A stretch of 64,000 bases of DNA from Bremerella sp. TYQ1 (GTDB lineage Bacteria > Planctomycetota > Planctomycetia > Pirellulales > Pirellulaceae): contig NZ_CP083740.1 in the NCBI RefSeq assembly GCF_020150455.1, forward strand, positions 1,054,001 to 1,118,000. Direction: 5' to 3'. This document shows positions 1 through 64,000 of this stretch, in pieces. The notes beneath the pieces were generated by a model, which saw only the letters and a program-made list of their open reading frames with translations, had not been told where the DNA came from and made no database searches. Position numbers and translations under genes: made by a program. Every line of letters starts with the position of its first letter. The stretch's first letter is position 1.

Positions 1-161
1 TTGGGTTTGGACGCGAACTTAAGCGTTTCATAAATGAAGTAGCGAAGACACGCGGTGAGCTACATGCCAACGGTGTTGCATTTCCGGTTAATGGAAACTC
101 GAGCCAAGATGTGAAAAATGGTCACGGTCTCCTGGAAGTTCAGCTGAAGGAGCATCGATGA
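1..161 (+). CDS. C-terminal end of an upstream gene, possibly cpaE/tadZ-like (partial)
   Basis: An open frame enters from the left edge (first full codon at base 3) and ends at TGA 159-161. It gives the last 52 residues of a protein, beginning GFGRELKRFINEVAK. The stop overlaps the ATG of the next gene as ATGA, so the two are translationally coupled. In Tad loci the gene before cpaF is commonly the MinD-like ATPase CpaE/TadZ, and an amphipathic helical tail fits. No diagnostic motif lies in the visible part, so the identity rests on position only. Confidence 0.55.
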   Translation, partial: GFGRELKRFINEVAKTRGELHANGVAFPVNGNSSQDVKNGHGLLEVQLKEHR

Positions 162-1555
162 GCGACGATTCACTGCGTGATCTTTTTGGTCGCAATACTG
201 CGTCCGTTCCCCTTCAGCGGATGAAGCGTGAAGAGAAGAAACGCAGCCAAACGCTGCAAACTTCAGTTCCGTTGGCGAATGAATCTGGAAGCGTTAACTA
301 CTTAAACGTTAAGGCTGATTTGCATCGAACGTTACTCGATGACCTAGATCGTCGTAACTTAATCGGGGCAAGTGAATCGGATCTGAATCGCTTCGTACGG
401 GATTTTGTCGATCAGGCACTCGAAGAAACTGTCGTTCCATTGAATGATCAGGAACGGGCTCGGTTGGTCGATGATCTTTTGGAGGAAACCTTAGGCGTCG
501 GTCCTTTGGCCAGCCTGATGGCAGATCCGGCGGTAACCGATATTCTGGTAAATGGGCCACATCAGATTTACGTGGAGAGATTTGGCCAGTTAGAACAGAC
601 TAAAGTTCAATTTCGCGATGATGACCATCTCATCCGTATAATTCAGCGAATTGCTTCTCGAGTAGGACGCCGTATCGATGAAGGTTCGCCAATGGTCGAC
701 GCTCGTTTAGCGGATGGCAGTCGTGTAAATGCAACGCTCCCACCGGCAACGATCGATGGCCCAACACTTTCGATTCGTCGTTTTGGCAAGCGACGTCTAA
801 GAGCCGATGATCTGCTGCAACTAGGTATGTTCTCGGAAACTATGCACCAGTTCTTGCAATACATGGTGATTGGTCGGCGTAACATCCTTGTCTCCGGTGG
901 TACTGGCTCTGGTAAATCGACGTTCCTTGGCGCGGTAGCTGAATCGATTCCTGACCGCGAGAGAATCGTGACGATTGAGGATGCGGCAGAACTAATGCTC
1001 GATCAAACACATGTCGTCCGAATGGAAACCCGTCCTCCAAATGTTGAGGGGCGAGGAGTCATAACATCACGTGACCTCATGGTGAATTCGCTGCGTATGC
1101 GACCGGATCGAATCATTATAGGGGAAGTGCGTAGCGGCGAAGCACTCGATATGCTTCAGGCGATGAATACTGGGCATGATGGAAGCTTGACGACGATTCA
1201 CGCAAACAGTCCCCGAGACGCTTTGAGCCGACTTGAGACCATGGTATTGATGGCAGGACTTGATCTACCTTCACGTGCCATTCGAGAGCAAATCGTTTCT
1301 GCAATCCAGGTCATCGTGCATGTGCGTCGCTATGAAGATGGTGTACGTCGGGTGGAATCCATTGCAGAAATCGCCGGACTCGAGGGAAATACGCCCCAAC
1401 TTCAAGAGATCTATCGCTTCCGTCATCAAGGCCGTGAGGGCAAACGAATTCAGGGGCAACATCAAAGCACAGGAATTGTTCCTCGCGTGGTTGATCAACT
1501 CCGAGCTCTCGGAACCGACCTTCCTATGTCGCTGTTTCAGGCCGGAGGATCGTAG
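158..1555 (+). CDS. cpaF: Tad pilus secretion ATPase CpaF/TadA
   Basis: This is a GSPII_E-family secretion ATPase that powers Tad (Flp) pilus assembly at the inner membrane. The 465 residues are the usual length for CpaF. The N-terminal region is followed by the conserved stretch [17 protein letters not shown], then Walker [10 protein letters not shown] at about residues 246-254, the Asp box ([12 protein letters not shown]), Walker B (RIIIGEVR) and the His box ([16 protein letters not shown]). ATG 158 overlaps the stop of the preceding gene. The TAG overlaps the GTG start of tadB by one base, so the genes form one operon. Family assignment is firm; the pilus type is inferred from the neighbours. 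Confidence 0.96.
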
Positions 1556-2415
1556 TGGGAACGGTAATCCTACTCGGAACGATTGGTGTCCTTGGCATGG
1601 TGGCGTATCGAATGCATCAGGCTCAGTTGCGTGCGTTAGCCCTGGATCGCTTTCAATCCCTTGAAATTGTCGAGCTAATCGACGAGCAAAATACCCAACC
1701 GCTACCACAACGCCAAGTTATTCGCCGCTATCTTTGGCTTCCCTGGATTTGCGGAGCGTTTGCATCGGTTATGGTGTTTTGGTTGGTTGGCTTAAGTGTC
1801 GTGATTTCTCTAACGATGGGGCTGATCGTTGCATTGCTCCTCGTGATTTTGGAAGTCTGGAATGCACAGCGGCAGGCTGCAAAATTGGAAGAGCAATTGG
1901 CCGAAGCAATTGACCTGATGATTGGAACCCTGGGAGCAGGGGCTGGTCTCAGCACGTCGATGAGCGTTGTTATCGAAGAACTGCGAGATCCTCTTCGTGG
2001 GCAGTTCAAAGAGATATTAGGGAAAATCAATTTCGGCGAGGATGCTCGGACCGTTTTTGCTCAACTCGCTGCTCGTATTCCACTTGATACCTACCTATTA
2101 TTCGCCTCCGCATTGTCTGTTCACTGGGAAGTAGGCGGAAATCTGACACCTACACTTTCCGCTGTTGGGCAAACGATTCGTGATCGTTTGGAAATTGCCC
2201 GTCGCATTCGATCGAATGCGACGCAGTCCGATATATCGACGATCGCAATTCTCGGACTGACTTACTTTATTGCGTTAGTAATGTGGAGAAATAGTCCAGA
2301 TCAGATGAAGGCATTCGTTACTTCACCAACGGGGGAGTTTTTTGTTGCAGGCTCGATGCTGCTGCAAGCTGTTGGAATCGTTTGGATGCATTGGATGAGC
2401 CGGCCGAAATTTTGA
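1555..2415 (+). CDS. tadB: Tad inner-membrane platform protein TadB
   Basis: This is a type II secretion F-domain protein, one of the two inner-membrane platform subunits of the Tad pilus. The 286 residues carry an N-terminal membrane segment (residues about 2-16), a hydrophobic pair around 58-100, a cytoplasmic T2SSF domain (EEQLAEAIDLMIGTLGAGAGLSTSM onward), and two C-terminal membrane segments at about 226-244 and 262-281. The start is GTG 1555, which shares a base with the cpaF stop and has GGAGG about ten bases upstream. The next gene begins one base after its stop. Confidence 0.93.
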   Translation: MGTVILLGTIGVLGMVAYRMHQAQLRALALDRFQSLEIVELIDEQNTQPLPQRQVIRRYLWLPWICGAFASVMVFWLVGLSVVISLTMGLIVALLLVILEVWNAQRQAAKLEEQLAEAIDLMIGTLGAGAGLSTSMSVVIEELRDPLRGQFKEILGKINFGEDARTVFAQLAARIPLDTYLLFASALSVHWEVGGNLTPTLSAVGQTIRDRLEIARRIRSNATQSDISTIAILGLTYFIALVMWRNSPDQMKAFVTSPTGEFFVAGSMLLQAVGIVWMHWMSRPKF

Positions 2416-2416
2416 A

Positions 2417-3337
2417 ATGAGTAACTTTTGGATTTTCTTCGTTGCGAGCTTTTGGGGGATTTCATTTATTGGAATTGCCCTACTGTGGCGTATGCTGCGG
2501 GCCTGGCAATTGACTCAATCACGTTGGAATTCTAACGAGGAAAGTGTCGAGACAAGCGAGACAGATCTTCGAGATATGGCTTGGCTTAAACGCTGGTTGT
2601 ATCGTGCAGGGTATCGAAGTGAGGACGCATGGACTTGGTGGCTAGTCTCCACGATCATGTTTGTGGCTGTTGGAGCGATCGTTGCTCTTCTGTTTGTTTT
2701 TAGCGGCGCACAGTTGCTGATGATTCGGACGATTACATTGGTCCCTGGAGGTACGGGAGAAGTTTTTCTTCCGCTTGCCTACCTAGCCCCCTGGTTTCTT
2801 GCGGTCACGCTTGGCCTCACGCCATGGCTTATCGTTCGTCAGCGACGAAGGGATCGGGTACAAAAAATTGAACAAGACTTGCCATTAGCAATGGAACTAT
2901 TAGCGACACTTAGCCAAGCTGGCCTTGGGTTTGATGCGGCGCTCTCCCGTGTCATGGAGACACGCCTAGCAATTCGACCGCTGGGCAAAGAGCTTCGGAG
3001 TTACCAAGCTGATGTTATGTCTGGTCGTGCGCGCTCAGAGTGTCTTCGCCGTCTTGCGTGGCGAGCTGATGTGCCAGGACTATCCATTTTGACATCGGCA
3101 CTTGTACAAGCAGATCAAGTGGGTATGGGGATTTCCGACGTTCTTAGAAGACAGGCAGATGACTTGCGTTCACGCCGTCGAGAACGGGCCAATATGTTCG
3201 CCATGGGACTCGCTACGAAGAGAATGTTCCCACTGGTGATCTGTTTTCTGCCGGGGCTCTTTGTCTGGACGCTTGGCCCGGTATTCATCCAGTTGATCCA
3301 AATGGCAGATACTTTTACCCAAGTACGCAACTTCTAA
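2417..3337 (+). CDS. tadC: Tad inner-membrane platform protein TadC
   Basis: This is the second T2SSF-domain platform protein of the Tad machine, 306 residues. An N-terminal membrane segment is followed by two central segments around residues 75-100 and 120-140. The F domain follows (QDLPLAMELLATLSQAGLGFDAAL and later QADQVGMGISDVLR), with a C-terminal membrane segment (FPLVICFLPGLFVWTLGPVF). The tadB-tadC order directly after cpaF is the standard Tad arrangement. The TAA overlaps the ATG of the DUF192 gene by one base. Confidence 0.93.
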   Translation: MSNFWIFFVASFWGISFIGIALLWRMLRAWQLTQSRWNSNEESVETSETDLRDMAWLKRWLYRAGYRSEDAWTWWLVSTIMFVAVGAIVALLFVFSGAQLLMIRTITLVPGGTGEVFLPLAYLAPWFLAVTLGLTPWLIVRQRRRDRVQKIEQDLPLAMELLATLSQAGLGFDAALSRVMETRLAIRPLGKELRSYQADVMSGRARSECLRRLAWRADVPGLSILTSALVQADQVGMGISDVLRRQADDLRSRRRERANMFAMGLATKRMFPLVICFLPGLFVWTLGPVFIQLIQMADTFTQVRNF

Positions 3338-3741
3338 TGCGACCGACTACTCAGTTGATCGATGCGCAATCTGGAGCTGTATTGCTTACGCGACTGCAAT
3401 TGGCGATGACATTTTGGAGCCGGTTTCGAGGGCTTCAGCTTGCTCGACGGTTAGAAAGCAACGAAGGGCTTCTGCTCGCCCCGTGTCATTCCGTGCACAC
3501 GCAGTTCATGCGTTTTTCCATTGATATCTATTTTTGCTCATCGTCAGGCGAGGTACTTTCCCGCAAGCTAAATGCGAGACCATGGATTACTGTTGCCACT
3601 AACAAGAAGGCTGGTTTTGTAATTGAAACGACTTCTCGCACAAAGCCTTTGCTGGAAGTCGGACAAGAAGTCTCGTTACATAATACATTTGACCAGAACA
3701 TTACGTTCCATAAGTGCCTTGCTAGCATGGGTGGGCGTTAA
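3337..3741 (+). CDS. DUF192 family protein
   Basis: The 134 residues match the DUF192 (COG1430) fold: an N-terminal 'TFWSRFRGLQ' segment, the 'EGLLLAPCHSVHTQFMRFSIDIYF' core, and 'GFVIETTSRTKPLLEVGQEV' near the end. The family is small, often exported or membrane-linked, and has no established biochemical role. Here it is fused transcriptionally to the Tad genes by a one-base TAATG overlap. No clear signal peptide is visible. A link to pilus biogenesis is an inference from the operon only. Confidence 0.85.
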   Translation: MRPTTQLIDAQSGAVLLTRLQLAMTFWSRFRGLQLARRLESNEGLLLAPCHSVHTQFMRFSIDIYFCSSSGEVLSRKLNARPWITVATNKKAGFVIETTSRTKPLLEVGQEVSLHNTFDQNITFHKCLASMGGR

Positions 3742-3756
3742 GACACTTCCAAATCT

Positions 3757-3780
3757 CAGCCGTTTCGGATAAACGGGCTG
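3757..3780 (+). terminator. Hairpin after the first Tad gene block
   Basis: A nine-pair stem with one bulged G (CAGCC-GTTT / AAAC-G-GGCTG) and loop CGGAT begins 15 bases after the DUF192 stop. There is no T-run after it, so it may be a transcript end or processing element rather than a canonical terminator. It separates the cpaF-tadBC block from the cpaC block. Confidence 0.4.
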
Positions 3781-3917
3781 CATCGCATGCAACGATTTTG
3801 CCGATATCAAGTCGTGTTGCTGTAAGGTAGCACGCAAAGGGACTTGATAATCAGCAGAGCCGTGCAATTCAATGGATCACATTGCGCACGGACATTCCTC
3901 GAACCTGGTATGGCTCG

Positions 3918-5777
3918 ATGTTGCGTGCATTCTTGTTCAATAAATCGCTGGCAATCTTAATCGTTCTTGGTGGGGCGATTTCTTCTGCAACGGCTCAGAG
4001 TACGCAGCAACCACTTGTTCACAATTTTCAGACAGACCAGCCTTTGTCGACGGTTCGTATCGCTCAGGCCCCAAGTCGTCCGTTAGAGGTCGCTCAACCT
4101 CCGGTGTTCGTGGACCAGCCGCCAGTGATACCGCAAGTCGATCGGCTCGAACGACTGGAAGATATTCCGCCGGGGTTGAGAGTGCCTCAGCCTTCGGAGG
4201 CTATTCAAAAAGAGTATGGGGAGTTTGTTCAAGGAACAATTGACCCTGAAAACACTCTAACGATTATCGAAGGGCGACCTCGAATTCTCGTTTTTAAGGA
4301 AACTCCCATCCGGATCTATCTTCCAGATGACCGGATCGCCACTTATCAGGTTATCTCTGACAGAGAAATCTCGTTGGTAGGCGTTCGGCGAGGTACGACA
4401 GTCCTAAATATTTGGGTTGCTGACCCAACACAGCAAAGTGGACAGAGGATCCTTAGTTATTTAATTCGTGTGCTGCCTGATGTAGAAACGGCGCAGCAGT
4501 TGTCAGCGACCTATACGAACTTGAGCAACGAGATCAATCAGGCATTTCCCAATAGTTATGTCGAACTGCAATTTGTAGGAAATCAACTGATCGTCCGAGG
4601 ACAGGCGAAAGACTCGATCGAGGCTGTTCAAATCTTGCAGGTTGTCGCCGCAAATGCTCCAGGCACTGCATCGCGACCACAGCTTCAAAATGGCGAGATC
4701 GTGCTCCGAGATCAAACGGTAGCTACAGTGACAGATAATGTCGTGCAGCAGCAGATTGATACACTTTCTCAGACGCTTCGTGATGCAAATATTGTCAACT
4801 TGTTACAGATCCCGGGCGACCAGCAAGTCATGCTGAAAGTGACCGTTGCTGAGGTCAATCGCAGCGCCGCACGCAGTATTGGAATGGATTTCTCGGTTGC
4901 AAACGACGCCGGAACCGTATTTCAGCAAACGACCGCAGGCATTCTTTCCGGAGGTTTGTCATCTTCGGCAAATGCCGGGAATATCATGGCCTCATTAGAT
5001 GGGGGCCAGATCGATATCGCCATCCGAGCATTGCGTCAGTTGGACCTTGCAAAGTCACTCGCGGAGCCAACGCTGACTACCCTTAACGGGCAGACGGCAA
5101 GTTTTAGTGCAGGCGGACAGTTTCCTGTTCCGTCAGCAATCATCACAAATGGTGGTTCCGCGCAGGGAGTGCAGTTCATACCTTTCGGTGTGCAGCTCAA
5201 TTTCACCCCCAACATTGTTGATCGGGATCGTATACGTCTGGTTGTCAATGCGACGGTCAGTAGCCGAGATGAAAACCTTGGAACGAATGTTGGTGGTAGT
5301 AGTGCGGCAGGTGGGACGAGTGTGTCGGGGCTTCAATCAAACGATTTCAGTACTACAGTCGAACTGCGAGAAGGGCAGACATTGGCGGTTGCTGGACTGA
5401 TTCAACATAACTTTGGAAGTAATGCCCAAAGAATTCCGTTCTGGGGCGATCTTCCTGTCATTGGAAGTACAGGTGGTTTGAATCAGACATCTGCGGATGA
5501 GCAGGAGCTTGTCGTTTTGATCACTCCTCAGTTGGTCCATCCCATCGACGCATGTACCGGGCCAGCGTTGCCTGGTGATGATATTCACGAACCAAACGAT
5601 ATCGAATTCTTTCTCTTGAATCGACTCGAAAGTCGTCACACCAAGGGATATCGCAGTCCCGTTCGTACTGACTATCACCGTCAACACGTGGGAAATCATT
5701 GTGATGAATGCCAATTCCTAATCGGTCCGACAGGTCGTGCATTCAACTGCTGTGATCAACCAATCCTGTACAAATAG
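3918..5777 (+). CDS. cpaC: Tad outer-membrane secretin CpaC/RcpA
   Basis: This is the secretin that forms the outer-membrane channel for the Tad pilus. I prefer ATG 3918 (619 residues) because it begins a clean signal peptide (MLRAFLFNKSLAILIVLGG, cleavage after SATA-Q); a TTG at 3882 would add 12 residues before it. Order: Pro-rich linker, pilus-formation N-terminal domain (about 115-187, IIEGRPRILVFKETPIRIYL), BON-like segment (about 200-255), secretin core (about 300-543, with AEPTLTTLNGQTASFSAGG and LREGQTLAVAGL). A 75-residue Cys/His-containing tail follows (NHCDECQFLIGPTG), which is beyond the core family. The usual order puts cpaC before cpaE/F; here it is downstream. Confidence 0.93.
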   Translation: MLRAFLFNKSLAILIVLGGAISSATAQSTQQPLVHNFQTDQPLSTVRIAQAPSRPLEVAQPPVFVDQPPVIPQVDRLERLEDIPPGLRVPQPSEAIQKEYGEFVQGTIDPENTLTIIEGRPRILVFKETPIRIYLPDDRIATYQVISDREISLVGVRRGTTVLNIWVADPTQQSGQRILSYLIRVLPDVETAQQLSATYTNLSNEINQAFPNSYVELQFVGNQLIVRGQAKDSIEAVQILQVVAANAPGTASRPQLQNGEIVLRDQTVATVTDNVVQQQIDTLSQTLRDANIVNLLQIPGDQQVMLKVTVAEVNRSAARSIGMDFSVANDAGTVFQQTTAGILSGGLSSSANAGNIMASLDGGQIDIAIRALRQLDLAKSLAEPTLTTLNGQTASFSAGGQFPVPSAIITNGGSAQGVQFIPFGVQLNFTPNIVDRDRIRLVVNATVSSRDENLGTNVGGSSAAGGTSVSGLQSNDFSTTVELREGQTLAVAGLIQHNFGSNAQRIPFWGDLPVIGSTGGLNQTSADEQELVVLITPQLVHPIDACTGPALPGDDIHEPNDIEFFLLNRLESRHTKGYRSPVRTDYHRQHVGNHCDECQFLIGPTGRAFNCCDQPILYK

Positions 5778-5813
5778 TTTGCTTCAAAAAACAGAAGCGT
5801 GAGTGATTACGCC

Positions 5814-6380
5814 ATGACCCAATTTCAAAACAAAGCATGGGCGATGCTGGTTCTAACGATCTGTCTGTGGCAGACGGGTTGTTGTACCAAATGTGGCAGC
5901 CCTTTCTGTTGGGATCGATGTGCCGATATCCCGCCGGGAGCAGTACCACAGCCTCTGGGCACGTATGCCTGCGGATGGCAACAAGTGCATACCAACGCTG
6001 CCGATATCGACAAACTAACTATCTACAGGGCAGAGTGGATTGGTGCATCGGCGGAGCTCGGGCCATTCGGAAAACGTCACTTGGCCGATCTTCCTGACTT
6101 AGCGATACGCCTTGGTTCACCGATTGTTATCGAAGTATCGGAAAACCAAGAGCTGGATCAGCTACGGCTAGCCTACATTCAAGGCATTCTCGCCAAGACG
6201 GACTTTCCCGAGCCGCAGCAATGGGTAGTGCTTGGGTACGCGAAAGCGGAACCGATGTATGGAATAGAAGCACCGAGCGTTTCGAGTACGTATCTTGGCG
6301 GCTCACAAATCAGGACAGGCAGTGCTCAGGGATTCTCTGGTAACCCTGGCACTGGCAATTCCATTCAATTTGGCTACTAA
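5814..6380 (+). CDS. Tad-associated lipoprotein of unknown function
   Basis: A 188-residue protein beginning MTQFQNKAWAMLVLTICLWQTGC, which reads as a lipoprotein signal with the lipid-bearing Cys after QTG. A GTG at 5799 could add five residues. The mature part is Cys-rich at the start (CCTKCGSPFCWDRC) and then has a compact alpha/beta-looking domain (SPIVIEVSENQELDQLRLAYIQGIL). I do not recognise a named family. Its place between the secretin and TadD suggests an envelope accessory of the Tad machine. Confidence 0.75.
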   Translation: MTQFQNKAWAMLVLTICLWQTGCCTKCGSPFCWDRCADIPPGAVPQPLGTYACGWQQVHTNAADIDKLTIYRAEWIGASAELGPFGKRHLADLPDLAIRLGSPIVIEVSENQELDQLRLAYIQGILAKTDFPEPQQWVVLGYAKAEPMYGIEAPSVSSTYLGGSQIRTGSAQGFSGNPGTGNSIQFGY

Positions 6381-6390
6381 GGAGCAAACC

Positions 6391-7113
6391 ATGATCCGAA
6401 GTTGCCAAGTACTATTCCTTGTTTCAATCGTATTAGTGACGTTGGTTGGCTGCAAAACATGGAGCCCAAAGTCACCAAGTTTGGAATCAGGCAATGCCGT
6501 CAACGTAGCAAAGCCTGCTTCGACTAAGAACCCCAAGGTAAAAGCGTGCTTGGTGACTGCTCAAACGCTTCATCAAGAGGGTCACTTTCGAGAAGCGGCA
6601 TTACTGTTGGAACGAGCACGCGCCGAGGACCCGCAGGCTCATGATTACTCCAAGCAACTAGCCATCCTTTACGATGAGCTCGGCATCTCAGACAAGGCGG
6701 AAAGCGAGTTCACCATCGCTCTTTCCAAATCTCCTAACGATCCAGACCTTCACAACGATTTCGGTTTCTTTTACTTGCAACGAGGTAAGTTAGAAAGAGC
6801 AGAAGGGGAGTTTCGCCAAGCGCTAGAAATATCCCCCAGTCATCCGCAAGCGCAGACCAATCTAGCAAGGGCCCTTTTTAAGCAGAATCGACTAGAGGAA
6901 GCTTATGCAACCTATGAAAACGCGGTGGGTCCTGCCATCGCCCATCACAACATGGGTGTGCTCTTCTCCCAGGAAAATAGAGATCATGAGGCCCGATTGG
7001 CATTCCAGGAAGCTCTTAGCGTGGATCCCAAACAGGATATGTCGCGAAAGTTCCTGGACGGTCTTGATCATTTGCCCGCGCTCGCGGCGAATCGCCCAAA
7101 CGTAAGAAGATGA
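6391..7113 (+). CDS. tadD: TadD-like TPR lipoprotein
   Basis: This is a 240-residue TPR lipoprotein of the TadD type, thought to act as a pilotin-like assembly factor for the Tad secretin. The start ATG 6391 sits just after AAGGAG and begins a lipoprotein signal ending LVTLVGC. An upstream in-frame start at 6295 lies inside the previous gene and is rejected. The body contains about five TPR units (REAALLLERARAEDPQAHDYSKQ, KAESEFTIALSKSPNDPDLHN, RAEGEFRQALEISPSHPQAQTN and others). The gene is 10 bases after the preceding stop, so it is in the same operon. Confidence 0.88.
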   Translation: MIRSCQVLFLVSIVLVTLVGCKTWSPKSPSLESGNAVNVAKPASTKNPKVKACLVTAQTLHQEGHFREAALLLERARAEDPQAHDYSKQLAILYDELGISDKAESEFTIALSKSPNDPDLHNDFGFFYLQRGKLERAEGEFRQALEISPSHPQAQTNLARALFKQNRLEEAYATYENAVGPAIAHHNMGVLFSQENRDHEARLAFQEALSVDPKQDMSRKFLDGLDHLPALAANRPNVRR

Positions 7114-7298
7114 TTGACGACGATACGGCATGCCTCTGTCAGCAAAGTGACTTTTACGAAGCTACAATTGACTACGATGTGAAATTCGTAGGGCCGAACA
7201 GATTACAGATCCGTAGATCCGTTCAGGACGTCGACCAATCATCGGTTGGAAGTTCAGCGCAACTTCTTTCTCCGAAGTTCAATAAGTTCGCGTGCTAA
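7110..7298 (+). CDS. Small hypothetical protein overlapping tadD
   Basis: A 62-residue frame opens with ATG 7110 overlapping the tadD TGA as ATGA. It encodes MIDDDTACLCQQSDF and has no recognisable domain, signal or membrane segment. The coupling geometry is the only support. It could equally be a chance frame in the tail of the operon. Confidence 0.3.
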   Translation: MIDDDTACLCQQSDFYEATIDYDVKFVGPNRLQIRRSVQDVDQSSVGSSAQLLSPKFNKFAC

Positions 7299-7339
7299 GA
7301 ATTTCTAGTCTTACTGATTGACAGCAATGTCTGCATTGG

Positions 7340-7354
7340 TGAGAATCAGTCTCA
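7340..7354. promoter_or_regulatory. Fur-box-like 7-1-7 palindrome (weak)
   Basis: The site TGAGAATCAGTCTCA has arms TGAGAAT and TGAGACT around one central base. It matches the Fur 7-1-7 consensus TGATAAT-N-ATTATCA at about 11 of 14 arm positions by eye. It lies 122 bases before the ECF sigma gene but upstream of a terminator, which weakens a promoter role. It could also be a short hairpin in the Tad operon 3' end. Confidence 0.25.
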
Positions 7355-7404
7355 TTAAGTGTAGCCCCTCGATGCTGAGCGCAGGGCTTGATCGCTCAAA
7401 TTAT

Positions 7405-7427
7405 CTTCCTAGGGGTGGGAAGTTTTT
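7405..7427 (+). terminator. Intrinsic terminator of the cpaC-tadD block
   Basis: CTTCCTA pairs with TGGGAAG (one G.T wobble) around a GGGG loop and is followed directly by TTTTT. This is the best intrinsic terminator in the window and separates the Tad genes from the ECF sigma gene. Confidence 0.7.
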
Positions 7428-7475
7428 CGATTAGGCTTCGTCGTAATTCATTTCTAACGAATCGCATGGTACGCA

Positions 7476-8033
7476 ATGTCCACCATTACGCCGATTCTAA
7501 ACCAACTCCCTTCAGGCAATGAATGCTCGAACGACTTGCTTCCGTTGATCTACTCGGAATTGCGTCGCTTAGCTAGTTTCCGTTTGCGTAACGTGCCCAG
7601 TGGGCAAACGCTTCAGGTAACGTCTCTCGTGCATGAAGCCTATCTTCGAATAGCGCGAGGCGAAAAGAAGCACTGGGAGAACCGTGGGCATTTTTACGCC
7701 ACGGCTGGCGAGGTGATGCGACATATTGTCATCGAGAACATTCGTCGCCGTAAGAGTCTCAAGCGTGGCGGTAATCTCAATCGATTTAGCATCGAAGACT
7801 ACGATGTCGTTGTGAACTTTCCAAATCTTGATGACCTCCTGGATCTAGATCAAGCACTTACGAAGCTCTCGGAATCCGATCCTGCGTTAGCGAGGTTAGT
7901 AGAGCTTCGGTATTTTGTCGGGCTAACGATCGATGAAACTGCTGAGGTCCTAGAGATGTCGCCACGAACAGTAAAGAGAAATTGGGCTTTCGTCCGTGCT
8001 TGGCTCGGTCGTGAATTGGGATCGAAGGCTTAA
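7476..8033 (+). CDS. ECF-type RNA polymerase sigma factor (TIGR02999-like)
   Basis: This is a 185-residue sigma-70 family factor with region 2 (LLPLIYSELRRLASFRLR, TSLVHEAYLRIARG, FYATAGEVMRHIVIENIRRR) and region 4 (LVELRYFVGLTIDETAEVLEMSPRTVKRNWAFVRAWLGREL). The form is the planctomycete ECF group typically encoded beside a PknB-type kinase, as here. Such pairs are thought to replace the anti-sigma factor by phosphorylation control; that role is from the family, not visible here. It is 87 bases upstream of the kinase and presumably co-transcribed with it. Confidence 0.93.
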   Translation: MSTITPILNQLPSGNECSNDLLPLIYSELRRLASFRLRNVPSGQTLQVTSLVHEAYLRIARGEKKHWENRGHFYATAGEVMRHIVIENIRRRKSLKRGGNLNRFSIEDYDVVVNFPNLDDLLDLDQALTKLSESDPALARLVELRYFVGLTIDETAEVLEMSPRTVKRNWAFVRAWLGRELGSKA

Positions 8034-8120
8034 GAATTTGACTAAGAATGGCCCCGATTGGCCGGCATTCGCGTATTACCTAGTCAGACTATTCTTTAAC
8101 AGCACGCACGGATACTCGGG

Positions 8121-10487
8121 ATGTCGATCGAGCTGGAAAAGTCCATTTTCTGTAATGCGTTGGAAATAGAACCAGTTGAACAACGCAATGCCTACGTTCG
8201 CGATGCGTGCATGGGAAACGACGAACTTCACGACGCAATTGTGGCGTTACTCGAAGAAAACGACCGTGAAAGAAATCTCGTCGACAGGCCTCTTTCGGCA
8301 ATTGTTCAGCCATCGCCCAATGCTCCCAAGCTAGAGAAAAACATAGAGTGGCAGGAACCTGAGTACGCTCCTGGTACGATGATCGGTTCCTATAAACTTA
8401 TGTAACTGATCGGGGAAGGGGGCTTTGGACTCGTTTTCGTCGCTGATCAATTGGAGCCTGTTCGTAGACGGGTGGCAATTAAGATCGTTAAGCCTGGTAT
8501 CGCTTCGCAGCAAATCGTAAGTCGCTTCGAGGCAGAACGCCAAGCGTTAGCGATGATGGACCACGAAAATATTGCTCGAATCTTTGACGCTGGAGTCACA
8601 GAAACAAAACAGCCGTACTTCGTTATGGAGCTGATTCGAGGTGTAAGACTCGATGAGTTCTGTGACAACCATCGTTTAGATATTCGCCAGCGTCTCGAGC
8701 TATTCATTTCGATTTGTGGCGCAGTCCAACACGCTCATCAGAAAAGCATTATCCATCGAGATCTCAAGCCATCGAACATTTTAGTCACGATGCAAGATGG
8801 TCGTGCCGTTCCAAAGGTTATTGACTTTGGGCTCGTCAAAGCGATGACGTACGATCTCGTTGCCCAAACAATCTACACGCGATTCGCGGCCATGATGGGG
8901 ACGCCTGCTTACATGAGTCCAGAGCAGGCTGAAATGAGTAACACTGATGTGGATACGCGGAGTGATATTTATTCTTTAGGAGTCGTTCTTTATGAACTTC
9001 TTACCGGCGAAACGCCGGTGAATTCTGCGCGCGTCAGCGGGGCTAGTTTTGATGAGTTAAGACGACTAATTCGCGATGACGAACCGCCTCGCCCAAGTAC
9101 ACGGGTCAGCACGATGGGAGCTGATAGCTCCGCGACAATGTCCAAAAACCGGCGACTCGACTCAGTGCAGCTTAAATCACTTCTAAAAGGAGATCTCGAC
9201 TGTATCGTGATGAAAGCGCTTGAGAAGGATCGCTCACGACGCTATGTGAGTGCTGCGGCATTGGCTGATGACGTCAAACGTTACTTGCGTGAAGAGACAG
9301 TCGAGGCTCGTCCGACTTCGAGATGGTATCTCTTCTCGAAATTCGCAAGGCGTAATCGGATTGCTTTGACGACTGCTTCTGTCATCTTATTATCTTTAAT
9401 CCTTGCCACAACTGTCAGCTTGTGGCAAGCCCATGTCGCATATCGAGCGATGGAGCAAGCACGGGAATACGAAATGCGTGCCAATCGTTCTAAGGAGGAA
9501 ATCGAGAGCTTTACGCAACGATTGAAAAAAGCCAATTCTTTACTGGTCACCGGCGAAGCGTATGTTCAATCGGGCCATTGGGAAGAAGCCTATCAGGCTT
9601 TTACGCAAGCAACGAAGGAATCGCCTGAACACTTTTCGGTTTGGGTGGAACGTGCATCGCTACTCGCACGTCTTGGAATTTGGGATGCTGCATTTGCCGA
9701 TTATTCAAAGGCAATTGAGTTGGGGGCTCCTGTCGACGGAATTGAATTTCAAGGTGTTTCCCTTTTGCTTCATTGTTATGGCGATAAGGAGGCCTGCTCT
9801 CAAATCGTTCATCAATTGGAATCTTCACAGGGAGGATTCATTGGAACAAAACTTCGTGGCCAACTTGTGGGCGAGCAAACGCGAGTTGATTTGTTGCGTG
9901 TTCTGCAGCAGGCCGAACAGCTTATTCTTGACCAATCCTCGTTGCCTTCAGGTGAGCCGACGCGAAGCTCATTAATGCCCTTTGGTGTTAAACCGTATCT
10001 CGCTGGTTGGGCACACCTGAGGCTAGGTAATATCGATCAGGCCATCGACCGTTTACAGGAATCTCATACCGATGTGCCTGACTGGCGTGGGATTGGAATT
10101 GGCTTGCCCCTTCTCGCAATTGCCTACCATCACTCAGGGCAGTTAGATAAAGCGAATGAGTCGCTGCGTCGTTCCAAAGAACTACTTGATAATTCATTAG
10201 ATGAGTCGATCGAACAACTCAACGGAGCACCGCCAATGAAATGGTTTGCCTGGTTGGAATTAGTCATTCATTATCGGGAAGCGTACCAGCTCATTCATGG
10301 TGAATTGCCTCCCGTCGACCCTCGATTCCAACTTCGACGGCAAAAAGCGTTGGCGGTCTTAAATCATCGAGTTGCAATAACACCTTCGATGGAGCAGCTC
10401 ACTCCGTGGATGCTAGTGGGTGAAAATAATTCTTCCGTTGATGATTATCCGTTAGTCCCAAGAACATCTCCCGTGCTGAACCCTTAG
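8121..10487 (+). pseudogene. PknB-type Ser/Thr kinase with TPR-like region, interrupted by in-frame TAA
   Basis: One reading frame runs from ATG 8121 to 10487 and is broken only by TAA 8403-8405 (codon 95), exactly where the kinase N-lobe begins: YKLM-stop-LIGEGGFG. Before it is the usual planctomycete N-terminal extension (IFCNALEIEPVEQR, ALLEEN). After it the kinase is complete: VAIK lysine, HRDLKPSNIL (about codon 212), DFG in VIDFGLVK (about 235), GTPAYMSPEQ. A membrane segment (about 413-433) and a TPR-like C-terminal region follow. A restart at TTG 8451 would lack the glycine loop and should be inactive. It is either a recent nonsense mutation, a sequence error or a readthrough site. 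Confidence 0.85.
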
Positions 10488-10891
10488 GGATGTGAATATC
10501 TCATTCGGTTTGCTGCACAGCACTATTCGGCCAAAAGTAAGCGTCCGTCTCAAGGCGAATTGAGACAAAGTGTCATCTTTCTTGTCCCTGCCGCTCCTCC
10601 TTTTTCGTATGTACTTGGCGAAAGTCGAATTTTGACTTTAGTCATTGGTAATTGCCGAGAACGAGATGCTTTGTGAAGTGCCAGAACACGTTCTGTGCTC
10701 CACACGAAAGCTCGAACAGCCAGATTCGACAGAGGTCTGCACTCTGTCGCCCTCCAGCCATGCTAGGCCCCGATACCTTTGATTCTTCGCGTTGCTTTGG
10801 CGCATCACTTCGATTCTTTGATACGAATCATTCGAAGGATCGTCAGAAGTATCGCACATCCATAATGATTTGATTCACGGAGATTTTCCAA
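10488..10891. other. 404-bp intergenic region
   Basis: This stretch separates the kinase from the DUF1559 gene. It holds a hairpin at 10547-10566 and presumably the DUF1559 promoter. Short frames on both strands (about 73 codons) show no domain or plausible start and are not called. Confidence 0.5.
10547..10566 (+). terminator. Hairpin downstream of the kinase
   Basis: GTCTCAA pairs perfectly with TTGAGAC around the loop GGCGAA. It lies 60 bases after the kinase stop and has no T-run, so a terminator role is tentative. Confidence 0.35.
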
Positions 10892-11914
10892 ATGTTGCGC
10901 GGCAAGCTGGCTATTCGTACTCACAAAGCGTTCACACTTGTCGAACTCTTAGTCGTAATTGCCATTATTGGCGTTCTCATCGCTTTACTTCTTCCAGCAG
11001 TGCAGCAGGCACGAGAGGCCGCTCGGCGTATGAGTTGTCAAAATAACTTACGCCAGATTGGACTCGCCTCTCACAACTTCCATGACACGATGCGCGAGCT
11101 TCCTTGTGCGGCCTATCGTGTTGAATTTGGAACCGGGGGAGGACGAGGCGACCATAACAGTCTATTCGTTCAGATTCTCCCATACGTCGAACAGCGTGCT
11201 CTTCGCGATATCTACAAAATGGAGGAGCCATTTAGCACGATCGCTGGCGATTCGTATGACTTTAGCGTCAACGGAAGTTATGTGTCGCGAACAGCTGAGG
11301 GGAACAATTTTCAATGGGCTGGAACGTCGTTGCAGCTCTTTCTTTGCCCCTCGATGCCGGAGCCACCCGGTACTTTCGGTGGAGTAACACGAGTCCTTGC
11401 CCCAAGTAGCTATCTTGCTTGTATCGGTAACCGCAGCATCAAGGGGAGTCGAATTGGTGTTCGGTCTGGCAACCCTCACCCCGACGATGGAGAAGAAATG
11501 GGGATGATCGGAATCTATAAGCATCGCAAGATGCGAGACATCACCGACGGGCTCTCGAACACGTTCATGGTTGGCGAGTCGACCTACAGCTATACGGTTG
11601 ATGACGATAGCGATCCAGCCACACCGGAAGTTCGATCCGAAAATGGTCCTGCCTGGGCATGTGGTTGGGGAGGATATGGCTACGGCACCGTTGCCTACAA
11701 ATTCAACACGGATACGACAACAACTCCTGCCTCGCTGCCCACCGATGCTTTGACTTATGGCGCCGCCGCGTTCCGTAGCGATCACCCAGGCGGAGGATTG
11801 TTCATCTTTGGAGATGGCTCGGTGCACTTTATCTCAGAAACGATCAACGAGCAGATCTATGTGGCACTAGGTACGAAATCATTCGGGGAAGTGACGCCCG
11901 CTGATCAGTACTAA
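10892..11914 (+). CDS. DUF1559 protein with pilin-like N-terminus
   Basis: This is a 340-residue DUF1559 (SBP_bac_10) family protein, an abundant planctomycete family with type IV pilin-like processing signals. The N-terminus has KAFTLVELLVVIAIIGVLIA, a prepilin peptidase and N-methylation motif, followed by LLPAVQQAREAARRM. The C-terminus carries the H-x9-DG signature (DHPGGGLFIFGDGSVHFISE). The family is thought to be exported and surface-located. CGGAG sits about 13 bases before the ATG. A lipoprotein gene follows 54 bases later, a common arrangement for this family. Confidence 0.95.
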   Translation: MLRGKLAIRTHKAFTLVELLVVIAIIGVLIALLLPAVQQAREAARRMSCQNNLRQIGLASHNFHDTMRELPCAAYRVEFGTGGGRGDHNSLFVQILPYVEQRALRDIYKMEEPFSTIAGDSYDFSVNGSYVSRTAEGNNFQWAGTSLQLFLCPSMPEPPGTFGGVTRVLAPSSYLACIGNRSIKGSRIGVRSGNPHPDDGEEMGMIGIYKHRKMRDITDGLSNTFMVGESTYSYTVDDDSDPATPEVRSENGPAWACGWGGYGYGTVAYKFNTDTTTTPASLPTDALTYGAAAFRSDHPGGGLFIFGDGSVHFISETINEQIYVALGTKSFGEVTPADQY

Positions 11915-11968
11915 TGTGTTTGCTCCTGACCATTGATGACGAGCGAGATAGAGAAGAGAACGACTCCC

Positions 11969-12235
11969 ATGATTACTTTTTGCCGCACTTACACATCGTC
12001 CTTCCGTTCATTGGCAGGTCTGCTGACCGTCCTGACGATCTTAGTCGTGACGGGATGTGAAGGGGAGGAGATCCCGAGTGAACCAGAAAACGTCCAACGC
12101 TACTCAGACCAGGATGCTCAGAAGTTCACCGTAGAAGACTTGGAGAATCCCAATATTGTTGGAAGGCTTACCCAAGAGCAGCGGAAGCAGATCATCAAGG
12201 ATGCTCGAGCAAAAAAGAAAACCACGGATGGTTAG
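11969..12235 (+). CDS. Small lipoprotein downstream of DUF1559
   Basis: An 88-residue protein starting MITFCRTYTSSFRSLAG, with a hydrophobic segment ending TILVVTGC, a lipoprotein signal. The mature part is acidic and then Lys-rich (EQRKQIIKDARAKKK). Upstream in-frame starts at 11933 and 11936 add residues before the signal and are less likely; AGAGAAGAG precedes ATG 11969. Short lipoproteins after DUF1559 genes are frequent in planctomycetes, but the function is unknown. Confidence 0.7.
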   Translation: MITFCRTYTSSFRSLAGLLTVLTILVVTGCEGEEIPSEPENVQRYSDQDAQKFTVEDLENPNIVGRLTQEQRKQIIKDARAKKKTTDG

Positions 12236-12302
12236 GGTTACTGGCAGTCTATTGGTTTTTAACGCAATTTAGTCGTAGATCCATACTAAGGAACGTTTCC
12301 GT

Positions 12303-13565
12303 ATGAACCCGCCATCCTCAAGTATTGCCGATGCACCGGACAAAACGAAGTCTAAGGGAGCAGCACCCGGCGAGGGTAGTAAGAAGGAGCTGTCGCCATT
12401 AGAAGTATTGCGTCAAGCTGCCAAAAATTCTGAGGGGAAAAAGCCCACTGACGCCAAGCCTTCACCGAAACGGAATGCCTTTTCACGTGAAGCAATGCAG
12501 TGGACAAGACGTCTTCATCTGTACACCGGTCTATTTCTCCTGCCGTGGGTTTTCCTATACGGAGTGACCGGCGTGCTATTCAATCATCCGACTTGGTTCT
12601 CGGATACATTCCAGATGTCTTTCTCCCAGGATGCCGTTGAAGGGACATCCTTAGGGCAAATGATTCCTGCTGCCGACATCGCCAATTTAGTGGTCGCCGA
12701 ATTGAATGAAACGAGTGACAGCAAATATACCTTGCTCGATCCCGAAAAGATCTCCCACGGCCGAACGGGCTTGAACGCAGCGTTCGTTGGTGCAGATCAA
12801 AAAGACTACCAGGTGTTTCTGAACGAAACCGCGGATGGCGGAACGATTCGTGAACCTCGTCGACGCAAAGGCGGAGGTGGTGGCGGTAACGGCGGTGGAG
12901 GCAACAGCAAAGAGGCAAAGGGAGAATACCAACCAAATTCCGAGCGGAATCAGGGAGATTCAAAAAATGAAAAGAGTGACGCTGACAAACCAAAGGGAAA
13001 CAAAGGTGAATTGAAAACTGGTGAACAGCGGAGTCCATCGCGACGAGGGAGTCGAGCCAATGTAGCCCCATTCGCAATTGATTCTGGCCTGGAAGTCGCT
13101 GACTCGCCAATCATGCTCTTCGAAGAGGCATTGCCGACGATTCTAGCTCGAAGCGGATTTGAAGGGGCGTCCATTTCCGCGGTTTCCCTGGAACCGTTAT
13201 CGTTCAAAATCAAAGACGATAAAAAAACCTGGAACGTTCAATACGACGTTGCAACAGGATCAGTTTCAGGAACGGAAGATAAGCCTGAGGAAGGCGAAGC
13301 ACAGTTGTCGAGTATGTCGTTTCGGCGATACCTCCTTCAACTTCACAAAGCACGCGGATACCCAGGCGAGGAAGTCAACGTTCGATCGATTTGGGCAGTC
13401 TTCGTCGATGCAATGTCCTTCACGATGTGCTTCTGGGGAATCTCAGGCGTGGTCATGTGGTGGCAGATCAAGCGTACTCGTCCAATCGGAACTGCCCTGC
13501 TTGGCATAAGCGTCGCATTGGCCGGCATAATCGGTTACGTCATGTGGGTAGAGATGATTTCCTAA
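12303..13565 (+). CDS. PepSY-associated TM-domain protein with low-complexity insert
   Basis: A 420-residue inner-membrane protein of the PepSY-TM type. A charged N-terminal tail precedes the first membrane segment (LHLYTGLFLLPWVFLYGVTG followed by VLFNHP). The periplasmic part contains a Gly/Lys/Glu-rich stretch of about 70 residues beginning RRKGGGGGGN. A membrane pair closes the protein (MCFWGISGVVMWWQIKR and ALLGISVALAGIIGYVMW). Family members often occur with iron or siderophore uptake genes. It is followed after 60 bases by a DUF4198-like gene, an arrangement repeated at 37.5-39.6 kb. No FMN-binding domain is visible. Confidence 0.82.
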   Translation: MNPPSSSIADAPDKTKSKGAAPGEGSKKELSPLEVLRQAAKNSEGKKPTDAKPSPKRNAFSREAMQWTRRLHLYTGLFLLPWVFLYGVTGVLFNHPTWFSDTFQMSFSQDAVEGTSLGQMIPAADIANLVVAELNETSDSKYTLLDPEKISHGRTGLNAAFVGADQKDYQVFLNETADGGTIREPRRRKGGGGGGNGGGGNSKEAKGEYQPNSERNQGDSKNEKSDADKPKGNKGELKTGEQRSPSRRGSRANVAPFAIDSGLEVADSPIMLFEEALPTILARSGFEGASISAVSLEPLSFKIKDDKKTWNVQYDVATGSVSGTEDKPEEGEAQLSSMSFRRYLLQLHKARGYPGEEVNVRSIWAVFVDAMSFTMCFWGISGVVMWWQIKRTRPIGTALLGISVALAGIIGYVMWVEMIS

Positions 13566-13625
13566 ACACTGACGCACTCCTGACACAATTTGCAGTATCT
13601 CAAACTGCCACGGAAATCGATACCT

Positions 13626-14408
13626 ATGAATCGTCTATTCGCAATCATCGTACTTGTCGCGTTTGCCTTTGTGCCAACTCCTTCTTTAGCCCATTCACTT
13701 TGGGTCTTGGTGCCTGACGGCGAGGACAACGTCGTTAAATTGTGGTACAGCGATAGCCCCGAACCTGGCCGCGCAAGCATGATTCATCGAATCCTTAAAG
13801 CGAAGGTTTACGCGGTAAGTCCCGACTCTGCTCCGGTAGCGATACCGATGAAAAAAATTGAACTGGATGAGGAGACGGCTGAGATGTCGGCTAACCTAAC
13901 AAATCCGGCGAAGATGCTCGCAACGGTATGCGACATTGGCGTGAAAGAGTCACGACGACTAAAACCAGCGTCAGGAAGTGGAGTAAGCCAGACATCCCAA
14001 GCGAAAGAAAGTTCCTCTCGGGAACACAAAGAAGAACCGCCCATACGTGAATGGTATTTCTGCAAATACGTGACATCAAATGCCATTAAAAACAAAGACG
14101 CTGATAAGGCGTTCGAGCATCTTTCCTATCGCTTAGAACTTATCCCACGATTAGAAGGAAGCACGCTTGTTATTGCCGCTTATCTTGATGGAGAACCAGC
14201 CAAGCAGCTAAGTGTTTCCATTACAGATGTCAAAGGCGAACGGCAGCGTTTATCAACTGACGAAAACGGCATTGCAAAGTTAGATGGAGTTTCCAAAGGC
14301 CGTTACGCCATCAGAAGTAAAACCTTACTGGACGAAGCCGGGAAAGTTAACGGAAAAGAGTATGCCAAGACGGCTCTCGTTAGCAGTCTTATTCTGGATA
14401 TTGAGTAG
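13626..14408 (+). CDS. DUF4198-like exported protein
   Basis: A 260-residue secreted protein. ATG 13626 begins a clear signal peptide (MNRLFAIIVLVAFAF, cleaved after PSLA-H); an in-frame ATG at 13590 would add a polar 12-residue lead and is rejected. The mature start AHSLWVLVPDG and the C-terminal beta-rich part (VSITDVKGERQRLSTDENGI) resemble DUF4198 proteins, which carry a Ca-binding-like beta-sandwich. It follows the PepSY-TM gene closely and is probably co-transcribed. Confidence 0.75.
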   Translation: MNRLFAIIVLVAFAFVPTPSLAHSLWVLVPDGEDNVVKLWYSDSPEPGRASMIHRILKAKVYAVSPDSAPVAIPMKKIELDEETAEMSANLTNPAKMLATVCDIGVKESRRLKPASGSGVSQTSQAKESSSREHKEEPPIREWYFCKYVTSNAIKNKDADKAFEHLSYRLELIPRLEGSTLVIAAYLDGEPAKQLSVSITDVKGERQRLSTDENGIAKLDGVSKGRYAIRSKTLLDEAGKVNGKEYAKTALVSSLILDIE

Positions 14409-14563
14409 GCTCGTTAAGAAAAATTGGCTTTGCAAATGGGCAATTCCAGGTCTTTTTTGCGACGGCGAACTAGACAACTGTCCAAGATACGAGTTCTGTT
14501 GGGAAGTCGTGTCTTTCGCGCCAATTACGTTGTGCCGTAAGCTCCTCTGACTTCGCGAGATCT

Positions 14564-14592
14564 GGATCCGACCAACTCTTTTGGTCGGATCC
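14564..14592. terminator. Perfect 12-bp hairpin between convergent genes
   Basis: GGATCCGACCAA pairs perfectly with TTGGTCGGATCC around a five-base loop. It sits between a plus-strand gene ending at 14408 and a minus-strand gene ending at 14677, so it probably ends transcription in both directions. Neither side has a strong T-run. Confidence 0.6.
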
Positions 14593-14676
14593 GTTGTGGG
14601 TTATCTAAATAGCTAACATGAGTAGCCTGTAGAGTTAGCGAACTTCATTGGCTCTGTTGAGCATTTTTTGCAAGAC

Positions 14677-15663
14677 TTAGAGCGATGCGGTGAGGCCATC
14701 ATTGCACGTGCTGACACGCCGCAGTGTTTCCATGTCGATGGTTTCGGGAATGAACCTGGTTGATCCATCACCTAGCATTCCTAAGATCCCGCCAGGGTGG
14801 AATGAGTTGAGAATGGTGTTGTTCTCGTACGGTTGGCTACTCGATGATGAAGTCTTGGTGTCGTAGTTAATTTGCCAACGTACGGTGGTCAGACCGGTGT
14901 AGTAATAATTGTCAGAACTGCTGGTAATGGAACTCACGGGGTAATTTGCTAGTTGCCCGGTCCAACCACCCCCGTAGTTAGCTGCGATGACTTCGTTCCC
15001 AACCATCGCAGACTGTTCAGCAACAGCCAGACTATTCGAGGTACCGTCAGTAGCATCTCGAAACTTCGTCACTTGACCTGGCCGAAGCATGCCAGTTCCC
15101 GCTGCGTATCCCCTGGAAGTTTGCTTGACGACATCAGTGCGGCCCGCAGGATCTGGATAGGCTCCAGCGATGCCGACATAGTGATGCATCATTCCTGCTT
15201 TGTCTCCATCGGCAGGATTATTAAGCCCGCCAGGTGCGGCAACTAAGGGATCTACTGGGCTAGACGGACAGATGTAACCGTCGATAACCAACCCTTCGAG
15301 GACCAAATTGCTTCCAGCGAATGGAAAGCTACGGTACCCGCTAAAACTTCCAGTTTCGAAGTCAAGTTGATCAAACAGAGCATTCTGTTCGAGAAACGGC
15401 AAGATAGAAGTTCTCCAATTCACCCCTGACAAATTGGGATAGGTAACTGTTCCCGCACGTGCTCCATAGGGGAACGATCCAAACGTGTCGTGGTAGTTAT
15501 GCAGTGCCAATCCCATTTGCTTGAAGTTATTAGAACACTGCATCCGTCGCGCTGCCTCACGGGCCTGTTGGACGGCTGGCAAAAGAAGCGCAATCAAAAC
15601 ACCAATGATCGCTATGACAACTAAAAGTTCTACGAGAGTAAATGCGTGACGACCGTTTCTCAT
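14677..15663 (-). CDS. DUF1559 protein with pilin-like N-terminus (second copy)
   Basis: A 328-residue DUF1559 protein beginning MRNGRHAFTLVELL, the prepilin-type signal, then LLPAVQQAREAARRM. The C-terminus has FHPGGILGMLGDGSTRF, the H-x9-DG signature of the family. Outside these ends it differs clearly from the protein at 10892. It stands alone on the minus strand, divergent from the sulfatase gene, with no lipoprotein partner. Confidence 0.95.
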   Translation of the reverse strand: MRNGRHAFTLVELLVVIAIIGVLIALLLPAVQQAREAARRMQCSNNFKQMGLALHNYHDTFGSFPYGARAGTVTYPNLSGVNWRTSILPFLEQNALFDQLDFETGSFSGYRSFPFAGSNLVLEGLVIDGYICPSSPVDPLVAAPGGLNNPADGDKAGMMHHYVGIAGAYPDPAGRTDVVKQTSRGYAAGTGMLRPGQVTKFRDATDGTSNSLAVAEQSAMVGNEVIAANYGGGWTGQLANYPVSSITSSSDNYYYTGLTTVRWQINYDTKTSSSSSQPYENNTILNSFHPGGILGMLGDGSTRFIPETIDMETLRRVSTCNDGLTASL

Positions 15664-15974
15664 GTCATTGACCCTGAAAAATGAAACAGAAGCTTGAATA
15701 ACGGATCTTGAATAGCATGGATGGAGAAGAGAGATCCCCCGTGGGATATTCTGAATCTACTGATATTTGATGGCGTGTCAAGAAAATTTACGCAAGGAGG
15801 TTGTAGATCTTTTGGGAATCCGTAACGCGGTGGTGCTCGCTATCGATTGGGCAAGGGATCGGACTAGAGCAATTCTACGAGTCGGCCACTTATCGACTGA
15901 TTTCTTTTTTGAGGGCAAGCAGCGGCAATTTACAATGAGTCTTCAAATTTCATTGGACTGCGAGAAAATGATTT
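15664..15974. other. 311-bp divergent intergenic region
   Basis: This stretch lies between a minus-strand DUF1559 gene and a plus-strand sulfatase, so both promoters should be here. A 74-codon frame at 15767-15991 overlaps the sulfatase start and has no recognisable features. I see no clear operator. Confidence 0.4.
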
Positions 15975-17498
15975 ATGATTGCCCGCATTAGTGCTTCACC
16001 CGTGATTCTTTTGATCCTTCTTTCTGCGCGTGTCTTCGCGGCGGATCAAGCTTCGCAAAGTGCTTCAGAGATCCGCTCTACGACGAGCGAACTTCCTAAC
16101 ATTGTCATCCTTCTTGCAGATGATCTTGGTTGGAATTCGGTAGGTTATCACAACGAAGAATTTCAGACGCCTAACATCGATTCGTTGGTTGCCGAGGGAA
16201 TTGCACTTAATCGGTTCTACGTAGCTCCAATGTGTTCTCCAACACGAGCCGGCATGATGACGGGACGCTATCCGATTCGATTCGGTTGTGCCCGGGCAGT
16301 GATTCCTCCCTATCGCGATTTTGGTATGCCAACGTCGGAGGTGACGCTTCCGGAGATGTTAGCAACGCTGGGCTACGAGAATCGCGGGATCTTCGGCAAA
16401 TGGCATCTTGGCCATCGACGTGCCAAGTGGCACCCTTTGAGCCAAGGCTTCACTCATTTTTACGGCCACTACAATGGTGCTATCGATTACTTCGAGCTTT
16501 CACGAGACGGTGTTCGTGATTGGCATTTAGGGTACGAGACGTCCAGTGAACAAGGGTACGCAACGGATTTAATTGCTAACGCCGCTGCCCAATGGATCAG
16601 GCAGTCTGCGACGTCAGATTCTCCTTATTTCTGCTACGTTCCGTTCAATGCTCCGCACTCCCCATTTCAGGCCCCTGACGATGCATTGAAAAAGTACGTG
16701 GATGCCTCGGAAGGGAACGGCCGTGGAGCAACGAAACGCGATATCTACAAAGCAATGATCGGGCGAATGGATGAAGGTATCGGCACCATTCTTCGAGCTA
16801 TTGATTCAACGGGAGAGTCGGACAATACGATCGTCTGGTTCTTTAGCGACAACGGCGGCGTAGGGAATCTCCGTGATATCAACAAGCCTTTGAAGGGATC
16901 AAAACTGACCGTTTTCGAGGGCGGAATTCGCGTGCCAGCATGCGTTCGATGGCCTGCAAAAATTGAAGCAGGGATTAGCTCCGACCAGGTAAGTGGTTAC
17001 ATCGACGTTTTACCAACGCTTGTCGCCGCGGCCGGTGGTCAATGTGCCTCCCTAACGAATAACACGATCGATGGCATTGAATTGATCTCCCTTTTCAATT
17101 CCGAAGACTCACAAACGTTGGACAGACCATGGTATTCGTATCATGGGCAATCTGGTCCCAAGTCAGAGCATTTGGCTATTATTGACGAAGGATGGAAGCT
17201 GGTGGTCAATGGTCCGCAGTTTACGGACATTAAGCAATTAGAAAGTGACACTCATCGAGTTCGTTTGTACCATCTCGCCCAAGATTTATATGAAAAGAAA
17301 GATCTCGCGAAACAGAAGCCGGGAAAGGTTCACCAATTGGCAAAGCAATTGATCGAGTTTCGCGCACTCCAACCAGAGGACGCCATTCCTGCCTATGGAA
17401 TTGGAAAGGAAGGTTTCATTCCCCCACCTTTTTGGAAGTTAGATCCCGACAGCCCGGAACAGTTGGTTGGCACCTACAAAGATTCCGATTCCAACTAG
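15975..17498 (+). CDS. Arylsulfatase, FGly type (secreted)
   Basis: A 507-residue type I sulfatase that hydrolyses sulfate esters. The signal peptide is MIARISASPVILLILLSARVFA. The alkaline-phosphatase-like fold is shown by IVILLADDLGWNSVG (metal site), the activation motif CSPTRAGMMTGRYP with formylglycine Cys at residue 87, GKWHLGH, and FFSDNGG. The FGly site needs an anaerobic sulfatase-maturating enzyme or FGE encoded elsewhere; none is in the window. The length and the C-terminal VRLYHLAQDLYEKKDLA stretch suggest an arylsulfatase A/GALNS-like subgroup. The natural substrate is unknown. Confidence 0.94.
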   Translation: MIARISASPVILLILLSARVFAADQASQSASEIRSTTSELPNIVILLADDLGWNSVGYHNEEFQTPNIDSLVAEGIALNRFYVAPMCSPTRAGMMTGRYPIRFGCARAVIPPYRDFGMPTSEVTLPEMLATLGYENRGIFGKWHLGHRRAKWHPLSQGFTHFYGHYNGAIDYFELSRDGVRDWHLGYETSSEQGYATDLIANAAAQWIRQSATSDSPYFCYVPFNAPHSPFQAPDDALKKYVDASEGNGRGATKRDIYKAMIGRMDEGIGTILRAIDSTGESDNTIVWFFSDNGGVGNLRDINKPLKGSKLTVFEGGIRVPACVRWPAKIEAGISSDQVSGYIDVLPTLVAAAGGQCASLTNNTIDGIELISLFNSEDSQTLDRPWYSYHGQSGPKSEHLAIIDEGWKLVVNGPQFTDIKQLESDTHRVRLYHLAQDLYEKKDLAKQKPGKVHQLAKQLIEFRALQPEDAIPAYGIGKEGFIPPPFWKLDPDSPEQLVGTYKDSDSN

Positions 17499-17582
17499 AC
17501 TTCGTTGTTGCCAGCTCGCGTCCCATTCAATGGACTAGCTACTCAACGTAATCGGTAACTCCCCCGTCAAAAGCATTGATCA

Positions 17583-18512
17583 ATGAGTATGATGTTTCGA
17601 AATTTAGTTTTTGTCTTGATGACTGTTTGTTCCGTCGCTCACACGTCTGACTTGAGTGCACAGCAAGCAAAAAAGAAAACACCACCGCCATTCAAATGGG
17701 TCAACCCGACTCGCAAGCTACCGACAGGCGTTCAGCATGGGATTTTTCAGAGTCCCTCAATGAACCAGGCAGTAGGTTACTGCATCTACCTGCCTCCGTC
17801 ATATGCATCGGACATCGATCGTCGTTATCCCGTCGTGTATTACCTGCATGGTGGTCGTCCCGGAAATGAAAACAAAAGCGTCGGTCTGACAAACTACATT
17901 CATCGCTACATGACGGATGCGAAAACACCGGAGATGATCTACGTTTTCGTCAATGGAGGGCCAGTGAGTCATTACAATCTAGCCGATTGCATGAATGCGA
18001 TGGGTGAGGATGTCTTCGTGAAAGAGTTGATTCCATTTATTGACCAGAACTACCGCACCATTGCGAATCGCGAAGGTCGCGGTATTGAAGGCTTTTCACA
18101 AGGGGGCCGGGGCACCACGCGGATCATGTTCAAGCACCCAGAACTGTTTTACTCTGCAGCTCCAGGCGGGTCCGGATACGCAACGGAAAAAAGAATTTCG
18201 GAAGATAACGGACGAGAGAACCCCAGTTTGGTGTTTGCACCTGGCGACAATGCCTGGGATCTGGCAAGGAAGTATGCGGACACGAAAAAGCCACCACTAC
18301 GCATCATGCTGCATGTCGGTACCGAGGGATTTAACTACTCCAATAATCTTCAGTACATGGAGTTTCTGCAGTCCCTCAAAATTCCCTTCCAGCGAATTAT
18401 CGTTGACGGAGCACCGCATAGTGCTCAAAAGATATACGAAAAACGTGGCAAAGAAATCGTTGAGTTCCACGCTGAAAGCTTTCGGCAATCAGGGGCTTTA
18501 CCGGCTAAGTGA
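17583..18512 (+). CDS. Putative esterase, alpha/beta hydrolase (PF00756-like, secreted)
   Basis: A 309-residue esterase with a signal peptide (MSMMFRNLVFVLMTVCSVAHTSDLSAQ). The fold is shown by YPVVYYLHGGRPG, the nucleophile elbow GFSQGG with Ser172, and a late His in DGAPHSAQ. PF00756 enzymes include feruloyl and acetyl-xylan esterases and antigen-85-like enzymes. It lies 85 bases after the sulfatase in the same direction, so joint removal of sulfate and ester groups from a polysaccharide is plausible but inferred. Confidence 0.85.
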   Translation: MSMMFRNLVFVLMTVCSVAHTSDLSAQQAKKKTPPPFKWVNPTRKLPTGVQHGIFQSPSMNQAVGYCIYLPPSYASDIDRRYPVVYYLHGGRPGNENKSVGLTNYIHRYMTDAKTPEMIYVFVNGGPVSHYNLADCMNAMGEDVFVKELIPFIDQNYRTIANREGRGIEGFSQGGRGTTRIMFKHPELFYSAAPGGSGYATEKRISEDNGRENPSLVFAPGDNAWDLARKYADTKKPPLRIMLHVGTEGFNYSNNLQYMEFLQSLKIPFQRIIVDGAPHSAQKIYEKRGKEIVEFHAESFRQSGALPAK

Positions 18513-18776
18513 ATTGCCCAATCGGTTCAGCCCGGTATTTGCAATTCGGCACAGCGCAATGTAAACGAATGGCGACAATTTAATCAAAATGTTTCATCGG
18601 AGGTGAAGTACACTTGATGGACTGCTTGGTTCGCTAGACGATACGAATCCCCTTTCGATGGTGGAAGTTGATACCGAGACCTGCTCAGCCAAGCGGCGGG
18701 TGACCACCTAAGTGAAACAGTGCATCAATCCAGTCGGAACGATCCATTAGGTACGACGCTTTAAGCGTGACATGTA

Positions 18777-20957
18777 ATGCCAACGCCGGACAATTCGTCA
18801 AATAGATCGCATGCATTCGTTGTCAAAGCACGCAGCTTAGTCTTGTCTGCAGTGAAGACGAATATGTTTCAGATGAAGCATGTTTGGATATGGCCAATCT
18901 TGGCTGCCGTATTTTTAGCGACGTTAGGCTGGGTTCTGCGGGGTGTCCTCGAGAAGTCGATTCGCGATGAACTAGCCTCCGAATTGCAGATGCTTTTAGA
19001 AACGGACGTTACTGCCTTACGAATCTGGATGCGATCGCAAGAGGCGAACGCTGTTACAGAGGCTAACGATATACAAGTCGCCGCATTAGCCACTACGCTT
19101 ATCGATTTTGCCAAAGAGGAAGGAATTCGCCAGATCGATTTGTTGCGACGGCCAGAGCTCGATGACCTGAGAGAAGAACTGCAGCCGACCCTCGAAGCGC
19201 AAGAATATAACGGTTTTATAATCGTCAATTCAGATGGTCTTGTTGTGGCTGCAGCTCGAAATGATCCTGTCGGTCGTCCAGCCGTTTTCGGTTCTACGAA
19301 TATTGCCCTGAAACGAGCTTTAAATGGTGAACCGACTGTTGCGTATCCGACGAAAAGCCAAGTCCTTCTGCCAGACTCCCAAGGAGAGTTACGAGCAGAG
19401 CGACCTACGATGTTTGCCTTAGCTCCAATCGAGAATAAGGACGGGCAAATCATCGGTGCATTGGGACTTCGGATCGTACCAGCCGAGGAGTTTCTACCTA
19501 TTCTTAGCGTCGCGAGATCTGGAGATACGGGCGAAACCTACGCGTTTGATGATAGTGGAATCATCGTGTCTGAAAGTCGCTTTGATGCGGAACTGAGGCA
19601 ATATGGACTACTTTCGGATCATGAAAACTCCATTTTGAACTTATCGATCCGAGACCCAGGCATCGATCTAACTTCAGGCAGAAGATCAAATCAAGTTCGC
19701 TCGGATCTGCCACTTACGAAGATGGCCACAGCAGCAATCGATGGTAAGTCGGGCGTCGATGTGGCGGGCTACCATGGTTATCGAGGTGCACAAGTCGTTG
19801 GTGCATGGACTTGGCTGCCAGAATATGGGATTGGCGTCGCAACAGAGATTTCAGTTTCGGAGGCGTTTCGATCCCTCACGATCCTGCGAAACGTATTCTT
19901 TAGTCTACTAGGGTTACTAGCGGTTGCCGCGGCGATAATTTTTGTATTCACTTTGCGAATCGCCAAATTGCAGTCCGCGATGCGTCAGGCGACATCGGAA
20001 GCGCGTCGCTTGGGGCAGTACACATTGGACGAGAAGCTTGGAGAAGGTGGCATGGGGGTTGTCTACCGTGCTCATCACGCTCTGCTGCATCGACCTACTG
20101 CGGTGAAGTTTCTTGATTCTGAAAAGAGCGATGAGCAATCCATCGCCCGCTTTGAACGAGAAGTACAGCACACTACTCAGTTGAACCATCCCAACACGAT
20201 CGCCATCTACGACTATGGTCGGACCGAAGATGGTGTTTTTTACTACGCAATGGAATATCTGGACGGGCTGAATCTGGAAGACCTGGTCCAGCTTCACGGT
20301 GCGCAGCCAGATGGTCGTGTGGTTTCGATACTTCGTCAAATTTGTGCATCTTTGCACGAAGCTCATTCCGTTGGCTTGATCCATCGCGATATTAAACCTG
20401 CGAACATCATTGTGAATTCCAGGGGTGGAGTGTTTGATCTTGTCAAAGTGTTAGACTTCGGCCTTGTAAAATCGATCGACTCCAAAAAGCAGATATCGAT
20501 TACCCAGAATACTGGAATTGTGGGAACACCCTTGTACTTGTCGCCTGAGGCGATACAGGATTCCAGTTCCGTCGATGCGCGAAGTGATCTGTATGCTGTC
20601 GGCGCAGTGGGCTATTTCCTGCTCACAGGGAGCCCTGTTTTTGACGGCAATGGCCTATTAGACATCATCAAGCAACATGTTGATTCATCCCCGTTGCCGT
20701 TCAGCGAGCGATCCGAGCATTCTTCTTCCGCCGACTTAGAAAAACTGATTCTTCGATGTCTCTCCAAAGATCCACACGAGCGGCCACAAAATGCGCGACA
20801 GCTGAGCAAGGAATTGGCGGCTTGTTCTGTTGAGCAGTCATGGACGGAAGCCGACGCAGAGACCTGGTGGCAGCGAAACAGGCCCACTTCATTAGATCGA
20901 GAGTCGATCTCGACCAGCGACGGCCATCTAGAAGTAACTGTCGAATTACCTAAATAG
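18777..20957 (+). CDS. Membrane Ser/Thr kinase with extracellular Cache-type sensor
   Basis: A 726-residue receptor kinase. TM1 (about 37-57) and TM2 (about 361-386) flank a periplasmic domain of roughly 300 residues with Cache-like features (GFIIVNSDGLVVAAARNDPVG, GDTGETYAFDDSGIIVSES). A PknB-type kinase follows from about residue 414: glycine loop LGEGGMGVVYRA, AVKF lysine, HRDIKPANII, DFG in VLDFGLVK, GTPLYLSPEAI. It senses a small ligand outside and signals by phosphorylation; the ligand is unknown. This is the reverse of the usual PknB layout, where the kinase is N-terminal. Confidence 0.9.
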   Translation: MPTPDNSSNRSHAFVVKARSLVLSAVKTNMFQMKHVWIWPILAAVFLATLGWVLRGVLEKSIRDELASELQMLLETDVTALRIWMRSQEANAVTEANDIQVAALATTLIDFAKEEGIRQIDLLRRPELDDLREELQPTLEAQEYNGFIIVNSDGLVVAAARNDPVGRPAVFGSTNIALKRALNGEPTVAYPTKSQVLLPDSQGELRAERPTMFALAPIENKDGQIIGALGLRIVPAEEFLPILSVARSGDTGETYAFDDSGIIVSESRFDAELRQYGLLSDHENSILNLSIRDPGIDLTSGRRSNQVRSDLPLTKMATAAIDGKSGVDVAGYHGYRGAQVVGAWTWLPEYGIGVATEISVSEAFRSLTILRNVFFSLLGLLAVAAAIIFVFTLRIAKLQSAMRQATSEARRLGQYTLDEKLGEGGMGVVYRAHHALLHRPTAVKFLDSEKSDEQSIARFEREVQHTTQLNHPNTIAIYDYGRTEDGVFYYAMEYLDGLNLEDLVQLHGAQPDGRVVSILRQICASLHEAHSVGLIHRDIKPANIIVNSRGGVFDLVKVLDFGLVKSIDSKKQISITQNTGIVGTPLYLSPEAIQDSSSVDARSDLYAVGAVGYFLLTGSPVFDGNGLLDIIKQHVDSSPLPFSERSEHSSSADLEKLILRCLSKDPHERPQNARQLSKELAACSVEQSWTEADAETWWQRNRPTSLDRESISTSDGHLEVTVELPK

Positions 20958-21454
20958 GTCTTCGATTTGTTGGAAAACGTTCGAACGTATGCTTTTGATC
21001 GTTTTCAACGTACCTCACCGTTTGCGCAATTGCTGAAGTGAGATTCTAGGAATGATTCCGTTTGAGCAATATCGTTTTCCCATGAACTTGCGAAAACTTC
21101 TCATGCCAAAGATTGAAACACCAAATCTCTCCGCGGTATTTTAATTTCTATTAGGCCGCCGTACCGTCTTGGCCCAGGACTTCGTGAAAAGGAAGCTGGA
21201 TTTAGGCATTCTCCTAAACAAACACACCACGCGAGGACGCTCGTGGATTCCTAATCCTCCGAAATCTGGTCGCAATATTTAACCGCGAACCGAAAATGGC
21301 GTAGCCGAGCGACATCCGAAAATCTTTACCGTATACTACAAATACCGTTGACCTGACTTGGGTCTTACCGAGTCAGTTGACCGTCCAGCGCTGAGTTAAT
21401 TGCAGAAGACCCTGCCGCCCGTCATTTGCATTTGAACGATCGGGAATCAAATAG
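20958..21454. other. 497-bp intergenic region
   Basis: No frame in this stretch has credible coding features. It starts with a possible hairpin (20969-21009) after the kinase and should contain the promoter of the DUF4440-type gene. I see nothing else definite. Confidence 0.4.
20969..21009 (+). terminator. Bulged hairpin after the Cache kinase
   Basis: GTTGGAAAACG pairs with CGTTTTCAAC with one bulged G, with a 20-base loop. An overlapping 12-bp palindrome ACGTTCGAACGT is at 20977-20988. It starts 12 bases after the stop. There is no T-run. Confidence 0.3.
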
Positions 21455-22351
21455 ATGAATCGTATTCAAGCCATCTTGTTCGGAATGATTTGTTGGACGT
21501 CCTTGGTCGTACCCCTTTCAGCAGACCAGGCTGACGACGAAGCAATGATTCGCAAGGCTGTTCAAGACTACTCCGACGCATTCAATGCTGGGGACGCGAA
21601 GCTATTGGCTTCGATGTGGTCCCCGGACGCGGTTTATACGAATCCTGACAGCGGAGCGCAGGTAGTTGGCCAAACCGCGATCGAATCTCAATTCTCAGGG
21701 ATCTTCGCTGCAAACCAAGGGATCAAAATTACAACGACGACCGATTCTGTGCAATTTATTTCACCTACGGTCGCTGCCGAGTTTGGGACGGCTCGTATTC
21801 TTCATCCGGAATCAGATCCTGAAGATACCCAGTACACAGCCATCTACGTCAAACGAGATGGTAAGTGGCTGCTAGATCGAGTCACAGAAGAAACTGTTCC
21901 TGTCGCTTCGACTAACTATGAACAGTTGAAACCGTTGGAATGGATGATTGGTTCGTGGATAGATGAGGACGAAGACACCACCGTAGAAACGACGTGTGAA
22001 TGGACCAAAAACCGTAATTTCATTCGACGGATGTTTGCGGTCAGTGTTCGAGATCGCATTGAAGTATCTGGTATGCAGATCATCGGCTGGGACCCGTCGA
22101 CAAAGCAAATCCGATCCTGGGTGTTTGATTCAGATGGTGGCTTCGGCGAAGGAGTTTGGGGCCAAAAGGGTGACGCCTGGCAAGTCCAAATCCAGGGAGT
22201 GGCTCCTGATGGAAGCAAATCGTCTTCCGTGAATATGTTCCAAAAGATTAACGACGACTCGTTCACCTGGCAATCGGTTTCGCGCGTCGTCGGCGGTGAA
22301 CTATTGCCCAACGTAGATCCTGTCGTTGTCCGCCGGAAGTTAATGGACTAG
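21455..22351 (+). CDS. Exported SnoaL/DUF4440-like protein
   Basis: A 298-residue protein with a signal peptide (MNRIQAILFGMICWTSLVVPLSA). Residues about 25-150 form an NTF2-like domain of the DUF4440/SgcJ type (IRKAVQDYSDAFNAGDAKLLASMWSPDAVY, AIYVKRDGKWLLDRV). A second domain (PLEWMIGSWIDEDEDTTVETTC, GWDPSTKQIRSWVFDSDGGF) resembles the DUF1579-like calycin-type domain that often accompanies it in planctomycetes. Catalysis is not evident. It precedes the surface-protein and RND genes by short gaps. Confidence 0.75.
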   Translation: MNRIQAILFGMICWTSLVVPLSADQADDEAMIRKAVQDYSDAFNAGDAKLLASMWSPDAVYTNPDSGAQVVGQTAIESQFSGIFAANQGIKITTTTDSVQFISPTVAAEFGTARILHPESDPEDTQYTAIYVKRDGKWLLDRVTEETVPVASTNYEQLKPLEWMIGSWIDEDEDTTVETTCEWTKNRNFIRRMFAVSVRDRIEVSGMQIIGWDPSTKQIRSWVFDSDGGFGEGVWGQKGDAWQVQIQGVAPDGSKSSSVNMFQKINDDSFTWQSVSRVVGGELLPNVDPVVVRRKLMD

Positions 22352-22407
22352 TTGCACCTCAACGAAACCTACCAAATAATCCAATCGATCTATTCTGAGG
22401 CGGTGAA

Positions 22408-23784
22408 ATGAAACGATCCTACTCTCTCATGCTTGTGACGCTTGCAGTGAGCCTGCTCGTTGTGAATGATGCCTCTGCGAGAGGTGGTCGCGGTGGAGGA
22501 GCTCGTGGAGGTGGATTTAGCAGCGGGGCTAGTCGACCGTCGGTCAGCCGTTCGCCAGCGGTAAGTCGTCCCGCGCCAAGACCTGCATCTCGACCATCAA
22601 GTCCAAGTATATCTCGGCCTAGCGTTTCCCGTCCGAGCGTCACACCTCCTAGACCGAGCACTCGTCCCGCGGGAGGTGCAAGTCGTCCTGGTAGTTCACT
22701 CGGTTCACGGCCTGGTGGCGCGAGCGGGGGAGGCCGCCCAAGCTCTAGTGACGTTCAAAAGTTTCTGGGACTAGGCTCGTCACCGGGGTCACGTCCAAGC
22801 AATCTTCCGTCAGGAACGCGCCCAAGCACGCTCCCTGGTAACGCTGCTGGAGCGATAGGAGGCGCTACGGCTGGAAGTGCTGCAGCAGATTTCCTTCGAG
22901 ACTCATCTTCCCGTCCAAGTACGTTGCCTGCCGAACGCCCCGGCGCGGGAAATCGGCCAGGGGGAGATAGACCGGGGATTGCTGATCGACCGGGCACAGG
23001 GGACCGTCCAGGAATCGCCGATCGTCCCGGCCCAGGCGAGCGGCCTGGATTAGGAGATCGTCCTGGGTCTGGGGAAAGACCTATCGCTGGGAATCGTCCC
23101 GATCGAATTGATAATCGAGGCGAGCGTCACGAGCATCGACAAGAGCGAAGGGACGAGATACGTGATCACGTTCACGACCATCCAATTCGTGATTTCTGGT
23201 CCGATCATCCGCTATGGGGAGCCTGGGCAATAACACGGCCATTTCGCTGGGCCGCATGGTCTGGAGTAACAGGTTGGGTCGACTATGGTTGGTCGGAACC
23301 ATATTACTACGAGTACGGCGAGAACGTTTACTACGAAGATGGCTCGGTCTACTACGGAGATCAGGTTTACTGCACCGAAGCAGAGTATGCCGCTCAAGCC
23401 GAAGAGATCGCCCAAAGTGCGCCTGATATCCCTGCGGAAGAATGCGAATGGATGCCACTGGGTGTCTTTGCACTGACCGAAGATGGACAGAGTGAAGGAC
23501 CTGACCCAACTCTATTTCTACAATTGGCAATCAGTAAAGAAGGAATCATTTCCGGAACGCTGAATAACACCGTTACGAATGAGACACAAACCATCGAAGG
23601 CATGGTTGATAAGAAAACGCAACGATGTGCTTGGAATGTCGTCGGAAAGTCGCGTCCTATCATGGAGGCGGGCATTTCCAATCTCACGAAAGATACCGCA
23701 CCAGCACTGGTTCACTTTGCAGATGGGACTACCCAGCAGTGGCTTTTGGTGCACTTGGACGACCCTGACGCCCAAAACCCTTAA
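22408..23784 (+). CDS. Pro/Arg/Ser-rich repetitive surface protein
   Basis: A 458-residue exported protein with a signal peptide (MKRSYSLMLVTLAVSLLVVNDASA). A low-complexity half follows: Arg/Gly-rich, then SRPSVSRP-type repeats, then a tandem hexapeptide series (GIADRP, GTGDRP, GIADRP, GPGERP, GLGDRP, GSGERP) at about residues 190-230. A His/Arg/Asp-rich stretch leads to a Tyr-rich segment (YYYEYGENVYYEDGSVYYGD) and a folded C-terminal domain of about 120 residues. Such proteins were labelled mu-protocadherin-like in planctomycete genomes, without functional evidence. Confidence 0.8.
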   Translation: MKRSYSLMLVTLAVSLLVVNDASARGGRGGGARGGGFSSGASRPSVSRSPAVSRPAPRPASRPSSPSISRPSVSRPSVTPPRPSTRPAGGASRPGSSLGSRPGGASGGGRPSSSDVQKFLGLGSSPGSRPSNLPSGTRPSTLPGNAAGAIGGATAGSAAADFLRDSSSRPSTLPAERPGAGNRPGGDRPGIADRPGTGDRPGIADRPGPGERPGLGDRPGSGERPIAGNRPDRIDNRGERHEHRQERRDEIRDHVHDHPIRDFWSDHPLWGAWAITRPFRWAAWSGVTGWVDYGWSEPYYYEYGENVYYEDGSVYYGDQVYCTEAEYAAQAEEIAQSAPDIPAEECEWMPLGVFALTEDGQSEGPDPTLFLQLAISKEGIISGTLNNTVTNETQTIEGMVDKKTQRCAWNVVGKSRPIMEAGISNLTKDTAPALVHFADGTTQQWLLVHLDDPDAQNP

Positions 23785-23804
23785 ACAACTACGGACGATC
23801 TATC

Positions 23805-25055
23805 ATGTTGAGGTATCGAGGATCGGTTGCCACGACGGCGACGTTGCTCCTAGCAATTTTAGGGTGCGGTGCTCCGCCTGCAGAGGCTCCACCAATCCGA
23901 CCCGTTCGGACCATTCAAGTCGGAAACTTGACGGCCGTTAATAGTCGAGAGTTTCCTGGACGGGCCAAAGCCAAAGACGAAGTCGATCTGTCGTTCCAGG
24001 TGTCAGGGCCACTTGTCTCAGTTCCTGTCGATGTCGGCGACCTCGTCAAAAAGGGACAAGTGATTGCGGTCATCGACCCCCGCGACTTCGAGGCTGCCTT
24101 GGCAAGTAATCAGGGTAACTTAGAGCGTGCGAAGGCAAATCTATCCGCCATGGAAAGTGGGGCGAGGCCTGAAGAAATCGCCCAACTTACGGCAGCGTTG
24201 GAACAAGCCAAATCTATTTTCGAGCAGGCCACCGCAGAGCACAAACGCAGTGAAGATTTGATCAAGTCGAAAGCCATCTCGCAGTCTCAGTTCGATATCA
24301 CGCTGGCTCGAATGGAAAGTACGGCGGCTGATGTCCGAAGTGCTGAAGAAGCGCTCAACATCGGGATGAAGGGAGCGCGAGAAGAAGATCTCGAAGCGAA
24401 GCGAGCCGAGATTCGAGCGTTGGAAGCGGCAGTAAAATCGGCGAAGAATCAATTGGACTACGCGACGATGACAGCTCCGTTTGACGGTGAAGTCGCGGCA
24501 CGATTCGTCGATAACTTTCAGACCGTTCAGGCCAAACAGCCCGTCTTTCGCTTGCTGAATACAACTCAAATCGAAATCACCATTCAAGTTCCGGAAACGC
24601 TCATTTCCCTGGTTCCGCAAGTGAAGAAGGTCTCATGTCACTTCGATGCGTTTCCTGGAAAGGAGTTCTTCGGCAAAGTGACAAAGGTCAGCCGCGAAGC
24701 TTCGCAGACGACACGTACTTACCCGGTAACGATCGAGATCGATCAGCCTGATGATATTCAGATTTTACCTGGTATGGCTGCGACGGTTCGTAATCATCCT
24801 GTGGAATCGGATGACGATGTTCCTGAAGAGCTAATTGTTCCGACGAATGCATTGTTTACTCCTTCAGACAGTCCACAAACGTTTGTTTGGATTGTCGATC
24901 CAAACACGAGTAAAGTCGCACGTCGTGAAATAGAAACTGGAGGCCTCACCCCAGTCGGTATTACCGTTTCTGACGGCTTAACGAGCGGAGATCTGGTCGT
25001 GATCTCCGGCGTTAACTCTTTGCGTGACGGACAAGAAGTCAAACTTCCTAAATAG
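23805..25055 (+). CDS. RND efflux periplasmic adaptor lipoprotein
   Basis: A 416-residue HlyD/AcrA-type membrane fusion protein that links an inner-membrane RND pump to an outer-membrane channel. The N-terminus is a lipoprotein signal ending LLAILGC. The lipoyl half-motifs (DVGDLVKKGQVIAVIDPRDFE and DYATMTAPFDGEVAARFV) flank an alpha-helical hairpin with heptad repeats (about residues 100-210). The beta-barrel and membrane-proximal domains follow. The next gene is the pump, and their frames nearly touch. Confidence 0.92.
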   Translation: MLRYRGSVATTATLLLAILGCGAPPAEAPPIRPVRTIQVGNLTAVNSREFPGRAKAKDEVDLSFQVSGPLVSVPVDVGDLVKKGQVIAVIDPRDFEAALASNQGNLERAKANLSAMESGARPEEIAQLTAALEQAKSIFEQATAEHKRSEDLIKSKAISQSQFDITLARMESTAADVRSAEEALNIGMKGAREEDLEAKRAEIRALEAAVKSAKNQLDYATMTAPFDGEVAARFVDNFQTVQAKQPVFRLLNTTQIEITIQVPETLISLVPQVKKVSCHFDAFPGKEFFGKVTKVSREASQTTRTYPVTIEIDQPDDIQILPGMAATVRNHPVESDDDVPEELIVPTNALFTPSDSPQTFVWIVDPNTSKVARREIETGGLTPVGITVSDGLTSGDLVVISGVNSLRDGQEVKLPK

Positions 25056-25104
25056 CTCGAAGCAGGAAATTCAGTTCCTGTCGTTTAACGTGAATGGATC
25101 GTCC

Positions 25105-28100
25105 ATGAGTTTGGCTGCGTTGTCGATTGAAAAACGAGCTGTTGCCTACTTCGGTGTTCTCTTGATCATCGTCGGAGGAGTCTTCTGCTATTTTCAGCTT
25201 GGTCAATTGGAAGACCCCGAGTTCTCTGTGAAAACGGCCGTCATCACGACGACCTATCCTGGGGCAAGTGCCGAGCAGGTGGAACTGGAAGTTACTGACC
25301 GGATCGAAACCAAGCTCCAAGAAATGACGGAATTGAAGAATGTTTATTCCAATTCACGTCCTGGGCTTTCCATTATTAAAGTCGATATCAAAAGCAATTA
25401 TTGGTCAGACCGGCTTCCGCAAGTCTGGGATGTACTCCGAAAAAAGGTTGCAGACGTGCAGCCAACTTTGCCCAGCGGGGCCGGGAAGCCCGTCGTTGGC
25501 GATGACTTTGGTAATGTCTATGGCTTTCTTCTTGCGGTGAGCAGCGATGGCTTCAGTTACGCCGAACTGGAGAAGTACGTCAAAGATATGCGGAAGGAAT
25601 TAAGCGTCGTCAAAGGAGTCGCTCGCGTCGATTTTTGGGGCGTACAAGAGAAACGTGTTTACCTGGAAGTCTCCTCTGCGCAACTAGCCGAACTGAACCT
25701 TACCCCTGCCCAAATCATTGATACTCTGCAGGGGCAAAATCTGGTTGTTGACGCAGGCGAAGTTGATTATCTGACGCAGCGAATGCGCATTTCACCCACC
25801 GGCGAATTTGGTAGTCCTGAGGAAATCGGTGATCTGGCGATCGCAGGCGTTGTTGATGGACGGGACGAGATCATTCGTATCCGTGACTTCGCGACAGTCC
25901 ATACTGGTTACATCGATCCGCCTAGTCATATGCTCCGTCACAACGGGCGACAAGCCATTGCACTTGCCATCGCTCCTTCCGCCGGTGAGAACGTGGTCGA
26001 GGTAGGTAAAAGAATTGACCGACGCATCAATCAGCTCCTTGCTGATTTACCCATCGGGATCAACGTCGAGCGGATCTCGTGGCAATCTGACCAAGTTGCT
26101 GAGTCCATTCGGTCGTTCATGGTCAGCTTGATCGAAGCCGTGGCTATCGTCCTGGCGCTGCTCGCCATAACCATGGGAATTCGGCCTGGCATTATTATTG
26201 GAATCAGCGGTTTGGTCTTCCCTATCCTGGGAACATTTATCGTTATGGCCATCATGGGTATCGATTTGCACCGGATATCTCTAGGGGCACTCATCATTGC
26301 GATGGGGATGATGGTCGATAATGCGATTGTGGTGACCGACGGGATCATGGTCCGTATTTCTCAAGGCATGGATCGCAAGAAGGCTGCGATAGAAGCAGCA
26401 AGCGGTCCTTCGATTCCTTTGCTGGGAGCTACCGTCGTTGCATGTATGGCGTTCTTTCCAATTTTCGCGTCCAGCTACGATACGGGAGAATACGCCGGTA
26501 GCTTGTTCACCGTCGTTGCCATCTCGCTTCTACTGAGCTGGCTTTTCTGTCAGACCATCGCTCCATTGCTTTGTATCGCGATGCTACCTGCGCCTAAGCA
26601 AAGCGGCACCACCGCGGAGCCTTATCAGAGCAAGTTCTACCAGTTGTTTCGAGGCTTACTGCGATGGACGATCCGATTCCGGATTTTATTTTTGGGAAGC
26701 ATGGTCGCACTGCTGCTTGTCGCCGTTGTTGGCTTTCGCTGGGTGCCGCAACTGTATTTTCCTGACTCAAGTCGATTGCAGGTCATGATCGACTATTGGG
26801 CGCCTGAAGGAACGAGAATTCAGCAAACCAGTCTTGATGTTCAACGAATCGAAGATTTTGTTCAGCAGCATGACGCTACGGCATCTGTCAGCACTTTCAT
26901 CGGTAAGGGACCACCTCGATTTTATTTACCTGTCAGCGCTGAAGATCCGTATTCCTCCTACGCACAGATTATTATCAATACGAATTCGCTATCTGGCGTC
27001 AATGAACTAGTTGCCGATACCGACGCTTGGGTTCAGGAAAATGTCCCCGAAGCGATGGTCCGTGTCAGAAAGTATGCCGTTGGTGCTTTCGACGATTGGA
27101 AGGTTGAAGCACGGTTTAGTGGTCCAGCGAATGCCGATCCAGACGTCCTTCGCCAGTTAGCTGAAAAAGGTGCAAACATTCTCCGTGATACGCCGTCGGC
27201 CAAGGAAGTTCGGGTAAATTGGCGCGAGCCAGTCCAAGTTCTTTCTCCACAATTCAATGAAGAACGAGCCCGATGGTCTGGCATTTCTCGAGAAGATCTT
27301 TCGCGTGCCATGCTCCGTGCAACGGATGGTGTTGTCGTGGGCCAATATCGCCAAGAAGACGATATCGTTCCCATTGTCGCGCGGAATATTGAATCTGAAC
27401 GAGAGCAAGCCGCCACATCGTTGGATGAATTATTGATCACGCCAAAATTTGCGACGCATGCTGTTCCCGCTTCTCAAGTTATTGATGGTGTCGAAGTCAC
27501 TTGGGAGAACCCTCTGATTTGGCGCTGGGATCGCCGTCGGGCAATTACCGTTCAATGCTCGCCTGACAACGTGACCGCACCTACGCTCCGGAATGAGGTT
27601 TTGGCGAAATTCGAGGCTATTGAACTCCCACCAGGCTACCGCCTCGATTGGGATGGCGAGTATTTAAGCGCGAAGCAGTCTCAGGAGGCGCTGGTCCCAG
27701 GGATTGTCCCCGCGTTCGTTGTGATGCTTTTCATTTTGGTCGCACTCTTCAACGGCTTCCGGCCTATGATGATTTGCATTGGTGTAATCCCGTTTGTGAT
27801 CATTGGGATCACCGGCGGTCTCCTGCTTACCAACACGCCGTTCGGATTTATTGCGTTGCTCGGAGCGATGAGTCTCTCCGGGATGATGATTAAGAACGTG
27901 GTGGTCTTACTAGATGAAGTCAACGCAAATCTGGGGAAGGGGTTAACTCCGTATCATGCGGTTGTCGAAGCGGCCGTGTCGCGATTGAATCCCGTCGTGA
28001 ACGCGGCTGGTACGACCGTCCTAGGAGTGTTGCCGATGTTGCAAGACGTCTTCTGGGTGGCCCTAGCTGTAACGATCTTCTTTGGTCTGATCGTAGGAAC

Positions 28101-28176
28101 CCTTCTCACAATGGTGATGGTGCCGACGCTCTATGCTTTGCTGTACGGCATTGCCGTTCCAAAATCGGAGCAGTAG
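25105..28176 (+). CDS. RND efflux pump (AcrB-like) with VDN in the proton-relay motif
   Basis: A 1023-residue proton-driven RND transporter. ATG 25105 is preferred because it starts just before the first membrane helix; an in-frame start at 25024 lies inside the adaptor gene. Twelve membrane segments and two large periplasmic loops are evident (TTTYPGASAEQVELEVTDRIE after TM1). The TM4 motif reads MVDNAIVV: Asp405 is kept but the second Asp of the AcrB D407-D408 pair is Asn406. Other conserved pieces such as GLIVGTLLTMVMVPTLYALLY at the end are intact. There is no outer-membrane channel gene here. Confidence 0.93.
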   Translation: MSLAALSIEKRAVAYFGVLLIIVGGVFCYFQLGQLEDPEFSVKTAVITTTYPGASAEQVELEVTDRIETKLQEMTELKNVYSNSRPGLSIIKVDIKSNYWSDRLPQVWDVLRKKVADVQPTLPSGAGKPVVGDDFGNVYGFLLAVSSDGFSYAELEKYVKDMRKELSVVKGVARVDFWGVQEKRVYLEVSSAQLAELNLTPAQIIDTLQGQNLVVDAGEVDYLTQRMRISPTGEFGSPEEIGDLAIAGVVDGRDEIIRIRDFATVHTGYIDPPSHMLRHNGRQAIALAIAPSAGENVVEVGKRIDRRINQLLADLPIGINVERISWQSDQVAESIRSFMVSLIEAVAIVLALLAITMGIRPGIIIGISGLVFPILGTFIVMAIMGIDLHRISLGALIIAMGMMVDNAIVVTDGIMVRISQGMDRKKAAIEAASGPSIPLLGATVVACMAFFPIFASSYDTGEYAGSLFTVVAISLLLSWLFCQTIAPLLCIAMLPAPKQSGTTAEPYQSKFYQLFRGLLRWTIRFRILFLGSMVALLLVAVVGFRWVPQLYFPDSSRLQVMIDYWAPEGTRIQQTSLDVQRIEDFVQQHDATASVSTFIGKGPPRFYLPVSAEDPYSSYAQIIINTNSLSGVNELVADTDAWVQENVPEAMVRVRKYAVGAFDDWKVEARFSGPANADPDVLRQLAEKGANILRDTPSAKEVRVNWREPVQVLSPQFNEERARWSGISREDLSRAMLRATDGVVVGQYRQEDDIVPIVARNIESEREQAATSLDELLITPKFATHAVPASQVIDGVEVTWENPLIWRWDRRRAITVQCSPDNVTAPTLRNEVLAKFEAIELPPGYRLDWDGEYLSAKQSQEALVPGIVPAFVVMLFILVALFNGFRPMMICIGVIPFVIIGITGGLLLTNTPFGFIALLGAMSLSGMMIKNVVVLLDEVNANLGKGLTPYHAVVEAAVSRLNPVVNAAGTTVLGVLPMLQDVFWVALAVTIFFGLIVGTLLTMVMVPTLYALLYGIAVPKSEQ

Positions 28177-28270
28177 TGGCTACGATCAGTTACCCGCCTG
28201 CAGAGCTTTGCCTCTTGGGTCGGGTATGGATTAGTGAGCATTTACGACCGCAAATTGACCCGGCTGGCAG

Positions 28271-30691
28271 TTAGGCCAGCTTGTCCGGTTCAAGGGCATG
28301 GTGGCTTTTCAGCATCGCAATGAATCCTGGCTCCAGCATCTGCTTCTTGTCTTTTAAATCGCGCAGCATCTCGTTGGAAAGAGTCGTATTGGCATGGAAG
28401 TACCGTACGATCTTGTTCATTTGGACGAAATCAATCCGATCAAAATCGTCAGGCTCCGACTTGCCCTCGACGATTGGAGGATGAATGGTGCAATTGGTCA
28501 AGTGCGTGCCGAGTTCGGCATCAAGGGCGTAGATCGGAGAAGTACCCTTTTCAACTTTGGGTCGCAGGGAACAGTTATCCAGTACCAACTTCCCTTTCAA
28601 CGGCCCGGTCTGAGATGCCGTTAGCCGGTCGATCTGGCAGTTGGAAATGCTAACACTCGCGGCGCTTCCGCCCAAATACATACTAAGAGGTGAACACTCA
28701 GTAATTCGGATCCGCGGGTAAAGTCCTCGGTCTTCGGCATATTTTGTTTCACCCGTGCTTCCGAGGCGAAGATGTGCACTGTCAGGGTGATCCGGGGCAG
28801 ATTCTGCGATATCCTCCAACTGAATATTCTCGAAAACCATTTGGCAATTGGCCTGAAGTAGATCGCCGTTGAAGTCCCCCTTCTGCGATAGCGTGTACCC
28901 GTAAGGATCAGGGACGTTAATCAGACGAACTCCCTGGCTACGTCCCCGCACGCTAACATTGCGAACCGCGATCAGGTGCGGGAAGAAGGTACCGCTCTGG
29001 TTCTCCTCGGTATCTTTCATCGCAGGCAAGTTCAACAACCAAACTAACGAGCGTGATTCGGGGAAGTTACTGTAGTCAACAACTAAGTTCTCGATCGTAA
29101 TCGTACGTGCACAACCGATTGGGTAACCATAGTCGAACTGCGAAGGGTGGCAATAGACAACAGTCGCGGGGCGGTCATGAGGAGGCACAAGTCGACAATT
29201 GCGAATGTGAATATCGCCATCCCATTTCGCCCCAAAATCGCGCCGCAGATTTATCAGCGAATTGCTATGCTCAACCGTATTCTCTACGGTCAACGTTCCT
29301 CCCCCCGTTACCGATATGCCCCGCATTCCGATAATCGAATCTTGGATCGTCAAATTCCAACAATGAAAGTGGACATCGACCCGGTTCAGTCGGCAATTTT
29401 CGATCCGAAAATTCTTGTTGATATTAGTCCCAAAGACTCCCCAATGAAGCCAGGTGCCTTCGGCCGTTAAGTTTCGGAATGTGCAGTTAAGCATTCTCCC
29501 GCCACTGATTCCGTACGTTCCTGCTGCGACGCGTTTCTTGGGATCAGACCGATTTTGTTCCCACGGAATCAGTCGAATGTTTTCCAGAACGGTATCGTAT
29601 ACCCGGCTCAGACTATAAAAGCCGCTCCGCGGTTGCATCGATGTGTCGCGCTGGCCAGGCTCAAGTCCCATCCACTGATTACGGATGATCGTGCGACTTC
29701 GCTCTACGCGAAACCCATTGCTGTAATAGCCGTTGTAAGTATCGCCAGGTACGTCACCGGAAAGGTAAAACCCGCCGCCTTCGATCGTTAAATAAGAATC
29801 GTCGCAAGGATAGGCCGTAAGCGACGTGTAATCCTTAAATTCCCAAGCAATGTCTCCCACGATTCGTCCATCTTGCTCGACGTAGAACAGCTCTTCTCGG
29901 TTCCAAGATTGTCCCTTGTATTTGCTTCCCGCTCGAAATCCAATCTGATCATTTTTGTCGACAAAACTCACAAGGCAGTTTTTGTAGGGTGCTAACTCAG
30001 AAATTGCTGCCACGCCAGGCCGAAGTTTCTTGAGAAGCGAAGCTTTCTGCGAATCATCCAAGTCGATTCGTTTCCCAGGCGATCCGCTTTTGACGACAAA
30101 ACGAGGCTTCGCTTTCTCGTTAAACTTTTCGTTGATATGGAAGATCGTGTTACCCCAATCCACATTGGTTGTGATTGGAATGCTGTTCGTCTTCTCAATC
30201 CAGAATTCACCAGAGCGATGGATGACAGGTATCTGATGTTTTTCAGCAAAGACGTGGGCACGTTTAATCTGAACGCCATCGTCGCTGGTGCCATCTGCTT
30301 TGGCACCGAACATGTGATAGTTGATGGGCCCATCTGGAAGTAAGCGAGCCTGCAGATCGTTTTTAAGTGCAATCACATCTCCATCGTTCGCGGAACGATC
30401 TTTATCGGCTTCTTTGACGACATAGAATGCACTGCCTCCGTCGCCTGGGGCAAAGTAGCCTAAGGTACAGATGATCGTGTCACGTTTCAGATCGTTCCAC
30501 TGTTTCATATCCGCGACGGTCGGCAGAGAGTAAAACGGTTGATCCGTTTCGCTACTGGAAGCTTCCGAGGCGGACATCGCCAAGGCTGTCTTGTTTGCCC
30601 ATGCGAACCCTCCCATTCCCAATAAGGCGAGGGCCGTTCGACGTTGAAACGTTCTATCTGATTCAGAAGCGGAGTTGTCAGGGGTGGGCAT
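28271..30691 (-). CDS. Tat-exported right-handed beta-helix (pectate-lyase-like) protein
   Basis: An 806-residue protein with an N-terminal Tat-like signal (FQRRTALALLGMGGFAWA). The Pectate_lyase_3-type start is MFGAKADGTSDDGVQIKRAHVFAEKHQIPV. A long run of short beta-strand repeats with Asn-ladder residues follows (FRIENCRLNRVDVHFHCWN, LTVENTVEHSNSL), typical of a parallel beta-helix. Such proteins bind or cleave acidic polysaccharides or act as epimerases; catalytic residues cannot be assigned by eye. It is the last gene of the minus-strand cluster with a heparinase-like lyase. Confidence 0.8.
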   Translation of the reverse strand: MPTPDNSASESDRTFQRRTALALLGMGGFAWANKTALAMSASEASSSETDQPFYSLPTVADMKQWNDLKRDTIICTLGYFAPGDGGSAFYVVKEADKDRSANDGDVIALKNDLQARLLPDGPINYHMFGAKADGTSDDGVQIKRAHVFAEKHQIPVIHRSGEFWIEKTNSIPITTNVDWGNTIFHINEKFNEKAKPRFVVKSGSPGKRIDLDDSQKASLLKKLRPGVAAISELAPYKNCLVSFVDKNDQIGFRAGSKYKGQSWNREELFYVEQDGRIVGDIAWEFKDYTSLTAYPCDDSYLTIEGGGFYLSGDVPGDTYNGYYSNGFRVERSRTIIRNQWMGLEPGQRDTSMQPRSGFYSLSRVYDTVLENIRLIPWEQNRSDPKKRVAAGTYGISGGRMLNCTFRNLTAEGTWLHWGVFGTNINKNFRIENCRLNRVDVHFHCWNLTIQDSIIGMRGISVTGGGTLTVENTVEHSNSLINLRRDFGAKWDGDIHIRNCRLVPPHDRPATVVYCHPSQFDYGYPIGCARTITIENLVVDYSNFPESRSLVWLLNLPAMKDTEENQSGTFFPHLIAVRNVSVRGRSQGVRLINVPDPYGYTLSQKGDFNGDLLQANCQMVFENIQLEDIAESAPDHPDSAHLRLGSTGETKYAEDRGLYPRIRITECSPLSMYLGGSAASVSISNCQIDRLTASQTGPLKGKLVLDNCSLRPKVEKGTSPIYALDAELGTHLTNCTIHPPIVEGKSEPDDFDRIDFVQMNKIVRYFHANTTLSNEMLRDLKDKKQMLEPGFIAMLKSHHALEPDKLA

Positions 30692-30794
30692 CGATTCACT
30701 CTATCCAAGCAACAGGCAGATTGGCGGGAAGGGCAGGGCGGGCGGAAGTTAAGCAGCGTCTAATGCAACGTTATATACTGCGAGTGTTTCCAAG

Positions 30795-31901
30795 CTAACG
30801 TAACCATTCATCCAGGTGGGTTTGAACGAAATCGTCATCGTGTAGATGAGGATAGGCTTGGTGGACTCGGTCTATTTCCTCTTTTTGTCCAGACGTAAGA
30901 CCGATATTGCGATCCAGCAAATTTAGGTTCTCGAGTAACCCTTGCTTCTGAAGAGCGTAATGAATACCGACCACGCATCCATGAAAGTTATTTCGAGCAT
31001 CAAACAATGCCGCGTTACAGTCAGTGACCTGAGATGCAAGTGTCAATAAACGGGAAGGAATATCAACTTCCTTCCACGTCGCTTTACACTCCTGTAGCAG
31101 CTCCACGGCACATTTGGTCCAACATGCCCAGTGTCCAAGGAGACCGCCAACAATCCGGAGCCGCGTGGGATGTTGCGGGGCTCCAACTTCGTACTCATTT
31201 AATAAATCGAGGACGATGTTATCGTCATTGCCTGTGTAAAGGGCAACTTCGTTGGAACGCCCTGATTCAGCGACAGCACGCACAACCTCGAGTGTTTTAT
31301 ACCGATCAAACGGAGCAATCTTTATTCCAAGCAGATTAGGAATACAGGCCAACTCTCGCCAGAATTTGGACGACAGTTCACGTCCTCCAACGGCTGACTG
31401 CATGTAGAAGCCAAAGATAGGAATTTCGGCTGCTACGGACTCGCAATGACGGACGAGTTCCTCGTCGGTTGAGTTCTTTAATGCAGAGAGCGAAATCATC
31501 CCAACATGATAGCCCAGCTCGCGAGCGATCCGTGCTTCGGAAACAGCCTGGTCCGTATCACCACAAATACCGGCTAGAAGCACGGTTTGACGATCGGTAG
31601 TTGCGTCGCAATTTCTCGCCGTCTCGGCAGCCAGTTCCAATACCGGCTGAAACAGCCCGTATTGCGGCTGACGAATTTCAAACTGAGTCGTGTGAACTCC
31701 TACGGCCAAGCCGCCTGCCCCAGCAGCGTGATAGTATCTTGCTAGCGCACGTTGGCGTCGCTCGTCCAATTTGTAATCGGAAGTCAGTGCCAGTGGGTGA
31801 GCAGGAATAGCAATACCAGAGCGGATAGCGTCCATTACCCACGGCTGAGGTAACGGGAAGCGGTTGTAATGCGTGAGTGAAGATGCTTTAGAAGGCTCCA
31901 T
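30795..31901 (-). CDS. DapA-family (dihydrodipicolinate synthase-like) aldolase
   Basis: A 368-residue TIM-barrel protein of the DHDPS/NAL superfamily, which forms or breaks C-C bonds in 2-keto acids through a Schiff base. The candidate lysine is Lys194 in LLGIKIAPFDRY, with upstream AGAGGLAVGVH and LAGICGDT segments in place of the usual GGT motif. It overlaps the epimerase gene by 14 bases. In a cluster with a polysaccharide lyase, a 2-keto-3-deoxy sugar-acid aldolase or dehydratase is more likely than lysine biosynthesis; this is inference. Confidence 0.85.
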   Translation of the reverse strand: MEPSKASSLTHYNRFPLPQPWVMDAIRSGIAIPAHPLALTSDYKLDERRQRALARYYHAAGAGGLAVGVHTTQFEIRQPQYGLFQPVLELAAETARNCDATTDRQTVLLAGICGDTDQAVSEARIARELGYHVGMISLSALKNSTDEELVRHCESVAAEIPIFGFYMQSAVGGRELSSKFWRELACIPNLLGIKIAPFDRYKTLEVVRAVAESGRSNEVALYTGNDDNIVLDLLNEYEVGAPQHPTRLRIVGGLLGHWACWTKCAVELLQECKATWKEVDIPSRLLTLASQVTDCNAALFDARNNFHGCVVGIHYALQKQGLLENLNLLDRNIGLTSGQKEEIDRVHQAYPHLHDDDFVQTHLDEWLR

Positions 31902-32934
31902 TGCGCACCTCGAAATGCGTTGGTTTGTTGAGCAGACGTCCGTCGCGTGAGACCCAATTGGCAGTTTGCTGGAGGATGGTATTGGTCGAAGTCTCCGGTA
32001 TTCCTAGCTGTCGCCACGTTTCAGTGGAGTTACTCAACAGCGCGGTTGGAGCTTCTTCGCCGACGAAACTGACTTGTTTTCCTATCAGCTTTCCGAACTC
32101 TTCCGCGATACTTCGCACAGACAATGTTTCTTCGCCGGTCAAATTGATGACATGCGACGGAGAAGCGGCCAAAGCCAAACTCCGAAGAATCGCATCGTTG
32201 GCATCGCCTTGCCAGACGCAGTTTAGATATCCGCAAGTAAGGTCGATCGGAGTGCCTGACTGAACTTTGGTTGCGATATCGACCAGGACGCCGTAGCGGA
32301 GGTCGACCGCGTAGTTGAGCCGAACCAAAACGACTTCAGTGCCATTAGCGACGGAATAATGCTGAAACACTCGTTCACGACCGAGGGCCGCTTGAGCATA
32401 CTCGCCGATAGGGCCAACAGGATCTGTCTCACGCGAACCGCCAGATTCGATTGGCGAAAAAGGATAAACGTTGCCCGTCGATAAGGCCACAAAGCGAGAG
32501 CGAGGAAATCGCTCAAGGACATTCGCTGGGACAATGGTATTGGCCATCCATGTCTGCGATGGATTGGTACTCGTCCCGAATTTTGAGCCTACGAGAAAGA
32601 TGATATTGTCAGCTTCCGGCAGTTGTTCGACAGAAGCACGATCCAAAAGGTCGACCTTATGGGTGCAAACGCCCTGGTCGTTTAACCACTGTTCGGATCG
32701 ACTATCGGAAAAGCGACTTGCCGCAATAACCTGACAGTCGGATCCTGCTTCGGTAACGGCTCGACGAGCCTTAACCGCAAGTGATGGTCCCATTTTACCG
32801 CCAGCCCCGAGAATCAAAATATCTCCGCGCAACTGACGCATGAATTCGATCAATGCTTGGCTCGGCGTGGTCAGCCATTGGTCAAGTTGATCTTCGTCGT
32901 TGATTTCAATCATGGGCGATTCTGAGTCTGTCAT
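31888..32934 (-). CDS. NAD-dependent epimerase/dehydratase family protein
   Basis: An extended short-chain dehydrogenase of about 348 residues. The nucleotide-binding loop is ILGAGGKMGPSLAVKA, with a later FVALSTGNVYPF strand and GEYAQAALGRE, where a Tyr and a preceding Ser could form the active site, although the usual YxxxK spacing is not clean. ATG 32934 is preferred because AAAGAGA precedes it; an upstream ATG at 32964 would add ten residues. It lies between the heparinase-like gene and the aldolase in one operon, so it likely acts on a sugar or uronate. Confidence 0.8.
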   Translation of the reverse strand: MTDSESPMIEINDEDQLDQWLTTPSQALIEFMRQLRGDILILGAGGKMGPSLAVKARRAVTEAGSDCQVIAASRFSDSRSEQWLNDQGVCTHKVDLLDRASVEQLPEADNIIFLVGSKFGTSTNPSQTWMANTIVPANVLERFPRSRFVALSTGNVYPFSPIESGGSRETDPVGPIGEYAQAALGRERVFQHYSVANGTEVVLVRLNYAVDLRYGVLVDIATKVQSGTPIDLTCGYLNCVWQGDANDAILRSLALAASPSHVINLTGEETLSVRSIAEEFGKLIGKQVSFVGEEAPTALLSNSTETWRQLGIPETSTNTILQQTANWVSRDGRLLNKPTHFEVRNGAF

Positions 32935-33033
32935 ACCGGTGGTCTCTTTCACGAATGGGAACATGCTTTGGTTCGCATGTCTGCCGAAAAGCGGAAAACG
33001 GCAGCTTCGTCAACGGCCGTTGGACGAGTAAGT

Positions 33034-35766
33034 TTATTCAGCAAGTTCGACTTCGTACTTGCCTGGGTTGGCTTGAAAGTAGATGGCGTGATCTCCCTTT
33101 TTCACTTCTGCGCGAATAGCCGGTTGCCCGTTGTCGCTTGAAATGGTCCAGTGCCCAGATTTCAAGCCAAGCAGGCCTACCTGACGCTGAGAATCGTCTG
33201 GTATTCGCAGAGAAAACGAATTCTCGACGAACCCTGAGTCGTTGCTCATGACGACCAATCTATCTGCAATGGCAATGACGTACGTTTCCTCTTGTTCCTG
33301 AAAATCGACTGGCAACGGTTTCGAGTTACCGTCGACCATTTGTAACACCGTCAGGAAGCGATCCCGTTTGGCGTCGTCTTTTGGCGAAACCATAACTCTG
33401 TAGCCGTTGGCCTCAGGCGCTGAAGATGGCGGCGGGTCAAGCTGCATGCCAAAGACGTTTGTCGCATCGCTGCCGCTGAGCACTTCAATAGTGCGATTGT
33501 TCGCAGCCGGTTTAAGAACGTGCACATGCGTCTTTCCTTCAAGTTCCTTTCGCTGGTTCCAAAGGATGAATCCATCGTTCGTCACTTGCGGTTCGTTCAG
33601 CGTATTGATTTGCCAATACTTCTGGAACTCCGGCTTCGCGGTCGTCATATCGTCGGTCAGAACGATAACCGCGGGAACGTCACTACGAAACATGTTGAGA
33701 AAGCAAAAGCCGCGACTATAGTCCGCCATCTTCTTTGAATAGGCCTTCGTCAAGTTCGCTTTGAAGTAGCTGAAAAGCGGTTTGTCGGTGGATGGCCCAA
33801 TGCTGGTAGCAATGACTTTCCCGTTATCGAACCACGGATTGCTAAGGACTTCTTTGGGAGTCCGCGGAGCCACTTGGTTGTAACGCGTGCCGCCGTCGTT
33901 CGACTCGGCTCTTCGAAATGTTTCGTCCGGGTCAACAGCAAGCATCATGCTATGGGCGATCGATCGCTTGTTGAAGTTACGATCGTACGGGGTGCCGTAG
34001 AACTTGTAGAGCCCCAGATCCGCGACTTGAAGTCCTCGGTAATAGACCTGTAACGATCCAGCATCCGAGTGCTGATGGTTTCCGAAGAGATAGCCACCTC
34101 CCTTGATCTCAGCGACCACGTCGTTGCTATCGAGGCTGATGTCCCACCCGGTTCTGGCAACCATCGAGCCCAACACCGGCCCAAAGTCTTTTGTCAATGG
34201 AAGCGACTCGAGGCTTTCGATTGGCTCCAGTGTTGGATCGTTCAACAGGAGGAACATGATCGGGTCACTCGCCGGGCCGCCCTGTCGGTAGAAGTCCGCC
34301 TTCAAGATCGGGTCCTGGGCATAGGCGTACATCAACAACATCGTTCGAGGGTACTTCCAATAGTTGAATCGTCCATCGGAGACGCCACTCGAACCATCGC
34401 CGTCGCGAAGCATCATTCCATCCGGCATTCTCATGTACTGCCAAAACTTGCGTACTTCCTTGATGTTCTCATCGAAGGCCGGTTCGCCGGTCATGCGATA
34501 GAAGAGCCACGCGCCGTGCATTTCCCAACCGAACCGAAACGCTCCGTAACTGACGCCCTGGTTGTATCGCGGAGACTGAAACTCAAACTTTCGCATGGGA
34601 ACCAAGTGTTCGAGAATCACGTACGATGTGTACTGGTACAACGTCGGATCTCGTTCATACAGGGCAATGCTCATGCTCAACAGGTCGCGATTGATCTGAG
34701 CCTCGGCGCCATGGCCGGTGATGATCGTTTGGCGGAACGGTGGCCAGCCACACTCCATATCCATTGCCAATCGCATGAGATTCTTATGCAGCGTGGCTTG
34801 TTCGTTGTCACTAAGCAGATCGTGGCACCAATCGAACACAAGCGAACCGGTGTAAATGGCGCGGCCAACCTCTCGAGTAATGTCGAGAATGTTGCCAAAC
34901 TCAACACGCTCGAGGTAATCGTTCATCAACTGAACCGCCTCGCGACCAACTTTCTCGTCACCGGTCATCAAGTAGTAGAAGGCTTTCGTTTCAGCTGCCT
35001 TCTCTAGCGAGGCATTGTGCGGCGTTTCTTCGTTCTCGGCGAACGTAATCTCAAACGGTTGTGTCGCCGTTCGAGCAAGCTTATCCCAAACCTCATGGTG
35101 CTCATCAGATTTCAATCGAGAACGAATAAGCGGAAGAGTTTCTTCGTTGCACCATAGTCGTGGATGACTTGCAGGCGGCGTCCACTTAGGACGATAGTCT
35201 TGTGCAGCTTCAGGAACTGCCGGGGCGACGTAGGGCTGAATCGTGACATATCCAAGGCGAACACCTTGAGGCAGCCAGATTTTCAGCTTCTGCTCGTCAC
35301 CGTTAAAGTGGAACTTTCCCGTAACCTGGTGTGGCCGATGCCAAGGAACGTACACAACACGTTTCGTTGGACGTGTCTCATCGACCTGAAGCTTCATGAA
35401 GAGTGAGTCATATTTACCTTTCGCTTCCTCCATGAGCTTATTCCCATGGTCATCGACAACGGCAAACGTCCGTATCAGGTAGATGCCTTTCGTAGGTGCT
35501 TTGACAAGGAATGTCGCGTCAGGCTCTTGGCGATCCGTGGCGACGCCTGCGTCAGCGTTTTCTTTCAACGTAATTCCAGGCAGCCCCTCCAATCGCTCAT
35601 CCTCGACGAGCTCGGCATATTCTGCAGAGACATCCGCGTTGCTGGCGATCAGTTTGGTTGCCCCACTATCCGAAAGCTCAATTACCTCGGCAGCCTCACA
35701 AGTGGTTCGATCCAACAGAAGAACAACACTCGCGCAGAACAACAGTGTCAGGAAACGTTTTAGCAT
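33034..35766 (-). CDS. Heparinase II/III-family polysaccharide lyase
   Basis: A 910-residue secreted enzyme with a signal peptide (MLKRFLTLLFCASVVLLLDRTTCEA). An N-terminal beta domain is followed by an (alpha/alpha) toroid (SHPRLWCNEETLPLIRSRL, DITREVGRAIYTGSLVFDWCHDLL, IITGHGAEAQINRDLLSM). The heparinase II/III C-terminal domain starts at GGGYLFGNHQHSDAGSLQVYY, with conserved His residues, and continues KRSIAHSMMLAVDP. The family cleaves uronic-acid polysaccharides by beta-elimination. It heads a four-gene minus-strand cluster. A long antisense frame here is a shadow. Confidence 0.92.
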   Translation of the reverse strand: MLKRFLTLLFCASVVLLLDRTTCEAAEVIELSDSGATKLIASNADVSAEYAELVEDERLEGLPGITLKENADAGVATDRQEPDATFLVKAPTKGIYLIRTFAVVDDHGNKLMEEAKGKYDSLFMKLQVDETRPTKRVVYVPWHRPHQVTGKFHFNGDEQKLKIWLPQGVRLGYVTIQPYVAPAVPEAAQDYRPKWTPPASHPRLWCNEETLPLIRSRLKSDEHHEVWDKLARTATQPFEITFAENEETPHNASLEKAAETKAFYYLMTGDEKVGREAVQLMNDYLERVEFGNILDITREVGRAIYTGSLVFDWCHDLLSDNEQATLHKNLMRLAMDMECGWPPFRQTIITGHGAEAQINRDLLSMSIALYERDPTLYQYTSYVILEHLVPMRKFEFQSPRYNQGVSYGAFRFGWEMHGAWLFYRMTGEPAFDENIKEVRKFWQYMRMPDGMMLRDGDGSSGVSDGRFNYWKYPRTMLLMYAYAQDPILKADFYRQGGPASDPIMFLLLNDPTLEPIESLESLPLTKDFGPVLGSMVARTGWDISLDSNDVVAEIKGGGYLFGNHQHSDAGSLQVYYRGLQVADLGLYKFYGTPYDRNFNKRSIAHSMMLAVDPDETFRRAESNDGGTRYNQVAPRTPKEVLSNPWFDNGKVIATSIGPSTDKPLFSYFKANLTKAYSKKMADYSRGFCFLNMFRSDVPAVIVLTDDMTTAKPEFQKYWQINTLNEPQVTNDGFILWNQRKELEGKTHVHVLKPAANNRTIEVLSGSDATNVFGMQLDPPPSSAPEANGYRVMVSPKDDAKRDRFLTVLQMVDGNSKPLPVDFQEQEETYVIAIADRLVVMSNDSGFVENSFSLRIPDDSQRQVGLLGLKSGHWTISSDNGQPAIRAEVKKGDHAIYFQANPGKYEVELAE

Positions 35767-36260
35767 TTTCTAATCCTAAAATTCTGGATTGAAATGGTTG
35801 CGGGCGACGTTGGGTGGTCGGTCGTGCGTCGCCTAGGCGGGGGAATCGCGAAACGGCCGGTTCAATGAATCGACATCTCGCAAGCTCGTATCTCTGGAAT
35901 GTTAGCGGCCATTCGCCACAATCATGATGTCACGTGGCATCATAGCAAGGCCATTTGTTTTTGTCACGAGTAATCTAGATCGCGGCTAAGAAATGGTTTC
36001 CGATTAGCCTGCAAGAGGGGCAGGTGCGACGTTAGTTGTTGAACTTGCGAGGAGGCTCTAAGACCGTTTACCGGAATTCGTCCTCCTGCGAATTTTGGCT
36101 GCATGAACAGCCAATATCCCAGTCCAAAGATGCTGGAAGGAATGTCAACCTCGTGCAGCGTAACGCCGAGCGATAGCACTTGCGAAGGACCATATGCTCG
36201 GCTACGGTCAATTATTCTGATGAAGCTTCGTCCACTCTTTTATTATGCACACGACAACCC
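35767..36260. other. 494-bp intergenic region between divergent genes
   Basis: This region separates the heparinase operon (minus) from an esterase gene (plus). It contains the 20-bp palindrome at 35924-35943. A 71-codon minus-strand frame at 35964-36179 has no recognisable features and is not called. Confidence 0.4.
35924..35943. promoter_or_regulatory. 20-bp palindromic operator candidate
   Basis: ATGATG-T-CACGTG-G-CATCAT is a palindrome with a single mismatched pair over 20 bp. It lies about 158 bp upstream of the heparinase start. Its size and symmetry fit the site of a dimeric regulator such as LacI or GntR families. No matching regulator gene is adjacent. Confidence 0.5.
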
Positions 36261-37250
36261 ATGAAACTTGCTGGCATACTCCACCTGCTGATTTACCTCG
36301 TTATTGCTCTGGGTATTATCCTGACACATTCGCAAGTTTCCGCGGATGAGGTTCCACCGCCGAAAGCGGCCCAGGTATCAGAGAGTGAGTATGTCTTTCC
36401 CAATGCAGAAGTTTTTGATCTGAAGTCAAAAGAAGGTCGGGAGTATCGGATATTTGTCGCAACGCCCGAAGGGAACACCGTTCCTTCGGATTTACCAGTG
36501 CTTTATGTACTCGATGCGAATGCTTATTTTCCTCTGGCGGCCAGTTTAAATCGCTTGCGATCGCGAGGCTCGGTGGGTGGAGCGATTGTCGTTGGGATTG
36601 GCTATCCATCGGATGGACAGTTCGACATGCAGCGTCGAACGTTCGACATGACAACGAAAGCAGATCCGGCTAAGCTGCCCCCATCGCGAGGCGGTCGAGG
36701 TTGGCCGGAGTCTGGCGGCGCGGACCAATTTCTTAGTTTCATTGTCAACGAACTGAAACCAAGAATCGTCGAGAAGTATTCGGCAAGTTCCTCGGATCAC
36801 GCGATCGTCGGCCATTCCTTTGGTGGACTGTTTGTGATGCATGCCTTCTTCACCCAGCCTAATGCATTTCAAACCTACATTGCGATCAGCCCGAGCGGTT
36901 GGTGGAATGACTATGCACTTTTAACCGCTGAAAGACAGTTCGTGAAGAACGTCCAAAGTTTGGCCGCGCCCAAAAAGCTTTTTATCGAAGTCGGCGAATT
37001 AGAGTTGGCCGGAAATCAAGGACCTGCCGCGGCGTTAGACCCTACCGCTGCTAGTACCGCCTTTGGAACGACGGCCGATTTCGCGAATCGACTGATGCAA
37101 ATTAAGTCGGATAAGCTGGAGGTGAAATATCGAGAGTTCTCAGGTGAAAATCATGGTACGGTTGTTCCGCCTGCATTGATCGAGGCATTTCACTTTGCGT
37201 TCCCACAGTCACATCGCTCCGGTCCAATGCGTCGACGGGAAACAAACTGA
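36261..37250 (+). CDS. Secreted alpha/beta hydrolase, IroE/Fes-like esterase
   Basis: A 329-residue esterase. ATG 36261 begins a signal peptide (MKLAGILHLLIYLVIALGI...VSA); the upstream in-frame start at 36180 is rejected. The sequence shows LPVLYVLDANAYFP, IVVGIGYPSDGQFDMQRRTFDMT, the nucleophile elbow GHSFGG with Ser186, and a late ENHGTVVP His. This layout is typical of the trilactone-siderophore esterase family IroE/Fes and related PF00756 enzymes. It faces the PepSY/DUF2271/DUF4198 operon, which fits iron acquisition, but the substrate is not shown. Confidence 0.82.
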   Translation: MKLAGILHLLIYLVIALGIILTHSQVSADEVPPPKAAQVSESEYVFPNAEVFDLKSKEGREYRIFVATPEGNTVPSDLPVLYVLDANAYFPLAASLNRLRSRGSVGGAIVVGIGYPSDGQFDMQRRTFDMTTKADPAKLPPSRGGRGWPESGGADQFLSFIVNELKPRIVEKYSASSSDHAIVGHSFGGLFVMHAFFTQPNAFQTYIAISPSGWWNDYALLTAERQFVKNVQSLAAPKKLFIEVGELELAGNQGPAAALDPTAASTAFGTTADFANRLMQIKSDKLEVKYREFSGENHGTVVPPALIEAFHFAFPQSHRSGPMRRRETN

Positions 37251-37415
37251 GATACCGTTCCTCGGCGGGCACTTAAGTGACTACGGTTAGTCCGTAGAAG
37301 TATGTCATCGAGCCAGAGAAGGCAAATGCGTTGGTTGAGAGGCATCCGATCAAGACAGATACGTCGTGTCGGTCAAATACACAACGCTTGGAAGAACAGT
37401 GGAGATAAGCAGTGA

Positions 37416-37446
37416 CGGCCTGGTGTCGCAGATTCGCACCAGGCCG
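37416..37446. terminator. 10-bp hairpin between convergent genes
   Basis: CGGCCTGGTG pairs perfectly with CACCAGGCCG around an 11-base loop. It lies between the esterase (plus, ends 37250) and the DUF4198 gene (minus, ends 37471), suggesting a shared transcription end. Confidence 0.55.
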
Positions 37447-37470
37447 TTCGCTTTCTAGAAAAACGCAAGC

Positions 37471-38277
37471 TTACTGCGGCAGGACTTCAAACGTTGCTGC
37501 ATAGCTTAATCGTCGGTTTTGTGCTTGTGTAATGGTTGTGTTTTCGTCTTGGAAAGACGTTTCCAACCAATACATGCCAGGCTCTTTCCATTCGACGGTG
37601 AATTCGCCTTGGGCATTCGTCTCGACGTGCTGGTCCTCTTGGGCGTCGCGATAGCGCGTTCCACCGCGAATGACTTCAACTTTGAGACCAGCCATTGGCT
37701 TACCGTCTACCAGGAAACGGAACGTCCCCTTTTCGCCAGCGTACAGGTCGTTCGGATGGGTGATAGGAACCAACTCGATACCTTTGCCGGTTGACTCGAA
37801 GACTTTTTCCGTTGGTCCACCATTGGTCACATACGTTTCAATGCGTCCGATACTCTCCGAAACTTTTAGATTCGTCGCGTTGGAAGGAACTTCTTTTGCA
37901 AAAGATTCAGGTGTGCCGCGCCAACGGCGACGTTCGCCATTTTCTTCCCAGCTTCCGAACAAGCCATGGTTATCGATCGCAATGCGGTAAGTCCCTTCCT
38001 GCTTCAGAGGAACATCGAACACGCTGCGATATCGCAAAGTGGCTTGATTTTCAGCTTCGACCTTGGAACCATCAGGTGCCGTCACGGCCAAATTGGTAAG
38101 CTGCAGTGGGAAGTGATTGAAGTAGAACAAGTCATTGGAAACGGCCGCGTCGACGGTAACGAGCGGTTCGGCACCAGAGAGAACCGTTTGGGATGGCAAC
38201 AACCAAACTTTGTGAGCGAACGCCGACAGTGGTACGCACATCAGCAAAGCGATCGCCGGAACAAATGAGCGAAGCAT
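37471..38277 (-). CDS. DUF4198 domain-containing exported protein
   Basis: A 268-residue periplasmic protein with a signal peptide ([22 protein letters not shown]). The mature start [14 protein letters not shown] and the C-terminal carboxypeptidase-regulatory-like fold ([38 protein letters not shown]) match DUF4198. AGGAG lies eight bases before the ATG. These proteins commonly accompany PepSY-TM and DUF2271 genes near metal or siderophore uptake systems; the molecular role is unknown. Confidence 0.88.
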
Positions 38278-38346
38278 TGAAATCTCCTGAGGGGGAAATA
38301 GGAAAGACTCTGAAAGTGAAACTTCGACCGATAGAATTAGACTGGG

Positions 38347-38877
38347 TTACGGCTCAATCGAGAGCGAAACTTTGCCTAACTCCTCTTTACCGCGCACTTC
38401 TTCTTTGAATGATTTTTGAACAGGCCAAGTGAATGGAATTTCAAGCAATTCTCGGCCGCCAACTTCGCGCGCCGCTTCGACGATGAGGGTGTAATCGCCA
38501 GGCTTGAGGCCAGACAACTGCTTATCGGATTCTGAGAATTTCAGATCGTGAGAGCCAGCAGGACGCGTGGCTCCGCTTACACCGTCGACAGGAAGATCGA
38601 GACTTCGACCGGTTCGTCGCCACCACTGCCGAAGATCGGGAAGCCACTTCGTGCCGACTTCATCACCTGGCGAGTCCATCTGGTACCAGACGGCCAAATT
38701 GGCAGCAACTTTGCGGTTGCCGTCCTGAATCCACACCGCAATGTAAGGGCGATGGTACTCCGACACGTTCAGTCTGGGGATCTCAACACTCACTTGCAAT
38801 TCCGCCGCGTAGGACGTCGCAGTAAAGATTAAGAGAAGAATGAACGTTAAAAACATTGGTGGTTTAGCATGCAGCAT
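38347..38877 (-). CDS. DUF2271 domain-containing exported protein
   Basis: A 176-residue secreted protein with a signal peptide ([17 protein letters not shown] region). The DUF2271 core is clear: [47 protein letters not shown] and [29 protein letters not shown] ten bases before the first ATG supports residue 1; Met8 is an alternative. The family is often encoded beside PepSY-TM proteins and ApbE flavin transferases; no ApbE gene is in this window. Confidence 0.9.
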
Positions 38878-38913
38878 TTAATGATGACTCCTGAAGGAGA
38901 ACTCGCTTATTTC

Positions 38914-39579
38914 TTAATGAATAAAAAGCATTGCCAAAAGCAAGGGGAGAATCAGCCCAAGGGTGACCAAAGGCCAAGTCATCCGACGATGGCGTGCGTG
39001 AAAGTAAAGAAGAAACAATCCGGTGATGCAGAAGATCAGCGTGGCGACCGCAAAAATGTCGATGAACCACTTCCACGCAACTCCGGTGTTGCGACCCTTG
39101 TGCAAATCGTTGAAGTATGAAATCCAACCACGGTTGGTATGTTCGTATTCAACGAAACCAGTTTCACGATCAATTGCCAGCCAGGCATCTGAGCCGGGGC
39201 CTTGCATCGACAAGTAGATTTCTTCTTCCGACCATTCCGCAGGACGAGAGCCGACCGTTTTGCCAAATTGACCGCTAAGCCATTTTGATAATTCTCGGGG
39301 AAGCGGGGCATCTTCTTCCGTGGTTTGTTCGTTCAAAGAAACCAGCATGTCCGAGGGAATCTCGGCCGTCAGCGTCGTCACGGTTGGTTCAACGGTAATC
39401 TCGCTGGGATGATTGAGCGTGATGCCAGTGATGGTGAAGAGCAGCATTCCGACCAGGCTGATTGCCGAGCTGATCCAATGCCACTGGATCATCGTTCGCA
39501 TCCAGTAGGCGCGGCGTTTCTTGTCGCGACTGGCTTTTTCTTTTGCGTCACTCGTCGTTGAGGAAGTCACTTCTGCCAA
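38914..39579 (-). CDS. PepSY-associated TM protein
   Basis: A 221-residue inner-membrane protein. A charged N-terminus leads to TM1 ([20 protein letters not shown] followed by ITLNHP), a periplasmic domain with a PepSY-like strand ([16 protein letters not shown]) and [11 protein letters not shown], then TM2 ([23 protein letters not shown]) and TM3 ([18 protein letters not shown]). It is the first gene of the minus-strand DUF2271/DUF4198 operon and is shorter than the paralogue at 12303, lacking the low-complexity insert. Iron reduction or uptake is a plausible but unproven role. Confidence 0.87.
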
Positions 39580-39637
39580 CGTAAGCTCTCGACCAGGAAG
39601 GTGGTGAGACAGGATCTCAATAGTGAAAGTCCTAGCG

Positions 39638-39666
39638 AGTCTATACCGTTAGCGCGCAATTGGCAA
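39638..39666 (-). promoter_or_regulatory. Putative sigma-70 promoter of the PepSY operon
   Basis: On the minus strand TTGCCA (39661-39666) and TAGACT (39638-39643) are separated by 17 bases. The predicted transcript start is about 50 bases before the PepSY ATG. Confidence 0.4.
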
Positions 39667-39686
39667 GCAGAGTAACCAAATCAAAC

Positions 39687-39730
39687 TTTGCGCCGAGTTT
39701 GCGCGAAGTCTGCGCGAACCTTGCCCAAAG
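39687..39730 (-). repeat. Four tandem 11-bp direct repeats, probable activator site
   Basis: Plus-strand units are TTTGCGCCGAG, TTTGCGCGAAG, TCTGCGCGAAC and a degenerate CTTGCCCAAAG, with no gaps. The 11-bp period places all units on one face of the helix, like OmpR-family response-regulator sites. The array ends about 20 bases upstream of the candidate -35 box of the PepSY operon. Confidence 0.55.
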
Positions 39731-40085
39731 ATTACTTGGCTAACGAATGACTTGCCAGCTAAACATTGGGGCGATATCTTAGGTTATTCACAACTTGTTT
39801 CTCATAGCGACTGCCAAGCCACATCTACCAGCTAGGCTTAGCCATTTGGCAATTTCTGAAAGTGCGTTTTGGAATTTTATTGTCCTGAACGTTCCACTTC
39901 AGTCGCCCTTGTGATGCCGTCGATTGCGCCAACTCGTAACATCACAATGACTTAGGTTCATGACAGGAAGTTTGTCTCGAAAGCCCGTTTGACGATTCGT
40001 ATAGCCCCGATTCGTTGGACAAGAATTCGCCATTTAAACGGCTTTCGTCGTCCCATTGCATCCGTGTTTGATCGAAGGAAGAAGA

Positions 40086-40889
40086 ATGTCGAACGAGACA
40101 TCCCCAAACCAAAACGCCGCCGATTCACCCCCATTACGCACGGAAAACCTCGTAAAAACGTTCCGCCAGGGAGCGAACCAAGTCAACGCTTTGAACGGCG
40201 TTACGCTCTCCGTTCAATCGGGTGAATTCACCGCAATCATGGGACCGAGCGGTTGCGGCAAAAGTACTCTGCTGCATGTGATGGCAGGGCTTACGCGTCC
40301 TGATACCGGATCGGTTTTTGTCGAAGGTGAGAAGCTTTCGAGCTTATCGGACGCCAAGCTGACCGATTTTCGACGTCGCAGAATCGGCTTGGTGTTTCAG
40401 CAGTTCAATCTGGTCACCGCATTGACCGCCATCGAAAACGTAATGCTGCCTCTCTTGGCGGAAGGAAGCCGTCCGAATGTCGATGCAAAGCAGCGAGCCA
40501 CCCAGCTTCTAGAACGCCTCGGTCTTGGCGATCGCCTCGGACATCGGCCCGATGCGATGAGTGGTGGCGAACAACAGCGAGTCGCGATCGCTCGAGCATT
40601 GGTGACGGACCCCGCAATCATCTTAGCCGATGAGCCGACAGGTAGTCTCGATTCCGGAAACGGAAATGCGATTTGTTCGCTTCTAAAAGAACTCAACGAA
40701 GAAGAAGGGCGAAGCATCGTAATGGTGACGCATGAACCTGCGGTTGCGGCATGGGCAAATCGTATCGTCGTTATGAAAGATGGAACAGTTTGTTCTGACT
40801 GGAAAGCGGAGCAGGTACCGGATGCCCAGTCTCTCGCGATTCGCTATCAGGAGATCGTCTCCGGCCAAACAACGGTAGGTGCTGTATGA
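40086..40889 (+). CDS. ABC transporter ATP-binding protein (MacB/LolD type), first copy
   Basis: A 267-residue ABC ATPase. ATG 40086 follows AAGGAAGAAG; an in-frame ATG at 40056 is less likely. Motifs: Walker A GPSGCGKST, Q-loop VFQQFNL, signature [14 protein letters not shown], Walker [14 protein letters not shown]-loop VTHEP. This matches the LolD/MacB/YbbA group that pairs with FtsX-like permeases. Its TGA overlaps the ATG of the permease as ATGA. Confidence 0.94.
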   Translation: MSNETSPNQNAADSPPLRTENLVKTFRQGANQVNALNGVTLSVQSGEFTAIMGPSGCGKSTLLHVMAGLTRPDTGSVFVEGEKLSSLSDAKLTDFRRRRIGLVFQQFNLVTALTAIENVMLPLLAEGSRPNVDAKQRATQLLERLGLGDRLGHRPDAMSGGEQQRVAIARALVTDPAIILADEPTGSLDSGNGNAICSLLKELNEEEGRSIVMVTHEPAVAAWANRIVVMKDGTVCSDWKAEQVPDAQSLAIRYQEIVSGQTTVGAV

Positions 40890-43669
40890 GCTTGTCTTGG
40901 AAGTTGTTTGTCGCCCACGCACGGCAGCAAAAAGTACGATTACTCCTGACGGCGTTGGCAATGATTGCCGCAATTGGTGTCGTTCTGTGGGTTGTCTCAG
41001 CATATGAAGCGATCGCGTCACAATTTGACGAACAAACCGACGACTTTATCGGCAATTACACAACGTTCGTTGTGCCCAAAGATGCAGATCAACAGATCTC
41101 ACCGGAAGTTATCAGTGCCGTAGCCAGCCATCCGGCTGTAGAGTCGGCCAATCCTGTTACTCAATTCAAAATGATGTTTCGACGGGCGAATCCATTGCCT
41201 GATGCAGGGGCACCTCCGCGACGGTTTTGGCCGAGCGTTGTCGGAACCGATTCGCCCGAATCTCGCTACCCACTTATGGAAGGGAGATGGCTCGACCCTA
41301 ACTCTCAAACTGAGTCCGTTGTCAGCAGCGGAGTATCTGATGCACTCGGGCTGAAACCAGGGGACGCAATACGATTCAGAACAGTGAACGGTGAAGTCGT
41401 TGATTTGGATGTCGTTGGTATTGTTCAACAACCTGAGTCAGAGGTTGAGTTTGCCATGACGCGTACCAAAGGCGGAGCGCCTGGCGGCGTGAACCGAGGC
41501 CCCGCTTCGCTGGCTGCCTACGTTCCAATGCAACTCGTGCCAACACTTACTGGTGATACGCACCCAACTAATCTGATCGAAGTCCGTATGCGTCCTTCCA
41601 AGACAGCAGATGTTTTGGAGGATGCAATCGCATCTGCGAATCCGGCCGTTGAGCTACTTCGTACAGATGACATCCGCTCGAAGATCTCGTCTGGATTTGA
41701 AGCGGAAGGGGCACGGAAACAGGCATACTTTGTGACCGCACTGTCCATCCTGGCATCTGCGTTCATCATTTTCACGACGTTAAGTATGGGCGTGAACGAA
41801 CGCGCTCGACAAATGGCAGTACTCCGTGCGGTCGGCCTTCGACGATTTCAAGTCGCGCAGCTGGTCTTCGTCGAGGCACTTGTCCTTGCCGTCTTTGGTT
41901 GGGTCGGCGGATTGCTTGGAGGCTGGATATTGCTTCAGCTTCTAGCCAATGCAACGCCATCGCTCTTTCCCAACGGAGTGCAGTTGGGTCTTGCGAGCAT
42001 ACTGTTGACAGGATTGTGCTCGTTTCTTGGAGCCATACTAGCTTCAATACTTCCTATTTGGAAAGCCACACGGATCAGTCCATTGGAAGCCATGGCCCCG
42101 ACACCGATGCGACCAAAATCTGGTCGATGGTACGTTATGGCGACTGTCGTTAGCCTGATGCTAATCGCGATCAATCCTTTATTGGTTTATGCGGTAGGAA
42201 TGCCGGAAGGGGTTCGATTCGTCTTGATATTGCTGGTAGGCGCGCCAGCAACGGTGCTTGGTTTCGCATTGTTGGCTCCACTTGTCGTACTTGGTGTGGA
42301 ACGCATTTTGAGCCCATTAATTGCATGGATCATGCGGATTCAAACTGGGCTCGTCAAAAGCCAATTAAGCACCAACATGTGGCGAACGACCGGAATTGCT
42401 GCATCGTTAATGCTGGGGCTTGGGCTCTATACCGCAACGCAGGTTTGGGGATATTCGATGCTTGGCGGCTTTATGCCAGGGCGTTGGACACCGGACACGA
42501 TTGTTAAATTTGCCGAGGGAATTCCAAGAGAGCAATACGAGCAGATTTGCCAAGTCACAGGTATCGACTCGAATCGTTGTCTGACCGCTGCCGTAGAGCA
42601 AACGAAGCTTGTCGGCGATCCACTTAAAGCGGCAGAGCGAGATTCTGCCGTTCGCCAGGATAACGTTTCTCTCGTCGGTCTTGATACCGAAAAAGCTTTC
42701 GCTGGAAATAACCCACTGTTTCAACTTCGCTTCGTTCAAGGTAACCGAGAAGATGCACTAGCGAAGTTACAGAAGGGGCGATTTTGTTTAGTACCAGATA
42801 CCTTTGATCGTCTGGCTGGTCTAAAGGTTGGCGATACGATTACGATGATCCCTCCTAACCGTCCCAAGGAGCCCGTCGAATATACGATTGCAGGTATCGT
42901 ATCGATGCCTGGTTCGAATTGGATAACTAAAACCACAGGTATTCGTCGTCATTTCGTCCGCACCGCAGGCATCGTCTTCGCCCCGGAAGAAGAAGTGCGT
43001 GAAGATTTTGCTTTGCCGATGCTTGAATATCTCTGGCTAGACCCACAATCAGGGATAAATGACGAACAGCTAAAGGAAGCTTTGCAGGCCGTTGTTGCTT
43101 CAGCAGAAAAGACCAGCCAGCGCGAGTCCGCTCAACAAGGAATTGGCCCTGGACGTCGGGTCGGGGGACTTTCTCGGGATGAATTGCAAGTGACGTCCTT
43201 GGAAGATGTTCGCAACAGTATGCGGCGTCGCGGAGGGGCTGCCGTTGGCGCCATGGGGTGGCTTCCACTGATTACGCTTTTAGTGGTGTCACTAGGCATC
43301 GTGAATACGATGGCTGCTTCTGTCCGTGCTCGACGCTGGGAGTTTGGCATTCTAAGGGCGATTGGTCTACGCCGACTTGGCCTGGTCAAACTTGTACTAT
43401 CAGAGGCAATCATGATTGGCTTGGTTGCAAGTGCTCTTAGCTTGCTATTTGGAATATTGACGGGATGGACCTGTCTTGGCTTGGTTCGTTATGTCAGCAA
43501 TCAATGGTTTGAAGGTGTCAGTACACCGTTGGTTGTTCCGTGGTCGTCGCTCGTGTTTGGCTATGCTCTTACGTTCACACTTTGCTTCCTTGCAGCGTTG
43601 TGGCCCGCGATTTCGTCTGGAAGGACAGAACCGCTAACACTTCTGCAAGCAGGTCGTGCATCGACGTAA
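40886..43669 (+). CDS. ABC transporter permease with two FtsX domains, first copy
   Basis: A 927-residue inner-membrane permease. An N-terminal membrane helix (LLLTALAMIAAIGVVLWVVSA) and a MacB-like periplasmic domain precede the first FtsX core (TLSMGVNERARQMAVLRAVGLRRFQVAQLV). A second periplasmic domain and a second FtsX core follow (TMAASVRARRWEFGILRAIGLRRLGLV). Size and doubled layout resemble YbbP-type permeases. It most likely works with the ATPase just upstream in lipoprotein, lipid or peptide extrusion; the substrate is unknown. Confidence 0.9.
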   Translation: MSLSWKLFVAHARQQKVRLLLTALAMIAAIGVVLWVVSAYEAIASQFDEQTDDFIGNYTTFVVPKDADQQISPEVISAVASHPAVESANPVTQFKMMFRRANPLPDAGAPPRRFWPSVVGTDSPESRYPLMEGRWLDPNSQTESVVSSGVSDALGLKPGDAIRFRTVNGEVVDLDVVGIVQQPESEVEFAMTRTKGGAPGGVNRGPASLAAYVPMQLVPTLTGDTHPTNLIEVRMRPSKTADVLEDAIASANPAVELLRTDDIRSKISSGFEAEGARKQAYFVTALSILASAFIIFTTLSMGVNERARQMAVLRAVGLRRFQVAQLVFVEALVLAVFGWVGGLLGGWILLQLLANATPSLFPNGVQLGLASILLTGLCSFLGAILASILPIWKATRISPLEAMAPTPMRPKSGRWYVMATVVSLMLIAINPLLVYAVGMPEGVRFVLILLVGAPATVLGFALLAPLVVLGVERILSPLIAWIMRIQTGLVKSQLSTNMWRTTGIAASLMLGLGLYTATQVWGYSMLGGFMPGRWTPDTIVKFAEGIPREQYEQICQVTGIDSNRCLTAAVEQTKLVGDPLKAAERDSAVRQDNVSLVGLDTEKAFAGNNPLFQLRFVQGNREDALAKLQKGRFCLVPDTFDRLAGLKVGDTITMIPPNRPKEPVEYTIAGIVSMPGSNWITKTTGIRRHFVRTAGIVFAPEEEVREDFALPMLEYLWLDPQSGINDEQLKEALQAVVASAEKTSQRESAQQGIGPGRRVGGLSRDELQVTSLEDVRNSMRRRGGAAVGAMGWLPLITLLVVSLGIVNTMAASVRARRWEFGILRAIGLRRLGLVKLVLSEAIMIGLVASALSLLFGILTGWTCLGLVRYVSNQWFEGVSTPLVVPWSSLVFGYALTFTLCFLAALWPAISSGRTEPLTLLQAGRAST

Positions 43670-43701
43670 GTCAATACTTCGCGAACAGGCAGGCACTCCT
43701 G

Positions 43702-44466
43702 ATGAATATGACTACCCGACCATCGTCGCCGCTGGTCGTACATGGAATACGCAAGCAATTTAAGCGTGCTCAAACATCGATTACTGCTCTCAGCAAAGTC
43801 AACCTTACGGCGCAGGTTGGCGAGTTCATTGTCATCATGGGAGCTTCCGGATCTGGCAAGAGTACGTTGTTGCATGCAATTGCCGGACTAACAGACGTCG
43901 ATAGCGGAAAGGTGATCGTTAACGGCCAAGACCTTTCACAATTGAACGATGTGCGATTGACCAAATTTCGCGGAAAGGAAATTGGCCTCGTTTTTCAAGC
44001 TTTCAATCTCATTCCAAGCTTGTCTGCGGAAGATAACATTCGACTTCCGGCTCCGGTTAGTTCTACTTTAAGTGATCGCGTCAATCATTTACTTCAGCGG
44101 TTGAACCTTATCGAGAGGCGATTACATAAGCCAGGCGCTTTGTCAGGTGGCGAACAGCAACGAGTGGCTATTGCACGAGCGTTAATTTGTGACCCTGCGA
44201 TTTTATTAGCCGATGAGCCGACGGGAAGTTTAGACTACGACGCAGGCCAACAAATCTGCCAACTTTTGTCGGAGCTATCGCGAGAGCAAGGGCGTACCAT
44301 TTTGGCAGTTACTCACGAACCAAATGTAGCCATGTGGGCCGATCGTGTCGTTGTTATGAGAGATGGCAACAACGTTGCCGAATTTGTACCTGATGGCTCA
44401 CGTGATCCACAGTCCGTTGCGTTGCAATATCAAAGTCTTCTTCGTGATGGCGTCGGGGCCGTTTGA
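43702..44466 (+). CDS. ABC transporter ATP-binding protein (MacB/LolD type), second copy
   Basis: A 254-residue paralogue of the ATPase at 40086. The start at ATG 43702 follows the previous permease stop by 32 bases; the longer frame from 43540 lies inside that permease and is rejected. Motifs: [46 protein letters not shown]. The stop shares a base with the next ATG (TGATG). Confidence 0.93.
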
Positions 44467-47270
44467 TGAAAAAGATATTTCAGCTTGCGTGGGCTATGTT
44501 GTGGGATTCTCCAGTTCGCGTAGCGCTAACCGTCTTGGCAACCGCCGCAGCAACCTGCTTAGTTATTTGGATTGCTAGTGGCTATGATGCACTAGAGAAA
44601 ACATTTGACGACTACGCGAATCTGTCGATGGGACGCTACGAACTGGCCGTGGCCCCCATCGAGCAAAAAGAAGAAAAGTTTATCCCGGAGGAAGTGTTGG
44701 CAGATCTCAGGGCTGACAATTTTATTGCGAATGCCGATCCTATGTGGGCTGTTCGTGCTGAAGTGGTTCCTGAGAAGTCAACGTTTTCTACTGCTAAGCA
44801 TGGTAAAGGAGAAAAACCTTCCAACTTTGATCGTGATCCACAGTTCAGGCCTCCCGGCAGCTTACCTGGTACGCTGCTGATGTTCACTGATGCTTCCCAG
44901 CCGCCGTTTGAAATGGCGCAAGGGGAATGGCTTTCAACAGAAGATGCCGATCGGTTTCAAGCTGTCGTGCGGACAGAAACTGCTGAGAGAATGGGTCTCG
45001 AGGTCGGCGATGGAATGATTCTGATACGGAATGATCAGAATCATTTGTTGAAGGTAAAAGGAATACTCGATGCCCCCAAGCTAAAAGGGGCAGGGGATTC
45101 AGCGTTGCCGATTCTCGCGCCCAGCAAGGGCGAATTGTTCTTAAACGCGGTGGCTGCCGAGGAACTTCTAGGAGAACGCCCAAAGATCAGTTTAATTGCT
45201 GTTTCATTACGAGAAGAGACGGACATCAACTCTTTTCGATTCGGGTGGGGACCCAAGCTCTCTTCCTATGCAACGCCTGTCCAGTTTCAGCAAGCGTTTG
45301 AAGTCGAGGAGGCACTTGATCAAAGCTCGTCCGCAGCCAACGTTCGTCTGCAATCGTATGCCGCGACTGGTGTATCCTTATTGGTAGCGTTTCTCGTGGT
45401 TTTGTGCACGTTAAGCATGGGAGTCAGCGAACGAATCCGGCAGTATGCCATTCTCCGGTCACTCTCATTTACGCGATTTCAGATTGCCAAACTGATCATG
45501 CTGGAAGGACTCTTTCTTGGCTGTCTAGGTTTTGCAATCGGTCTCGGTATAAGCTATTTGACATTGCTGCTTATCGGCACCGTTGCATCCCAGATGCTAG
45601 ATAACGGTGTTGTACTTGGACGTCATGGCGTGCTTCTCGGAATGGCCGCAACACTGGGTGGAGCGTTTGTTGCCGCGTTGATTCCCGCGGTGGGAGCAAC
45701 TTACGTGAAGCCATTGGACGCGATGTCCTCCGGGGGAAACGAAGCAGTCAGTGACAAGTCGTTTTCGAGAGTTGGATTTGTTTTTGGGCTACTGTTAATT
45801 GCTGTTAATCCAGTCCTTACTTTTCTAGTTCCGCCTGTATCAGAAGCCAGCGTACCGATCTCGATGGTGATCGGCTTCGCATCGATGGCGCTGGGCTTTG
45901 TTTTCGTGTCACCAGCTATCGTTGTTGGAGTGGATCGCTGGCTAAGTCCTGTTCTCGCCAAGATGTTGAGGATTAATCCAAGTTTGTTGGCGAGTCAGAT
46001 TACCAGTCACCTCTGGCGAACCGTTGGGGCTTCTATTTCTTTGGCCGTTGGCGTTGGTCTTTTTATTGGCATTCAAGTTTGGGGCTTTACGATGCTGGAG
46101 GGATTTATTCCAGGACAATGGGCTCCTGATGCACTTTTGCAACTCCATGCCAACAAGCTTTCTGCAGATCAGACAATTGCGATTTCAAGAATACCAGGTA
46201 TCGACTTGGAGCAAAGTTTTCCGATCGTTGTCGAACAACCTCGATTGCAAGAAGATCTTGCCAAGAGTGCTGAACGTGCTTCTGTCATACGGCAGGATAA
46301 TATTGTTCTTGTTGGCATCGATGCAACGAGAGCGTTTTCAGGGAAAGAGCCATTTTTGGAATTTGATTGGGTAGAAGGTAGCCCCCAAGCTGCTACTGAA
46401 AAGCTCATTGCTGGGCGTGGCTGTATTGTGCCGGATCATTTCCTTCGGGAGACTGGCTTAAAAGTCGGTGATACGTTTGCTCTCGTTCCCCCTGAAAATG
46501 TAGAAAATATCGTCTCTTACGAGATCGCAGGGGCAGTCAAGCTTCCAGGTTGGCATTGGCAGACAAAGCTGACAGGGTTTCGCACTCGTACGCATCGGGC
46601 CGCCGCGTTAGTGTTTGCGAATTATGCCCCAGTGGCAGAAGATTTCGGGCTACTAGAACCTTCGCACATCTGGTTTGACTTCGATTCGCCAGGTGCGGAT
46701 CCAAGCTTAATTGAGCAACACGCTAACGCGTTCCTAAGAAAGGGGTCTCAGGGAATTGACACGACTGTGTCACCAAATACAGAGGTAGATATAAATATTG
46801 TTCCCGTAAAGCAAATTAGAGAAAGAACTCGTGGTGCTGCCAGACGCTGGATTTGGCTTGTTAGCCAGGTACCTTTGATCGCTACAATGATTGCCAGTAT
46901 CGCAGTTCTGAATGTGTTTCTGGCATCGGTCCGCGCTCGTCGGTGGGAGTTTGGTGTGCTAAGAGGAATTGGAATCACCAGCTGGACAATCGTCAGAGCC
47001 GTTCTAGCAGAAGGTCTTCTTACTGGGATTGTGGCAGCAGTATTAAGCTTGGGTTTTGGAGTGATGTGTGGATGGTGCGGCTGCGGGGTTGCTCAATACA
47101 TCAGCTTCTTCGGAGGCATGCAACCAGATCTTGTCATCCCGTGGGATGCCATTTCGCTTGGACTCTCAGGATTGATTCTTCTGGCCATCCTAAGCGCTGC
47201 CTGGCCAGCGTATCTGATCGGTAAGACAGAACCTCTTGCACTATTGCAACAAGGCAGAGGCTCCTTTTGA
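44466..47270 (+). CDS. ABC transporter permease with two FtsX domains, second copy
   Basis: A 934-residue paralogue of the permease at 40886. ATG 44466 overlaps the ATPase stop by one base; an in-frame TTG at 44463 is dismissed. Matching landmarks include TLSMGVSERIRQYAILRSLSFTRFQIAKL, the central GFIPGQWAPD (GFMPGRWTPD in the first copy) and SVRARRWEFGVLRGIG in the second FtsX core. The tandem pair likely arose by duplication of an ATPase-permease unit and then diverged. Confidence 0.9.
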   Translation: MKKIFQLAWAMLWDSPVRVALTVLATAAATCLVIWIASGYDALEKTFDDYANLSMGRYELAVAPIEQKEEKFIPEEVLADLRADNFIANADPMWAVRAEVVPEKSTFSTAKHGKGEKPSNFDRDPQFRPPGSLPGTLLMFTDASQPPFEMAQGEWLSTEDADRFQAVVRTETAERMGLEVGDGMILIRNDQNHLLKVKGILDAPKLKGAGDSALPILAPSKGELFLNAVAAEELLGERPKISLIAVSLREETDINSFRFGWGPKLSSYATPVQFQQAFEVEEALDQSSSAANVRLQSYAATGVSLLVAFLVVLCTLSMGVSERIRQYAILRSLSFTRFQIAKLIMLEGLFLGCLGFAIGLGISYLTLLLIGTVASQMLDNGVVLGRHGVLLGMAATLGGAFVAALIPAVGATYVKPLDAMSSGGNEAVSDKSFSRVGFVFGLLLIAVNPVLTFLVPPVSEASVPISMVIGFASMALGFVFVSPAIVVGVDRWLSPVLAKMLRINPSLLASQITSHLWRTVGASISLAVGVGLFIGIQVWGFTMLEGFIPGQWAPDALLQLHANKLSADQTIAISRIPGIDLEQSFPIVVEQPRLQEDLAKSAERASVIRQDNIVLVGIDATRAFSGKEPFLEFDWVEGSPQAATEKLIAGRGCIVPDHFLRETGLKVGDTFALVPPENVENIVSYEIAGAVKLPGWHWQTKLTGFRTRTHRAAALVFANYAPVAEDFGLLEPSHIWFDFDSPGADPSLIEQHANAFLRKGSQGIDTTVSPNTEVDINIVPVKQIRERTRGAARRWIWLVSQVPLIATMIASIAVLNVFLASVRARRWEFGVLRGIGITSWTIVRAVLAEGLLTGIVAAVLSLGFGVMCGWCGCGVAQYISFFGGMQPDLVIPWDAISLGLSGLILLAILSAAWPAYLIGKTEPLALLQQGRGSF

Positions 47271-47299
47271 ACCTCTGTTTAAATGCCTAAGCAGAGGTT
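47270..47299 (+). terminator. Hairpin at the end of the ABC operon
   Basis: A 12-pair stem (AACCTCTG-T-TTA with TAA-G-CAGAGGTT, one U.G wobble) and a six-base loop begin within the permease stop codon. No T-run follows. The position makes a transcript end likely. Confidence 0.55.
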
Positions 47300-47426
47300 T
47301 GCAATGGAGTGATGATTCACTTCTACTGGTGCATACGGAATCGAAGTGTTCGTTTTCGGTAAAACGCCAAGTTGATTTCGTGAATTGCTAACTGAACTGA
47401 AGAAATGAGCATAGGCATTCAAAGTT

Positions 47427-48116
47427 CTAGTCAAACAATGAATCTTGGGTTTTGACGGGTTTAGTACACTCGATTTGGTCGTTCTTGGGAGAGCTAACCA
47501 TAGACGAGACCGGGTCTCGCATCATCTCTCTTTCAGGATATGGAGCCAGCATCGTTTTGAGTCGATCCGCGTGGTCGTATTCGTTATTAAGCCAGTTCTC
47601 AAGGTACTGATCTTGAAGAATTACCGGCATGCGATCATGGACATCTTGGACCAATTCGTTGGCTGTCGTCGTGATGATCGTACATGATTCGATTGTTTGA
47701 TTGTCTTTCTTCCAAGTTTCCCACAGACCTGCAAAACCGCATGGAACTGCCTCATTCTTTTGAAAAAGATAAGGCTGTTTTTTGCTTCCTTTCTTCTGCC
47801 ACTCATAGAAGCCATCCGCAAGTACTAGGCACCGCCTTCGCTTGAAGGCAGATCGATAGGCAGGCTTCTCATCTACAGTTTCCGATCGTGCATTGATCAT
47901 CTTGTTGCCGATTGATTCGTCCTTGGCCCAGCTTGGAATCAGCCCCCATTTCATAGTGACGATCTCTCGTACACCACTCTCTTGATCGAAACGCAATACC
48001 GGAACGATTTGAGTTGGAGCGATATTGTAACGAGGAGTTATCTCAATGGTTGACTCTGCTGAGTACATTTGAAGCAGCTGATTTAGCCTTGTCCGGAGGG
48101 TGTAGCGACCGCACAT
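47427..48116 (-). CDS. SRAP domain protein (YedK/HMCES family)
   Basis: A 229-residue SRAP protein that forms a covalent thiazolidine crosslink with abasic sites in single-stranded DNA, protecting them during replication. The start is set at ATG 48116 because it exposes the catalytic Cys at position 2 (MCGRYTLR). An in-frame upstream start at 48200 would bury it. Other conserved parts are PRYNIAPTQ, MKWGLIPSWA, NARSETV, LADGFYEW and the active-site His in VHDRMPVIL. It is divergent from imuA-imuB-dnaE2, a known association of this family with the SOS mutasome. Confidence 0.95.
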   Translation of the reverse strand: MCGRYTLRTRLNQLLQMYSAESTIEITPRYNIAPTQIVPVLRFDQESGVREIVTMKWGLIPSWAKDESIGNKMINARSETVDEKPAYRSAFKRRRCLVLADGFYEWQKKGSKKQPYLFQKNEAVPCGFAGLWETWKKDNQTIESCTIITTTANELVQDVHDRMPVILQDQYLENWLNNEYDHADRLKTMLAPYPEREMMRDPVSSMVSSPKNDQIECTKPVKTQDSLFD

Positions 48117-48174
48117 CGTATTTCGCCTGAGCTTACTGTGACGAACAAAAATTATGCCTCCGATTTTCGACTGC

Positions 48175-48203
48175 TTGACAAATTGTGTACGTATGTACAT
48201 ATT
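48175..48203 (+). promoter_or_regulatory. imuA promoter with palindromic operator in the spacer
   Basis: TTGACA (48175-48180) and CATATT (48198-48203) are 17 bases apart. Between them is TGTAC-GTAT-GTACA (48186-48199), a 5-4-5 palindrome in the place typical of a repressor site. LexA usually controls imuA-imuB-dnaE2 operons, so a LexA-like site is the main guess. The site is not a match to the enterobacterial or Bacillus box. Confidence 0.5.
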
Positions 48204-48225
48204 CAGTGTCGAGGATCAAGCAACG

Positions 48226-48945
48226 ATGAAGGACATGCATTTTAACGGATCGACAAACGTGATTGCCCATCTCCAGGAGCAGATTCGTTCTTTAGAGAGG
48301 GGGACATGTTCCACCGAAACGACTGTCCGAGGAACTGGGTTTCATGGCCTGAATGACTTGTTCCCCTCACAAGGTATTCGCCAAGGGAGCCTTGTTGAAT
48401 GGATCAGTAGCGGATCGGCTAGTGGTGCTGGAACGTTATCACTTTTGGTGGCTCAGCAAGTCGCTCAAAAGAAGTCTCCTATCATCATTGTGGATCCTGA
48501 ATGCCAGACTTATCCTCCTGCCTTATCCGCATCAGGCTTTGACCTTTCTCGCGTTGTGATTGTGCGACCTGCCTGTAAGCGAGATGTGCTCTGGGCATGT
48601 GAAGAAATACTGCGCTGTCAGGCAGTTGGATTAGTCTGGATGCAAGTTGATCATTTATCTTTGACTGCCGCGAGGCGTTTGCGTTTGGCCGTGGAGAAAT
48701 CGAAGGTCATTTGTTTTCTCGTACGTTCTTCTATTGCATTACGTCAAAGCTCTTGGGCCGAAGTGCGCTTGCTGGTTTCATCATTACCAGCATCGGATGA
48801 ATCACCTCGCTACCGAATTTCGGTTGCTTATTGCCAAGGAAAAACGGCGAGTTCGTCTGTGGATATCATGATTAGTAAGCATCGAGGTTCGATCGATGAC
48901 TCCCACCAGCTTGCCACCAAGAATTCTCTGTTGTTGGTTTCCTGA
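48226..48945 (+). CDS. imuA: ImuA, RecA-like mutasome component
   Basis: A 239-residue ImuA-family protein related to RecA/SulA, part of the damage-induced mutasome with ImuB and DnaE2. ATG 48226 follows GAGG and the candidate promoter; an in-frame start at 48154 is rejected. RecA-like features are GFHGLNDLFPSQGIRQGSLVEW and strands IIIVDPECQTYPPA and VVIVRPACKRDVLWACEEIL. The Walker A loop is degenerate (SGSASGAGTLSLL), as usual in ImuA. The gene overlaps imuB by 50 bases. Confidence 0.9.
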   Translation: MKDMHFNGSTNVIAHLQEQIRSLERGTCSTETTVRGTGFHGLNDLFPSQGIRQGSLVEWISSGSASGAGTLSLLVAQQVAQKKSPIIIVDPECQTYPPALSASGFDLSRVVIVRPACKRDVLWACEEILRCQAVGLVWMQVDHLSLTAARRLRLAVEKSKVICFLVRSSIALRQSSWAEVRLLVSSLPASDESPRYRISVAYCQGKTASSSVDIMISKHRGSIDDSHQLATKNSLLLVS

Positions 48946-50434
48946 CTGGTCCATTCAGAGGCTTATCTCTCAAGAATCAGACCTTGCGAACTGTCTGCTG
49001 ATTCTTACTGAGAGTACCAAGAAGGGAGATTTCGTCTATCAATGCAATGCATTGGCAAAGCAGTTCGGAATTGTTCCTGGAATGCCTGTCTCTGAAGCGG
49101 AAACGTTTGCGAAGTCGCACAGAAGATTCGTAAGTCGACCGTTGAATTTTCTTCAGGACAGTACAGCGCTTGCCGACTTAGCGGTGATATGTGAGGCATA
49201 CAGTTTTCGTATCGGTTTGGATGAGTCAGAATCTCCTGAATGTTTATTAATGGATGTTACGGGAATTGCTCACTTCTTTACAGATGAAATAACTCTAATC
49301 AAACACTTACAAAAGGAGCTTTCAGCCCAGAGACTTGTCTCAAAGGTGGCAATTGCCAACACAATTGGAATGGCTTGGGCGGTTGCCCATAGTCTTGGTG
49401 ATCGCTGCTCATCGCGAATAATTCTCACGGAAAGTAACAATGATGTCTGGGCCAATCTTTCTATTGAAACACTAAGAATCCCTAATGAAACTGCGGTCAA
49501 GCTAAATCGGCTTGGCATTCGGACAGTGGACCAACTCATGAGATTAGACCGGGCATCGCTTTGGGCACGGTTTGGTGACGAGCTACTGAAACGCATTGAT
49601 CAGCTGACAGGCAATCGACAAGAATTCATCACACCTGCCCGGCCGTTACTCCGTTTCGTGATTAAGCAATCATTGGAGCATGGTCTCACTCATGCAGAAT
49701 CGATCGAACGATTTTGGACGACTGCTCTGAATAAATTGATTGGTCTTCTCATTCCCAAGCGGCTAGGTACCCAGAATTTGTGTTGTCATTTCTTCACTGA
49801 AGACGGGAAGTGTCACGAAATAAATGTTCGACTTTGTACACCTCAGGCAAACGTTGGTAGCCTGGCAGATCTTATCCGTTTGCAATTGGAAAATCAGCGA
49901 TGGCAAACTCCTCTTGTAGGAGTTGAACTAGAGGCCTTGGAGGTCTCTCCAATTCTACATCTCCAAGATGAAATCATTTCGGAAGTAAGGCACGAACAGA
50001 ATCGTCAATTTTTACAGTTGCTGGATCGTCTATCTAACCGTCTGGGAAAGGATGCTGTTGCCCGCCCGGTGCTTCGTTCCTGTCACATTCCTGAGCTTGC
50101 TTATCGTTTGATTCCAGTAACTAAAGAAAAAAACATTTCCCAAGAGCCTACCAAGTTGTTTCCCTTAGACCGGCCTCCCGCTTTATTTTCTAAACCACGG
50201 CCAGTCGACGCGATTGCTGTTATTCCAGAGGGGCCGCCAAAAGTATTATTTTGGAAATCTAAACGTCTTCAAATTACTCGTAGTTGGGGGCCTGAACGAA
50301 TTGAGTTTGGCTGGTGGCTAGGCCTAGCGGTTCGGCGAGATTATTACCGCGTTACAACGGTCGATGGACAAAAATTATGGGTGTTTCGTCGACTCCAGGA
50401 TGATTGCTGGTTTTGGCACGGGGAGTGGTTCTGA
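48896..50434 (+). CDS. imuB: ImuB, inactive Y-family polymerase homologue
   Basis: A 512-residue Y-family-like protein that serves as the hub of the ImuA-ImuB-DnaE2 mutasome. It opens LCCWFPDWSIQRL where active Y polymerases have the first catalytic Asp pair, and the second acidic motif is replaced, so it should not polymerise. GMPVSEAE, the HhH-like IPNETAVKLNRLGIRTVDQLMRL and the family C-terminus GPERIEFGWW and LWVFRRLQDDCWFWHGEW are present. Its TGA shares one base with the dnaE2 ATG. Confidence 0.93.
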   Translation: MTPTSLPPRILCCWFPDWSIQRLISQESDLANCLLILTESTKKGDFVYQCNALAKQFGIVPGMPVSEAETFAKSHRRFVSRPLNFLQDSTALADLAVICEAYSFRIGLDESESPECLLMDVTGIAHFFTDEITLIKHLQKELSAQRLVSKVAIANTIGMAWAVAHSLGDRCSSRIILTESNNDVWANLSIETLRIPNETAVKLNRLGIRTVDQLMRLDRASLWARFGDELLKRIDQLTGNRQEFITPARPLLRFVIKQSLEHGLTHAESIERFWTTALNKLIGLLIPKRLGTQNLCCHFFTEDGKCHEINVRLCTPQANVGSLADLIRLQLENQRWQTPLVGVELEALEVSPILHLQDEIISEVRHEQNRQFLQLLDRLSNRLGKDAVARPVLRSCHIPELAYRLIPVTKEKNISQEPTKLFPLDRPPALFSKPRPVDAIAVIPEGPPKVLFWKSKRLQITRSWGPERIEFGWWLGLAVRRDYYRVTTVDGQKLWVFRRLQDDCWFWHGEWF

Positions 50435-53400
50435 TGCAATATGCAGAACTTCATTGCTTAACGAACTTCTCGTTTCTGGAGGCAGCTTCACACCCAGAAG
50501 AGCTGGTGGCCCAGGCATCTGCATTGGGATATTCAGCATTAGCCATTTCAGACCGCAACACGTTGGCCGGAATCGTTCGAGCTCATACTGCAGCCAAGAA
50601 CCATTCTCTCAAGATCATTATCGGCTCTGAAGTTCGCCCCAGTGATGGATCTCCTGTCGTACTCTGGGCTACCAATCGCGAAGGCTACGCAAACCTATGT
50701 CGTTTAATTACGTGTGGCAGACGCAAGGCCCCTAAAGGGGAATGCCTAATTACAGTTGACGATATTGCCAAGCATACCGAGGGACTTCTAGCAGGGGTGA
50801 TTCCCACAAGCAAAGCATGGTCTTCTGGAAGCCAGCATGATTTATTTCGATATCGCGATATTTTCGGCAGTTCATCATATTTGCTGGCCGAACTATGTCA
50901 CGGGGCTCATGACCACGAGAGACTTGCTTGGCTTTGGGAATGCTCGCGTAATACCTCTTTACCTTTGGTAGCCGCGGGGAATGTTCTTTTTCATGTCCCA
51001 ACTCGTAAGCCATTGCACGATGTTCTCACAGCAATACGCTTACGAAGTTCAGTTGCGCAAATCGAAGCTTATTTAGAGCCTAATGCTGAGCGACATCTAA
51101 GGCCGTTGGAGCGTCTAAAGACAATTTTCAAGGATATTCCGGAGGCGGTGCATCGGACTCAGGAGATTGCCGAACGCTGTCAATTCTGTCTAGATGAACT
51201 TCGCTACGAGTATCCCGAGGAACTTGCTCCCTCTGGCCTGGCCCCCATTAAGTATCTACGCCAGTTAACGATGCGTGGAGCAGCTGAACATTATCCTGAG
51301 GGCATTCCTCAGAAAGTTCAACGACTATTAAATCACGAACTACAGCTGATCGAAGACTTGCAGTATGAGCCTTACTTTCTGACGGTTTGGGACTTAATGC
51401 GTTTTGCTCGTAAGCAAGGAATCTTATGTCAGGGGCGCGGGTCCGCGGCAAACTCGGTCGTCTGTTTTTGCCTAGGAATCACGTCGGTTAAGCCAGACCG
51501 CATTAACGTATTATTCGAACGATTCGTAAGCCGCGAAAGAGATGAAGCTCCCGACATTGATGTCGATTTCGAGCATGAACGCCGCGAAGAAGTTCTGCAA
51601 TACATTTATAAGAAGTATGGGCGAGACCGAGCTGGGATTGCAGCCGTAACGATTACATACCGTCCGCGTTCTGCAATTCGAGATGTCGGTAAAGCTTTAG
51701 GTTTATCACTCGATCTGGTCGATCGGTTAGCCAAAAACGCAGATCATTACCGTTCGACAGATGATTTTTCCAGTCGCTGCCGTGAAATGGGCTTAGATGA
51801 TCAGTCAGATTTAGGACGCAAGTTTTTATATCTCGTCAAAGAATTGATCGGCTTTCCTCGCCATTTGTCTCAGCATACCGGCGGCATGGTCATCACTCGT
51901 GGCCCTTTGCATGACTTGGTCCCTATAGAAAACGCTGCCATGAAAGGAAGAACCGTCGTCCAGTGGAATAAAGATGACCTGGATGACTTGGGAATCTTGA
52001 AAGTGGACTGTCTGGCTTTGGGAATGCTTACCGCCATTCGCAAGATGTTTCAGATGGTTGAAATCAATACAGGCAATAAATTGACACTTGCCAACATTCC
52101 TGAAGGGGACCAAAACGTTTACGGCATGATTAGCAAGGCTGACACCATTGGTGTATTTCAAATTGAAAGCCGGGCTCAAATGAGCATGCTTCCCCGGCTA
52201 AAGCCACAATGCTATTACGATTTGGTCATCGAAGTTGCAATCGTACGCCCAGGTCCAATTCAAGGAGATATGGTCCATCCATACTTGCGACGAAGACACG
52301 GGGATGAAGAGATTACTTACCCCAATGAAGCGATTCGTGAAGTGCTAAAAAAAACGCTGGGTGTTCCACTTTTTCAAGAGCAATGCATGCAGTTAGCAAT
52401 TGTTGCGGCTGGATTTACTCCTGGCGAAGCTGATCAACTTCGCCGTGCCATGGGAGCTTGGCGACGTCCCGGCATCATCGATCAATTTCGACAAAAACTG
52501 CTCGATGGAATGCGAGATCATGGCTTAGAGGGGGAATTCGCGGAACGTGTCTTCCAGCAAATCAGAGGCTTTGGTGAATATGGGTTTCCTGAGTCCCACG
52601 CCGCGAGCTTCGCTTTACTCGTTTATGTTTCTGCTTGGCTGAAGCATTATTACCCAGCCGAGTTTGCGGCATCCATTATAAATAGCCAGCCGATGGGGTT
52701 CTACGCGCCTGCTCAACTTATCGGTGATGCCAGAAAACACAAAGTCAGCGTACTTCCCATTGATATAAATCGTAGCCATTGGGACTGTACGATTGAAAAC
52801 AATGGTATTCGTCTGGGGTTTCGGCTCATCGGTGGCCTGTCAAAACCTGTCGCCGAAACAATTATCAAAGAGCGTCTTCTTGAGCCGTTTACTTCGATAA
52901 CAGAGTTAGTTCAAAGAACGAATCTTTCCCAGTCACAAGTCGAGCGATTAGCAGATGCCGACGCATTGGCAAGCTTACAAGGATCGAGGCGAGATGCTCT
53001 TTGGAATGCCTTTGCCGTGGATGATTCACTAAGACAACGTTGGCTCTTCGAAGATTCCGGTGAATCATCAGAGCCCTCGGCTAGGTTGCCAGTTATGTCG
53101 CCGGAAGAAGAAGTCTATGCCGATTATCGATCGACCGGCCTGTCTCTTCGCTCGCATCCCATCGCTTTTCAGCGAGAACGATTAAGCAAGTTAAGAATCA
53201 AAGCTGCAGACAAACTAGCTGACCTTCCCAATAACTCCCCAGTTCAAGTTGCTGGAATTGTCTTACTTAGACAACGCCCCAGTACAGCAAAAGGCATCAC
53301 TTTTGTCACTCTGGAAGATGAAACAGGTAAAATGAATCTAGTTGTACATCAAAAAACCTGGGATCAATTCCGAAAGGTCACGCGACATAGCCAAGCTTGG

Positions 53401-53517
53401 ATTGTCTTCGGAAAACTTGAAAAGAAGGACAGCGTGATACACGTGGTTGTGCGACGACTAGAAGATATGTCTAAGGCACTATCCCGACTCAATTTAAAGT
53501 CTCGAGACTTTCGCTAA
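50434..53517 (+). CDS. dnaE2: Error-prone DNA polymerase DnaE2 (ImuC)
   Basis: A 1027-residue C-family polymerase that carries out mutagenic translesion synthesis with ImuA and ImuB. ATG 50434 overlaps the imuB stop by one base; GGGAGTGG precedes it. The N-terminal PHP domain (YAELHCLTNFSFLEAASHPEELV, GYSALAISDRNTLAG) leads to the palm (GILCQGRGSAANSVVCFCLGIT, PDIDVDFEHERREEV with catalytic Asp residues). Then come the fingers (YFPAEF-like YYPAEFAASIINSQPMGFY), HhH, and an OB fold (AKGITFVTLEDETGKMNLVV). Confidence 0.96.
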   Translation: MQYAELHCLTNFSFLEAASHPEELVAQASALGYSALAISDRNTLAGIVRAHTAAKNHSLKIIIGSEVRPSDGSPVVLWATNREGYANLCRLITCGRRKAPKGECLITVDDIAKHTEGLLAGVIPTSKAWSSGSQHDLFRYRDIFGSSSYLLAELCHGAHDHERLAWLWECSRNTSLPLVAAGNVLFHVPTRKPLHDVLTAIRLRSSVAQIEAYLEPNAERHLRPLERLKTIFKDIPEAVHRTQEIAERCQFCLDELRYEYPEELAPSGLAPIKYLRQLTMRGAAEHYPEGIPQKVQRLLNHELQLIEDLQYEPYFLTVWDLMRFARKQGILCQGRGSAANSVVCFCLGITSVKPDRINVLFERFVSRERDEAPDIDVDFEHERREEVLQYIYKKYGRDRAGIAAVTITYRPRSAIRDVGKALGLSLDLVDRLAKNADHYRSTDDFSSRCREMGLDDQSDLGRKFLYLVKELIGFPRHLSQHTGGMVITRGPLHDLVPIENAAMKGRTVVQWNKDDLDDLGILKVDCLALGMLTAIRKMFQMVEINTGNKLTLANIPEGDQNVYGMISKADTIGVFQIESRAQMSMLPRLKPQCYYDLVIEVAIVRPGPIQGDMVHPYLRRRHGDEEITYPNEAIREVLKKTLGVPLFQEQCMQLAIVAAGFTPGEADQLRRAMGAWRRPGIIDQFRQKLLDGMRDHGLEGEFAERVFQQIRGFGEYGFPESHAASFALLVYVSAWLKHYYPAEFAASIINSQPMGFYAPAQLIGDARKHKVSVLPIDINRSHWDCTIENNGIRLGFRLIGGLSKPVAETIIKERLLEPFTSITELVQRTNLSQSQVERLADADALASLQGSRRDALWNAFAVDDSLRQRWLFEDSGESSEPSARLPVMSPEEEVYADYRSTGLSLRSHPIAFQRERLSKLRIKAADKLADLPNNSPVQVAGIVLLRQRPSTAKGITFVTLEDETGKMNLVVHQKTWDQFRKVTRHSQAWIVFGKLEKKDSVIHVVVRRLEDMSKALSRLNLKSRDFR

Positions 53518-53567
53518 CTCGGTGACCTCTAACAAATCTGTGCCTGCGACAATCGCTTCGATGATTC

Positions 53568-55193
53568 TTAGCCTAGCGATTCATACGCTAATCGTAGCTT
53601 ATTGCCTTGCTCTGGATTTACCATTTCAACGTAGGCAATCATGCCAGCTAGCCAGGCAGAGAAATTTGGATGGCCTAGTCGATTTTGTTTTTCGAGGCCT
53701 TCAAACTTGGCTCGATGCAAAATTGACCGTAGCTTCCGAATCGTTTTTCGATCGATCGACGCCTTGTCGTTAACGATAATTCCCGTCACTGATTGCTGCG
53801 AATTCTTCCTAAGAACACGTGTTTTAGACTCCTTTATCTGGAAACCCTCTTCCGACGTTACGTGACGAACACGGGCAAGGAGGTAAGCCACTTTATCTTC
53901 ACGGTCACTACAAGAAAACGAAAGATCATCCGCGTAGCGTGTGTAACGCCATCCGATTGAGTTTGCGATGCCAAACAAACGCTTATCCATTCGCCGTGAA
54001 ATCAAGTTCGAGATAGCGGGACTTGTACAAGCTCCTTGCGGCAGCGAGCGATTGCCTACCGCAACGTAGAGTGTTGTCTTCCCCGAGCGTAAACGCATGC
54101 GAGGAGATTCGGTTGTTAGCAGAGCCAGAATCGTGGCGACGGCCGGAGAATATCCCAAGCCCCTAAATAGCCCGGCGACTCGCGCAAAATCGATTGTCGG
54201 AAAGAAGTCTTTTAAATCAACATTTACTAGTACGCGAGACCCAATGTGCGGCTTCGCTCCGGTGAGAGTGCTTCGACTTGGAACAAAACCGTGAGCCGCA
54301 TCATGCAAGGGAACCTTGCCAAGAATATTATTAAGAATCCATCGCTGAGCATTGGCGAGCTTGGAATGGGGGCAGCAAATGGTTCGCTCACCTCCAGAAC
54401 TTTTTTGGATCTTCCACCAGTGATAGTGTGTCGTCCTGCTGGCAGGATGATGAAATGCGAGCCAGCGAAGCGTGCCTATCGATACATCCAGTGCATCTGC
54501 AAGATCCGCAGGTGAGGAAAGAAGGGGAAGTCTACAGGCTTGCAATCTTTCGATATTGGATCGGCGGTCTGCGAGACCCTTCGATACGCCACGTCCTAAA
54601 AAAACGATGTCTGTTGCTTTCCGTTTCGCAACGGCTTCCTCGTGAGCCTGTTTGCGTTGCTCGGCAAGTCGCTTGAGTTCAGCTTTACGTGCCGCTTGGG
54701 CATCCCTCGACGATTGAACGGCTTGTTGGCCTGCAGCTTGAATCGCGTAGTAGTCGGTTCGGAACTGCGACATCTGCTCGCCGACATCGTGGATCTCAGC
54801 AAGTTCCTCCGCCGTAATTAGCCCCATGCCGACCATTGTCTGATCGATTACGCGAATGCGCGGGAGCGAAACAGAAGGAATCACGTTTAGAGGGTCAAAG
54901 TAGGCTGTCTTCCAACTTGGGTCAGACGTCGCTTCCAATGCGTCGTCGTGCGAAATCGGCTGAAAGCGAGATGCGTCCAACCCAGATAGTTCACTTTCAG
55001 GGGGAGGACTTGGCGACGATGTCGTCGGACGCGATGCGGCAGGACTAAATTCAGACGCCTGACCGCTTTCTGATGGTGGAGACAAGTTTCGCTGTTCAAC
55101 CGACGATGGATTGTCCGCGGTTGATTTTGACTGAGTGGCAGAATGAGATTCATCGAATCCAAACAGTCGTTTCAGATTTTGAAAAAATCCCAT
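53568..55193 (-). CDS. Retron-type reverse transcriptase with long N-terminal extension (Mx162-like)
   Basis: A 541-residue reverse transcriptase. Residues 1-70 are a Ser/Pro-rich tail, about 70-130 a small folded region, and about 130-180 a charged helix (DAQAARKAELKRLAEQRKQA). The block LGRGVSKGLADRR and the segment LADALDVSIGTLRWLAFHH precede the RT core: AAHGFVPSRSTLTGAKPHIG, VNVDLKDFFPTI, LPQGACTSPAISNL, YTRYADDLSFS (YADD at 420-423) and QSVTGIIVNDK, the VTG of retron RTs. The extension and core resemble the myxobacterial Mx162/Sa163 RTs as I recall them. It has no maturase or DGR features. The msr-msd ncRNA lies directly upstream. Confidence 0.93.
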   Translation of the reverse strand: MGFFQNLKRLFGFDESHSATQSKSTADNPSSVEQRNLSPPSESGQASEFSPAASRPTTSSPSPPPESELSGLDASRFQPISHDDALEATSDPSWKTAYFDPLNVIPSVSLPRIRVIDQTMVGMGLITAEELAEIHDVGEQMSQFRTDYYAIQAAGQQAVQSSRDAQAARKAELKRLAEQRKQAHEEAVAKRKATDIVFLGRGVSKGLADRRSNIERLQACRLPLLSSPADLADALDVSIGTLRWLAFHHPASRTTHYHWWKIQKSSGGERTICCPHSKLANAQRWILNNILGKVPLHDAAHGFVPSRSTLTGAKPHIGSRVLVNVDLKDFFPTIDFARVAGLFRGLGYSPAVATILALLTTESPRMRLRSGKTTLYVAVGNRSLPQGACTSPAISNLISRRMDKRLFGIANSIGWRYTRYADDLSFSCSDREDKVAYLLARVRHVTSEEGFQIKESKTRVLRKNSQQSVTGIIVNDKASIDRKTIRKLRSILHRAKFEGLEKQNRLGHPNFSAWLAGMIAYVEMVNPEQGNKLRLAYESLG

Positions 55194-55204
55194 GATGAGA
55201 AATA

Positions 55205-55430
55205 TGACCGGAGCGGGTGACGAAACAACTTCACGTCTGCGGACCGAGGTCGTTCACCAAGGCCACCACTACCAGGTAGTGTGTCAAAAGCCTCGGCTTG
55301 TCCTGGTTGACGCACTACCTGGTAGTGGTGGCCAAACGAACAACGACCTTGGGGAAGAATGGGAAGCAAAACTCGACCGCGGCGGATCGCCGCAGCAAGG
55401 TAGTCTTGAATCGTCACCTCGCTCCCGTCA
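55205..55430 (-). ncRNA. Retron msr-msd noncoding RNA with a1/a2 repeats
   Basis: On the minus strand this 226-nt unit starts with a1 (55430-55411, TGACGGGAGCGAGGTGACGA) and ends with a2 (55223-55205). The two pair over about 18 positions with one mismatch and one bulged A. Inside, a GC-rich msr hairpin has stem CTGCGGCG / CGCCGCGG with loop ATC (55395-55377), followed by a pyrimidine-rich linker and the long msd hairpin (55352-55244). The RT start codon is 12 bases after a2. The order a1-msr-msd-a2-RT is that of known retrons. The branching guanosine cannot be fixed by eye. Confidence 0.9.
55244..55352 (-). repeat. msd long hairpin with 21-bp perfect arms
   Basis: Arms at 55261-55281 and 55313-55333 are perfect 21-bp reverse complements. 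The stem extends inward by GTCAA/TTGAC (55283-55287 with 55307-55311) to a small AAGC/GCTT hairpin. Outward, across an internal loop, 55244-55254 pairs with 55342-55352 (one G.T). Each arm contains a 15-bp palindrome, CACTACC-A-GGTAGTG (55267-55281) and CACTACC-T-GGTAGTG (55313-55327). Confidence 0.92.
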
Positions 55431-55441
55431 TGAATCCTTAG

Positions 55442-55470
55442 TTTGTAGGAGTTAATGGTTGTGATTTCAA
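55442..55470 (-). promoter_or_regulatory. Putative retron promoter
   Basis: On the minus strand TTGAAA (55470-55465) and TACAAA (55447-55442) are 17 bases apart. The expected start of transcription falls at about 55435, a few bases before a1. This suggests the retron can be transcribed independently of the SWIM gene. Confidence 0.5.
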
Positions 55471-55536
55471 TAGTTGAATTGGTGGCTAAGTAAGAACGAA
55501 TTAAATTTGTTCCGATGTCCACCGATGAAAAATGGT

Positions 55537-57204
55537 TTAAGCCGACACTTGTCGCTGGTTATGAATCATTCGCAATGCCTGAATATGTCGACAGGGACCA
55601 TTTCGAATTCCGGATTTGCGATGCCAGCCACAAATGCACTTTCCGCGGCGTGTTATTCCATCTCCATCAATCAATGTCTCGCAGTCAATTCCGTCTACTC
55701 TTCCAATTAAAATTGTCCCGCTACGTGGACCCACCATCGCTTCGCGAATTCGAGCCTTTTTAGACTTTGCCAATTCTTCAGCAGCTCGTAATTCGGGGTG
55801 AGGAGGAGCGATCTCCTTATCTGAAAGCGGAAGTGGCAAAATGCTTCTCCAGCGATACAGACCAGCATGCAAGTCAAAGATCACTTGCCCCCGCAAAGCT
55901 AATTCGTTGAGTGCAGAAGTTGTCACCTCTTTGGATAAATAAGCACTGCCCACAACTGTTTCAAGCGATGCGGCCCCTCGAATACTCAACGTCTCGGCAA
56001 TAGAAGCGACGGCGGTCGGTCGTGCTTTTTCCTGCGGCATTAGCATGTCAATCGCGCTTCCTGCCGACCAGTCATTGGTCGTCCAACCACTGAGACCTAA
56101 CGTCAAACGCATAGCTCCCATGCGAACAACCCAAAAACTAGGGAGCCCGGTTCCTAGCAAATACACGTCCACTTTGTCAGCAATTGGTAGTAGGCGCGAT
56201 AAAGTTAAAAGTCTGCGACGTCCCCAGATTCGGATCGGTTCACATGGGGGGCCGTCGTAGATTGCACCGTTGGCCTCGATCGGCTTTTCCCAAGGTTCAA
56301 GCACAAGTCGCGGTGTTTGGCCGGGCGTCAACTCAAATCGAATCGCTCGCGGGCTTGCACGTGCCTTATTTCGCTTAATAAATGCCAAGAGCGAATATAC
56401 GGCTGCTACCGGGAGAGAAACCTTCCGCATTGGCATCGCCATGGCTGATTGCAAGCGAACGAATCCGCTTAGCCATCCATCGGGCAACTCAATCTTTTCT
56501 TCACGATGCTGATCTCCGCCTGCTTCCGTAGAAACTTCAAACGCAGTTGGATCAATTTGAAATCGAGTTTGCCGATAGGTTCGCAGGGATTGAAAACTGT
56601 CATAGAGGTCCCACGAGTAATCTACATTGGTTGTGCCAAGTTGGGTCTGACCTGATTCGCCGAAGCCATCGCCTCTATCAACCGTTAGGCATCCGTAGCT
56701 CGATTGATCTACTGAGAAGCATTCAAAAAACACGACATCATCCGCCACGGTGATCACCGGGTCATACGGCATCAAGCGTCGCCATAGCTCTTTATTTTCT
56801 TTTCTAAGCTGGCGATCTAGAGATTTGCGAGCAGCCCAATATTTCTTTAGTGCGGCCGTATGAGCTGTTTTAAGTTCCGATGATGGCTTATCGACGTTGC
56901 CTTGCCGAATGGCCTCTCGTTTTTCATCGATCGCAGATCGTCGAATCACCTGTTCGAGTTTACGCTGATCGGCTTGCCATTGTTGATAGGAGGACTTATC
57001 ACGCGGCTCAAATCGCAGATCATTAATGACTACATCGTGCAAAGCACTGATTGCCTCACGGAACTCGAGCGGCCGTTTTAAGGCAGCATCGAACGCAACT
57101 TGTTCCCTGACTAAATTAGGCGCCAATTGAAGAAGCTTTGCTCCCCCGGAGACGTCGAATATCCCACTCCGACCGGCATACTTCATACTTACGTTCATTT
57201 CCAT
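55537..57204 (-). CDS. SWIM zinc-finger protein
   Basis: A 555-residue protein with a C-terminal SWIM zinc finger (CICGWHRKSGIRNGPCRH, pattern CxC...CxH). The N-terminus MKYAGRSGIFDVSGGAKLLQL and a middle charged helical region (KKYWAARKSLDRQLRKENKELWRRL) resemble SWIM proteins of the YehQ type. The SWIM finger is a predicted DNA or protein binding module. The gene lies 46 bases after a HEAT-like gene on the same strand and 106 bases before the retron a1. The function is unknown. Confidence 0.82.
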   Translation of the reverse strand: MEMNVSMKYAGRSGIFDVSGGAKLLQLAPNLVREQVAFDAALKRPLEFREAISALHDVVINDLRFEPRDKSSYQQWQADQRKLEQVIRRSAIDEKREAIRQGNVDKPSSELKTAHTAALKKYWAARKSLDRQLRKENKELWRRLMPYDPVITVADDVVFFECFSVDQSSYGCLTVDRGDGFGESGQTQLGTTNVDYSWDLYDSFQSLRTYRQTRFQIDPTAFEVSTEAGGDQHREEKIELPDGWLSGFVRLQSAMAMPMRKVSLPVAAVYSLLAFIKRNKARASPRAIRFELTPGQTPRLVLEPWEKPIEANGAIYDGPPCEPIRIWGRRRLLTLSRLLPIADKVDVYLLGTGLPSFWVVRMGAMRLTLGLSGWTTNDWSAGSAIDMLMPQEKARPTAVASIAETLSIRGAASLETVVGSAYLSKEVTTSALNELALRGQVIFDLHAGLYRWRSILPLPLSDKEIAPPHPELRAAEELAKSKKARIREAMVGPRSGTILIGRVDGIDCETLIDGDGITRRGKCICGWHRKSGIRNGPCRHIQALRMIHNQRQVSA

Positions 57205-57250
57205 GTTCCCCTAAATTTCGTGTTCCTAACTCAACGACGGAACAATGAAA

Positions 57251-59074
57251 CTATTCCTGCCACTGCCATTCCGAAATAACGCCTTCAACCTGGGCTGCCA
57301 AAGTGGGATGCTGGCTGATGATCGTTGCTAGTCCGGATAAACCGGCAGCCTTTTCGGGATCACGGATGGAACGTGCTGCGATTGCCAATACGGGGATTAC
57401 AACGTCGGACTTCTCAGGATTACGGATTGCAAGGGCCGACAGTTGATTAATGGCTTTCGGCTTATTGCGTGAACCTCGATTGACACAAAGAACAACTGCA
57501 GAAAGGATTCGTACGTATTGATCGACGGAGATCGACTCGTCTATCTGCTCTGGAGTTTTATCCAGGAAATCCCCAAGCAAATCGAGCAACGAAAACCTTA
57601 CTTCATCGTAGGGAGTTTCAATGAGCCTGAGCCAAAGATGAGGATCATGTTGCGTTGGTAATGTTTGATCCGATATTTTCGACGTCAGAACACTAGTCAG
57701 CCACTGACAAGCAGAAAAACGAATCGCCGCAGACTTAGCGTCAAAGAACTCCGACAAATATTCCGCTGAGTATCGCTCTGGCTGTGTCAGTTCGACGATG
57801 GCCCAGTCGGCAATCGCGTTCGCTTCCCATTCACATCGTGCCGAAGCAAGTCTGCGCAAATGGTCGGTACTTAGCGGATGCTGTTCATGCCGTTGTTGGA
57901 GCCAAGCTAGACCCAGTTTTGCAATGGAAGCAGGACGAGCAGTCGTTAAATCAACGAGTTGTTCATCACTCAGGCGAGCAGGGTCAATACTGCTTTTCAT
58001 TGCCTCACAGATGATTGGAAGAACAGAAAACTCGGCACCATCTAACAGACTCAGCCAAGTTGCGATGTCGACTTTAGACAACGATCGATGTTTTTGAAAT
58101 AGCTCGACCGCGAACTCTGCGACCGTTGCGTTCCCACTAGAAAGCAGTGGAATCAACTCATGAATTGAAACATTTTCCAGCCACGCTCCGTGAACATTGC
58201 GAAGCATCTCGATTGTCCACATTCGCACGAATTGACTTCGAGCATTCGCCAATAGGTTCCAGAGTTTCGAAGCAGTTGAGCTTATCGTCCATGCTTCCGG
58301 CCGGTAAGGCGCGGCTTTCAAAGTTGCCAGCGATTGGCCACGAACAATATTGGTATGAGATTCGGTAAAAGAAATCTCCGGTGCGCAAAAATAACACGCG
58401 TGCATCAACGACCAGTTGTCGAGGATCGCTTCTCCTGAATCAAAAAACGAATCTTCGTAAAGTGCCAATGCTGATGTGATCGCCTCGACATAACGTTCGC
58501 TATCTTGATACGCCATGAACCGGAAGTGGCGCCAGATACGTCTTCGCAAATAGAATCGGGTTCTTTGCGAGAACAACCGGTTGCGGGCACGATTCCGAAT
58601 ATCAGGTAGAGATACGCGTACTTTACGTCCGAGGTAAGTGTATTCTTGAAAGCGATTAGTTTGATCACGAACGGTTTTGTTGGGGCAAGCGAATAAATAC
58701 TCACGAACAAAGGACTGTCGCACGCGATAGCTATACGAATAGGTCTTAATTCGACTACGACGAACTAATCTATCCAGCATGACCATGTGATGAATCAGTA
58801 GCTCATCGTCCCCTTTTTCTAGGGCTGACTTCATTGTCTGCTTAACAACGACTTCATGCCCGGGAAAATTGAGCGGTAACTGCAAGTAGCGCAACAACTG
58901 CTTGCGGGCCCATGGACGCTGATCAACGATCCATTGATTCGAGAAGGTTTTAAGGAACTGATAAGAGTCGAACTGAATGAAGATATCGAGAAAGCGATCG
59001 TCTTCGCTTGCGAATAATTCCTCCAGCAATATCTTCGATGGCCGGGAGTTACCAGACGCGATGCTTTCCGCCAT
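57251..59074 (-). CDS. HEAT/ARM-like helical repeat protein
   Basis: A 607-residue soluble, all-helical protein with repeated helix pairs in the C-terminal two thirds (VSIHELIPLLSSGNATVAEFAVELFQKH, PASIAKLGLAWLQQRHEQ, DEVRFSLLDLLGDFLDKTPE). The N-terminal third is Arg/Tyr-rich and basic (RLVRRSRIKTYSYSYRVRQS, RFYLRRRIWRHFRFM), which would suit nucleic-acid or acidic-protein contact. No enzymatic motif is visible. Pairs of SWIM and HEAT-like proteins occur in other bacteria near MoxR/VWA genes; those are absent here. It starts the presumed two-gene unit with the SWIM gene. Confidence 0.72.
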   Translation of the reverse strand: MAESIASGNSRPSKILLEELFASEDDRFLDIFIQFDSYQFLKTFSNQWIVDQRPWARKQLLRYLQLPLNFPGHEVVVKQTMKSALEKGDDELLIHHMVMLDRLVRRSRIKTYSYSYRVRQSFVREYLFACPNKTVRDQTNRFQEYTYLGRKVRVSLPDIRNRARNRLFSQRTRFYLRRRIWRHFRFMAYQDSERYVEAITSALALYEDSFFDSGEAILDNWSLMHACYFCAPEISFTESHTNIVRGQSLATLKAAPYRPEAWTISSTASKLWNLLANARSQFVRMWTIEMLRNVHGAWLENVSIHELIPLLSSGNATVAEFAVELFQKHRSLSKVDIATWLSLLDGAEFSVLPIICEAMKSSIDPARLSDEQLVDLTTARPASIAKLGLAWLQQRHEQHPLSTDHLRRLASARCEWEANAIADWAIVELTQPERYSAEYLSEFFDAKSAAIRFSACQWLTSVLTSKISDQTLPTQHDPHLWLRLIETPYDEVRFSLLDLLGDFLDKTPEQIDESISVDQYVRILSAVVLCVNRGSRNKPKAINQLSALAIRNPEKSDVVIPVLAIAARSIRDPEKAAGLSGLATIISQHPTLAAQVEGVISEWQWQE

Positions 59075-59623
59075 TTACGATTCATCCATGGTTCGAGAAG
59101 AGTGGCAATGGAACTAGCATACCGAAAAGAATTCCGGAATCCAGCAACAACTTAAATCTTGGGTATATCCCCAGTACATTGCCTCAGAGTAACTCGATGG
59201 GATGTAGAGACGCCTGCCGTTTTGATTACTGAAAAGTAAGAAAAGGCTGTTAGTCAGGGGCTTCTGTTTTAGTAAGCCGGAATGATCTTATCTCCTGAGA
59301 AGTGATTGAGTTAGCTCTGAAGGCCACGGAAGTAAAGTACTTGTTCCAAATAGAGGCAGACGTCCGCGGTAGCAAATTCAACGTCTTGTTGCTTGTCAGT
59401 TTTCCAATTCTATTTTCTTTTTGAAGGATTTGCCTCAGTCCTTTTAGGGATCCGTGATGAAAACGAAATGTGAGATCTGAGATTGCAAACTACTGCGAAT
59501 CAAATTGATCGGAGCTAGAATGCGAGAAGTGCTTGTCGGCGAATAAAACGCTCGATTGGCAAGTAGATCCCCAAGGCGTCTTTCGTTAGAACCATTTTCA
59601 CGACATCAACCTTTGAGTCTCAA
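59075..59623. other. 549-bp divergent intergenic region
   Basis: This lies between the HEAT-like gene (minus) and a sulfatase (plus), so promoters for both should be here. A weak 14-bp palindrome TGGGTATATCCCCA is at 59160-59173. I see no coding frame or clear operator. Confidence 0.4.
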
Positions 59624-61207
59624 ATGATTCGCGTTTATGTAGCAACCGTTTTAGTATTTCTATCGTTCAGTTCGTTCTTGCTTGCTGCGGAGGCCACGCA
59701 GAGTCGCCCGAACATTTTGTTCATTTTCTCAGACGATCATGCAATTAAGGCTATCTCGTCATACGGAGGTGAGCTTTCCAGTGTTGCTCCGACACCAAAT
59801 ATTGACCGACTTGCGGAAGAAGGTGTGTTGTTTCGCAACTCGTTTTGCGCGAATTCTATCTGTGGGCCGTCCCGTGCGACGATCTTGACTGGTAAGCATA
59901 GCCACAAAAATGGGTTCATGCGAAACACCGGTATGGGCTTGGATCAATCTCAGTGGACAATTGCTAAGACGCTTCAAGAATCGGGTTACAACACGGCGGT
60001 GATCGGCAAATGGCACTTAAAGACGGATCCGCTCGGGTTTGACCACTGGGAAGTATTGCCAGGGCAGGGCAACTACTACAATCCTGTCTTCATTCAACAG
60101 GATGGATCCACTAAGCGGTTTGAAGGGTACGTTACTGATCTCACGGCCGACAAATCAATCGCTTGGTTGGAAAACCGAGATCGGAATAAACCCTTTTTCC
60201 TCATGTGCCAGCACAAGGCACCTCATCGAACGTTTGCTCCTCCGATTCGCCTCCTAGACGCTTTCGATGGCGTTGAAATCCCTGAGCCAACCACGCTTTT
60301 CGATGACTACTCCAACCGAAGCAGTACGTTACTTGGAAATGAAATGGAGATTGATCGACATCTCGACTGGGCTTACGACTTGAAAGTCCGAAAAGATGAA
60401 CGAGGCAACGTTACCCTGCCAAAGCCTGACCGCTATGGGACGCCAGAATACAATCGTATGACTGAAAGTCAAAAAAAGGCTTGGGACGCGCATTTCTCAC
60501 CCCAGAATCAGGCTTTCCTGAGTGACTTTGCCGCTGGCAAGCTTTCCAAGAAAGAAATTGTTCGTTGGAAATACCAGCGCTACATGCGTAACTATCTTTC
60601 GACTGTCAGAGCTGTTGATGAGAACGTTGGGCGATTGATCGATTACTTAGACGATAGCGGACAATCTGACAATACGATCGTGATTTACTCCTCTGATCAA
60701 GGTTTTTATCTCGGCGAACATGGCTGGTACGATAAACGCTGGATGTTTGAAGAATCGTTTCGGATGCCACTAATTGTACGCTGGCCAGGCGTTGCTAAAC
60801 CGAAATCACAACCTGATCAACTCGTTCAAAACATCGACTACGCGCCTACTTTTTTGGAGATAGCGGGACTGCAGATTCCTAAAGAGATTCAAGGCCATTC
60901 CCTGGTTCCAATTCTGAAAGGGGAATCGGTACCGTGGCGAGATTCACTCTACTACGCATATTACGAACTTGGTGAGCATGCAGTACCACAGCATTTCGGC
61001 GTTCGAACCGAGCGATACAAACTGATCCATTTTCCTGTCAGTGACGAATGGAATCTGTTTGACTTGCAGAAAGATCCACACGAGATGAGAAGCATCTATG
61101 ATGAGCCTTCTGCCTCCGAGCTCCGCGAATCGATGAAGAACGAATACTACCGTTTGCGTGAACTCTACGACGCTCCGCCGTTGCCTCAAAGGACGGCTCG
61201 AAACTAA
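59624..61207 (+). CDS. Sulfatase, FGly type (secreted)
   Basis: A 527-residue type I sulfatase with a signal peptide (MIRVYVATVLVFLSFSSFLLA). Motifs: ILFIFSDDHAIKAISSYG (metal site, Asp pair plus His), CGPSRATILTGKHSHKNG with formylglycine Cys80, GKWHLK, and IYSSDQGFYLGEHGWYDKRWMFEE. The C-terminal half resembles the choline-sulfatase/iduronate-sulfatase-like groups abundant in planctomycetes. It differs from the sulfatase at 15975. The maturation enzyme is not encoded in the window. Confidence 0.94.
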   Translation: MIRVYVATVLVFLSFSSFLLAAEATQSRPNILFIFSDDHAIKAISSYGGELSSVAPTPNIDRLAEEGVLFRNSFCANSICGPSRATILTGKHSHKNGFMRNTGMGLDQSQWTIAKTLQESGYNTAVIGKWHLKTDPLGFDHWEVLPGQGNYYNPVFIQQDGSTKRFEGYVTDLTADKSIAWLENRDRNKPFFLMCQHKAPHRTFAPPIRLLDAFDGVEIPEPTTLFDDYSNRSSTLLGNEMEIDRHLDWAYDLKVRKDERGNVTLPKPDRYGTPEYNRMTESQKKAWDAHFSPQNQAFLSDFAAGKLSKKEIVRWKYQRYMRNYLSTVRAVDENVGRLIDYLDDSGQSDNTIVIYSSDQGFYLGEHGWYDKRWMFEESFRMPLIVRWPGVAKPKSQPDQLVQNIDYAPTFLEIAGLQIPKEIQGHSLVPILKGESVPWRDSLYYAYYELGEHAVPQHFGVRTERYKLIHFPVSDEWNLFDLQKDPHEMRSIYDEPSASELRESMKNEYYRLRELYDAPPLPQRTARN

Positions 61208-61330
61208 TTCGTATGTTCGGGGTGATTCTTAGCGGCATCGTTGTGCCATTTACGACCTGAGCTCTCTTAGACCAAATGCATTTAGAGGGCGGATTCAATC
61301 CAATGCGGAAAGGGAAACTGCACAATCTTA

Positions 61331-61358
61331 TTGACAGACCACAGATTATCGATAATAT
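61331..61358 (+). promoter_or_regulatory. Promoter of the GntR gene with a 12-bp palindrome
   Basis: TTGACA (61331-61336) and TAATAT (61353-61358) are 16 bases apart. The perfect palindrome ATTATCGATAAT (61345-61356) overlaps the -10 box, a position that suits autorepression by the downstream GntR protein. Confidence 0.45.
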
Positions 61359-61391
61359 AGGACCTGAGAGTTGAAAATGCTTGGAGCCATT

Positions 61392-62075
61392 ATGGTCGAA
61401 CGTCAATGTATGAGCGATGAGATCCGAAATGCTTTGGCTAAAAGGATTTATGAAGGAATACTTAAGCCTAACGAGCGTTTGACTGAGTTAGGTATCGCGA
61501 AGGAATTCGGAACAAGCCAAACCCCAGTACGCGAGGCATTGCGAGAACTCGAGGCGATGCGACTCGTTCATTCAGAGCCTTATAAAGGTACTCGTGTGCG
61601 TGAAATTACACCTCGGGAAATGGCTGAAGCGTATTCCGTTCGCGCAATTCTTGAACAGCGAGCAGCTGAACTTGCCGCGCCCTATTTTCAGGGCAATACG
61701 ATCGCCTTAGAGGAGACCGTTCAGCAAATCTGCAAGTCGGCGAATCATGGCGATGTCGATGCTTACGCCCAAGGTAATCTTGAATTCCATCGAAGTATTG
61801 TTGTTGCTTCTGGAAATCTTGTTTTGTTGCAAAGCTGGGATGCTCTTCGATTTGAAGCTCGAATCCGCGTGAATTTGTTTCGGAAAGAGAATGCCATCGT
61901 TGCCCGTGCAGAAGAGCATCATCCTATCGTCGCTGCTTTAGCGACGGGCGACGGCCTGGAAGCAGGCAGATTGCTTCGCGAGCATTCCGAGTCATTCGCG
62001 GATGCTTGGGCGGAAGAAGACGAGACCTCAGAAAATCAATCCTCCCCATCATGTTCGATCGAGTCGCCTTCGTAA
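61392..62075 (+). CDS. GntR-family transcriptional regulator (FadR/FCD subfamily)
   Basis: A 227-residue regulator with an N-terminal winged helix (EIRNALAKRIYEGILKPNERLTE, FGTSQTPVREALRELEAMRLV) and an all-helical FCD ligand domain (AYSVRAILEQRAAELAA, NLEFHRSIVVASGN, EEHHPIVAALATGD) with candidate metal-binding His residues. ATG 61392 is chosen because GGAG sits five bases ahead; ATG 61377 and TTG 61371 are alternatives. FCD regulators usually bind sugar acids or other carboxylates. It is followed after 61 bases by an RND pump gene and preceded by a sulfatase. Confidence 0.9.
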   Translation: MVERQCMSDEIRNALAKRIYEGILKPNERLTELGIAKEFGTSQTPVREALRELEAMRLVHSEPYKGTRVREITPREMAEAYSVRAILEQRAAELAAPYFQGNTIALEETVQQICKSANHGDVDAYAQGNLEFHRSIVVASGNLVLLQSWDALRFEARIRVNLFRKENAIVARAEEHHPIVAALATGDGLEAGRLLREHSESFADAWAEEDETSENQSSPSCSIESPS

Positions 62076-62136
62076 CGAATTGATCGAAGCACGCCCCTAA
62101 ATCCTACCAGTCCTCCTTCCTTCGAGATTCACCGAA

Positions 62137-64000
62137 ATGTGGATTGTTCGTCTAGCGCTCCGGCGCCCCTACACATTCGTCGTTGCATCTATGCTGATTG
62201 CGATTGCAGGAGCAATCTCAATACGGCGGATGGAAACCGATATCTTTCCGGAGATCAATATTCCGGTCGTTGCCATCATCTGGAGCTATCAAGGGATACC
62301 TCCTGATGAAATGGAAACCCGCATCGTTGGAAGCTTTGAACGAGTCTTATTTGCTACTGTCAGTGACATCGAACATGTTGAAAGTCAGTCGCTAAACGGG
62401 ATTAGTGTTGTCAAAGTCTTTCTGCAAGAAGGGGCTAGTATCGATGCCGCGATTTCACAAATCGTTGCCACATCGCAGCAATCGTTAAAGTCAATGCCAC
62501 CAGGCATTTTTCCGCCTCTGGTGATGCGATACAACGCAGCCAATGTGCCGATTGTTCAGGCATCGATTGGTAGTAATAGCCTGACGGAACAACAGCTATA
62601 CGATTTGGCCACCAATTCAATGCGACCCGGACTCGCTCCTGTTCGGGGCGCCCAGATGACATGGCCCTATGGCGGTAAAGTTCGCCAGATCATGATCGAC
62701 ATCGATCCAGACAAGCTTCACGCTTGGGGAATCTCCGCGAGAGAGGTGTCTCAGGCCATCAATGCACAGAACCTGATCTTACCTGCAGGATCGGTCAAGA
62801 TTGGTGCCCACGAGATGAACGTTCGACTCAATGGAAGTCCCGAAGCAGTTGAAGCCATTGGAGATTTACCAATTCGGTCAGTAGGTAGTCGCACGGTTTT
62901 TGTCCGTGATGTGGCGTCAGTACGAGATGGCTTTGCTCCGCAAACGAATATCGTTCACGTTGATGGCAAGCGGGGCGTGTTACAACCCATTCTCAAGTCC
63001 AGCGGTTCAACACTTGATATCGTTCAAGGCGTACGAGACCGTCTTCCTGCCGTCTTGGCGACGTTGCCTGAGGAGATGAAAGTTACGCTGCTGGCGGATC
63101 AGTCCGTTTTTGTTCGGCATGCCGTTGAAGGTGTGCTGGTAGAGGCTGGAATTGCCGCTGGTTTGACGGGCGCCATGATTCTGCTCTTCCTGGGATCTTG
63201 GCGAAGCACTTTGATTATTGTGATCTCCATTCCATTAGCGATTCTGGCAAGCATTACCATACTTGGTGCTCTTGGACATTCGTTGAATGTCATGACGCTT
63301 GGCGGATTGGCTCTTGCAGTCGGTATTTTGGTGGATGATGCCACCGTTGAGATTGAAAACATTCATCGTAACCTTCACCTAGGCAAGGGACTGACGACGG
63401 CCATTTTGGAAGGAGCACAACAGATCGCGATGCCAGCCATGGTTTCCACGTTGTGCATATGCATCGTGTTTCTGCCTGTCGGATTCATCACAGGAGCGGC
63501 CCGTGCACTGTTCGTCCCTATGGCACTTGCGGTCGTGTTTGCCATGTTTGCCAGTTACCTGCTAAGTCGAACTCTTGTACCGACGATGTCCCGCTACTTG
63601 CTTGTGGCCGAGATGAAGCAACATTCAAGCGAAAACGAGCAACGTAGCTTAGGCGTCTTTCGTTGGGTCCATGAAAGATTCAACGCTCTATTCGACAAGA
63701 TGAAGGATAGCTACGGTGTTGGGCTATCTTGGATGCTGGCTCACCGCGTAGTTGTCCTACTTCTGTTTGCTGGCTTTACGACAGGTTCCTTTCTGCTGAT
63801 TCCAGCAATAGGACAAGATTTTTTTCCCTCGGTAGATTCGGGACAGATTCGTTTGCACGTTCGCGCTCCCGCAGGAACACGGGTTGAGGAGACCGAACGC
63901 TACTTTGCGAAAGTCGTGGATACGATTTATGAAGTCATACCTGCCGATGAAATCGAGTCTGTAATTGACAATATCGGAATTCCCAACAGTGGTATCAACC
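62137..64000 (+). CDS. RND efflux transporter, N-terminal part (runs off the window)
   Basis: An open frame from ATG 62137 continues past the right edge, giving 621 residues. TM1 (TFVVASMLIAIAGAISI) and the first periplasmic loop (FPEINIPVVAIIWSYQGIPPDEMETRI) are followed by TM2-TM6. The TM4 motif is ILVDDATVEIENI, with both relay Asp residues (400 and 401), unlike the pump at 25105. A linker and the start of the second half are also visible (VDSGQIRLHVRAPAGTRVEETER). The adaptor and channel genes may lie beyond the window. Confidence 0.93.
   Translation, partial: MWIVRLALRRPYTFVVASMLIAIAGAISIRRMETDIFPEINIPVVAIIWSYQGIPPDEMETRIVGSFERVLFATVSDIEHVESQSLNGISVVKVFLQEGASIDAAISQIVATSQQSLKSMPPGIFPPLVMRYNAANVPIVQASIGSNSLTEQQLYDLATNSMRPGLAPVRGAQMTWPYGGKVRQIMIDIDPDKLHAWGISAREVSQAINAQNLILPAGSVKIGAHEMNVRLNGSPEAVEAIGDLPIRSVGSRTVFVRDVASVRDGFAPQTNIVHVDGKRGVLQPILKSSGSTLDIVQGVRDRLPAVLATLPEEMKVTLLADQSVFVRHAVEGVLVEAGIAAGLTGAMILLFLGSWRSTLIIVISIPLAILASITILGALGHSLNVMTLGGLALAVGILVDDATVEIENIHRNLHLGKGLTTAILEGAQQIAMPAMVSTLCICIVFLPVGFITGAARALFVPMALAVVFAMFASYLLSRTLVPTMSRYLLVAEMKQHSSENEQRSLGVFRWVHERFNALFDKMKDSYGVGLSWMLAHRVVVLLLFAGFTTGSFLLIPAIGQDFFPSVDSGQIRLHVRAPAGTRVEETERYFAKVVDTIYEVIPADEIESVIDNIGIPNSGIN

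What the first reader, a model, noticed from the sequence alone, without database searches (positions are those of the whole stretch)
53568..55470. Complete planctomycete retron: promoter, a1-msr-msd-a2 and an Mx162-like RT
Seen: an RT with YADD and VTG motifs; directly upstream on the same strand, two imperfect inverted repeats (55411-55430 and 55205-55223) enclosing a GC-rich hairpin and a 109-nt hairpin; a promoter-like pair just before a1. Known: this is the order of retrons, in which the RT copies msd into branched msDNA. The RT extension and core resemble the myxobacterial Mx162 type. Inferred: a functional retron in a lineage where few have been characterised.
Basis: partly seen in the sequence, partly recalled or inferred. 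Interest (0 to 1): 0.87.

Follow-up and report, generated by a model that had tools for sequence, protein, structure and literature searches.

The report
Type XIII retron with clamp-like partner

Summary
The retron is real as a sequence feature. The RT (53568-55193, minus) scores best as PADLOC RT_XIII; the a1-msr-msd-a2 RNA upstream (55204-55436) folds far better than shuffles and its msd covaries strongly in relatives. So this is a HEAT-SWIM-[ncRNA]-RT type XIII retron, a new member of a known kind. Myxobacterial RTs belong to the same family; Mx162 itself could not be tested.

The parts
57251..59074 (-). HEAT/ARM-repeat accessory protein, 607 aa
   Evidence: PADLOC HEAT-ARM_XIII 707 bits; AF2 model pLDDT 88.5, mostly helical repeat, HEAT/ARM scaffolds as generic matches; Pfam HEAT_2 in 12 of 36 relatives at E<=0.1 but not in this protein
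55537..57204 (-). SWIM accessory protein, 555 aa: PCNA-like fold + winged-helix-like segment (named by me from the helix order and weak MarR/HTH hits) + SWIM zinc finger
   Evidence: PADLOC SWIM_XIII 585 bits; AF2 model pLDDT 82.7, pTM 0.79; Foldseek and VIA matches to PCNA; single-member HTH hits
56080..57096 (-). PCNA-like region, residues 37-375 of the SWIM protein
55585..55638 (-). SWIM zinc-finger motif CxCxnCxH, residues 523-540
   Evidence: pattern present in 49 of 51 relatives; Pfam SWIM matches 23 of 51 members at E<=0.1, not this protein
55442..55470 (-). promoter-like pair TTGAAA-17-TACAAA just before a1
   Evidence: read by eye and in 3 of 4 sequences of A5; strict scan negative
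55204..55436 (-). retron ncRNA (a1-msr-msd-a2)
   Evidence: fold z -10.9; profile built from 22 loci including this one
55411..55430 (-). a1 inverted repeat
   Evidence: pairs with a2; arm-swap tests
55404..55407 (-). conserved AAGA at the inner end of a1; candidate branch G at 55405
   Evidence: [AG]AG[AC] in 63 of 63 ncRNA hits tested, chance 0.18 each; branch role inferred from CAGC/GAGC/CAGA in known retrons (PMC6868368 passages)
55377..55395 (-). msr GC-rich hairpin
   Evidence: 8 pairs, 100% of cells paired in 22 sequences, 2 pairs with double changes, 4 never vary
55241..55354 (-). msd long hairpin (template for msDNA)
   Evidence: helix 3: 20 of 20 pairs with double changes, 92.4% of cells paired
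55204..55223 (-). a2 inverted repeat
   Evidence: pairs with a1
53568..55193 (-). retron reverse transcriptase, 541 aa, with N-terminal extension of about 210 aa
   Evidence: RT_XIII 517 bits; RVT_1 4e-21; Ec86 RT E 9.5e-38 over residues 213-497
53925..53936 (-). YADD catalytic motif
   Evidence: invariant in the 22 sequences of A1
54246..54260 (-). region X, GAKPH here; consensus NAxPH in relatives
   Evidence: A1 consensus; NAXXH named in PMC6868368
55155..55193 (-). RT N-terminal amphipathic motif MGFFQNLKRLFGF, followed by a variable linker
   Evidence: similar hydrophobic/basic pattern read by eye in the 22 sequences of A1; role unknown

Best explanation
A type XIII retron operon: HEAT/ARM protein, SWIM/clamp-fold protein, ncRNA, RT. 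Shown by sequence: gene order, RT family, conserved and covarying ncRNA, co-occurrence of RT and SWIM. Inferred from known retrons: the RT primes at the G of the conserved AGA next to a1 and copies the msd hairpin into branched msDNA of roughly 110-150 nt, and RT and msDNA stay bound. Inferred, less sure: RT-msDNA holds the SWIM (PCNA-fold) and HEAT proteins in an inactive complex; a phage that alters the msDNA or the replication machinery frees them, and they block DNA replication or transactions, so that the infected cell does not yield phage. The parts need not be encoded side by side and act in trans.
For: RT_XIII 517, SWIM_XIII 585, HEAT-ARM_XIII 707 bits. Of 42 window-like RT loci with at least 5 kb upstream, 35 have both HEAT and SWIM, 1 SWIM alone, 6 neither. 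Among 392 genomes sampled in the phylum, 21 have RT_XIII at 415 bits or more, 20 SWIM_XIII at 390 or more, 18 both; all 9 with HEAT-ARM_XIII are among the 21 (my tally, cut-offs chosen after seeing the lists). ncRNA covariation. ncRNA found in 50 of 58 window-like loci, 18 of the 50 being in the profile itself. PCNA-like fold. RT-SWIM pairs of 7 genomes judged unlinked co-diverge: mean rho 0.865 against 0.883 for linked pairs, 0 of 2000 random partnerings as high.
Against: No msDNA, toxicity or defence has been seen; the mechanism is by analogy. The putative inner-face helices of the clamp-like fold are not clearly basic (family net charge -0.4, -1.3, 0.4, 2.3; helix assignment mine), so it may not encircle DNA. 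Co-divergence alone would also follow from vertical inheritance. The wider a1/a2 swap test is weaker than the first: own arm better than every foreign arm in only 34 of 63. Region X has G where most retron RTs have N. No enzyme domain was recognised in either partner.
Confidence: 0.8

Rival explanations
1. A retron that serves the host's own DNA metabolism: msDNA and the clamp-like protein act in repair or replication control rather than as a phage-triggered toxin system.
For: PCNA-like fold; parts persist when scattered among chromosomal genes, for example the ncRNA beside what I read as pyruvate kinase and peptidase genes in G201, which is unusual for a mobile defence cassette; imuA-imuB-dnaE2 mutasome next door in the window.
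Against: Patchy distribution (25 of 392 genomes); apart from a weak sulfatase match in one, none of the seven flanking genes tested lies at the retron loci of two same-genus relatives, so the imu neighbour looks accidental.
Confidence: 0.15
2. The operon is a remnant: RT or ncRNA no longer makes msDNA.
For: N to G in region X of the RT.
Against: All three ORFs are open, YADD and VTG kept, a1/a2 and msd pair well; Mx65 and Ec48 also lack that N (PMC6868368 passages).
Confidence: 0.05
3. The RT is a group II intron, DGR or DRT-type RT and the hairpins are unrelated (terminator or regulatory RNA).
For: The RT domain alone is shared by all; one terminator-like site.
Against: Retron models outscore group II and DRT models by far; ncRNA found by profile in 50 of 58 window-like loci.
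Confidence: 0.02

Closest known systems
Retron type XIII (PADLOC-DB RT_XIII, SWIM_XIII, HEAT-ARM_XIII; classification of Mestre et al. 2020, recalled, paper not held)
   Same: All three proteins are strong family matches, on one strand in a row.
   Different: Planctomycete subgroup with its own ncRNA family; the PCNA-like fold, the shifting ncRNA position and the dispersed forms were not found described in the papers searched.
Myxobacterial retrons (Mx162, Mx65, Sa163 group)
   Same: Extended RT N-terminus (PMC6868368 passages); a Myxococcus sp. RT is RT_XIII; the Archangium-labelled MAG locus L091 has HEAT-SWIM-ncRNA-RT.
   Different: Best arm pairs in L079 and L080 span 36 and 33 positions against 20-21 in the window; Mx162 itself not compared.
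PCNA / 9-1-1 sliding clamps
   Same: Predicted fold of SWIM residues 37-375.
   Different: No sequence match, putative inner helices not basic, extra C-terminal segment and SWIM finger; oligomer state unknown.
Retron Ec86 (Eco1)
   Same: Closest solved RT (7v9u, E 9.5e-38).
   Different: The match covers residues 213-497 only; the N-terminal extension here is outside it. Ec86's partner is a different protein (recalled).
Retron-Nex1 (Ne160)
   Same: msr-msd copies without an RT within a kilobase (PMC6868368, section 9) resemble the RT-less ncRNA loci of G201 and G204.
   Different: There several repeated copies; in G201 and G204 one copy was found by the searches made.

Membership tests
Retron | RT of the retron kind with YADD, region X and VTG | tested here: met
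   region X is GAKPH, not NAxxH; no tree with group II or DGR RTs was built
Retron | a1-msr-msd-a2 ncRNA with long-range pairing | tested here: met
   weaker
Retron | production of branched msDNA | not testable with these tools
   needs nucleic acid from cells
Retron type XIII | RT of the RT_XIII family | tested here: met
   517 bits, next best RT_other 369
Retron type XIII | SWIM and HEAT/ARM (or WGR) partner genes | tested here: met
   585 and 707 bits; that these define the type is taken from PADLOC names and recall
Retron type XIII | anti-phage activity | not testable with these tools
   no experiment; none found for this type in the papers searched
Mx162-type myxobacterial retrons | RT grouping with the Mx162 RT | tested here: inconclusive
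   Myxococcus sp. P0151 is in the same PADLOC family and within the ncRNA-bearing part of the tree; Mx162 not identified
PCNA sliding clamp | clamp fold | tested here: met
   predicted model only:
PCNA sliding clamp | PCNA sequence profile | tested here: not met
   no PCNA family among the Pfam, PHROGs and NCBIfam matches of 51 members at E<=0.1, none among PDB sequences at E<=10
PCNA sliding clamp | basic inner-face helices, DNA-encircling ring | tested here: inconclusive
   putative inner helices not clearly basic, helices assigned by order only; ring not tested

The most novel reading that the evidence does not exclude
Type XIII retrons are clamp-coupled retrons: the SWIM protein is a PCNA-fold clamp or clamp mimic that works with the RT-msDNA complex (perhaps docked by the RT's conserved N-terminal peptide), senses or jams a replication fork, and the system runs in trans, so that in some planctomycetes RNA, RT, clamp protein and HEAT scaffold are inherited together while encoded at two, three or four separate places in the genome.
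Probability: 0.45. Interest if true: 0.82.

Novelty: new member of a known kind. Interest (0 to 1): 0.6.

Why it matters
No mechanism for type XIII retrons was found in the papers searched. A PCNA-type fold in a bacterial retron partner gives a concrete idea of what these systems act on (replication forks or DNA ends) and makes it testable. Dispersed retrons would mean that neighbourhood-based defence finders miss them and that RT and RNA recognise each other in trans, which also matters for retron-based tools. The alignment defines an ncRNA family; the window gave no match at Rfam's gathering cut-offs.

Tried and rejected
Rfam: no family at gathering score in the window; with a loose threshold only microRNA precursor models matched the msd hairpin, below their cut-offs, rejected as chance matches to a long stem.

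Promoter scan negative.

New partner genes for RTs without HEAT/SWIM nearby: among the neighbours of L037, L039, L044 and L054 that I scanned (ten proteins, one of them an RT of the window's genome), Pfam names RlaP, MreB, sulfatase, enolase-like, ABC-2 and DCC1-like genes and nothing for two; no effector shared by all was seen; rejected in favour of HEAT/SWIM elsewhere in the genome.

Contig breaks that only look like dispersal: G206/L051 (ncRNA starts at the end of the HEAT-SWIM contig), G481, probably G205/L053 (RT at a contig end, HEAT near another contig end, no SWIM found); not counted as dispersed. G202/L054 inconclusive (SWIM fragment at a contig end, no HEAT). G198, G200 and G203 probable, not clean; they are among the 7 pairs.

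The exact core pattern is not fully specific: besides the places that make sense it matched two other places in G199 and one in G203, and it missed the ncRNA of G201, found later by DNA similarity.

Wider arm-swap test: 29 of 63 loci had at least one foreign arm as good; longer GC-rich arms pair unspecifically, so the first test (18 of 22; one failure, L049, looks like a misplaced anchor) and the column covariation carry the claim. a1/a2 did not line up in the MAFFT alignment, so columnwise covariation was shown for msr and msd only.

Mx162 by name: two protein searches list Myxococcus sp. and Pyxidicoccus but no Mx162 among the 120 rows each.

Literature: Mestre et al. 2020 is not held. Searches for retron + type XIII, SWIM/WGR, XIII, unlinked ncRNA, sliding clamp, SWIM + PCNA listed no paper on the mechanism by title; one paper merely names a type XIII retron found by PADLOC in Variovorax (passage). 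PMC12548924 and PMC13405049, seen in passages, do not contain 'XIII'.

Full report
Observation. The minus strand 55200-55436 folds at -127.8 kcal/mol against -76.5 +/- 4.7 for shuffles. The promoter-like pair is visible but fails a strict scan; a like pair stands in three of the four sequences of A5 by eye.

What was missed. The two ORFs upstream on the same strand are SWIM_XIII (55537-57204, 585 bits) and HEAT-ARM_XIII (57251-59074, 707 bits) in PADLOC, and the RT's best model there is RT_XIII (517 bits; RT_other 369). Pfam lists nothing for either partner at E<=0.01. The locus is thus a type XIII retron with the order HEAT, SWIM, ncRNA, RT. The names of the types come from PADLOC; the paper that defines them is not held.

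Relatives. The protein search scored 2266 RT homologues and lists 120, the nearest named ones being Blastopirellula marina (71%) and Stieleria neptunia (65%). A scan of genome contigs with an alignment of 22 RTs found 270 relatives and kept the best 80. Of these 80, 58 have an RT of 400 bits or more against the window RT. Of the 42 with at least 5 kb upstream, 35 carry both HEAT and SWIM upstream, one SWIM alone, six neither.

The ncRNA family. I looked at 36 upstream regions, the window included, and aligned 22 in which an arm pair was visible. In this set 43 pairs were predicted, 30 of them with changes on both sides; 94.6% of cells pair, against 71.7% for shuffled letters and 31-48% for slid partners; the covariation score is 0.599 against 0.168, while the number of further pair types is barely above shuffles (26 of 500 reach it). 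All 20 pairs of the main msd helix show double changes. Choosing regions with visible pairs favours the result; the controls do not remove that fully. a1 and a2 do not align by column, so I paired each locus's 5' arm with its own and with foreign 3' arms: mean -36.9 against -18.8 kcal/mol, own best in 18 of 22; with wider arms from 63 hits -45.2 against -27.0 (shuffled -27.6), own best in only 34 of 63. A profile of the 22 finds the ncRNA in 50 of the 58 window-like loci; 18 of these 50 were in the profile, and L040 is the same stretch as its member L010, so 31 are independent. They include L079, L084, L088, L089 and L091 (labelled as myxobacteria) and L080 (Deltaproteobacteria). Of the eight without a hit, four (L041, L062, L073, L090) are cut off by a contig end before the expected place, two (L047, L066) have it elsewhere in the genome, two (L070, L081) are unexplained. 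The 22 loci of the 80 with weaker RTs mostly gave no hit. All 63 hits tested (matches that start after model position 33 left out) carry [AG]AG[AC] at the inner end of a1 (chance 0.18 each), the likely branch site by comparison with CAGC, GAGC and CAGA of known retrons (PMC6868368, passages).

Position of the ncRNA. Of the 50 loci with a hit, 29 have it between SWIM and RT; one (L043) has two copies there; 9 have it before SWIM, in 8 of them seen to be between HEAT and SWIM; one (L057) has two copies there; one (L083) has one copy at each place; 9 have ncRNA-RT without SWIM on the fetched stretch.

Dispersed systems. Of the 14 window-like loci without SWIM on the fetched stretch I took ten (L041, L081, L089 and L090 were left out) and searched their genomes: SWIM_XIII in 9 of 10 (8 of them over 500 bits, one an edge fragment of 92 bits), HEAT-ARM_XIII in 8 of 10, and a single RT over 500 bits in each. 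G198, G200 and G203 are probable; G202 is unclear; G205 and G206 look like contig breaks. The contigs of each of the four clean genomes resemble each other in tetranucleotides (r 0.94-0.985) more than contigs of different genomes do (mean 0.81). These are MAGs, so binning errors are not fully excluded. In quick trees (SH-aLRT only) the unlinked RTs and the unlinked SWIMs fall in corresponding places. Distances of 7 RT-SWIM pairs judged unlinked (the four clean and three probable genomes) to 56 linked loci correlate at mean rho 0.865; linked pairs 0.883; random partners 0.44 on average, 0 of 2000 sets reach it. Vertical descent alone would give such congruence; with the patchy distribution it still suggests that the parts are kept together.

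Co-occurrence. In 392 sampled genomes of the phylum, 25 have RT_XIII at E<=1e-110, 23 SWIM_XIII and 9 HEAT-ARM_XIII at E<=1e-30; in each genome only the best 3 or 4 candidates of the first look were scored. At 415 bits or more for RT (21 genomes) and 390 or more for SWIM (20), 18 have both; RT without SWIM: G217, G350, G474; SWIM without RT: G324, G369. All 9 HEAT genomes have the RT, 8 of them also SWIM. One RT of the 21 (G313) holds several stops. I chose these bit cut-offs after seeing the lists.

Mechanism. Retrons are described as RT-ncRNA-DNA complexes that hold a toxic effector until a phage trigger (start of the abstract of PMC12548924 in the listing). By analogy I propose that RT-msDNA holds the SWIM and HEAT proteins and that release harms replication. 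The clamp fold makes DNA replication the likely point of contact. This part is inference.

Context. The operon's GC (HEAT 0.482, SWIM 0.500, RT 0.508) is like the window's 0.50. Of seven flanking genes tested none lies at the retron loci of two same-genus relatives, apart from a weak sulfatase match in one. The imuA-imuB-dnaE2 genes downstream are convergent neighbours (the names imuA and imuB are mine).

Verdict. A sound retron of a known type in a planctomycete, more complete than reported; the clamp-like fold and the dispersed relatives are what a specialist would find surprising.

Noticed in passing
L043 7215-7698; L057 351-837; L009 3312-3883; L083 5094-5258 and 7025-7238: Two ncRNA copies: in tandem, or (L083) one on each side of the SWIM gene.
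   Followed up: partly
L124 8364-8572 and L066; L142 8190-8406 and L047: ncRNA encoded on another contig than the genome's only strong RT_XIII.
   Followed up: partly
window 48154-53517: imuA-imuB-dnaE2-like mutasome genes convergent to the retron; an accidental neighbour as far as tested.
   Followed up: partly
L002 1039-2349, L003 1117-2862, L004: Three more RTs in the same genome: one RT_other/outgroup (488 bits), one RT_UG36 (454 bits), one (L004) not typed.
   Followed up: partly
relatives: RT_XIII hits in 197 relatives fall into a strong group (over about 430 bits) and weaker ones, many near 320 bits; most of the weaker RTs put in the tree form a separate branch with the host's own second RT.
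   Followed up: partly
G087, G314, G322, G197:C105: Weaker SWIM_XIII-like proteins (144-176 bits) whose matches lack the first about 100 model positions; the first three genomes have no RT_XIII at E<=1e-110.
   Followed up: no
P0238: RT of this family with Pfam PF05406 (WGR, name recalled) in the same protein.
   Followed up: no
window 55155-55193: Conserved N-terminal amphipathic motif of the RT, a possible docking peptide or membrane helix.
   Followed up: no
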